The notes beneath the pieces were generated by a model that saw nothing but the letters and a program-made list of their open reading frames with translations, did no database searches and was not told the DNA's origin. The position numbers were made by a program, and so were the translations under genes. From Nitrospirota bacterium (GTDB taxonomy: Bacteria > Nitrospirota > Thermodesulfovibrionia > Thermodesulfovibrionales > UBA6898), in NCBI GenBank assembly GCA_016215155.1, contig JACRLQ010000053.1:1-33354 (forward strand): 33,354 bases of DNA, given 5' to 3'. Positions 1 through 33,354 of this stretch are shown here, in pieces (position 1 is the first letter of the stretch; the number at the start of each line of letters is the position of its first letter).

Positions 1-1259
1 GACAGTGTTGCCGACGTAAGGATGAGCGACCGGTAGCCGGCAACGATATTGTCCCTCATGAAATCGGTCGGAAACATCGGGACCATCCTGAGGCCGATCC
101 TTTTTTCCTCGATCTCGGGCCACCTCACGGACCCCTCCCCTCCCCCGGCCAAGACCTCCATCTCATCGGCGAACGCGCCGAGCTTCAGCATCGCCCCGCC
201 GAGTTCGACCTCCTCGTCCTCTTCAAAAAGTCCGATCGCGGCCCCCTTGATCTCTTTGACGAAGGCCCTTATCGAGCCGGCCAGTTCACGCATCCGCCCC
301 TCCAGAGCAAACGGCTCTTTTATGGCGGTGCGGTTTCGAAGGTCAAAAGATACCCTGGTCCAGAACAGGCCGATTTCCTCCCTGAGCGATTCAAACGGGG
401 CATGCAGGCCCGGGGATGCCGCAAGCAGGCCTTTATATACCCCCCGTTCGTCGGGCCTGAGCAGCCTGGAGAGGATCTTTTCGGCCCTCTGCCGTGACAG
501 GTTTATGCCGATCTGGTCCGACAGCACACCATCGAGGGAGTGGGCCTCATCGATGACGAGCGCGTCCGCCCGCGGCAGGATCTTCGAGTCCTCCGGCATC
601 ATCGAGTTTACAGCCAGCAGGGCGTGGTTGACCACGACTATCCGGGAAGACTCCCACCTCTGGCGCGCCTTGTAGTAAAAGCAGTCCCTTTGGAAACGGC
701 ACTTCATCTTCCTGCAGGCGTCCCCGTCCGAGCAGACCCTGTCGTGGATGGGAGACCTCTGGAGCCTTAATTCTTCAAAGTCCCCTGTTTGGGTTTCATC
801 GGCCCACGCCGTCAGCGCCCTGTGGCCTGCCGCGTCACCCTCATTCTGGGGCCCAAACGACCTCAGCCGCCTCAGACAGAGATAATTGGACCGGCCTTTT
901 GCCATGGAGTAGCTGAACTTTTTTAACGAGGACAAAAATGCGAGGTCCTTGGCCACAAGTTGTTCCTGCAGATTTTTCGTCTTTGTCGAGATGATCGCCT
1001 TCTCTCCTGAGAGGACCAGTGGAATAAGGTAGGCAAAGGTCTTTCCCGTTCCGGTCCCCGCCTCCACCATCAGGACACCGCCGTCTTCAATAGTGCGGCA
1101 GCAGGCCTGCGCCATGGCCCTCTGGGATGCCCTGGCTTCGGAACCCGGGAGTGCCGGCAGCACGGAGTCCAGGAGGAAACCCTCCGCCTCTGCCTGGAGA
1201 CCCTGCTTTTTTTTGCCCCCCTCACTCCCCGGCATCTCAGACCCGGTAATGTCGTTCAT
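1..1259 (-). CDS. dinG: DinG/XPD-family ATP-dependent DNA helicase, 3' end beyond window
   Basis: Superfamily 2 iron-sulfur DNA helicase of the DinG/XPD type, acting on R-loops, forks or damaged DNA. I translated the minus strand from an ATG at 1257-1259; 419 codons lie inside the window and the gene runs off the left edge. Visible motifs are Walker A EAGTGTGKT (about residues 66-74), a cysteine cluster with C128, C182, C187 and C193 (the last three in the C-x4-C-x5-C spacing of DinG Fe-S clusters), the DEAH box VIDEAH (about 235-240), and LTSATL at the window edge, which is the helicase motif III region. No N-terminal exonuclease domain is present, unlike Gram-positive DinG. The start lacks a Shine-Dalgarno sequence and a TATAAT lies 5 nt before it; an in-frame ATG eight codons in is an alternative. 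It diverges from the DUF5661-like gene. Confidence 0.9.
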   Translation of the reverse strand, partial: MNDITGSEMPGSEGGKKKQGLQAEAEGFLLDSVLPALPGSEARASQRAMAQACCRTIEDGGVLMVEAGTGTGKTFAYLIPLVLSGEKAIISTKTKNLQEQLVAKDLAFLSSLKKFSYSMAKGRSNYLCLRRLRSFGPQNEGDAAGHRALTAWADETQTGDFEELRLQRSPIHDRVCSDGDACRKMKCRFQRDCFYYKARQRWESSRIVVVNHALLAVNSMMPEDSKILPRADALVIDEAHSLDGVLSDQIGINLSRQRAEKILSRLLRPDERGVYKGLLAASPGLHAPFESLREEIGLFWTRVSFDLRNRTAIKEPFALEGRMRELAGSIRAFVKEIKGAAIGLFEEDEEVELGGAMLKLGAFADEMEVLAGGGEGSVRWPEIEEKRIGLRMVPMFPTDFMRDNIVAGYRSLILTSATL

Positions 1260-1408
1260 CAGGTATTATATTATTTAACGCGCGCCAAAACCCACTACGC
1301 CCCGGCGGCAGACGGATGCGGCAAAGGAAGACCTCGGGACCGCTCTGCTTTCAAGCGGGTCTATTTCTGTTAGAATATTATCAAAAAATCAGCATATCAG
1401 GAGGCCTC

Positions 1409-1843
1409 ATGAAACTGCCGGAATACGTGACAAAAGAAGAGGTAAAAAGGGTCTGTAAGGAATTGGGTCTGAGGGACTGGACGAAGATCAAGGACCCCTC
1501 GATCAGTCTGAAGGAGGCGAAGGTCCTGCTCAGGCAGATCGATGCCGCGGGACTTAAGATCGATCCCGAGCAGTTCAGGATCGGGCTTGAGGTCGAACTT
1601 GAACACGGCACGCGCTTTAAGGAGGCAAACGTCACTAACAACCATCCTCTGATCACCGCCAGGATCGTGCTAGCCCATATGTTCGAAACGCTCGATTACT
1701 ATATGCGGCTCGATCTCGCGGAGGCGGAGGGTGACCTTTATAAGGCTGTCGCGGCCAAAAACCTGCCGAAGATCCAGAAATATTATAAAAAAACGGCCGC
1801 TGCAAAGGCCGCCCTCGCCAAATCCGAGTTGAAGAAGATATAG
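1409..1843 (+). CDS. DUF5661-like small protein of unknown function
   Basis: Soluble protein of 144 aa with no signal peptide or membrane segment. The start at 1409 is chosen because a full AGGAGG (1399-1404) lies just upstream; the frame is open further upstream (to 1316) but those residues look non-coding. The centre, RIGLEVELEHG, then VTNNHPLITARIVLAHMFE and LDYYMRLDLAEAEG, resembles the conserved core I recall for DUF5661, whose members also pair an ELEHG-like motif with a later (L)AHL-x-E-x-x-DYY helix. The C-terminus is a Lys/Ala-rich helix. It has its own leader, with possible -10 TAGAAT near 1373, and is followed after 60 nt by aroE. No function can be assigned; the family call rests on memory of the motif. 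Confidence 0.7.
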   Translation: MKLPEYVTKEEVKRVCKELGLRDWTKIKDPSISLKEAKVLLRQIDAAGLKIDPEQFRIGLEVELEHGTRFKEANVTNNHPLITARIVLAHMFETLDYYMRLDLAEAEGDLYKAVAAKNLPKIQKYYKKTAAAKAALAKSELKKI

Positions 1844-1903
1844 TGTCCGGGCCGCGGTACGACGCCCGTCCTGTCGGTCGCGAAGTTATGTTACGATAAT
1901 TAT

Positions 1904-2731
1904 GTGACCATTACCGGCAGGACGATCGTAACAGGCATACTCGGATACCCGGTGGAGCAGACGCGCTCGCCTGCCATGCACAATGCCGCCTTCGAAAATC
2001 TGGGCCTGGATTATTGCTACCTCCCGTTTCCGGTCCATCCTGAACGGCTCGGGCCCGCGGTCGAGGGCCTGAGGGCTCTGGGCATTCGCGGCGTCAATGT
2101 AACGGTCCCGCATAAAGAGACGGTCATTCCCTTTCTCGATGACCTGAGCGTCGAGGCCCGTTTCATAGGGGCGGTAAACACGATCGTCAATGCAGACGGG
2201 AAACTTACGGGATACAATACAGACGGAAGGGGTTTTATGCGGTCGGTCTCCGAAAGAGGCATCGACCTCTCAGGGAAAAACGTCCTCGTGGCGGGCGCCG
2301 GCGGCGCTGCCCGGGCGGTGAGTTACTACCTCAGTGAGAAGGCCTCGGGTCTGAGCATATATAACCGGTCGAAGGAAAGGCTGCGCGGACTCGTCTCCGA
2401 CCTCTCCAGGATCAGACGGAATGTAACGGGTATAGAGCGTATAAACGATCTGACCGGCTTCGATATAATTATAAACGCCACGTCCCTTGGGTTAAAAGAA
2501 GACGACCCGTTGCCGCTTGACCCGGACCTCCTGGGCAAAAAACAGGTCGTCTGCGACCTCATCTATAAAAAGACGGCGTTTCTCATCGAGGCTGAAAAGC
2601 GGGGCTGCCAGACTATCGACGGGCTGGACATGCTTTTGTATCAGGGGACTCTGGCCTTCGAGCTCTGGACGGGCCGGACGCCGCCGGTCGAGGTGATGAA
2701 AAAAGCCCTGTATGAAGGGGTCAGCCGATAA
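1904..2731 (+). CDS. aroE: Shikimate dehydrogenase (NADP+)
   Basis: Reduces 3-dehydroshikimate to shikimate with NADPH in the cytoplasmic chorismate pathway. The 275 aa match the usual AroE length. Seen in order: the substrate-binding motif TRSPAMHNAAF (about 20-30), VNVTVPHK with the catalytic lysine at about K71, NTDGRGF with the catalytic aspartate at about D107, the glycine-rich nucleotide loop VAGAGGAARA (about 129-138), INATSLG, and the C-terminal GLDMLLYQGTLAFELWTG. The start codon is GTG at 1904; an ATG two bases earlier is out of frame and hits a stop at once. No good ribosome-binding site is visible. The gene lies between the DUF5661-like gene and the lptC operon, 54 nt before lptC. 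Confidence 0.95.
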   Translation: MTITGRTIVTGILGYPVEQTRSPAMHNAAFENLGLDYCYLPFPVHPERLGPAVEGLRALGIRGVNVTVPHKETVIPFLDDLSVEARFIGAVNTIVNADGKLTGYNTDGRGFMRSVSERGIDLSGKNVLVAGAGGAARAVSYYLSEKASGLSIYNRSKERLRGLVSDLSRIRRNVTGIERINDLTGFDIIINATSLGLKEDDPLPLDPDLLGKKQVVCDLIYKKTAFLIEAEKRGCQTIDGLDMLLYQGTLAFELWTGRTPPVEVMKKALYEGVSR

Positions 2732-2749
2732 ACTGGCATACTATTTGCC

Positions 2750-2778
2750 TTTACTAAATGACCCATATATGATAAAAT
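2750..2778 (+). promoter_or_regulatory. Putative sigma-70 promoter of the lpt-rpoN operon (leaderless type)
   Basis: TTTACT (2750-2755), a 17-nt spacer, then TAAAAT (2773-2778). Only 7 nt separate the -10 hexamer from the lptC ATG at 2786, so transcription would begin at or next to the start codon. No Shine-Dalgarno sequence is present between them. This fits a leaderless transcript. Confidence 0.45.
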
Positions 2779-2785
2779 TTTTCAT

Positions 2786-3298
2786 ATGAGGAAAGTCCCG
2801 CTTGTTGTTATCACGGTAGTGGCATTATCCCTGTATTTTCTTATAGTTAGAGACGATAAAGTAAAGATGCCCGGCTTAAAACAGGCCGGCGGCTCGTTTC
2901 TTGAGGGCATAAGGATCGTCCATACAAAGGACGGGAACAAGGACTGGACACTGACCGCGAAGCGGGCCGACCTCAAAGGCAAGGGCACTATAGCGGAACT
3001 CTCGGATATCGAGGTCACCATAAGTGACAAGGAAACGAGTATAATCGCCGACAGCGGCGTGTATGACATGGCAGGGAAAAAACTTACGATCAACGGTCCG
3101 ATCAGGGCGAAAGAGAAGGATTATACGATAACCGCGGAGAACATAGAGTTCGAAAACTCAACAGGAATATTAAAGTCGGACAGGGCGGTCCGCCTGGAGG
3201 GCAGGAAATTCACCCTCACCGGCACCGGACTGAATGCGGACAACAATCAACGGAAGGTAAGGATACTGAAAGATGTCAAGGCCACTTTTAATAATTAG
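2786..3298 (+). CDS. lptC: LPS export protein LptC
   Basis: Inner-membrane-anchored periplasmic component of the Lpt bridge that receives LPS from LptB2FG and passes it to LptA. The 170-aa product starts with one membrane anchor (about residues 5-20, VPLVVITVVALSLYFLIV) and continues into a beta-strand-rich OstA/LptC domain in which short strands repeat (WTLTAKRADL, GVYDMAGKKLTING, YTITAENIEF). Sequence identity in this family is low, so the anchor, length and position directly before lptA and lptB carry the assignment. The gene overlaps lptA by 26 nt. The ATG is taken as the start because it is the first in frame and sits right after the -10 box at 2773-2778. Confidence 0.85.
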   Translation: MRKVPLVVITVVALSLYFLIVRDDKVKMPGLKQAGGSFLEGIRIVHTKDGNKDWTLTAKRADLKGKGTIAELSDIEVTISDKETSIIADSGVYDMAGKKLTINGPIRAKEKDYTITAENIEFENSTGILKSDRAVRLEGRKFTLTGTGLNADNNQRKVRILKDVKATFNN

Positions 3299-3743
3299 CG
3301 CCCTGGTTGTGCTCCTTTGGCCGGTTTCGTCACCGGCGGAGACGGAGCGGCCGCGGATGAAGGGTCCGATCACGGTCACCTCCGAGACCCTCACGGCCGA
3401 CAACAGGGCGCATACAGCGCTGTTCGAAAAAAACGTCGTGGTAAAGACCTCCGACATGACCATGTCCGCCGACCGGATGCTTATCCACTATAAAGAGGGC
3501 GGAGGTGAGGTCACGAAGATCGAGGCCGACGGGAACGTCAGACTCTTCAGGGAGACCAGGGCCATTACCTCCCGGAGTGCGGTCTATTACGCCGAAGAGG
3601 ACAAGGTCGTCTTCACCGGAGACCCGAGGGCCGTGGACGGGGACAACGTCATAACCGGCAGCAAGATGACCTATCACATAAAGGAGGACCGTTCCAATAT
3701 AGAACACAGCAAGGTCTTCCTCAAAAACAGGAAGGACCGGTAA
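3273..3743 (+). CDS. lptA: LPS transport periplasmic protein LptA
   Basis: Periplasmic beta-jellyroll protein that forms the bridge carrying LPS to the outer-membrane LptDE complex. The 156-aa product has a signal peptide (MSRPLLIISALVVLLWPVSSPAE, likely cut after SPA, about residue 22) and an OstA/LptA domain: ITVTSETLTADNRAHTALFE, then VVVKTSDMTMSADRMLIHY, EADGNVRLF and VFTGDPRAV are the repeating strand motifs of the family. It overlaps the end of lptC by 26 nt, and the lptB start codon follows its stop directly, indicating one transcript and likely translational coupling. Confidence 0.9.
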   Translation: MSRPLLIISALVVLLWPVSSPAETERPRMKGPITVTSETLTADNRAHTALFEKNVVVKTSDMTMSADRMLIHYKEGGGEVTKIEADGNVRLFRETRAITSRSAVYYAEEDKVVFTGDPRAVDGDNVITGSKMTYHIKEDRSNIEHSKVFLKNRKDR

Positions 3744-4466
3744 ATGGACCTCCTTAGGGTCAGCGGACTTCAAAAAAGTTACGGTAAAAAGACGGTCATA
3801 CATAATATCGACCTGTACGTGACAAAAGGAGAGATCGTGGGACTTCTGGGGCCTAACGGCGCCGGAAAGACCTCGACCTTCTACAGCATCCTGGGGCTCG
3901 TAAGGCCGGACAAAGGCAGCATCTTCCTTAATGACATGGATATAAGCCTCCTGCCGATGTACAAAAGGGCGGCCCTCGGCATCAGTTATCTCCCCCAGGA
4001 GTCCTCCATATTCAGGAAACTCTCGGTCGAGGACAACATAAGGGCGGTACTCGAGATAAAGGGGCTGTCCTCCGAAGAGATCAACTCCGAGACCGAACGC
4101 CTGCTTGAAGAATTCAACCTGAGGGAATTCGCAAAGAGGGACAGCTTCCGGCTTTCGGGCGGTGAAAGGCGGAGGGCCGAGATAGCCCGCGCCCTCGCGA
4201 CCAGACCTGATTTCATACTGTTTGACGAACCGTTCGCCGGAATCGACCCTATCGCGATCATCGAACTCAAAAAAATGATGGTGTATCTCAAATCAAAGGG
4301 CTTGGGGATAATAATTACGGACCACAACGTAAGGGAAACCCTCTCCATAACCGACAGGGCCTATATAATCAGTAACGGCGAGATACTCGAAGAGGGGACG
4401 CCGGAAAAACTTGTCTCGATCCAGAAGGTGAAGGAAGTCTATCTGGGAGAGGAGTTCAGACTCTGA
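3744..4466 (+). CDS. lptB: LPS export ABC transporter ATPase LptB
   Basis: Cytoplasmic ATPase that drives extraction of LPS from the inner membrane with LptF and LptG (not in this window). The 240 aa are the normal LptB size. Walker A GPNGAGKT is at about residues 36-43, the Q-loop at YLPQESSIFRKLSVEDN, the signature RLSGGERRRAEIARAL near residue 138, Walker B with catalytic glutamate FILFDEPFAGIDP, and the switch histidine in ITDHNVRETL. The PQE-SIFRKL and FAGIDPIA segments are typical of LptB among ABC ATPases. It starts at the base after the lptA stop and shares one base with rpoN (TGATG). Confidence 0.95.
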   Translation: MDLLRVSGLQKSYGKKTVIHNIDLYVTKGEIVGLLGPNGAGKTSTFYSILGLVRPDKGSIFLNDMDISLLPMYKRAALGISYLPQESSIFRKLSVEDNIRAVLEIKGLSSEEINSETERLLEEFNLREFAKRDSFRLSGGERRRAEIARALATRPDFILFDEPFAGIDPIAIIELKKMMVYLKSKGLGIIITDHNVRETLSITDRAYIISNGEILEEGTPEKLVSIQKVKEVYLGEEFRL

Positions 4467-5908
4467 TGGCGCTCGAAAGCCGTCTCGAACTCAGACTGTC
4501 CCAGAAACTGATACTGACCCCGCAGCTTCAGATGGCTATCAAGCTTCTGCAGATGCCCCAGCTCGAACTCCAGCAGGCGATAACCCAGGAACTGGTCGAA
4601 AACCCCTTCCTCGAAGAGTCGATGGACGTCTCGTCAGAATATGAGGCAGGCGAGACGACTGCCGAGGAGAGGGAAGCCGGCGAGATACACGAAGAGAGGG
4701 AAGAGGCCGAAATGCCCCTCGAAAGGCTTATGGGCTCTACCAATGACGATTATTTCGACGAAAGAAGCTACGACGGCAGAGATTTGGGCTATTTCACGAC
4801 GGGAAATGTCACGCAGCCTTCCTTCGAATACTTTCTTACCACCGCCGCCGACCTCTTCGATCATCTGCTTTGGCAGTTGAGACTCTCAAAGGAGCCCGAG
4901 ACGGTAAGAAGCGTCGGAGAGACGATAATCGGAAATATAGACGAAAACGGCTATCTCGTCGCGTCGGACGAGGAGCTGATGACTGCCTCCGGGGCCGACG
5001 CCGGGACCGTCGAAAGGGCCGTGAGGCTTATACAGAGCTTCGATCCTCCGGGAATTGGGGCGAGGGACATAAAAGAGTGCCTGCATCTTCAACTCCGGGC
5101 GTTAAATCTCGAGAATTCGCTTGTCGATAAACTGGTCCTAAACCACCTCGATCTCATAGGGAAGAGAAAATACAGCCAGCTCTCGAAAATCTACGACATT
5201 TCACTCGAAGATATCATGGCCGCCGTGAAGATCGTCGAGGGCCTGGACCCCAAGCCGGGGGTGAACTTTTCTACCCCGACCACCAATTACATAACCCCTG
5301 ACGTTTACATAATCAAGACCGACACCGGGTACCAGATAATACTCAATGATGAGGGCCTTCCGAGACTGAGAATAAACAGTTATTATCAGAAGCTGCTCGA
5401 AAACAAAAACTCCGTCCCGAAGGAGGACAGGCAGTACCTGGAGGACAAACTCAGGTCCGCGGTCTGGCTCATGAAGAGCCTCGACCAGAGGAACAAGACC
5501 ATCTACCGGGTGAGCGAGTGCATCCTGACCTATCAGAGGGATTTCTTCGACAACGGGGTCGGGTCCCTGAAACCGCTCAATCTGAAGGACATCGCGCAGG
5601 AATTAAACCTCCATGAAAGCACCATAAGCAGGGTCACGTCCAACAAATACCTTTCCTGTCCCAGGGGGATATACGGGTTCAGGTTCTTCTTCAGCAACGC
5701 GATACAGGGCGAGTTCGGGGAAATTTCCTCGACGTCGGTAAAGGACATGGTAAAAAAGATCATTTCCGAAGAAGACACGTCCAAACCCCTGAGCGACATG
5801 CGGATTGTAGATATATTCAAGGGCCAGAACATAAACATAGCCAGAAGGACCATCGCAAAATACAGGGAGGAGCTGAAACTGCCTTCCCAGAGCCAGAGGA
5901 AGAGGTAG
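4466..5908 (+). CDS. rpoN: RNA polymerase sigma-54 factor RpoN
   Basis: Alternative sigma factor that directs RNA polymerase to -24/-12 promoters and needs an enhancer-binding ATPase for opening. The 480-aa product has all expected parts: the Leu/Gln-rich region I (LSQKLILTPQLQMAIKLLQM, about 11-30), an acidic region II (about 50-85), the core-binding domain, the HTH segment (LKDIAQELNLHESTISRVTS), and the C-terminal RpoN box ARRTIAKYRE (about 459-468). It overlaps lptB by one base and precedes hpf, a neighbourhood shared with many Gram-negatives. A candidate sigma-54 promoter lies in this same window at 33169-33184. Confidence 0.96.
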   Translation: MALESRLELRLSQKLILTPQLQMAIKLLQMPQLELQQAITQELVENPFLEESMDVSSEYEAGETTAEEREAGEIHEEREEAEMPLERLMGSTNDDYFDERSYDGRDLGYFTTGNVTQPSFEYFLTTAADLFDHLLWQLRLSKEPETVRSVGETIIGNIDENGYLVASDEELMTASGADAGTVERAVRLIQSFDPPGIGARDIKECLHLQLRALNLENSLVDKLVLNHLDLIGKRKYSQLSKIYDISLEDIMAAVKIVEGLDPKPGVNFSTPTTNYITPDVYIIKTDTGYQIILNDEGLPRLRINSYYQKLLENKNSVPKEDRQYLEDKLRSAVWLMKSLDQRNKTIYRVSECILTYQRDFFDNGVGSLKPLNLKDIAQELNLHESTISRVTSNKYLSCPRGIYGFRFFFSNAIQGEFGEISSTSVKDMVKKIISEEDTSKPLSDMRIVDIFKGQNINIARRTIAKYREELKLPSQSQRKR

Positions 5909-5963
5909 ACGAAGCCGGCTTTTTGGAAGATAATAAAATATGACGAAAGAAAAGGAGAATAAG

Positions 5964-6506
5964 ATGAACATCATCGTAAACGGCAGGCATCTCGAAGTAA
6001 CACCTGCAATAAGGACCTACGCAGAGGAGAAGATCAGCAAGTTCGAACGTTATCTGCACGACATTACTGAGGCGGTCGTGACACTCAGCATAGAAAAGAA
6101 ATTCAGGCATAAGGCCGAGGTGCTCCTTAAGGTAAACGGTGTGCTGATACAGGCCGAAAGCGTGACGGGCGAGATATATTCCGCGATCGATGAGGTCTCC
6201 GAAAAGCTCGACAGGCAGGTAAAAAAATACAAGGAAAAACAGGTCTCCCACAGAAAGGGAGGGGCGACAAGGACGGCCCCGGGGACCGAGACAGGGGAAA
6301 AGGCCTCCGAGCCGAAGGACACCGGCAGGATAATCAAGAACAAGCGTTTTGAGCTCAAGCCGATGAGCCCGGATGAGGCCTCGATGCAGATGGAACTCCT
6401 CGACAAGGACTTCTATGTATTCATCAATGACTTAAGCGGGGACATCAACGTCATCTACCAAAGACAGGACGGCAACTTCGGACTGATAGAACCGGTAAAA
6501 AAATAG
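5964..6506 (+). CDS. hpf: Long-form ribosome hibernation promoting factor (HPF)
   Basis: Binds the 30S decoding region in stationary phase; the long form dimerises through its C-terminal domain and builds 100S ribosome dimers. The start at 5964 (MNIIVNGRHLEVTPAIRTYA) is preferred over the in-frame ATG at 5940 because AAAGGAGA lies upstream at the right distance and the family begins with this strand. The 180-aa product has an N-terminal S30AE domain (1 to about 95), a charged linker rich in Gly/Thr/Glu, and a C-terminal domain (about 122-178; IIKNKRFELKPMSPDEA, FYVFINDLSGDINVIYQR) diagnostic of the long form. It sits between rpoN and rapZ as in many sigma-54 operons. Confidence 0.93.
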   Translation: MNIIVNGRHLEVTPAIRTYAEEKISKFERYLHDITEAVVTLSIEKKFRHKAEVLLKVNGVLIQAESVTGEIYSAIDEVSEKLDRQVKKYKEKQVSHRKGGATRTAPGTETGEKASEPKDTGRIIKNKRFELKPMSPDEASMQMELLDKDFYVFINDLSGDINVIYQRQDGNFGLIEPVKK

Positions 6507-6518
6507 AGGCCCTGCTCA

Positions 6519-7415
6519 GTGAACAAAAGACCGGACGTTAAAACCGGACCAGCGGCGCGGGGGGCCCCTGGACCCTCCCGTGTCCTGATCATCACCGGTC
6601 TTTCGGGTTCAGGAAAGACCGTCGCCCTGAGGGCGGTGGAAGACCTGAATTTTTTCTGTGTCGATAACCTGCCGGTGTCCCTCATCAGTTCTCTCGTGGC
6701 GAGGATTTCCGGACCCCATGCCGCCCGCGATGTCGCCATCGGCATAGATATCCGCGAAAAGGAGTTCCTGTACGGCATCGACAGGACGATAAAAAACCTC
6801 AGGAAAAAGCTCAAAATGGAGATAATCTTCCTGGACGCCGAAACGGACGTCCTCATAAGGAGGTTTAAGGAAACGAGGAGGCCGCACCCTCTTGGAGGGG
6901 ACCTTGAGGACGCGATAAAGGCCGAGAGAATAAGCCTTTCGGCGCTGAGACAAAACGCCGACAGGATCGTCGATACCTCTTCGCTGTCCCCGCACCAACT
7001 GAGGAAGCTCGTCTCATCCTTTTACCAGCCCGCGGGCGGGACGAGCCGGATATCCATCGCCCTTATATCGTTCGGCTTCAAATACGGAGTGCCCCAGAAC
7101 GTCGACCTGCTTTTCGACGTAAGGTTCCTGCCTAACCCTTTCTTCGTGCCGTCGCTGAGGGAGTTAAACGGCATGGACAGGAGGGTCTCGGATTATGTCT
7201 TCCGTCAGCGCGAGACGAAAGAATTCATGACGAAGGTCAATGACCTTCTCGCCTTCCTGGTGCCGCTTTACAAAAAAGAAGGCCGGTCCTATCTGTCGGT
7301 GGGCTTCGGCTGCACCGGCGGAAACCACCGCTCTCCCGCCATTGTCGAAAGGATAGCGAAGAGGCTTCGTAAACCGGGGGTGGAACTTACCATAACCCAC
7401 CGGGACATTTCGTGA
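6519..7415 (+). CDS. rapZ: RapZ/YvcJ-family RNase adapter, nucleotide-binding protein
   Basis: P-loop protein of the RapZ family. In E. coli it guides RNase E to the GlmZ/GlmY small RNAs and senses glucosamine-6-phosphate; its role elsewhere is less clear. The 298-aa sequence shows Walker A TGLSGSGKT (about 26-34), the FFCVDNLPVSLI motif, FLDAETDVLIRRFKETRRPHPL, and the C-terminal GFGCTGGNHRSPAIVERIA, which corresponds to the RapZ effector-binding domain. The start is a GTG at 6519, 12 nt after the hpf stop. No ptsN or hprK lies between hpf and rapZ, although one or both are commonly found there. Confidence 0.94.
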   Translation: MNKRPDVKTGPAARGAPGPSRVLIITGLSGSGKTVALRAVEDLNFFCVDNLPVSLISSLVARISGPHAARDVAIGIDIREKEFLYGIDRTIKNLRKKLKMEIIFLDAETDVLIRRFKETRRPHPLGGDLEDAIKAERISLSALRQNADRIVDTSSLSPHQLRKLVSSFYQPAGGTSRISIALISFGFKYGVPQNVDLLFDVRFLPNPFFVPSLRELNGMDRRVSDYVFRQRETKEFMTKVNDLLAFLVPLYKKEGRSYLSVGFGCTGGNHRSPAIVERIAKRLRKPGVELTITHRDIS

Positions 7416-7428
7416 TATAATCCCTCAG

Positions 7429-8553
7429 ATGATCTATCTCGACAACAACGCCACTACCGCCGTTGACCCCGAGGTCTCCGATGCGGTTTTTTCATCTCTG
7501 AGGCGGGACCTCGGCAACCCCTCCTCCGCGCATCTCCCCGGCAGAAACGTTAAGGCGACGATAGACCAGTCGCGTCAGGTCATCTCGGAGATGCTCGGCT
7601 GCGCAGCCGAAGAAATTTACTTCACTTCCGGAGGCACCGAGTCCAACAACCTCGCGCTTATCGGCACGGCGCTGGCCCACGGAAAAGGCCACATCATAAT
7701 ATCCGCGATCGAGCATCCGTCGGTGATGAATACCTGCGGACACCTTGAATCATTAGGGTTCGGGCTGACGCTCGCCCCTGTGGACGGCAGCTGCGTGGTC
7801 GACCCCGCGGGGGTAAAAAATGCGATAAGAAAAGACACGGTCCTCATCTCCGTCATGCATTCAAACAACGAAACAGGCGCAATCCAGCCTGTCGATGAGA
7901 TCGGCAGGATCGCAAGGGAACACGGGGTGACTTTTCATACCGACGCGGCACAGTCCGTCGGCAAGACGGATTTTTCCGTTACGCCCGTCATAGACATGGC
8001 AACGGTCGTCTCGCATAAATTTTACGGCCCCAAGGGCATCGGCGCGCTCTACATAAAAAACGGCGCCCGCATTAAGCCGGTCCTCTACGGCGCCGGACAT
8101 GAGCGGGGCATGAGGCCCGGGACGGAGAATGTGCCGGGCATAGCAGGTCTGGCCAAGGCCTGCGAGATCGCCATGAGGGACATGAAAATGAGGATTTCCC
8201 ACACAGCCCATCTCAGCGCCCTGCTGTCAGGACTGTTGCGGGATGCGATGCCCGATATCACACTGAACGCCGAAAATGCGCCCCGGCTTCCCAACACGCT
8301 CAATATCAGGGTCCCGGATATAGCGGCATATAAGCTTGTGGAGATCCTGAAAGACCAGGTCGCTTTTTCAGCCGGTTCGGCCTGTCACGCAGGCTCCTGC
8401 AGCCCCTCCGGTGTCCTGAAGCGGATGGGGCTGTCGGACGCCGACGCGGTCTCTTCGATAAGACTGAGCGTCGGGAAAGACAACACTGAAGAGGAAATGA
8501 AAAACGCGGCTGAACTTATAGCCTGTGCCGTAAAAGCGCTGAGGAACATATAA
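7429..8553 (+). CDS. nifS: NifS/IscS-type cysteine desulfurase
   Basis: PLP enzyme that removes sulfur from cysteine to give alanine and a protein persulfide for Fe-S clusters or thio-modifications. The 374-aa class V aminotransferase shows YLDNNATT at the N-terminus, GGTESNN, HTDAAQSVGK, the Schiff-base lysine in SHKFYGPKG (about K197), RPGTENVPGI, and the catalytic loop GSACHAGSCSPSGVL with C319 in the active position and a second cysteine at 324. The SACHAG loop also recalls selenocysteine lyases, so activity on selenocysteine is possible. It starts 13 nt after rapZ; a TATAAT ends 7 nt before the ATG and no Shine-Dalgarno sequence is seen. The 196 nt downstream (8554-8749) hold no gene and only a 4-bp hairpin. 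Confidence 0.92.
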   Translation: MIYLDNNATTAVDPEVSDAVFSSLRRDLGNPSSAHLPGRNVKATIDQSRQVISEMLGCAAEEIYFTSGGTESNNLALIGTALAHGKGHIIISAIEHPSVMNTCGHLESLGFGLTLAPVDGSCVVDPAGVKNAIRKDTVLISVMHSNNETGAIQPVDEIGRIAREHGVTFHTDAAQSVGKTDFSVTPVIDMATVVSHKFYGPKGIGALYIKNGARIKPVLYGAGHERGMRPGTENVPGIAGLAKACEIAMRDMKMRISHTAHLSALLSGLLRDAMPDITLNAENAPRLPNTLNIRVPDIAAYKLVEILKDQVAFSAGSACHAGSCSPSGVLKRMGLSDADAVSSIRLSVGKDNTEEEMKNAAELIACAVKALRNI

Positions 8554-8749
8554 CAACGCCTTCGGAGGCCTCTGATTCCAATTACTGACAGTCACCTAAT
8601 AGCTTTCGCTCTGAGTTATGTCTTCAGTCATCCATACCCTTCGACTACGCGGTGACACTTACACCTGATCTCTTCACAGTTGCCTATTCACATTTTTCTA
8701 TTGAGTAAATCCGCGATTACTGGCAGAAATATAATGCCGAGCACGAATA

Positions 8750-9055
8750 TCATCTCTTTTGTTCCCCAATTTCATCTGTTGGCAGGATTTGTTTTCCGTG
8801 CCGTATCGTAAGAATAGAGACTTGCTTTTCTTCTATCCGGTAAATAATTCTGTAATTACCATATATTAATTCTTTAATTTTCTGACTATTTATTTCCGGC
8901 ACTGTTCGACCGCTTTCAGGAAACGACTTTAGTTGTTCGACTTTGGCAAAAACCGTATCAACCCAGTTTTCCGCCGCAATAATGTTATCTTGGGCTATAT
9001 ATTTTGCAATTTCAGCCGCTCTGTCTATTGCAAGAGGAGACCAAACGACTTTCAT
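8750..9055 (-). CDS. RelE/ParE-family type II toxin
   Basis: Small toxin of 101 aa. The fold signature is WSPLAIDRAAEIAKYIAQDN, then FPESGRTVPEI, the core strand KELIYGNYRIIYRIEEKQVSILTIRHGKQ. The PESGR-x(n)-YRI-Y pattern fits the ParE-like branch, whose known members inhibit gyrase, better than the ribosome-dependent RelE branch, but the target cannot be read from the sequence. It overlaps the upstream antitoxin by 4 nt, the usual translational coupling for such pairs. The module is AT-richer than the flanking housekeeping genes, in line with acquisition by transfer. Confidence 0.9.
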   Translation of the reverse strand: MKVVWSPLAIDRAAEIAKYIAQDNIIAAENWVDTVFAKVEQLKSFPESGRTVPEINSQKIKELIYGNYRIIYRIEEKQVSILTIRHGKQILPTDEIGEQKR

Positions 9056-9333
9056 TGCTTAATCTTGCCAAGCACAGCTGCTTTAGCATTGCTGTGTGTA
9101 ATTCCCTGCCCGCTTTCGATTTGACTAATCGATGTTTGAATATCCTGAAGGAGTTCAATCTTATCCTGCATTGATTCGAATTCGTCAGCGTCAAGCAAAA
9201 CAGCGACACCTTTTCCGTGTTGTGTAATTATAAGTGGACGTTTTGTAGCATGTATCTGTTTAATAAAGGAAGCAATGCCAGTTCTAAATTCGGACATCGG
9301 CCTGATATCCTCATTTATTTTCAATCTTTTCAT
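9052..9333 (-). CDS. Phd/YefM-family antitoxin
   Basis: Antitoxin of 93 aa that should bind and neutralise the adjacent ParE-like toxin and repress their shared promoter. The N-terminal DNA-binding part, INEDIRPMSEFRTGIASFIKQI, followed by RPLIITQHGKGVAVLLDADEFESM, is a clear Phd/YefM pattern; the C-terminal tail is the probable toxin-wrapping segment. The start is fixed by a good Shine-Dalgarno sequence (GAGGTGAT, complement of 9336-9343). Promoter and palindromic operator lie directly upstream. Confidence 0.9.
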   Translation of the reverse strand: MKRLKINEDIRPMSEFRTGIASFIKQIHATKRPLIITQHGKGVAVLLDADEFESMQDKIELLQDIQTSISQIESGQGITHSNAKAAVLGKIKQ

Positions 9334-9343
9334 TTATCACCTC

Positions 9344-9359
9344 GTACAATATGATGTAC
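9344..9359. promoter_or_regulatory. Palindromic operator of the toxin-antitoxin promoter
   Basis: GTACA-N6-TGTAC inverted repeat lying between the -10 box and the Shine-Dalgarno sequence of the antitoxin gene, where it would cover the transcription start. This position fits autorepression by the Phd-like antitoxin or its complex with the toxin. A further GTACC lies in the promoter spacer. Confidence 0.5.
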
Positions 9360-9389
9360 ATTATACCGTACCATATATAGTTTGATCAA
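9360..9389 (-). promoter_or_regulatory. Sigma-70 promoter of the toxin-antitoxin operon
   Basis: Read on the minus strand: TTGATC (9389-9384), an 18-nt spacer and a perfect TATAAT (9365-9360). The transcript would start inside the GTACA-N6-TGTAC operator and carry a short leader with the GAGGTGAT ribosome-binding site. Confidence 0.6.
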
Positions 9390-9408
9390 TTTATATTTTT
9401 GGGCATGT

Positions 9409-9424
9409 GTGAGAATATTCTTAC
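9409..9424. promoter_or_regulatory. 16-bp near-perfect palindrome, possible operator
   Basis: Core AGAATATTCT (9412-9421) is a perfect palindrome, extended by GT and AC at the ends with one mismatched pair. It lies in the divergent gap between the toxin-antitoxin module and the small ORF at 9482. A second inverted repeat, GGGCATGT (9401-9408) and ACATGCCC (9462-9469), brackets the region. No regulator can be named. Confidence 0.3.
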
Positions 9425-9481
9425 AGTCTCGACACCGATATGCCTATTCTGTTTTTAAGGTACATGCCCTAGACTATTGAA

Positions 9482-9856
9482 ATGTCCGGGCACTATAAAA
9501 CTTTTGTTAAAGCACCTGATGCAAATTCTCCTGTTGACGGCTCCATGTGTAAATATTTACAGCCAGGGGCCCCTTTTATATGCAAGGCACTCGAAAATCC
9601 CTATATTCCGGACCCGCTGAAGACGGAGAAACATTGCACACACCCCAAACACGTATCATGTCCATTTTACATATACTGGACCTATCGCAGGGACTATCCG
9701 GTCAGAAATTCAGCCCGGCGGGTTAATAATTCAATGACGGGCCGCCCTGACAGGGGCGAGGGGATGGAAATGACAGGACGCGGGTCTCAGGGACGAATAG
9801 GAACAATACATATGGAAGGAGGTGATTATCATGTCGGAAAAATTAAAAAAAGTTGA
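9482..9856 (+). CDS. Small cysteine-containing protein, unknown
   Basis: Open frame of 124 aa whose first 70 residues look protein-like: four cysteines (C23, C34, C52, C60) with aromatic and proline residues between them (CKYLQPGAPFICKALENPY, CTHPKHVSCPFYIYW). Such spacing suggests a metal or Fe-S site. I recall short cysteine-rich ORFs of this look in anaerobes but cannot name a family. The last 50 residues are Arg/Gly-rich and overlap the DUF1059 gene by 26 nt in another frame, so the real C-terminus may be shorter or diverged. No Shine-Dalgarno sequence precedes 9482; an internal ATG at codon 22 is an alternative start. Confidence 0.45.
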   Translation: MSGHYKTFVKAPDANSPVDGSMCKYLQPGAPFICKALENPYIPDPLKTEKHCTHPKHVSCPFYIYWTYRRDYPVRNSARRVNNSMTGRPDRGEGMEMTGRGSQGRIGTIHMEGGDYHVGKIKKS

Positions 9857-9995
9857 ATGCGATCCGAAGTGCGGCTTTATGGTAAGAAGCCACGACGAGA
9901 AAGAAATTGTCGATATCACAACGGCACACGCCAAGAAATCCCATAATATGACGGTAACGGAAGCTGATGTGAAAAAAATGATGAAGGACGCCTGA
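9831..9995 (+). CDS. DUF1059 family small protein
   Basis: Short gene of 54 aa behind a near-perfect Shine-Dalgarno sequence (AAGGAGGTGAT, 9816-9826). The sequence KKVECDPKCGFMVRSHDEKE and then HAKKSHNMTVTEADVKKMM matches the DUF1059 pattern: a C-x3-C near the N-terminus, a RSHDE-like motif, and a terminal helix after HAK-x-x-H. Function is unknown; the cysteines and histidines allow a metal site. A strong hairpin terminator follows 45 nt downstream. Transcription probably begins upstream of 9482 or within that ORF. Confidence 0.85.
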   Translation: MSEKLKKVECDPKCGFMVRSHDEKEIVDITTAHAKKSHNMTVTEADVKKMMKDA

Positions 9996-10039
9996 CCGGA
10001 AAGAGTAACTCGTCATGACCCGGCTGTTTTTAGAAGTTC

Positions 10040-10076
10040 AAAAGGGCCGGCGACAAAAAAGTCCCGGCCCTTTTTT
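10040..10076. terminator. Bidirectional rho-independent terminator
   Basis: Stem AAAAGGGCCGG (10040-10050) pairs with CCGGCCCTTTT (10064-10074), with a 13-nt loop and a T-run to 10076. An A-run leads the other arm, so it can also stop the opposite strand. It lies between the convergent DUF1059 (plus) and hsp20 (minus) genes. Confidence 0.85.
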
Positions 10077-10082
10077 CAGCCG

Positions 10083-10577
10083 TTATTCGATCTTCAGTTT
10101 CTTCTCCTTCATTTTCGCTTCCTCGGTCTTGGGGACCCTGATCTCAAGGACCCCATCCTTGAGGGTCGCCCTGGCCTTTTCAGTGTCAACCTCGGCAGGG
10201 AGCGTGAATGCCCGGGTGAATGAGCCATAGGAACATTCTTCGCGGTAGTAGTCCTTCTTCTCGACCTTCTCCTCGTGTTTTTTCTCGCCCGATATTGTAA
10301 CCGTGTGGTCATCGATCTTGACTTCAACCTCTTCCCTCTTCATGCCCGGCAGCTCCGCCTTCATGACTATGTCCCCATTGTCGTCAAAAACATCCACCGC
10401 AGGGACCAGCATTTCCTCTTTGGCGAATTTCACCCTGGGCATCCACGCGGGTTCAAAGATAGAAAAAGGTCTGCGGAAAAATTCCTGGAGCCTGTTTTCC
10501 ATTTCATCAAAAGTACCTAACTGCGGCGCTGAAGGCCCGCTTTTTTCCACTTCCTGTGATTTTGCCTGTGCCATCAT
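10083..10577 (-). CDS. Hsp20/alpha-crystallin family small heat shock protein
   Basis: ATP-independent holdase chaperone of 164 aa. The alpha-crystallin domain runs from about residue 55 (MLVPAVDVFDDNGDIVMKAELPGMKREEVEVKIDD) through TISGEKKHEEKVEKKDYYREE and YGSFTRAFTLPAEVD to KATLKDGVLEIRVPK-like strands; the usual C-terminal I-x-I/V motif is weakly present as LKIE. The N-terminal 50 residues are typical variable sequence (LQEFFRRPF). The start is set by AAAGGAGG (complement of 10583-10590) before two consecutive ATG codons; either could serve. The ferritin-like gene lies 67 nt upstream on the same strand, so they may share a transcript. Confidence 0.93.
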   Translation of the reverse strand: MMAQAKSQEVEKSGPSAPQLGTFDEMENRLQEFFRRPFSIFEPAWMPRVKFAKEEMLVPAVDVFDDNGDIVMKAELPGMKREEVEVKIDDHTVTISGEKKHEEKVEKKDYYREECSYGSFTRAFTLPAEVDTEKARATLKDGVLEIRVPKTEEAKMKEKKLKIE

Positions 10578-10644
10578 TTCAATCCTCCTTTGATATGAAG
10601 TATATAGGACATCCCGGCTTTTTTTTGCTGACCGTTTTTTAATA

Positions 10645-11097
10645 TCAAGCGCGGGCGCCGACGGATGATTCCGCCTGATGCCGCTTGAAATAATCCAGCT
10701 GCGTCAGCATGTTGTGATGTTTTTTCTCGTCTTCTATCAGATAAGAAAGAAGAAACCTCGTGATAAAAAGTTCGCTTTCCTTCAGGGCCGCCTCCGCAAA
10801 ACGGAGGGCTTCGCCTTCTGCTTCCACATGGCTGCTCAAACCCGTCGAGAGATTTGCCAGTTCGTCAGGGCTTAAATGGACAGACTCCCTGGTCAGGCTG
10901 TCGATGATCATCTGCTGCACAAGACGATGCTTCTCCGAGTCGTGGGCTATCAACTCCATCGTCATTTTAATGATAGGGTTGTTCGTTTTCGAGATGGCGT
11001 CACGCGCGCCGGCGATCGCCGAACCCTCCAGGTCCTGCCATTTTTTGATACGTTCGATAAAACCGTCCGTCATTTCCACTGCTTTTTTGCCGTACAT
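10645..11097 (-). CDS. Ferritin-like/rubrerythrin-fold protein
   Basis: All-helical protein of 150 aa with the four-helix di-iron layout: a first acidic helix (IKKWQDLEGSAIAGARDAI), IAHDSEKHRLVQQMI with E-x-x-H-type ligands, SHVEAEGEALRFAEAAL, and LIEDEKKHHNMLTQLDYF with a second E-x-x-H. This is the ferritin/rubrerythrin pattern used for iron or peroxide handling, but there is no rubredoxin tail, so it is not classical rubrerythrin. A strong AAGGAGG sets the start. Its place next to hsp20 suggests a stress role. The 263-nt gap upstream (to 11360) holds two short inverted repeats (11156-11171 and 11227-11242). Confidence 0.75.
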   Translation of the reverse strand: MYGKKAVEMTDGFIERIKKWQDLEGSAIAGARDAISKTNNPIIKMTMELIAHDSEKHRLVQQMIIDSLTRESVHLSPDELANLSTGLSSHVEAEGEALRFAEAALKESELFITRFLLSYLIEDEKKHHNMLTQLDYFKRHQAESSVGARA

Positions 11098-11360
11098 TTA
11101 CAGTTTCCTCCTTCTTCAAATTTCGGTGCTGACCATCCTGGCTTATGCGCTTATTCTGCCCTTTCAGGCAGGAGAAGTATGTCAGCCAATCTCTTTTTGA
11201 TACGTGAACATATGTGAAGAATACTTGTCAGCATTTTCTGACGTTATTTAGCGGATTATTTTAGTGATAGGATACGGTGTAAGCTTTACCTGACACAAAA
11301 TCCCTGCCGGTAATGATATATTACTTATGATAAATAGTCCGTAAAAGAGATCTATTCGAA

Positions 11361-12716
11361 ATGCCAGGTAAAACAAACCATAGGAACCCCGAAGAAGAGC
11401 TTAAAAGACTGAACGAGGCGCCGGAGACAAGAGTCGGTGAAAGGACAAGAAGTCTCCTCAGGATCTCTGAAGAATTGAAGGCGCAGATAGCGGAACGAAA
11501 GGCAGCCGAGGCAAGTCTGGTGCGCCTTAACCGACTCTATTCGCTTCGCAACAGGTTAAACAAGGCCATTGCGCGTATGTCGGACGTCACGCAGCTGTAC
11601 GAGGAAGTCTGCCGGATCACTGTCGAAAGCGATTTTTTCAGGATGGCCTGGATCGGTATAGCGGACCCCGAAACACACAAGGTCAATCCGGTGGCAAAAT
11701 GGGGGGACACCGGCGGTTATCTTGATAACCTCACAATAGTAGCGGCGGACGTGCCTGAAGGCAGAGGTCCTACCGCAAGGTCTATCTATGAGCTCAAAAG
11801 CGTGGTCTGCGCCGATATTGAAGCCGAGCCCATGAGGCTGCCTTGGAGAGATAAGGCCCTGGCCCATGGTTTCAGGTCGTCCGCAGCGTTTCCTATCAGG
11901 GCCGGCTCCGTGGTTATCGGGGCGCTCAGTGTCTATGCCGGGACGCCGCAGTTTTTTTCCGATAAGGAATTATACCTCCTCCAGTCACTGGCTGAAGATA
12001 TTTCTTACGCGACTGATGCGATAGAGAATGAGAAAAAACGTCTTGAGGCGGAACGCGAGCTGAGCGACTCCAGGGAAGAGCTCCGTAGACTCTCTAACCA
12101 CCTGCTGAACGCCAGGGAAGAAGAGAGGACCCGGGTAGGAAGAAATATACACGATGAACTCGGACAGATACTGACCGCGGCGACAATTGAACTGGGGCGG
12201 GCCGAAAGACAATGCAAGGATAATGGACTGAAAAAAAAGATAGGCGAAATTTCAGAGCTGATCGATATCGCGGTGGATGACGTCCACAGAATATGTTCTG
12301 ATCTGAGGCCGAGGGTCCTGGACCACCTCGGCCTGGTCCCGGCGCTCAAATGGCAGGCGGGGGAGTTCTCGAAAATGTCGGAGATCAGGTGTATCCTGGA
12401 CCTCCCCGGCAATGAGGTCCAGCTGCCGGCCGAGATATCTACGGCCCTGTTCCGGATATGCCAGGAGGCCCTGACGAATGTCGTCCGCCATTCGGGGGCC
12501 GATGAAGTCGCGATATGCCTGAATGTCGCCGAAGACATCCGGCTGGAAATAAAGGACAACGGAAAAAGAGTGTCCCCGGATAAGTTCACAAATAGTAATT
12601 CTTATGGTATGATGGGTATCAGGGAAAGGGCCCGAATGTTGGGAGGCGCCGTCATTATTGAAAGCGGTGAAGACGGCGGTATGACCATCGCCGTCGAGGT
12701 CCCGCTGAGGTCTTGA
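11361..12716 (+). CDS. Soluble GAF-domain histidine kinase (NarL/DesK type)
   Basis: Sensor kinase of 451 aa without membrane segments, hence a cytoplasmic sensor. An N-terminal coiled coil (about 10-55, ending AERKAAEASL) leads to a GAF domain (about 65-220; WIGIADPETHKVNPVA, AAFPIRAGSVVIGALSVYA), then a HisKA_3 phosphoacceptor domain with REEERTRVGRNIHDELGQIL (His at about 264), and a HATPase_c domain (FRICQEALTNVVRHSGA, LEIKDNGKR, YGMMGIRERARMLGG). It overlaps the regulator's first open codons by 4 nt, making a two-component pair. The signal is unknown. The ATG lacks a strong Shine-Dalgarno sequence. Confidence 0.92.
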   Translation: MPGKTNHRNPEEELKRLNEAPETRVGERTRSLLRISEELKAQIAERKAAEASLVRLNRLYSLRNRLNKAIARMSDVTQLYEEVCRITVESDFFRMAWIGIADPETHKVNPVAKWGDTGGYLDNLTIVAADVPEGRGPTARSIYELKSVVCADIEAEPMRLPWRDKALAHGFRSSAAFPIRAGSVVIGALSVYAGTPQFFSDKELYLLQSLAEDISYATDAIENEKKRLEAERELSDSREELRRLSNHLLNAREEERTRVGRNIHDELGQILTAATIELGRAERQCKDNGLKKKIGEISELIDIAVDDVHRICSDLRPRVLDHLGLVPALKWQAGEFSKMSEIRCILDLPGNEVQLPAEISTALFRICQEALTNVVRHSGADEVAICLNVAEDIRLEIKDNGKRVSPDKFTNSNSYGMMGIRERARMLGGAVIIESGEDGGMTIAVEVPLRS

Positions 12717-12733
12717 CCAAAAGGAGTGACTAT

Positions 12734-13375
12734 ATGCTGAGGGTCCTTATCGCTGATGATCATCCGATAGTGCTGAAAGGTCTGCGCCATATCATGGAGG
12801 ATGCCGGGCTGGTCCGCACCGTCACCGAGGCCCAGTCCGGTGAAGAGGCGCTCGCCAGGATCAGGGAAACCCAGATTGATGTCGTACTGCTCGATATCTC
12901 GATGCCGGGAATGGATGGAATCGAGACCCTTGAGGAAATAAAAAAAATCAGGCCGCTGCTTCCGGTGCTGATGATCAGTATGTATCCCGAAAAAGACTAT
13001 GCGGTCAGGGCATTTAAGGCCGGGGCATTAGGGTACCTCGAGAAAAAAAGCGCGCCTGAAGAGCTTGCCACCGCAATAAAAAAAGTGATGCGGCGGGAAC
13101 GCTATATTACCCCCACCCTGGCGGACCTGCTGGCGGACCGGATCGCAGACACGGCCACCCCGATCCACGAACTGCTTTCGAACCGTGAACTTCAGGTGAT
13201 GAAGCTTATAGTCGCAGGCAGATCCCTGAAGGAAATAGGGGCTGAACTGGCGCTCAGCCCTAAAACGATCGGGACCTTCAGGAGCCGCATTCTCCAGAAA
13301 TTGAATATGACATCCAATGCCGACATTGTAAGATATGCCATAGAAAAAAAATTATTTGAAATCCCCTCCGGATAA
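12734..13375 (+). CDS. NarL/FixJ-family response regulator
   Basis: Partner of the preceding kinase. The start at 12734 is preferred to an in-frame TTG at 12713 because AAGGAG lies 9 nt upstream and the protein then begins MLRVLIADDHPIVLKGL as usual. The 213 aa hold a receiver domain with acidic pocket ADDH, phospho-acceptor Asp54 in VVLLDISMPGMDG, the T/S position in LMISMYPE and the lysine in YLEKKSAPEEL, followed by a LuxR-type HTH (LSNRELQVMKLIVAGRSLKEIGAELALSPKTIGTFRSRILQKL). It should bind DNA as a dimer. It converges on paaK with only 15 nt between stops. Confidence 0.94.
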   Translation: MLRVLIADDHPIVLKGLRHIMEDAGLVRTVTEAQSGEEALARIRETQIDVVLLDISMPGMDGIETLEEIKKIRPLLPVLMISMYPEKDYAVRAFKAGALGYLEKKSAPEELATAIKKVMRRERYITPTLADLLADRIADTATPIHELLSNRELQVMKLIVAGRSLKEIGAELALSPKTIGTFRSRILQKLNMTSNADIVRYAIEKKLFEIPSG

Positions 13376-13390
13376 ACACGGGGATAACGG

Positions 13391-14692
13391 TCACAGGATT
13401 TTTCTCAGGTCCACAACCCTCTTTGCCTTGCCCTCGCTTCTTTCGAGGGTCTTTTTCTCGACGAGTTTCACCTCGACCCCTATGCCCAGTTCGGAGGCAA
13501 GCCTGCTTTTAATCAGCTTTATAAGCTCATTTTGTTTCCTCATCTCGTCAAAGAAGATAGACTCCGATACCTCGACCTGCACCGTTACGTCATCGAGAGG
13601 CCCCTTGCGGTCTATGATTATCTGATAGTGGGGCTCCGTGCCCTCTATGGCAAACAGGACACCCTCTATCTGGGACGGAAATACGTTTACCCCCTTTATT
13701 ATGAGCATATCATCCGTGCGTCCCATCACCCTCGACATCCTGAGCGTCTTTCTGCCGCAGGGGCATGGCTCGGGGATGAACCTGGTCAGGTCCCGTGTCC
13801 TGAAGCGGATTACAGGGAAGGCCTCCTTCGTCAGAGTGGTGATCACAAGTTCCCCGACCTCGCCCGGCGCGACAGGCCCGAGCGTCTCCGGATCGATTAT
13901 CTCGGCAAGAAAATGGTCCTCGTTTATATGTAGACCGTTTCGCTCAAGACACTCCCCGGCGACCCCGGGGCCCATCACCTCGCTTAAGCCATAATTATCG
14001 GTCGCCGTGATCCTCAGCTTTTCCTGGATCTCCTGCCTCATCTTCTCGGACCAGGGCTCGGCCCCGAAAAGGCCGTATTTAAGGGAAAGAGAATTGATAT
14101 CGATCCCCATTTCCCTTATCGTCTCCGCGATGAGCAGCGCGTAGCTTGGGGTGCAGACCAGCGCCGTGGTCTTGAAGTCCTGCATGATCTTGATCTGGCG
14201 CGCGGTGTTGCCGCTCGAAATCGGTATTACCGAGGCCCCTATCCGCTCGGCGCCGTAATGGAGCCCGAAACCGCCTGTAAAAAGGCTGTACCCGAAGGCT
14301 ATCTGCACGACGTCGTCCTTCGTCACACCCGCCGCGGTCAGCACCCTCGCTACGAGATTGGACCAGGTCTTGATGTCGTTTCTCGTATAGCCGACCACCG
14401 TGGACATTCCGGTCGTGCCCGAAGAGGCGTGAATGCGCACAACATCCCGGAGGGGCACCGCGAAAAGCCCGTAAGGATAGCTGTCTCTCAAGTCATTTTT
14501 GACCGTAAAGGGCAGCTTCGAGAGGTCTTCAAGGGAACGAAAATCATCGGGGTCTATGCCAAGGGTATCGAATTTTTTTCTGTAGAAAGGGACATTCATA
14601 TACACCCGCGACAACGTGGCCTGCAGCTGTTCGAGCTGAAGCTGCCTGAGTTCGTCCCGGTCCATGCATTCTTTTTCAGGTTCCCAGTACAT
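13391..14692 (-). CDS. paaK: Phenylacetate-CoA ligase family (arylacetate-CoA ligase), copy 1
   Basis: AMP-forming ligase making arylacetyl-CoA from an arylacetate, ATP and CoA. The 433 aa are normal PaaK length. Motifs: [19 protein letters not shown] (phosphate loop), [11 protein letters not shown], the adenine motif [26 protein letters not shown], and a C-terminal [20 protein letters not shown] with the terminal lysine segment [11 protein letters not shown] cysteine pair in PCPCGRKT is shared by this family. GGAGG precedes the ATG. It is the last gene of the ten-gene cluster and a close paralogue of the copy at 20130-21431. Substrate range (phenyl-, indole- or hydroxyphenylacetate) cannot be told. 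Confidence 0.92.
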
Positions 14693-14713
14693 ATATCCTC
14701 CGGATTAATTGTA

Positions 14714-14737
14714 AGGGGCAATTCATGAATTGCCCCT
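14714..14737. repeat. Perfect 24-bp palindrome, REP-like
   Basis: Twelve-base arms AGGGGCAATTCA and its complement with no spacer, between paaK copy 1 and livF. There is no T-run, so it is not a classical terminator. The GGGGC-ATTCATGAAT-GCCCC layout is one I recall as an abundant dispersed intergenic palindrome in environmental bacteria. Confidence 0.7.
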
Positions 14738-14743
14738 ACGGAT

Positions 14744-15481
14744 TTACATTTTCGTTTCTGAATCCAGGTCGCGCCCGAGGTATGCCCTCTGCACGTCCCT
14801 GTTTAATAAAAGCTCATCGGCATTCTCCTCAAGTATGATCCTGCCGGTCTCAAGGACATATCCCCTGTCCGCTATGCCGAGCGCGGCCTTTGCATTCTGC
14901 TCTATCAGAAGCACGGTATTGCCCTCTTCACGGAGTCTGCCTACTATGGAGAAAATGTCCTTTACTATTAGAGGCGCGAGACCCATCGAGGGCTCGTCCA
15001 TCATTATAAGCTTCGGCTTCGCCATCAGCGCCCTGGCTATCGCAAGCATCTGCTGTTCTCCTCCCGAGAGTGTCCCCGCAAGCTGCTGCCGCCGCTCCTT
15101 GAGCCGTGGAAACAGCTCATACATCTTCTGGAGCTGGTCCTGGACTTTGTAGTCCCTGTTTTGTTTCTGCTGGACGTATGATCCGAGGAGGAGGTTTTCG
15201 AGTACCGTCATGGCCGCGAAGACCTGTCTTCCCTCCGGCACCAAGGAACAGCCCAGGAAGACTATCTTTTCCGGCGGCAGGGACCCGATTTCCCGCTTAT
15301 CGAACAGTATCTCCCCCGACCTGTTTTTGAGGAGCCCCGATATCGCATGAAGCAGGGTCGTTTTGCCGGCCCCGTTTGCCCCTATGATGGTCACTATCTC
15401 ACCGGGGGAGACGTGCATGGATATCCTCCGGAGCACCTTGAGTTTGCCGTAACCCGCATCCAGGTTTTTTATCCTAAGCAT
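14744..15481 (-). CDS. livF: Branched-chain amino acid ABC transporter ATPase LivF
   Basis: Cytoplasmic ATPase of a LivFGMHK-type importer. The start at 15481 (MLRIKNLDAGYGKLKVLRRI) is chosen because family members begin there; the frame is open 20 codons further but inside livG. The 245-aa product shows Walker A GANGAGKT, Q-loop and LivF hallmark SLVPEGRQVFAAMTVLENL, signature LSGGEQQMLAIARAL, Walker B LIMMDEPSMGLAP, and the switch LLIEQNAKAAL. Its start overlaps the livG stop by 8 nt. Substrates of the family are Leu/Ile/Val, but also aromatic amino acids or aromatic acids, which the neighbours favour here. Confidence 0.94.
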   Translation of the reverse strand: MLRIKNLDAGYGKLKVLRRISMHVSPGEIVTIIGANGAGKTTLLHAISGLLKNRSGEILFDKREIGSLPPEKIVFLGCSLVPEGRQVFAAMTVLENLLLGSYVQQKQNRDYKVQDQLQKMYELFPRLKERRQQLAGTLSGGEQQMLAIARALMAKPKLIMMDEPSMGLAPLIVKDIFSIVGRLREEGNTVLLIEQNAKAALGIADRGYVLETGRIILEENADELLLNRDVQRAYLGRDLDSETKM

Positions 15482-16241
15482 CCTCTTCCCCCAGATATAC
15501 CCTGATGACTTCCCTGTTTTTCTGTATCGCAAGCGGCACATCGTCCGCTATTTTTTTCCCGTAACTGAGGACGACCACCTCATCGGATATGTTCATCACC
15601 AAAGACATGTCATGTTCGACTATCAAAACCGTTATGCCCAGATTTTTCACCCTTATGATAAGGTCGGCCATCTCCGAAGTCTCGCGCATATTCAGCCCGG
15701 CGGCAGGCTCATCGAGCAGAAGAAGCCTCGGACCGCACGCAAGCGCCCTGCCCAGTTCAACTATACGCTGCTGGCCATAGGCGAGGCTCGTAGCCTCCGT
15801 CCCCGCAAATTCCGATATGCCCAGAAATTCCATTATCTCCAGGGCCTTCTCCCGCACCTGCCTTTCTTCCTTCCATGTCCAGGGCAGATTAAGCATCGCG
15901 GGGATGAACCCGGCCCGGCTGTGCGTATGCCGGCCGATCATGATATTCTCGGCAGCGGTCATCTTCGGGAAAAGGCGTATATGCTGGAACGTCCGGGCGA
16001 CGCCCTCAGCGGCGATCTGGTGGGGCCTCAGCCGGTGCAGCGGCTTCCCGTCGAAAAGGACCGACCCGGAGTCGGGGGCGAGCACGCCGGATATAAGGTT
16101 GAAGAGGGTCGTCTTGCCGGCGCCGTTTGGTCCGATAAGGGCCTTGACTGACCCTTCACGCACCGTAAACTCCACATCACTTACGGCGCGCAGTCCTCCG
16201 AAGCTCTTATTGAGGCCGCTGATTTGAAGGACAGGCGTCAC
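15474..16241 (-). CDS. livG: Branched-chain amino acid ABC transporter ATPase LivG
   Basis: Second ATPase of the importer, 255 aa. Walker A IGPNGAGKTTLFN, the LivG hallmark VARTFQHIRLFPKMTAAENIMIG, signature SLAYGQQRIVELGRAL (TSLAYGQQR, the variant of LivG proteins), Walker B LLLLDEPAAGLN, and the switch IVEHDMSLVM are all present. The C-terminal GEEDA tail is normal. It overlaps livM by 4 nt upstream and livF by 8 nt downstream, so the transporter genes form one coupled unit. Confidence 0.94.
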   Translation of the reverse strand: MTPVLQISGLNKSFGGLRAVSDVEFTVREGSVKALIGPNGAGKTTLFNLISGVLAPDSGSVLFDGKPLHRLRPHQIAAEGVARTFQHIRLFPKMTAAENIMIGRHTHSRAGFIPAMLNLPWTWKEERQVREKALEIMEFLGISEFAGTEATSLAYGQQRIVELGRALACGPRLLLLDEPAAGLNMRETSEMADLIIRVKNLGITVLIVEHDMSLVMNISDEVVVLSYGKKIADDVPLAIQKNREVIRVYLGEEDA

Positions 16242-17236
16242 TGCCTGCCCTCCCGCGGCTTCTTCCCCGAAAAAAATGCCCTGACATCCTTAAACAGCTC
16301 CCTCCGCAGGAGCCCCTCAGGCGCAAAGAGCATTATGGCGATCAGTATCGCCCCGAATACCGCGTCGTCATAAGTCCCGAAATATCCGCGCAGGGAAAGG
16401 AAGTTCAGTATAAACCCCATTATCAGTGAGCCCCAGAGGTTTGCCATGCCGCCGATTGCGACGATGGCGACGTAGCGCACCGATTTTATGATGGAGGCCT
16501 TCAGTTTAAATTTTGCGGTGTCGATACCCATCGCGCCCGCGGCGTCCTCGGCGCCGTGAATCGCGCGCAGCGCCCTTCCGACGCGCGAATGCACCAGGTT
16601 CAACAAAAGCATGACGCCCGCGATCACGAGCCCCCAGGAGATATAGTAATTCATTACCCTCATCGAAGGCTTACCGCTTACTTCAAGCCCCGGCAGAAGC
16701 AGAAAACCCGGCACGTCTGAGATCCCGTCGGCAGCGCCGAATTTTTCCGAGCCGAGGACTATCTTATACACGATAGTCCCGAAGCCCAGCGTGGCCATGG
16801 CAAGGTAATGCCCCTTCAATTTAAGAACGGGCCCCCCGATCAGATACGCGATCACGACCGTTATCGCGATCGCGAAAAGGCAGGCCGCCCAGGGATGAAG
16901 GCTGAGGGCCTGACCGCCATAGAGGTCTTCCCTCGTTACGAGCATGCCCGTTTTGGACAGAAGGCCCGCGACAGCGCCGGCCTTGACTGAAGAGAGGTCA
17001 TATGTGGTCAAAAACGCGGTGGTATAGCCTCCGATGGCGAAGAAGCCGGCATGCCCGATCGAAATCTGACCGGCATAGCCGATCAAAAGACAGAGCCCGA
17101 TGATCACAAGCGAATAATAGCCGGACATAGTAAGCTGGGTAAGATAGTGGCCGGTCCCGGTAAAAAAAGTCGCAAGCTGTATCGCGATGACACTTGCCGC
17201 GAACAGGACCGTCTGAAGATATTTATGCCCGGACAT
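16238..17236 (-). CDS. livM: Branched-chain amino acid ABC transporter permease LivM
   Basis: Inner-membrane permease of 332 aa with about eight to ten hydrophobic segments. Diagnostic stretches are GLCLLIGYAGQISIGHAGFFAIGGYTTA (family signature near 47-75), LKGHYLAMATLGFG, the loop with the EAA-like segment RVGRALRAIHGAEDAAGAMGID, and ANLWGSLIMGFILNFL. The charged C-terminal tail (FFSGKKPREGRQ) is cytoplasmic. It shares one base with livH and overlaps livG by 4 nt. Confidence 0.93.
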   Translation of the reverse strand: MSGHKYLQTVLFAASVIAIQLATFFTGTGHYLTQLTMSGYYSLVIIGLCLLIGYAGQISIGHAGFFAIGGYTTAFLTTYDLSSVKAGAVAGLLSKTGMLVTREDLYGGQALSLHPWAACLFAIAITVVIAYLIGGPVLKLKGHYLAMATLGFGTIVYKIVLGSEKFGAADGISDVPGFLLLPGLEVSGKPSMRVMNYYISWGLVIAGVMLLLNLVHSRVGRALRAIHGAEDAAGAMGIDTAKFKLKASIIKSVRYVAIVAIGGMANLWGSLIMGFILNFLSLRGYFGTYDDAVFGAILIAIMLFAPEGLLRRELFKDVRAFFSGKKPREGRQ

Positions 17237-18126
17237 CAGAATTCCTTCAGTCCGGCGGCCTCTTTGTTTCCGAAGAGTCCGCTCGGCCGCACGAAGAGGA
17301 TCAGAAGAAGTATCGATATGGAAATGACATCTTTATACGCGGTGGGCATGATCCAGATGCTGAACGACTCGAGGACCCCCAGGATCAGACCCGCGGCCAC
17401 GGCGGCCATGCTGTTGCCGAGTCCGCCCAGTATTGCGACGGTAAACCCCTTTATTGCAAGAGGGGTGCCGCTGTCATACTGTATATAGGTAATAGGGGAT
17501 ACCACGCATCCGGCAAGGGCGCCTATCCCGGCGCTTAAGACAAAAGAAAGGGTGACCATGTTCTTCGCGTTTATGCCGCAGAGCCTCGCCGCGTTGCGGT
17601 TTGAAGCGCAGGCCCTCATCTGCCGGCCGGGGAGGGTACGGCCGAAAAAAAGGTTGAGCCCCGTTACCGTGACCGCGGATATTCCGATCACCCAGAGGAC
17701 CTGAGGGGACACATGGACGTCTCCCACGGAGATGGCGGAGACCTCAGAGCCCGTAAAGTATGGCAGGGCCCTGACCCCGGCCCCCCATATATGAAGGGCG
17801 GTCTCCCTGACCAGTATCGATATGCCGATCGTAATTATGATCATGCGGAGGACCGACGGGTTCGCCAGCCAGCGGATAAATAATATCTCTATTATCGCGC
17901 CTATCATCATGGTAAGGATTACGGCAGCCAGGATGGCCGCGGGGAGCGGGACAAAGGCATGCAGCGCGACGGAGATCATCCCTCCGAGCATCACGAATTC
18001 GCCCTGGGCGAAGTTGATTATCCCGGTCGTGTTATAAATGATATTGAACCCTATCGCCACGATCGCGTAAATCGTGCCATAGGTTATGCCTGCGACCAGA
18101 TACTGGAAGAAAAAATCAATATTCAT
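17236..18126 (-). CDS. livH: Branched-chain amino acid ABC transporter permease LivH
   Basis: Inner-membrane permease of 296 aa and partner of LivM. The N-terminus GITYGTIYAIVAIGFNIIY with NTTGIINFAQGEFVMLGGMI is the LivH signature; later segments include RACASNRNAARLCGINAKNM (the coupling loop) and FTVAILGGLGNSMAAVAAGLILGVLE, also characteristic. The gene is followed by livM with a one-base overlap and preceded by a 247-nt gap to livK that holds a terminator-like hairpin and a repeat element. Confidence 0.93.
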   Translation of the reverse strand: MNIDFFFQYLVAGITYGTIYAIVAIGFNIIYNTTGIINFAQGEFVMLGGMISVALHAFVPLPAAILAAVILTMMIGAIIEILFIRWLANPSVLRMIIITIGISILVRETALHIWGAGVRALPYFTGSEVSAISVGDVHVSPQVLWVIGISAVTVTGLNLFFGRTLPGRQMRACASNRNAARLCGINAKNMVTLSFVLSAGIGALAGCVVSPITYIQYDSGTPLAIKGFTVAILGGLGNSMAAVAAGLILGVLESFSIWIMPTAYKDVISISILLLILFVRPSGLFGNKEAAGLKEF

Positions 18127-18171
18127 TCGTTATGAATAGTCTCCAAATGGTAAGAATATCACCCTATTTCT

Positions 18172-18259
18172 GTCATTCCGGCTTGTCCGGAATCTTTCTT
18201 CTTAAGGATTCCCGACCTGCCTGCCGGACAGGCAGGCGCGCTTTACTTGCGGGAATGAC
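18172..18259. repeat. 88-bp palindromic repeat element with GTCATTCC/GGAATGAC ends
   Basis: Bounded by GTCATTCC (18172-18179) and its complement GGAATGAC (18252-18259). It contains nested inverted repeats, CCTGCCTG (18216-18223) with CAGGCAGG (18229-18236), and CCGG-TTGT-CCGG near the left end. The layout is that of a REP/MITE-like dispersed non-coding element rather than a gene. It lies between livK and livH. Confidence 0.65.
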
Positions 18260-18305
18260 GAAAATTTGCGTGCTCAATTACGAGGACTGCATTATCAGAC
18301 AAAAC

Positions 18306-18340
18306 TTGGGAGCATCCAGGACCGTCCTGAATGCTCCCAA
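18306..18340 (-). terminator. Hairpin downstream of livK, attenuator or terminator
   Basis: Arms TTGGGAGCAT (18306-18315) and ATGCTCCCAA (18331-18340), extended inward by CAGGA/TCCTG after one mismatch, with a 3-nt loop. On the minus strand a short GTTTTGT tract follows. It could end or reduce transcription after livK, giving more binding protein than permease, a common arrangement in ABC importer operons. Confidence 0.5.
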
Positions 18341-18373
18341 ACAAGACTGCAATAATGGAATTGACCCTGTCCT

Positions 18374-19558
18374 TTACTTCTTTTTCTTTACGTCCTTTTT
18401 CTCAGCCTTCTTCTCGCCGTCGGCCAGAACGACAAACTTGCCGTTTTTGACGGTCAGCATCTCGAATGAATTGACATCGAGACCGTTATGGTCCTGGGGG
18501 GAGAAGGTGAAGACGCCTCCCGTGCCGACGAAACCCTTAATGTTCTCGATGGCGGTCCTTGCCTTTTCCCTGTCGGTCCCGGCTGTTTCTATCGCCTTCA
18601 CCATTATCATAAGGGCGTCATACGCATGTCCGCCGAAGGTGCTGGCGTCTTCCTTGAACTTTGTCTCGTAATCTTTTTTGTACTTCAGAAGAACTGACTT
18701 CTGGGCGTGGCCCTTCGGCAATGTGTCGGCGACAAGGAGTCTGCCGGCGGGGAAGATCACCCCTTCAGCCGCCGCCCCGGCCGCCTTCACATATTCGATG
18801 TTGCCGAAACCGTGGCTCTGGAATATCGGAACGTTAAGTCCGATCTGTCTGGCGTTTTTGATCACGATGGCCTGCGCGGGCTCGATAGACCAGTTTATGA
18901 GCGCGCCGACGTTAGCGGCCTTGAGCTTCGTCACCTCCGCGGTAAGGTCGCTTGCGGCCTTGTCATACACCTCGTTGACCGCAATGGTTATGCCGTGTTC
19001 AGGGGCGAGCTTCTCGATCTGCTCCTTGCCGGCCTTCCCGAACCCTGTGTTGCTGCTTAACACCCCGACCTTCGAGATGCCCTGCTTTTTGAGCTGCTCG
19101 AAGATCCTGGCAACCGCGTGGCTGTCCTTCTGGGGGGTCTTGAAGACGTATTTTGCGACAGGGTTTACGATCACCTCGGCCGCCGCGCAGGACAGCAGTA
19201 TCGTCTTGCCCTCTTCCGCAACGCTCTTGATCTTCATCGTCTCGCCGCTGGTTGACGGACCGATAATGGCGAATACCTTCTCCTCCTCTATGAGCTGCTT
19301 TGCAAAGGAGAGGGCCTTTTCAGGACTCGCGCCTGAGTCCTTGATGATAAGTTCGATCTTTTTTCCTTTAACGCCGCCATGCTTATTGATGTCGTCCACG
19401 AGCATCTCCAGGGTCTTTGCCTCAGGGGCCCCAAGGAAAGCGGCAGGACCCGTCACGGCAAGTATGGCCCCGATCTTGATCGTCTCCGCGGCCAACACAG
19501 GGGAGACGGTAACTAACGCAATGGCCAGAAATACGGCTAACATCTTAAATACTCTCAT
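18374..19558 (-). CDS. livK: Branched-chain amino acid ABC transporter substrate-binding protein LivK
   Basis: Periplasmic binding protein that delivers substrate to LivHM. The start at 19558 is chosen because AAAGGAGG lies 8 nt upstream; the eight earlier in-frame codons include no such signal. The 394-aa precursor has a signal peptide (MRVFKMLAVFLAIALVTVSP, then VLA; cut after about residue 31). The mature type I periplasmic-binding fold shows IKIGAILAVTGPAAFLGAPE, LIIKDSGASPEKALSFAKQLI, FAIIGPSTSGETM, and TFGGHAYDALMIMVKAI. The C-terminus is an unusual lysine-rich tail (GEKKAEKKDVKKKK). It is the first transporter gene, downstream of the ACT-domain gene. Confidence 0.93.
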   Translation of the reverse strand: MRVFKMLAVFLAIALVTVSPVLAAETIKIGAILAVTGPAAFLGAPEAKTLEMLVDDINKHGGVKGKKIELIIKDSGASPEKALSFAKQLIEEEKVFAIIGPSTSGETMKIKSVAEEGKTILLSCAAAEVIVNPVAKYVFKTPQKDSHAVARIFEQLKKQGISKVGVLSSNTGFGKAGKEQIEKLAPEHGITIAVNEVYDKAASDLTAEVTKLKAANVGALINWSIEPAQAIVIKNARQIGLNVPIFQSHGFGNIEYVKAAGAAAEGVIFPAGRLLVADTLPKGHAQKSVLLKYKKDYETKFKEDASTFGGHAYDALMIMVKAIETAGTDREKARTAIENIKGFVGTGGVFTFSPQDHNGLDVNSFEMLTVKNGKFVVLADGEKKAEKKDVKKKK

Positions 19559-19600
19559 TCTTAATCCTCCTTTATTATCCATTATCCATGGATGGTGTTA

Positions 19601-20032
19601 TCAGATTGTGTAGATCTCTTCTCCGGTCAGTATCCTGATGCCGGCCGCTTTGAGGACGCCTATCGCCTTTTCGAGTTCGTCAAAACGGAATATTATAATA
19701 GCGTTACCGCCGCTCTTCTGCACAAACGCATACATATACTCCACGTTGATGCCGTTGTCCTTCATCACGTTGAGGATCTCGGCGAGTCCCCCCGGCCGGT
19801 CGGAGACCTCGACCGCGATGACCTCGGTCTTCCCGACCGTAAAGCCGTTTTCCTTCAGGACCTCCTTGGCCTTCTCACTGTCATTTAAGATAAGCCTGAG
19901 GATGCCGAAATCGGTCGTATCGGCAAGCGAGAGCGCTCTTATGTTGATGCCCGCGCCGCCAAGCACGTTTGTAACATCGGCCAGCCTGCCTGATTTATTC
20001 TCGAGGAACACTGATATCTGTTCGACTTTCAT
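19601..20032 (-). CDS. Tandem ACT-domain protein
   Basis: Small cytoplasmic protein of 143 aa made of two ACT domains: [32 protein letters not shown] (about 3-34) and [33 protein letters not shown] (about 71-103). Each carries the (D/N)-x-x-G-x-L loop that binds amino acids at domain interfaces. It has no catalytic domain, so it probably senses an aromatic or branched-chain amino acid and modulates neighbouring proteins; this is inference from family and context. An AGGAGG sequence precedes the ATG. It lies between paaK copy 2 and livK, a placement I recall from other IOR/PaaK clusters. Confidence 0.9.
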
Positions 20033-20057
20033 TAAGCCTCCTCATAACCCCTCCCAA

Positions 20058-20109
20058 CCTCCCCTTATCTTAAGAGGAGGAATCAGCCCCCTCTTGGGGT
20101 AAGAGGGGG
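20058..20109. repeat. Double-hairpin purine/pyrimidine repeat element
   Basis: Two adjacent hairpins in the gap between paaK copy 2 and the ACT-domain gene. The first pairs CCTCC (20058-20062) and CTTA with TAAG and GGAGG (20076-20080). The second is perfect: CCCCCTCTT (20087-20095) with AAGAGGGGG (20101-20109) around GGGGT. C-rich and G-rich flanks continue on both sides. It resembles dispersed intergenic repeats more than a terminator. Confidence 0.55.
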
Positions 20110-20129
20110 AACGGGGGAGTTATTTTTTG

Positions 20130-21431
20130 TTAAAGTTTTCTCTTATCTATGACCCGCTGGGCCTTGCCTTCACTTCTTTGGATCGCCCTGGGCTCGACCA
20201 GTTTCACCCTGCATGAAATCCCGAGCAGGTCCTTTATCTCTCTCTCTATCTTCCTGCTTAATTTTTCGAGGACCTTCACCTCATCAGAGAAGATGTTCTC
20301 GCTCACCTCGACCTGGACCTCGACGACGTCAAGAGAGCCCTGTCTGTCGACTATGATCTGATAGTGGGGCTCGACCCCCTCGATGCTCATAAGCACATGC
20401 TCTATCTGTGACGGGAAGACGTTTACCCCCCTTATTATCAGCATATCATCGGTCCTGCCGGTTATCCTCTCCATCCTGTAGAAGGTCCTGCCGCAGGAGC
20501 ACGGTTCGGGGATGAGCCTGGATATGTCCTTTGTGCGGTACCGTATTACCGGAAAGGCCTCTTTTGTGAGCGTGGTAAATACAAGCTCGCCGTGCCGCCC
20601 CAGGGGCATGGGTTCCATCGTCTTTGGATCGACTATCTCGGGAATGAAATAATCCTCGAATATGTGGAGTCCGTGCTGTTCCTCTATGCACTCGCTGGCT
20701 ACGCCGGGCCCCATCACCTCGCTCAGGCCGAAGATGTCTATGGCCTTCAGATTCAGCCTTTTTTGTATCTCCTCCCTCATATTTTCGGACCAGGGCTCGG
20801 CGCCGAAAAGCCCGACGCGGAGCTTAAGCGACGACGGGTCCACCTTCATCTCTTTCATGACATCGGCAATGTTGAGCGCATACGAAGGCGTGCACATCAG
20901 TACGGTCGAGCCGAAGTCCTGCATGATCATGATCTGTCTTTTGGAATTCCCGCCGGATATCGGGATGACCGCCGCGCCAAGCCTCTCGGCCCCGTAATGC
21001 GCGCCGAGACCGCCCGTAAAGAGGCCGTAGCCGTACGCGTTATGGACGACATCCCCCTTGTGGGCGCCTCCGGCGGAAAGCGTCCTTGCCATAAGTTCCG
21101 CCCATGAGTCGATATCGCGCCTCGTGTAGCCGACGACCGTGGGCTTTCCGGTGGTGCCTGAGGACGCATGGATCCTTACGACCTGATCGAACGGCACGGC
21201 AAAGAGCCCGAAGGGATAATTTATCCTCAGGTCTTCCTTGGTAGTAAAGGGCAGCCTGCCCAGGTCCTTAAGCGTCCTGATATCCGCCGGCCTTACCCCA
21301 GCCTCCTCCATCTTGTTACGGTAATAAGGGACCGCGGCATGGACACGCTCGATCTGGTGCTGAAGCCTTTTTAACTGAAGCGCCTCAAGGGCCTCGCGCG
21401 GAAGTGTTTCAAACTCCTCATTCCATATCAT
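20130..21431 (-). CDS. paaK: Phenylacetate-CoA ligase family (arylacetate-CoA ligase), copy 2
   Basis: AMP-forming arylacetate-CoA ligase, 433 aa from an ATG at 21431 preceded by GAGGAG; a longer frame from 21461 is open but lacks a ribosome-binding site. The same motifs as copy 1 are present: [19 protein letters not shown] (with the lysine that copy 1 lacks), [65 protein letters not shown] and [10 protein letters not shown]. It lies 44 nt after iorB, the likely first partner. The two copies differ throughout, so they are old paralogues and may have different aryl substrates. Confidence 0.93.
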
Positions 21432-21475
21432 GACTGTCTCCTCGGCATCACTTATTTTCACCCGGCATCGACATA

Positions 21476-22075
21476 TTATCCGCCCGCCAATATTCCGCCT
21501 ATTTCGTCCTTACCCTTAAGAAACGCCTCTGTGTTGACCTTCCTGATCTTCTCGGGTATGCGTTCGGCTATGACCTCCAGAAATACGGCCTCCTCAAGAT
21601 CAAGAAACGCCGAAAGGGCGCCCACGAGCACCATATTGACCGCCCTGGTCTCGCCTGCCTTCTTCGCGATAGCGAAGGCGTCCATCGGGAATACCGAAAG
21701 CCCCCTTTGGCCAAGCTGCCCGGTCACATCGGCCGGATATGTGTCCATCCCCGTTGCCACGGGTGACGGCAGTATCCTCTGGGTATTGACTATGACCTTC
21801 GTGTTTTTGTTCATGTAGGGGAGATACCTCAAGGCCTCAAGCAGCTCAAAGGAAACGACGATGTCAGCGGCGCCGGGCTCGATAAGGGGAGAGTAAACCT
21901 TTTTGCCGAAGCGTATGTGGGATATTACCGAGCCTCCCCGCTGTGCCATGCCGTGGACCTCGCTCTGTTTTACGTCAAACCCGGACTTCATACAGGCCGA
22001 CGATATCACCTCGCTGGCAAGCAGTATCCCCTGCCCGCCCACGCCGCACAAAAACAGGTTCACGGGTTTGTCCAT
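21476..22075 (-). CDS. iorB: Indolepyruvate:ferredoxin oxidoreductase beta subunit
   Basis: Gamma-type subunit of the 2-oxoacid:ferredoxin oxidoreductase family; with IorA it converts arylpyruvates plus CoA and oxidised ferredoxin to arylacetyl-CoA, CO2 and reduced ferredoxin, reversibly. The 199 aa include the family motif [17 protein letters not shown] (about 8-24), [19 protein letters not shown] (about 39-57), and the region [19 protein letters not shown]. Its start codon directly follows the iorA stop, so the subunits are translated together. This is the short single-domain form of IorB. Confidence 0.94.
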
Positions 22076-23893
22076 TTACTTTTCCGCCCCGACAATGGCC
22101 TTGAATTTACAGAGCGTCACGCACTGACCGCAGCCGTCGCACATCACGGCGTTTATAGTGGAATGACCCTTCTGAGACTCTTTATATCCAAGCTTCTTTG
22201 CCTCTTCGGCCGTAAGCGGCGCCCACTCGATGGCAGGGCAGCCGATCTTCAGGCAAGACCTGCATCCGGTACAGTTATCTCCTATCACCATATAGCGCTT
22301 TTTGTCCTTACGCCTTTTCATCTCAGGGAGAAGCACGCAGGGGGCCTGTGTAATGATCACGGACGGTTCAGGTCTTTCGATCTCCTGCCTCAGCACCTTT
22401 TCCGCGTTATCCATATCATGAGGATTGACGGTAACCACATGCTTTATGCCGATGGCCCCGCAGAGCGCCGGGATATCGATGCCCGTGCCGGCGTATCCTC
22501 CCAGGGTGACCCCTGTGGAGGGATTTGGCTGATGGCCGGTCATGCCTGTGGTGCTGTTGTCAAGAATGATCACCGTAGTAAACCCGCGGTTATATACGAC
22601 ATCGATAAGCCCGGTGATACCCGAGTGCATAAAGGTGGAATCGCCTATGACCGCCACAATCTTCCCGAGGCTGTCCTTCCCCAGGGCCTTTTCCATGCCG
22701 AAGGCGGTGCCGATGCTCGCGCCCATACAGACACAGGAGTCCATCGAGGAAAGCGGTTTGAGGGCCGCAAGGGTATAGCAGCCGATGTCTCCGGCCACAA
22801 AGACCTTGAGCCTGGAGATCGCGTGGAATATGCCCCTGTGAGGACATCCCGCGCAGAGGTTCGGCGGCCTCATGGGAACGGGGACCGGCTCGAAGAGGTC
22901 TCCTTCAGCACGGCCCGTAATAGCCTTCCTTAAGATATGGGAATTAAGCTCGCCCATCGCGGGGACAAGTTCCTTGCCTTTGCAGGCGATGCCCAGGGCC
23001 TTTACATGGGTCTCGATAAAGGGATCGAGTTCCTCGACAATAAACAGGTCCGTGACCTGAGAGGCAAAGTCCCTGATCATATCGTCAGGGAAAGGATAGA
23101 CCATGCCGAGTTTCAGCACCGAGGCGTCTGGAAAGGCCTCCTTCACATAAAGATAGGAGACACCGGAGGTTATAAACCCTGTTTTTTTATCACCCCATTC
23201 GGTCCTGTTGGCGGGGAATGTCCCGGCATACTCCCTGAGCCTGTTCATCCTCTTTTCGAGTTCCACCCTGCGCAGTCGGGCATGGCCGGGGAGCATCACG
23301 AACTTCTGGGGCATCTTCACTATACCCGGCTGGACCGATGATGTCTCCATCTCACCGGCGGCAACTATCCCCTTTACATGGGCGACCCTCGTCGTTGTCC
23401 GGAGAAGGACGGGGGTATCGAACTCTTCGCTGATCCTGTAGGCGACTTTGAGAAAATCTTTGGCCTCGGAGGCGTCCGAGGGCTCGAGCATCGGGACCTT
23501 CGCGGCATAGGCATAGTTTCTGTTGTCCTGCTCGTTTTGTGAACTGTGCATCTCCGGGTCGTCGGCAGTAACTATGACGAGGCCGCCCCTGACACCGGTG
23601 TAGGCTGCTGTAAAAAGCGGGTCAGCGGCCACATTCAGCCCGACATGCTTCATGGTCGCCAGTGCCCTGGCCCCGGCAAAAGACGCCCCAAGGGCCACTT
23701 CGAGGGCCACTTTTTCATTCGGCGCCCATTCGGTATAGACCCCCTCATATCGGCAGAGGTTTTCGAGTATTTCGGTCGAGGGAGTGCCCGGATACGCGGA
23801 GGCGACCTTTACGCCGGCCTCATACGCACCTAACGCAAGCGCCTCATTACCGGAAAGCAGAACCTTATCGCCTGGATTACCCATTTTTTTCAT
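22076..23893 (-). CDS. iorA: Indolepyruvate:ferredoxin oxidoreductase alpha subunit
   Basis: Catalytic subunit of 605 aa. The N-terminal pyrimidine-binding domain (LLSGNEALALGAYEAGVKVASAYPGTPSTEI) is followed by NEKVALEVALGASFAGARAL, the TPP-binding domain (GDIGCYTL, MGASIGTAFGMEKALG, VIGDSTFMHSGITGLIDVVYN, LDNSTTGMTGHQPNPSTG), and a C-terminal two-[4Fe-4S] ferredoxin domain: CTGCRSCLKIGCPAIEW and CDGCGQCVTLCKF. The first cluster motif is C-x2-C-x2-C-x4-C with a shortened spacing, as in known IorA. It is the first gene of the cluster. The start has no Shine-Dalgarno sequence and follows a tandem 10-bp repeat. Confidence 0.95.
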   Translation of the reverse strand: MKKMGNPGDKVLLSGNEALALGAYEAGVKVASAYPGTPSTEILENLCRYEGVYTEWAPNEKVALEVALGASFAGARALATMKHVGLNVAADPLFTAAYTGVRGGLVIVTADDPEMHSSQNEQDNRNYAYAAKVPMLEPSDASEAKDFLKVAYRISEEFDTPVLLRTTTRVAHVKGIVAAGEMETSSVQPGIVKMPQKFVMLPGHARLRRVELEKRMNRLREYAGTFPANRTEWGDKKTGFITSGVSYLYVKEAFPDASVLKLGMVYPFPDDMIRDFASQVTDLFIVEELDPFIETHVKALGIACKGKELVPAMGELNSHILRKAITGRAEGDLFEPVPVPMRPPNLCAGCPHRGIFHAISRLKVFVAGDIGCYTLAALKPLSSMDSCVCMGASIGTAFGMEKALGKDSLGKIVAVIGDSTFMHSGITGLIDVVYNRGFTTVIILDNSTTGMTGHQPNPSTGVTLGGYAGTGIDIPALCGAIGIKHVVTVNPHDMDNAEKVLRQEIERPEPSVIITQAPCVLLPEMKRRKDKKRYMVIGDNCTGCRSCLKIGCPAIEWAPLTAEEAKKLGYKESQKGHSTINAVMCDGCGQCVTLCKFKAIVGAEK

Positions 23894-23894
23894 A

Positions 23895-23914
23895 ATTATT
23901 CAATATTATTCAAT
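23895..23914. repeat. Tandem 10-bp direct repeat upstream of iorA
   Basis: ATTATTCAAT occurs twice head to tail (23895-23904, 23905-23914), ending 1 nt before the iorA start codon. The period is about one DNA helical turn. It could be a regulator site or a leader feature; nothing shows which. Confidence 0.5.
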
Positions 23915-23931
23915 TAAAAAACGTGGATTTT

Positions 23932-23960
23932 AGATTATCACACACCCCCGTTATTTTCAA
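23932..23960 (-). promoter_or_regulatory. Putative sigma-70 promoter of the ior-paaK-liv cluster
   Basis: Read on the minus strand: TTGAAA (23960-23955), a 17-nt spacer, TAATCT (23937-23932). The start would lie about 30 nt before the iorA ATG, so the 10-bp tandem repeat would be in the leader. It is back to back with the promoter of the response-regulator gene. Confidence 0.4.
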
Positions 23961-23978
23961 CTCCAATAAATGCCCGGC

Positions 23979-24008
23979 TTGACAAAGTCAGGCGCGTACG
24001 AGTATAAA
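23979..24008 (+). promoter_or_regulatory. Sigma-70 promoter of the REC-PilZ gene (leaderless type)
   Basis: Consensus TTGACA (23979-23984), an 18-nt spacer and TATAAA (24003-24008). The ATG at 24017 is 8 nt after the -10 box (a GTG at 24011 is closer still), with no room for a Shine-Dalgarno sequence, so the mRNA should begin at or near the start codon. Confidence 0.6.
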
Positions 24009-24016
24009 ATGTGGTA

Positions 24017-24496
24017 ATGAAAAAGATCCTTATAGTGGATGATCTCGACACCTATATACAGAGGGAGAGGTCCATATTGAACAGGTCGGATTTCAAGATC
24101 TTCACCGCCACGTCGGGTGAAGACGCGCTTGCCATACACCGGTCGGAACATATGGACATGGTCATCATAGACATGGACATGCCCGGGATGAGCGGAGACA
24201 AGCTCTGTTCGATCATCAGAAAGGACGAGAAGCTGAAAAATGTCTCCGTCGTCATGGTATGCAGCAACACCAGAGGTGATATCGAGAGGTCAAAGACATG
24301 CATGGCCAACGCCTACGTCACAAAACCCCTTAATACCGTGCAGTTTCTCATGACCGTAAGCAAGCTCCTCGACATACAGGAGAGGAAGAGCTACAGGGTG
24401 CTTATAAAGCTTTCGGTAAGCGGCAAGGCCAGGAGCGAGTCCTTCTTCTGCTATTCAAGGGAAGCGAGTCCTTCTTCTGCTATTCAAGGGACATAA
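24017..24496 (+). CDS. Response regulator receiver domain, PilZ output domain lost by frameshift
   Basis: Receiver domain protein. MKKILIVDDLDTYIQRE has the acidic pocket, Asp52 in VIIDMDMPGMSGD is the phospho-acceptor, VVMVCSNT holds the conserved Thr/Ser region and AYVTKPLNTVQFL the lysine. After about residue 125 the PilZ domain begins (YRVLIKLSVSGKARSESFFCYSR), but an exact 29-bp tandem duplication (24434-24491) shifts the frame and adds EASPSSAIQGT before a stop. Without one copy the frame would read CYSRDISSSGILIE and continue into 24511-24726. An in-frame GTG at 24011 is an alternative start. As it stands the output domain is not made. Confidence 0.85.
   Translation: MKKILIVDDLDTYIQRERSILNRSDFKIFTATSGEDALAIHRSEHMDMVIIDMDMPGMSGDKLCSIIRKDEKLKNVSVVMVCSNTRGDIERSKTCMANAYVTKPLNTVQFLMTVSKLLDIQERKSYRVLIKLSVSGKARSESFFCYSREASPSSAIQGT
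24434..24491 (+). repeat. Exact 29-bp tandem duplication causing a frameshift
   Basis: Unit AGCGAGTCCTTCTTCTGCTA followed by nine more bases occurs at 24434-24462 and identically at 24463-24491. Because 29 is not a multiple of three, the second copy shifts the receiver-PilZ gene out of frame; removing one copy restores a complete PilZ motif. The copies are identical, so the event is recent, phase-variable, or an assembly artefact. Confidence 0.95.
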
Positions 24497-24510
24497 GCTC
24501 CTCGGGCATA

Positions 24511-24726
24511 TTGATAGAGACGGACAAGGTCCTCGAAAAAGGCACTATTATTTCATGCTCATTTTTCCTGCCGAACTCCGAACGTATAGTGACGGATGCC
24601 GAGATCATGAGGGCCGTGCCGCTTGGAAACAAGACCTTTCAGTACGGCGCAAGGTTTACAAAGATAGACGCTCCTGCCAGGTCAGCGATAGACACCTTTG
24701 TCAGCAACGCAACGGGGAAAAAATAA
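24511..24726 (+). pseudogene. Out-of-frame PilZ domain remnant of the response regulator
   Basis: Seventy-one codons that continue the preceding gene in the frame lost through the 29-bp duplication. They encode IETDKVLEKGTIISCSFFLP and KTFQYGARFTKIDAPARSAI, the later strands of a PilZ domain. PilZ domains bind cyclic di-GMP through an R-x3-R plus D-x-S-x-x-G pair; here RDISSSG is complete only if one repeat copy is removed. The full protein would be a receiver-PilZ regulator of about 225 residues. No independent ribosome-binding site is visible at 24511, so it is probably not expressed on its own. Confidence 0.8.
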
Positions 24727-24741
24727 CGGGGACGTTCACGT

Positions 24742-26055
24742 TCATATCTTTATATGAAGCATCGGCAGTCCCAGCCTCTGCCTTTTATTCTCACCTTTAA
24801 CAAGGCTCACCTTTCTTTGCGCTGCATCACCCCTGTCCCCTTCATGCTGGGCCTGTGACTTCGTGGGCAGACTGGAACCATGATAAATGGTATGCTTGCC
24901 GAACTTCTCCGACAGCATATCTACGGTACAATAAAGCTTCGCCGTCTTTTCTATCTTTACCATGTCGTCAAAAAGGGAATACCGGACCTTGCTCCCCGGG
25001 ACAAGACCGGCCAGCACGACCCCGGTCTGGCGGTATAATATGTCCGGCCTGTATATCTGCCTGAACCCTTCCTTCAACGACGGAAGAAGTTCCGCGGGAT
25101 AGGCAGAGGGACGGTCGAGCCTGAGTTCAACGCCATTGCTTCTGAAATCCTGAGACCTGAGGAATATGACAAGACGGGCGGCGGCAAGGTCATATCTCCT
25201 TGCCTTGATGCAGGCATTTTCTAGATTTTTGGAAAGCTGGGCGAAGATAAACATCTCTTCGGAGGACGGAGGGGTGAAGGTCCTGACCTTGCTTATCGAC
25301 TGATAGGCGCTCTTTGCCTCCTTAACAACCGGATAGACGCTCCTGCCGTTTAGTTCATGCCAGATCTCCTGGTAAGGCTTTGACAGGTGCTTCAGTGCGA
25401 ACCCTTCATCCTTTAAAGCAAAATCGAGCGCGGTGACTATGCCGAATTTCCGGAGAAAAGCGGCCGTATTGGGGCCTATGCCCCAGACCTTTTCTATCGG
25501 CAGACGGCCCAGAAACAGGTGTATGTCCCTTCCCGGGATGAGAGTAAGACCCTGCGGTTTCATGTGCTTTGAACCTATCTTCGCCAGGACCTTCGACAGA
25601 CTCACCCCTACCGAGACCGTTATCCCCAGTTCCCTTTCGACCGTCTCCTGCATGCGCCGGGCAATAAGCTCGTAGGAACCGTGGAAACTCCTTCTGAGGC
25701 CCGTCAGATCGACAAAGGCCTCGTCTATCGAGTATTCCTCGACATCCGGTGAGAAACGTCTCAATATCTCGAACATCCGGACAGAAAAAAGGCTGTAGGT
25801 TTCATAATCGGAGGGGAGTATGACGGCGTCAGGGCAGAGTTTTTTTACCTCCCAAAGCGGCACGCCGCGTGACACCCCCTTTGCCTTTGCCTCATAGCTG
25901 GCGGCGGACACAATGCCGCGCTCCTTCCCGGTTATTACCGGCCTGCCCCTTAGTTCAGGATGGATCGCCTGCTCGCAGGACGCAAAGAAGGCGTCGGCGT
26001 CAAGGTGGAGGACGGCCTGGGGCCAGGAATGGATGGTGAGGGGTTGGGTGGTCAT
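24742..26055 (-). CDS. dinB: Y-family translesion DNA polymerase (Pol IV/DinB-like)
   Basis: Error-prone polymerase copying past DNA damage. The 437-aa sequence has the metal-binding aspartate in LHLDADAFFASCEQ (about 16-29), the finger motif IVSAASYEAKAKGV, the catalytic pair in YSIDEAFVDLTG, VGVSLSKVLAKIGSKHMKP, and the HhH segment KVWGIGPNTAAFLRKFGI. The little-finger domain follows (about 245-360). The C-terminal 60 residues (SSLPTKSQAQHEGDRGDAAQ onward) are low-complexity and lack a clear beta-clamp motif. It begins 9 nt after the helicase stop on the same strand, so both are probably one transcript. It resembles the DinB/UmuC group; no umuD lies next to it. Confidence 0.93.
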   Translation of the reverse strand: MTTQPLTIHSWPQAVLHLDADAFFASCEQAIHPELRGRPVITGKERGIVSAASYEAKAKGVSRGVPLWEVKKLCPDAVILPSDYETYSLFSVRMFEILRRFSPDVEEYSIDEAFVDLTGLRRSFHGSYELIARRMQETVERELGITVSVGVSLSKVLAKIGSKHMKPQGLTLIPGRDIHLFLGRLPIEKVWGIGPNTAAFLRKFGIVTALDFALKDEGFALKHLSKPYQEIWHELNGRSVYPVVKEAKSAYQSISKVRTFTPPSSEEMFIFAQLSKNLENACIKARRYDLAAARLVIFLRSQDFRSNGVELRLDRPSAYPAELLPSLKEGFRQIYRPDILYRQTGVVLAGLVPGSKVRYSLFDDMVKIEKTAKLYCTVDMLSEKFGKHTIYHGSSLPTKSQAQHEGDRGDAAQRKVSLVKGENKRQRLGLPMLHIKI

Positions 26056-26064
26056 TAGAAATGC

Positions 26065-28899
26065 TCAACTATTTTCATTGTTGGACTGCAGGAATTCGGA
26101 AGCTTCTTGGATATACCGTCCGGCCTCCGAATTCGGACCGGCAAAAAGCCCGATGTTTGCATGGCGGTATATATCAACCCAATCCTCTTTTTGCAGTATG
26201 GCTATTTTCGGATTCAGAATATATTTGCCGGTCTTCTTGCGCACAAACAGTTTTCTGCCGTAAGCGTTGGCGCTGCCGGTTTCATTTTTTGAAAGCAGCG
26301 ATGAAATATATGCCCGCTTTTTTCTATAGTCCGGCAGTACGCTGTCAGACAGCAGCCCTGACACTCTCGCAATCTGAGGTGCGGTAAGCGGAATGAAACC
26401 GATGTATTTCCCGTTGATCCCATTGCGCAGCCCGGTCAGAAAAAGGTGGAAGAGCAGGAATTCCCCCTGGACGGAGTCGAGCTTTATCAGGCGGCCGTCC
26501 ACTTTCAGGCTCACGCTGGAAGGGGCAAGAATCTCATGCACCCTTGGAAATAATTCAGATGCGAACTTGTTGTCCTGAGATGCTCTCTGCAGCGCGCCCT
26601 GCCACGCGGTAAGGCCGTAATTATCGGTCAGTTCGGCGTCCGCCCCGGCGGACAAAAGCTCTTTGACCAGGGCAATATTGCCTGCAAGGGCCGCGAGCAT
26701 CAAAGGGGTTTTATTGAAGGCGGTGCGATGGTCAACACCGTATCGCCCGCACTCATTTAAGACGTCCTTGAAAAATTTCCCGCTGTATCTTTGAAGGAAG
26801 CTTGCAACAAACTGGGAGCGTTGGGGCTCGTAGATCTCCGCTTTGAAAAAACGATGTCCGGACACAACATGGGAGAACTTTTTGGCCTTCTCAAAACCAT
26901 GCTCGGCAAGGGCCTCCATCAAAAGACGGTCATTGTAAAACAGGCTGTAATCGAACACTGCCTTTCTTGGTTTTTGCGAAATCTCCTTAGGGTCGCATGC
27001 GCGCTCAAGCAGCATTGCAATCCTCTCCGGGGCATGGACATCCCAGGGCACAGTCTGGACCTTCAGTATGTCCCGCCTTATCTCGTCGGCCTGTTCCTGC
27101 CGGCCCTGCTGTTCAAGCCTGTGGGCCTCGGCCTGCCATTCTTCCATGCTGGACTGATTTACTTCCATCGTCACCGTTTCCTGTGCATTCTTTACCCCGA
27201 GCATCCGGATCAAAAGGTGATCGGTGTCGCTTTCGATCAAATAAAGTTTTTGTACTGCGCGCGTGACGGCAACATAAAGGGAATTGATGAAAAATTTATA
27301 TACCTCGTGAGCTTTGTCCTTTTTGTCGCGTGCCCGCATATACCCGCGCTCCGCCTCAAGGTCTTCAGGACTGACCCCGTTGATTATCTCGTTAAAACTG
27401 GTCCTCTCGTTCGAGACGAAGTTCACCAGGACCACGTTTTCGTATTCAAGCCCCTTTGCCTCCTGGACGCTGAACAGCAGTGGGGTATCAAAAAACTGTC
27501 TCACTCCGGCCTTGTCCTCCTCGCGCATAACCAGCACGGCAAATTTGGTGGAGCGTCTCGTCTTTTGGTTCAGCTCCTTCTTCGCCCTGTCCGTATCTTT
27601 CACAAAAATAATCTCCCCTGACTGTTCTGACAGGCTTTTCATAAGGTAGCTGCTCTCCCGGTCAATGGAGCCGAAGCGTTTCTGTCTGATCCTCAGGAGT
27701 TTATTCGCAAGGTCTGTCACCGGTACGGAATTACGAAAATTGGACTGCAGAACCCGGGTCAGTTTCCGGACTTCCGCTGTTTCGTCGTTATAAAACATTG
27801 CCTTGATATTGCCCCAGGAGAAGAAGTTAGGATGGACGACCTGGTTTGAATCCCCGCACAAAATAAAATCACCGGCCTTCTTCAGACTCCTCAAAATAAG
27901 CTTCAGTTGAACGTTTGTTATGTCCTGCACCTCATCGACGACAATGAAGTCGTATGCCGGACGGACATGTCCGAGATAATCGTGAGCAAGAATATTCGGG
28001 TCATAGTAACCGTTGTCTTTGAGAAAGGCGAGATATTTTTCAAACAGGGTGTAAACGAGTTCACGCTCGTTATCGAGATATATGGACTGCCGGACCCCAA
28101 GGTCCATATAGTCCTCCCGGCTAAGCCATGGCTTGTCAATAATGGAGCCGGTCATCACCCCCCGGAACTCCTCATATAAGCGGTGGGCATCAGAGACGCG
28201 CTGCTGTTTCGGGAAGCGCAGCAGCCACCCGGAAAAGACCTTGAATGAGATTTCCCTGCCTTCAGGGACGCGCATCGTCTCGATGAATTCCCTGAAGGAC
28301 AGGAAGGAGATCTCCTGGTCATCATTTTGATAGTGGTGGGAATAATAAATATTCCGTGAATTGTCCGCGAGGTATCGGGACAGCGTAACATAAAGTACCT
28401 GCCCATGCGCCCTCTTCATCTTTTCGAGGGTGAGCGCGGTTTTTCCGCTTCCTGCAGGCCCGATGATAATGAGCGGCGACGGAAGCTGAAATATATCCTG
28501 CTGTTCCGGGTCGAAGGAGATCACCTTGTCGAGAAGGTGGACGCGATTGCTGGAAGGATTGACATAGACAAGAGCAGGCAGCTTTTCCTTTTCGAGACAG
28601 GATGCTTCAAAGGCCGGTATCTTTGCTTCATCTATCCGTGCGCCCCTCAGAAATTTGGATTTATCATAGGCATGATTGAGCACCACCTCAAGGGCCAGGG
28701 CATAACGTGTCCCCTCGTAAGTCACAATTCTGAAAAGCAGGCGGTTACTGTCGTCGAGCTTAGCCCTGTAGAGGTCATGGTCCGCCAATTTCTTGACCTC
28801 CGCTGAATGGAAGTCGTCTCTTTCGAGAAAACCGATGAGTTTTTCGTATTGCCGACGGACCCTTGATATGTCAAGGTCGTTATATTCGAGAATTTTCAT
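26065..28899 (-). CDS. UvrD-like SF1 helicase with RelE-like N-terminus and ankyrin repeats
   Basis: Multidomain protein of 944 aa. Residues 1-90 resemble a RelE/ParE-type fold (KKLADHDLYRAKLDDSNRLLFRI, then LALEVVLNHAYDKSKFLRG). A UvrD/Rep-type superfamily 1 helicase core follows: Walker A GPAGSGKT (147-154), Walker B VVDEVQD (320-326), VLQSNFRNS, VQEAKGLEYENVVLVNF, and motif VI LYVAVTRAVQKLYLIE (about 539-554). About 720-770 is an ankyrin-type repeat (TPLMLAALAGNIALVKELLS, then AGADAELTDNYGLTA). The last 170 residues look like a winged-helix domain ending RKKTGKYILNP. It overlaps the BRO-N gene by 4 nt and precedes dinB by 9 nt. DNA repair, plasmid control or anti-phage defence are all possible; none is shown. 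Confidence 0.85.
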   Translation of the reverse strand: MKILEYNDLDISRVRRQYEKLIGFLERDDFHSAEVKKLADHDLYRAKLDDSNRLLFRIVTYEGTRYALALEVVLNHAYDKSKFLRGARIDEAKIPAFEASCLEKEKLPALVYVNPSSNRVHLLDKVISFDPEQQDIFQLPSPLIIIGPAGSGKTALTLEKMKRAHGQVLYVTLSRYLADNSRNIYYSHHYQNDDQEISFLSFREFIETMRVPEGREISFKVFSGWLLRFPKQQRVSDAHRLYEEFRGVMTGSIIDKPWLSREDYMDLGVRQSIYLDNERELVYTLFEKYLAFLKDNGYYDPNILAHDYLGHVRPAYDFIVVDEVQDITNVQLKLILRSLKKAGDFILCGDSNQVVHPNFFSWGNIKAMFYNDETAEVRKLTRVLQSNFRNSVPVTDLANKLLRIRQKRFGSIDRESSYLMKSLSEQSGEIIFVKDTDRAKKELNQKTRRSTKFAVLVMREEDKAGVRQFFDTPLLFSVQEAKGLEYENVVLVNFVSNERTSFNEIINGVSPEDLEAERGYMRARDKKDKAHEVYKFFINSLYVAVTRAVQKLYLIESDTDHLLIRMLGVKNAQETVTMEVNQSSMEEWQAEAHRLEQQGRQEQADEIRRDILKVQTVPWDVHAPERIAMLLERACDPKEISQKPRKAVFDYSLFYNDRLLMEALAEHGFEKAKKFSHVVSGHRFFKAEIYEPQRSQFVASFLQRYSGKFFKDVLNECGRYGVDHRTAFNKTPLMLAALAGNIALVKELLSAGADAELTDNYGLTAWQGALQRASQDNKFASELFPRVHEILAPSSVSLKVDGRLIKLDSVQGEFLLFHLFLTGLRNGINGKYIGFIPLTAPQIARVSGLLSDSVLPDYRKKRAYISSLLSKNETGSANAYGRKLFVRKKTGKYILNPKIAILQKEDWVDIYRHANIGLFAGPNSEAGRYIQEASEFLQSNNENS

Positions 28900-29741
28900 G
28901 TTTTTGGGGGTAATGACTTCTTTACAGCCGAAGGTAGGAAGTTCTCTCCGTTTATAATCTTTTTTCCTGTTTTTGCTTCCAGCTCACGCCTTGCCTTTTT
29001 AGCGATCCCGCCGCCTTTCTTGCCGGCAACCTTGTTTTCTTTCATGCCGACGGCCTTCATGGTCTCAGCTATTTGACGGGTTGAAAGTTCGGCAAGTGCG
29101 GTGAAAATCAGTTCGGCTTCGCTCATATGATCTCTAAGATTCTGAGTTTTCAGACCCTTCATTTCCTTGTGCTTTTTTACGGACACATCCGCCCATTCCT
29201 GATGAATAATATTCGTCAGAATGGCGTATTCCTCTTCCTCTTTAATGTCATGATCTTTCCAATAATCCGTCAGCTTGTTTCGGGTCTCCTGCCCCATCAT
29301 CCGCTGCTGTATCCATTTTTCGCTTCTCCCATGCTGTTGCCAATATTCCCGCGCCCGGTCTAAAGACCGCACAGGGTCTGCCATGTCCTGCATCCGTTCA
29401 TAGCCGACCTTAGCCAGCCACAGTTTGATCGGCTCCGCCTTAGGGCTGGGAACTGACTGGATGAGACGAAGCAGTGTTTCCGGATCAGCAACGTCGGTAA
29501 GGCGCATTTTGCCGTCATCGGCCATCAATTTCAACTGGTGACAATTTGTCACCGTTTGGCTTCCTTCTTTTTTCAGCCGTTCCTTCAGCTTGTTCCAGTA
29601 CTTCCGCGAAGTCTGATAATCGGGCTGTTGAATTAACGCCTGAATAATATCCACTACGGAGAAATACCAAGTTTCGGATTCCTCGTCATATATTCTGCGG
29701 ATATGGTAGTTTTCAAATACAGCAAGCGAGTTTTCTTTCAT
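28896..29741 (-). CDS. BRO-N domain protein (phage antirepressor/DinD-like)
   Basis: Protein of 281 aa from an ATG at 29741, preceded by an AGAGG; an in-frame ATG 12 codons earlier is less likely. The N-terminal BRO-N domain reads NYHIRRIYDEESETWYFSVV, then DIIQALIQ and WNKLKERLKKEG, continuing MRLTDVADPETLLRLIQSVP, SPKAEPIKLWLAKVGYERMQ. The C-terminal half (YAILTNIIHQEWADVSVKKH, AELIFTALAELSTRQIAETM, KKARRELEAKTGKKI) matches the conserved bacterial branch of BRO proteins and DNA-damage-inducible DinD-like proteins. BRO-N domains bind DNA and often act as phage regulators. Its stop overlaps the helicase start by 4 nt, so it is the first gene of a three-gene unit. No SOS box was seen upstream. 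Confidence 0.88.
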   Translation of the reverse strand: MKENSLAVFENYHIRRIYDEESETWYFSVVDIIQALIQQPDYQTSRKYWNKLKERLKKEGSQTVTNCHQLKLMADDGKMRLTDVADPETLLRLIQSVPSPKAEPIKLWLAKVGYERMQDMADPVRSLDRAREYWQQHGRSEKWIQQRMMGQETRNKLTDYWKDHDIKEEEEYAILTNIIHQEWADVSVKKHKEMKGLKTQNLRDHMSEAELIFTALAELSTRQIAETMKAVGMKENKVAGKKGGGIAKKARRELEAKTGKKIINGENFLPSAVKKSLPPKT

Positions 29742-29823
29742 ATTTTGCCTCTTATGCCGATAATGGTCATGTTTCATGTGTGTGTAATTGAAAAACTTTT
29801 TAAAAAAATGAAACTACTTTCTT

Positions 29824-30570
29824 TTATTCATAACCATGAATTGCTTCTCTCCGTTCGTTTTTTAATGCCCGTTCAAGATTTTTCAGAGCTTTGGCTTTTC
29901 CAATTTCTCCGATTTTTTGTATCCTTGGATCATCATTAGATAAAAGTCTGTCATATCTGGCAATCCAACGGTTCCACATATCTGATTCCTTCCCACTGAA
30001 AGACCATCTTGAAAAAATTACATCCTCAATATCCTCATGGGCATATCCAGCATCAAGAGCCATTTTTGCTTTTGAAATCCAAGATTCATCTTCCCATGTT
30101 TCTTCACCGATTGCGTCCATTTTAAATCCATGCAAAAGTAAAAAATGCAAATCTTTTTTACTTTTGTCTCCAAGTAAAGTCTGATAAAGTTCTAAAGAAT
30201 CTCCCACAAGATAATTTACGATTTCGCCGCGCCAGGTATCATTTGGGACTATTTTTAATAATTCCTTTCGCTTATCGATGTCCAGAGCGGCAATTGCAGA
30301 TTTATAAACTTTCAGCATGTCATAATCTATCTCTCTTACAAGATGTGCTTTTAACCACTTAAAGGAAAGTTCTGGATCATTCTTTAATATTTCTCCAAGC
30401 CAAGATTCCGCATAATAAATGCGCAGTATTGCTCTTTCCCACTCTTCTTTTAGGCTATCACGAACCTTTCCTTTGGGGTCTCCTGCCCATTCTCCAATTG
30501 CTGCTTTGCCAGCTATTAAAGGATCAGAGTGTCGCAATAATAGGGCTAATGTCTTTTCCGGAATCTCCAT
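29824..30570 (-). CDS. C-terminal HEAT-like fragment of a large nuclease-NTPase-type protein
   Basis: Helical protein of 248 aa whose sequence (LLLRHSDPLIAGKAAIGEWA, ESWLGEILKNDPELSFKWLK, SFSGKESDMWNRWIARYDRL, NDDPRIQKIGEIG) matches the C-terminus I recall for a family of long proteins with an N-terminal nuclease-like domain, a P-loop NTPase and HEAT repeats. It starts inside the upstream fragment, in another frame (overlap 30546-30570), with no Shine-Dalgarno sequence, so it is probably a remnant. The stretch is AT-richer than the core genes. Whether the fragment is still made is not known. Confidence 0.6.
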   Translation of the reverse strand: MEIPEKTLALLLRHSDPLIAGKAAIGEWAGDPKGKVRDSLKEEWERAILRIYYAESWLGEILKNDPELSFKWLKAHLVREIDYDMLKVYKSAIAALDIDKRKELLKIVPNDTWRGEIVNYLVGDSLELYQTLLGDKSKKDLHFLLLHGFKMDAIGEETWEDESWISKAKMALDAGYAHEDIEDVIFSRWSFSGKESDMWNRWIARYDRLLSNDDPRIQKIGEIGKAKALKNLERALKNERREAIHGYE

Positions 30571-30821
30571 GCCACATAGGAAGTGATGTTCTTAGTTAAA
30601 TTTCCAATCACATCTTTGCCGATAGTACATATCAAAGGGAAAGGCGGCCCTTGCCCATCGGCAATTGCCCCGTCCATGCCTATATCACTTCCTCCGCGGA
30701 TAGGAACAAGAGTTGGGAATTCAACACGTAAAATATCAGAGCAACACTCCTCGAACAAATCCGGATCGAGGGGTTTCTTTAACGCTGCAATTATTTGTTG
30801 GTAAAAGGGGTCTCTTTTCAA
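30546..30821 (-). CDS. N-terminal restriction-endonuclease-like fragment of the same broken protein
   Basis: Ninety-one codons from a TTG at 30821, with AGAGGA upstream. The sequence LDPDLFEECCSDILRVEFPT, LVPIRGGSDIGMDGAI, GPPFPLICTIGKDVIGNLTK fits a PD-(D/E)xK-type nuclease fold: GGSDIGMDG carries the acidic residues and CTIGKD the expected lysine position. After SYVAWRFRKRH the frame stops, and the next in-frame family sequence is the C-terminal fragment in a different phase. The large central part (NTPase and most repeats) is absent, so this is an internally deleted gene. The intact family is Avs-like in outline; that comparison is from memory. Confidence 0.6.
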   Translation of the reverse strand: MKRDPFYQQIIAALKKPLDPDLFEECCSDILRVEFPTLVPIRGGSDIGMDGAIADGQGPPFPLICTIGKDVIGNLTKNITSYVAWRFRKRH

Positions 30822-30924
30822 TTATTTTTCCTCTAACGGATTACTGAAAAAGTATCTCTCCGTCTGTGATACGTTAAGAACCCTTTGTTGCCTTCTGTGA
30901 AATACCACCGTTTTCCCTATCAGA

Positions 30925-31692
30925 TCAGGCACTCTCAAACGTTGCTGAACAGTAAAGATGTCCCACCGGCACAGCATCCCACGTCCTGCCTTGCAGCAAA
31001 CGGCCATTCTGTTTCTTCGCCCGCTTTTGTCCATCAGCTCCCCAGCCGCCCCACTGTTTAAAAAAGAAGGCGACGTCCTGCTGCTCACATTGCCGCTTCA
31101 CGTTCAACACCCATTCCTGCTTCATTGGTCTGGACATCGGCCCTGATTCACCGCCGACAATGACCCAGTGAATATGTTTCAGATTTATCCCGCCTAAATC
31201 CTCCAGCAGGGGTTCAACAGAAACGAAACGGACAAAAGCCGGGACCTGACGAAGCAAGTCAAGACGGGGGAGCCCGTGTTTCTTGTCTTCAACGGTCACT
31301 CCCAGCCAGGCATTGCGTGGCGGTTCGTAGTTCTTGAAAAACTTTGCCATCCGTTCGGCCCGTTTGGTAAGCACCTGAAAGGTATGTTGCGGGGCCTGCC
31401 TGATCACGTCGAAGACTTTGCGAATATAAGTGTCGGGTATTTCATCGTGAAAAATATCGCTCATTGAATTCACAAAATAAACGGTTGGCTTACTTCGCTT
31501 CAGAGGCTCATCAAGGCGATGAGGCAACAAGGTAAGTTTGAAGCCGTTTTCATATCCCTTCACCCTCATCGCTTTAAGTCTTCGGGCCATAACTTCCGCA
31601 TAGCAATGTGCGCAACCTGGAGAAATCTTGCTGCAACCCACAGTAGGGTTCCATGTTTGTTCTGTCCATTCTATTGAGGTTTTTGTGCTCAT
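30925..31692 (-). CDS. Phage Gp37/Gp68 family protein (DUF5131)
   Basis: Protein of 255 aa with the complete DUF5131 pattern: TSIEWTEQTWNPTVGCSKIS, PGCAHCYAE (cysteine motif C-x6-C-x2-C, radical-SAM-like), VNSMSDIFHDEIPD, QVLTKRAERM, WLGVTVED, RFVSVEPLLEDLG, IHWVIVGGESGP and FFFKQWGGW. The role is unknown; members occur in phages and mobile regions, often beside the three-Cys-motif partner protein, which I do not find here. The ATG has no strong ribosome-binding site. The C-terminal CSATFESA extension is slightly unusual. Confidence 0.92.
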   Translation of the reverse strand: MSTKTSIEWTEQTWNPTVGCSKISPGCAHCYAEVMARRLKAMRVKGYENGFKLTLLPHRLDEPLKRSKPTVYFVNSMSDIFHDEIPDTYIRKVFDVIRQAPQHTFQVLTKRAERMAKFFKNYEPPRNAWLGVTVEDKKHGLPRLDLLRQVPAFVRFVSVEPLLEDLGGINLKHIHWVIVGGESGPMSRPMKQEWVLNVKRQCEQQDVAFFFKQWGGWGADGQKRAKKQNGRLLQGRTWDAVPVGHLYCSATFESA

Positions 31693-31719
31693 GGATTTAG
31701 CTTCATCAATCCGGCCTTA

Positions 31720-32094
31720 TTACGCTTTACACTCACCAGCTAACCCCAATGGCCTCATGCGTATACGGTCTTCCTCAATTACACTAAAATGACCTGCCCA
31801 GTCGTTCCGTGATTCGATTGCGGTACTGATTATCTCTGTCGTATAAGCAGATGTCCTTCCGTAAATTCGAAAGAGGATAATCCCGCATTGTGCGGGGAGA
31901 CGTTGACTAAACGCGAGTTCTCCAAAATCTTTGTCAAAGGTTATCAGTATTCGTTCTTCTGCTATAGCCCGGGAAAGTATGTCTTCATCGTTGCTGCCGG
32001 GGCAATCCGTACGAACCCATACAATATCATGTTTTTTCTTTTTAAGCGCCTCAACAGCGTCGAGAGGAACATTTTCATTTGCCAAAAAACGCAT
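31720..32094 (-). CDS. DUF5615 PIN-like protein, probable toxin
   Basis: PIN-like protein of 124 aa, starting at an ATG (32094) preceded by GAGG at a suitable distance; an in-frame GTG at 32106 overlaps the upstream gene's stop. The motifs are RFLANENVPLDAVEALKKKK, HDIVWVRTD, NDEDILSRAIAEERILITFD and KDFGELAF: acidic residues at the PIN-type metal site (ANEN, TFDKDF). DUF5615 proteins pair with DUF433 proteins in toxin-antitoxin-like modules, and the partner is directly upstream here. RNase activity is inferred from family. Confidence 0.88.
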   Translation of the reverse strand: MRFLANENVPLDAVEALKKKKHDIVWVRTDCPGSNDEDILSRAIAEERILITFDKDFGELAFSQRLPAQCGIILFRIYGRTSAYTTEIISTAIESRNDWAGHFSVIEEDRIRMRPLGLAGECKA

Positions 32095-32102
32095 CCAGGT
32101 CC

Positions 32103-32336
32103 TCACACATGGCTCAGCGGATATACCTTCTCCAAGTGGATCATATCGCTGGCGTATTTAAGACACGCAATGATGTCCTCGTGGGTCAGGCCCGGATAAT
32201 TTCTCAATATCTCCGATTCCGGCCAGCCTTGAGCAAGCAGATCAATAATGAACTCGACAGCAATCCTGGTACCCTTAATTACCGGCTTCCCGACGAGGAC
32301 TTTCGGATCTATTGTGATACGCTCTTCCAAATTCAT
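32103..32336 (-). CDS. DUF433 protein, probable antitoxin of the DUF433/DUF5615 pair
   Basis: Small protein of 77 aa with the DUF433 signature: ITIDPKVLVGKPVIKGTRIA, VEFIIDLLAQGWPESEILRN, YPGLTHEDIIACLKYASD. This short HTH-like domain is the usual partner of DUF5615 PIN-like proteins, and its stop codon overlaps the longest possible start of that gene. The ATG at 32336 is preferred to an in-frame GTG at 32351 because a GGGGGTG tract lies upstream of it and the family begins here. Confidence 0.9.
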   Translation of the reverse strand: MNLEERITIDPKVLVGKPVIKGTRIAVEFIIDLLAQGWPESEILRNYPGLTHEDIIACLKYASDMIHLEKVYPLSHV

Positions 32337-32446
32337 AAACACCCCCTGCACTTACCTATTATGCTGCCGGAATCAGCCCGGCTGCAATCAGCTTTTTTTA
32401 TGATACGGCATCACAGCAAATTCATCAATATCCATATCCAATAATT

Positions 32447-33037
32447 CTATTTATATTTCCTTACCACCGCCGTCACGACCCCGGCTATCTTCAGTTCGCT
32501 GACGGGCCTGATGGGTTTATACTTTGGGTTCGCAGGGACAAGGGTTACGTCGCCGTCTCTTTTTTTAAGGTACTTCATCGTCCACTGGCCGTCGACCTCG
32601 GCGATAACGATATCGCCGCTTTTGGGCGGCTGCCCCTTATCGACGATGACCATATCCCCGGGCAGGATGCCTGCCTCCGACATCGAGTCGCCCGACACCC
32701 TCAGCATAAAGGTGGCCTGAGGGTTTTGTATCAGCATGTCGTCAAGGGAAAGCGTGTCCACCAGCTCTTCTTCTGCAGGGCTTGGGAACCCGGCCTCGAC
32801 CATCCCAAGTACCCTTACCGTGTTCGCCAATGTCTTTGGGATAAGCCTGCCTTTTGAGTCACGTTCGATTATATCGAGCTGTTCAAGCTTATTTATGAGC
32901 TTAGAGACGGCATTTTTGGAACGAAGTCCGACAATATCGCCGATCTCCGAAAAGCTGGGCATCCTTCCGCTGTCCCTGTAAAAACGGTGTATATCGTCTA
33001 TGCGTGACTTAAGCTTATCGTCCTTGATGGCCTTCAT
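32447..33037 (-). CDS. lexA: SOS repressor LexA
   Basis: Repressor of the DNA-damage response; RecA filaments trigger its self-cleavage. The 196-aa protein has an N-terminal winged HTH (MPSFSEIGDIVGLRSKNAVS, about 26-46) and a C-terminal S24 peptidase domain. The cleavage bond is Ala82-Gly83 in VEAGFPSP; the catalytic Ser118 is in RVSGDSMSEAG and Lys155 in WTMKYLKK. An SOS box of the GAAC-N4-GTTC type overlaps its promoter, indicating autorepression. There is no Shine-Dalgarno sequence before the ATG and a TATAAT ends 5 nt upstream, so the mRNA is probably leaderless. Confidence 0.95.
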   Translation of the reverse strand: MKAIKDDKLKSRIDDIHRFYRDSGRMPSFSEIGDIVGLRSKNAVSKLINKLEQLDIIERDSKGRLIPKTLANTVRVLGMVEAGFPSPAEEELVDTLSLDDMLIQNPQATFMLRVSGDSMSEAGILPGDMVIVDKGQPPKSGDIVIAEVDGQWTMKYLKKRDGDVTLVPANPKYKPIRPVSELKIAGVVTAVVRKYK

Positions 33038-33042
33038 GACTA

Positions 33043-33072
33043 ATTATATGGTGAACGTTTGTTCACTGTCAA
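33043..33072 (-). promoter_or_regulatory. Consensus sigma-70 promoter of lexA
   Basis: Minus strand: perfect TTGACA (33072-33067), an 18-nt spacer and perfect TATAAT (33048-33043), only 5 nt before the lexA ATG (33037). The spacer holds the SOS box. Such a strong promoter suits a gene under tight repression. Confidence 0.85.
33051..33066. promoter_or_regulatory. LexA (SOS) box
   Basis: Palindrome GTGAAC-GTTT-GTTCAC, matching the GAAC-N4-GTTC type of SOS box with extended 6-bp arms, within the lexA promoter spacer. LexA bound there would block RNA polymerase. Confidence 0.85.
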
Positions 33073-33168
33073 GGACTTTTCACTTCTTTTTTTGCATATT
33101 TGCGAAGAGATTTGCGGGAGTGCATGGGAGTGGTTCTGAAGTATTGTTTAATATCAATATGTTACGAT

Positions 33169-33184
33169 TGGCATGGTCTGTGCA
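33169..33184 (+). promoter_or_regulatory. Putative sigma-54 promoter
   Basis: TGGCATG-N4-GTGCA, with GG and GC exactly 10 bases apart as in the -24/-12 consensus TGGCACG-N4-TTGCA (two mismatches). The start would fall near 33195, ahead of the AAGGAGGA (33206-33213) and the ATG at 33222. The rpoN gene is in this window. Confidence 0.55.
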
Positions 33185-33221
33185 ACTACATTTGCAAGAA
33201 CCAGGAAGGAGGATTAAGAAA

Positions 33222-33354
33222 ATGAAAAACACAAACTACTCAAAAAAGATGACCCTGATAGGCGCAGGATGCGGTGTGGTGCTGTTTGCGGTATTCGGGC
33301 TTCTCCCCGGATCATTTCTGGGCGGAGTGATGGGGCTTAACCTGGCCGGCATGC
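33222..33354 (+). CDS. Small glycine-rich membrane protein, 5' part only
   Basis: Incomplete gene at the right edge, with 44 codons visible. AAGGAGGA at 33206-33213 sets the ATG at 33222. After a short polar head (MKNTNYSKKM) comes a hydrophobic, glycine-rich stretch, TLIGAGCGVVLFAVFGLLPG and SFLGGVMGLNLAGM, likely one or two membrane segments with glycine-zipper spacing; one cysteine lies inside. I recognise no family. The upstream sequence carries a likely sigma-54 promoter, suggesting it is induced by an enhancer-binding protein. Confidence 0.6.
   Translation, partial: MKNTNYSKKMTLIGAGCGVVLFAVFGLLPGSFLGGVMGLNLAGM

Follow-up and report, generated by a model that had tools for sequence, protein, structure and literature searches.

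An exact 29-bp tandem duplication in a receiver-PilZ gene of a Nitrospirota draft genome: recent loss of function or assembly error

Spontaneous and reversible intragenic tandem duplications are described for the pneumococcal capsule genes cap3A, cap8E, and tts (Waite et al. 2001, 2003, as cited in PMC4022640 and PMC4243769). Phase variation through tandem-repeat copy number is known from promoter repeats of Mycobacterium tuberculosis (PMC12817950) and from simple-sequence contingency loci (PMC4235727). A two-copy duplication was found in the window, that is, the whole stretch of 33,354 nucleotides analyzed here, which is the entire contig C21 of a draft genome. Judged from its sequence, the affected gene encoded, before the duplication, a receiver-PilZ protein, a putative effector of cyclic di-GMP (c-di-GMP) of the response-regulator type. 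We consider the duplication to be either a recent loss-of-function mutation or an assembly error in this putative effector gene, and ordinary in kind. The parts of the locus are as follows.

24434–24462 (+): first copy of the 29-bp unit, AGCGAGTCCTTCTTCTGCTATTCAAGGGA, read from the sequence letters and by Tandem Repeats Finder.
24463–24491 (+): second copy of the unit, identical to the first and directly adjacent to it.
24017–24496 (+): truncated receiver protein of 159 aa, with the receiver domain, the RxxxR motif (R123-K-S-Y-R127), out-of-frame residues, and a stop.
24463–24726 (+): 3′ remainder of the gene, stranded in the other frame, with the DxSxxG motif (DISSSG) and the PilZ barrel.

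The exact tandem duplication described in an earlier note on this DNA was borne out by direct reading of the letters and by Tandem Repeats Finder, which reported at 24434–24491 a repeat of period 29 with 2.0 copies, 100% match, and no indels, the top-scoring of the 11 tandem repeats of the window. The same program detected neither a partial or extra third copy nor an array there. The chance expectation of an exact 29-bp tandem pair in the window is about 1e-10. The repeat can be read in one phase only, as the match does not continue into either flank, and therefore the junction is without microhomology. A search of the draft genome (3.43 Mb, 101 contigs) that allowed up to three mismatches returned the unit only at these two copies; a repeated element or a mobile-element target site was ruled out by this uniqueness.

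The unit length is 3n+2, so that two copies shift the reading frame and the loss of one restores it. The shift falls in the PilZ domain, as had been proposed: the frame starting at 24017 ends at 24496, and the other frame is open to 24726. An in-frame GTG at 24011 precedes the ATG at 24017 and would add two residues if used as the start. In Pfam searches, Response_reg was found in the first piece, and the second piece covered only positions 17–100 of the PilZ profile, being N-terminally incomplete; the 159-aa product of the two-copy allele had no PilZ match, and the PilZ motifs were split over two frames. Removal of one copy rebuilds the predicted peptide CYSRDISSSG and gives a reading of 226 aa with a complete Response_reg domain (PF00072, 72.7 bits versus a cut-off of 30.2) and positions 1–100 of 102 of PilZ (PF07238, 58.9 bits versus a cut-off of 22.5). 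Alignment of this one-copy protein showed the receiver residues D8/D9, D52, and K103 (the acidic pair, the phospho-acceptor Asp, and the Lys) and both PilZ motifs, RxxxR (RKSYR) and D/NxSxxG (DISSSG). The duplication sits between these two c-di-GMP motifs, just before DISSSG. The two-copy product retains the receiver and RxxxR but not the PilZ barrel or the remainder of the c-di-GMP site; going by the known PilZ motifs, it probably can neither bind c-di-GMP nor serve as an effector.

It is extremely unlikely that the gene functions in its split form, either as a stand-alone receiver with a separately started PilZ fragment or through a ribosomal frame change across the repeat. Both halves are open, and the 3′ frame offers a TTG at 24511, but this first downstream start lies 3′ of DxSxxG. 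The piece beginning there is unlikely to function as a PilZ protein, since both RxxxR and DxSxxG are missing from it. Inspection of the sequence by eye revealed no obvious Shine-Dalgarno sequence before this TTG and no slippery heptamer, and the receiver and PilZ domains are fused in all 12 aligned relatives.

Comparison with related genomes, suggested in the earlier note as a check, identified one copy as the ancestral state. The one-copy protein matched proteins of 29 relatives end to end over nearly the full length (40%–58% identity). Twelve of them, when aligned, had no gap, insertion, or repeat at the duplication site, and the motif FFCxSxxxSxSG ran through it unbroken; other relatives match straight through. 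Since all 12 aligned relatives are gapless at the site, the duplication is derived. It was also claimed to be very recent, and the exact identity of the copies agrees with this, as does the lack of any further lesion in the 3′ half of the gene. Receiver domains usually have Thr/Ser where the one-copy protein has Cys at position 82, and this Cys is invariant in all aligned members of the subfamily.

In about 22 of 60 relatives, three of them from the same family, the matches were at receiver level only. Because the presence of the receiver-PilZ subfamily in the order is patchy, its loss is tolerated, and on these genome comparisons the subfamily is apparently dispensable. No second full-length receiver-PilZ protein of this subfamily was found in the genome; a pattern scan of its contigs returned receiver-level matches only, because the generic N-terminal motif dominated the patterns.

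The earlier note also offered a reversible slippage switch. In the form weighed here, slippage between the copies would alternately silence and restore the putative c-di-GMP effector within the population, and selection would maintain the repeat. The 3n+2 length fits such a switch, as the loss of one copy opens the frame for 226 aa. Precedents exist in the capsule phase variation of pneumococcus, which is reported to be reversible and to result from spontaneous exact intragenic duplications (Waite et al. 2001, 2003, as cited in PMC4022640 and PMC4243769), and in the within-population copy-number switching of promoter tandem repeats in M. tuberculosis (PMC12817950). However, any tandem repeat can revert by slippage, and reversibility in principle is therefore no evidence of a switch; no positive evidence for one was obtained. 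There are two copies only (2.0), with no array, partial third copy, or repeat in the aligned relatives, the unit is unique in the genome, the junction has zero microhomology, and the gene is patchily absent among relatives. Moreover, a contingency locus should keep a predisposing repeat in its on state, whereas the one-copy state here contains none. A programmed switch is improbable on this sequence, and we rate the reading as very unlikely.

The genes around the locus, together with other features of the window, are listed below.

22076–23893 (−): iorA, indolepyruvate ferredoxin oxidoreductase alpha subunit, intact divergent neighbor, TIGR03336 above the cut-off.
24742–26055 (−): DinB/Pol IV-type DNA polymerase, intact convergent neighbor with IMS and IMS_C, 73%–78% identical to relatives over the full length.
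13391–14692 (−) and 20130–21461 (−): two diverged phenylacetate-CoA ligase-like genes, about 73% identical in DNA, on either side of an ABC transporter of the branched-chain amino acid type and adjoining iorAB (the putative ligase and transporter names are read from sequence).
8750–9333 (−): pair of a ParE-type toxin and a Phd/YefM antitoxin.
26065–28899 (−): UvrD-like helicase of 944 aa with ankyrin repeats and weak matches to the PADLOC models GajB and AbiO, possibly a defense protein.
28896–29777 (−): Bro-N protein, strong match to the PADLOC candidate PDC-S13.
29824–30570 and 30546–30821 (−): overlapping frames without a family match, which could be pieces of one frameshifted gene.
30925–31692 (−): DUF5131 protein matching PDC-M30B/PDC-M41B in PADLOC.
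31720–32351 (−): DUF5615 and DUF433 neighbors, likely a toxin-antitoxin-like pair.
32447–33037: LexA-like S24 peptidase regulator, adjoining the DUF5615/DUF433 pair.

The right end of the contig may be a defense or mobile region, as the helicase, Bro-N, and DUF5131 proteins suggest. In several relatives, the receiver-PilZ gene adjoins genes for a YIP1-type membrane protein and a CoA-transferase-like protein; here, iorA and the Pol IV-type gene enclose the receiver-PilZ gene, and YIP1 is encoded on a different contig (C25). Promoter-like and terminator-like matches at the locus were at shuffle level, and the window had no Rfam match.

The structure of the assembly bears on whether the duplication is real. 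Ten contig ends overlap other contigs by exactly 141 bp, which points to de Bruijn assembly with k = 141; we take this value to be the maximum k of the MEGAHIT default list and the assembler to be MEGAHIT-like. Short interior N-runs of 7–85 bp suggest a later scaffolding or gap-closing step. Both features are consistent with an artefact in which contig ends with a 29-bp overlap were abutted, or a gap was closed, and the overlap was kept, the organism itself having one copy and an intact gene. Such an origin is a serious possibility, although we would not call it probable. Looping in the de Bruijn graph was ruled out: no k-mer recurs at the junction of the one-copy sequence (extra match 0), so a maximum-k graph assembler cannot generate the repeat by looping from one-copy reads. 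Unlike a graph assembler alone, an untrimmed join of overlapping ends can yield a duplication without homology. Evidence against joining also comes from the assembly. None of the 10 N-gaps sampled had overlapping flanks, and no 141-bp tandem duplication was found, though careless joining of k-overlapping contigs would yield such duplications.

A census of exact tandem duplications, counting units of at least 20 bp, was made in 1.65 Mb of the genome (about half), with gap letters excluded. It revealed seven exact two-copy duplications with units of 22, 29, 52, 56, 66, 77, and 92 bp and an extra match of 0–1 bp. The six others besides that in the receiver-PilZ gene (loci L113, L127, L130, L158, L161, and L181) are the following.

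C1:4123: exact duplication of 52 bp.
C15:16199: exact duplication of 77 bp.
C18:550: exact duplication of 56 bp.
C25:950: exact duplication of 92 bp.
C28:16037: exact duplication of 66 bp in a nosL-like gene, the CxxC region being duplicated in frame.
C42:1728: exact duplication of 22 bp.

The controls, 1.98 Mb in total, comprised stretches of five relatives, short loci of other relatives, 80 loci of other genomes, and 0.4 Mb of Escherichia coli MG1655, and contained one duplication, a 2.4-copy array. The excess (7 in 1.65 Mb, compared with 1 in 1.98 Mb, p ~0.02, indicative only since the comparison was framed after the first batch), with the near absence of extra match at each site, is suggestive and could point to a joining artefact. 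However, the excess is not significant outside multicopy DNA (4 versus 1, p ~0.14, indicative only for the same reason). Three of the seven duplications, compared with 2 of 60 random sites, fall in multicopy DNA, which again agrees with misjoining, but the 29-bp site is in single-copy sequence. Every unit is shorter than 141 bp, in line with joins, although this limit is expected of real duplications as well. All seven units differ in length, ruling out a fixed-length artefact with the unit equal to some k.

The positions of the seven duplications argue in the other direction. Four occupy non-coding or upstream sequence; the duplication in the nosL-like gene keeps the frame, another falls in a transposase gene, and the 29-bp duplication alone frameshifts a conserved gene. 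A stop-free frame of 150 codons or more covers about 85% of random positions, and therefore random joins should strike conserved genes more often, with the reservation that the numbers are small. Mostly harmless positions are expected if the duplications are real events filtered by selection.

The reading that we prefer, and regard as probable if only just, is that the duplication is real, a very recent one-off event by which a dispensable receiver-PilZ regulator was lost by chance through a frameshift. According to it, the 29-bp tandem duplication would have arisen in the PilZ half of the receiver-PilZ gene of this lineage, inactivating the gene, and would be carried in the DNA of the organism. 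Slippage may occasionally revert it, but the repeat would not be kept for reversion. The tolerated loss of the subfamily in about 22 of 60 relatives supports this reading, while the excess of duplications in the assembly counts against it.

The duplication may have originated by replication misalignment or by a template switch that needed no flanking homology. The zero microhomology speaks against simple slippage between short direct repeats. A hairpin was considered as well because the site is flanked by a 6-bp inverted repeat, AGGAGC/GCTCCT; however, with four pairs of this kind within 181 bp, chance is a sufficient explanation. The end-joining factor Ku (NHEJ) is one possible maker of homology-free duplications. 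Ku (PF02735) was not found in this genome and was present in all four congeners searched, an apparent lineage-specific loss; NHEJ fill-in of staggered breaks is disfavored by its absence. Template switching without homology and an assembly join are the candidates left. It is highly unlikely that the lineage has an unusual rate (~4 per Mb) of exact homology-free tandem duplications of 20–100 bp, perhaps tied to the apparent loss of Ku, which would be used or tolerated as reversible knock-outs.

If real, the duplication offers a snapshot of the loss of a regulator by a short duplication, a reversible class of mutation that may be poorly resolved in short-read assemblies. If it is an artefact, it cautions against calling pseudogenes or switches from exact two-copy duplications in a draft genome until the reads have been examined. 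In either case, the count of similar duplications per assembly could serve as a simple quality check.

With the known short-read assembly errors at tandem repeats (reviewed in PMC6868369), the locus would share a misjudged copy number; however, the usual error is collapse, and a false extra copy here needs an unmerged join. Like the loci with tandem-repeat phase variation (PMC12817950, PMC4235727), it has a unit whose number could change by slippage or recombination, but the known loci vary across strains or carry predisposing arrays, whereas here there are two copies in a coding region and none of the relatives has a repeat. The likeness to the pneumococcal capsule duplications is that of a spontaneous, inactivating duplication in a reading frame that in principle can be lost again. 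Switching there was seen experimentally in a selected surface trait, while here the evidence is one sequence of a regulator gene in a draft environmental genome. As in receiver-PilZ proteins (PF00072 and PF07238, with a weak TIGR02266 match), both domains and the RxxxR and DxSxxG motifs are present in the one-copy frame; this frame differs by the Cys in place of Thr/Ser at position 82, and the two-copy allele of the window terminates after the first PilZ motif and before the second.
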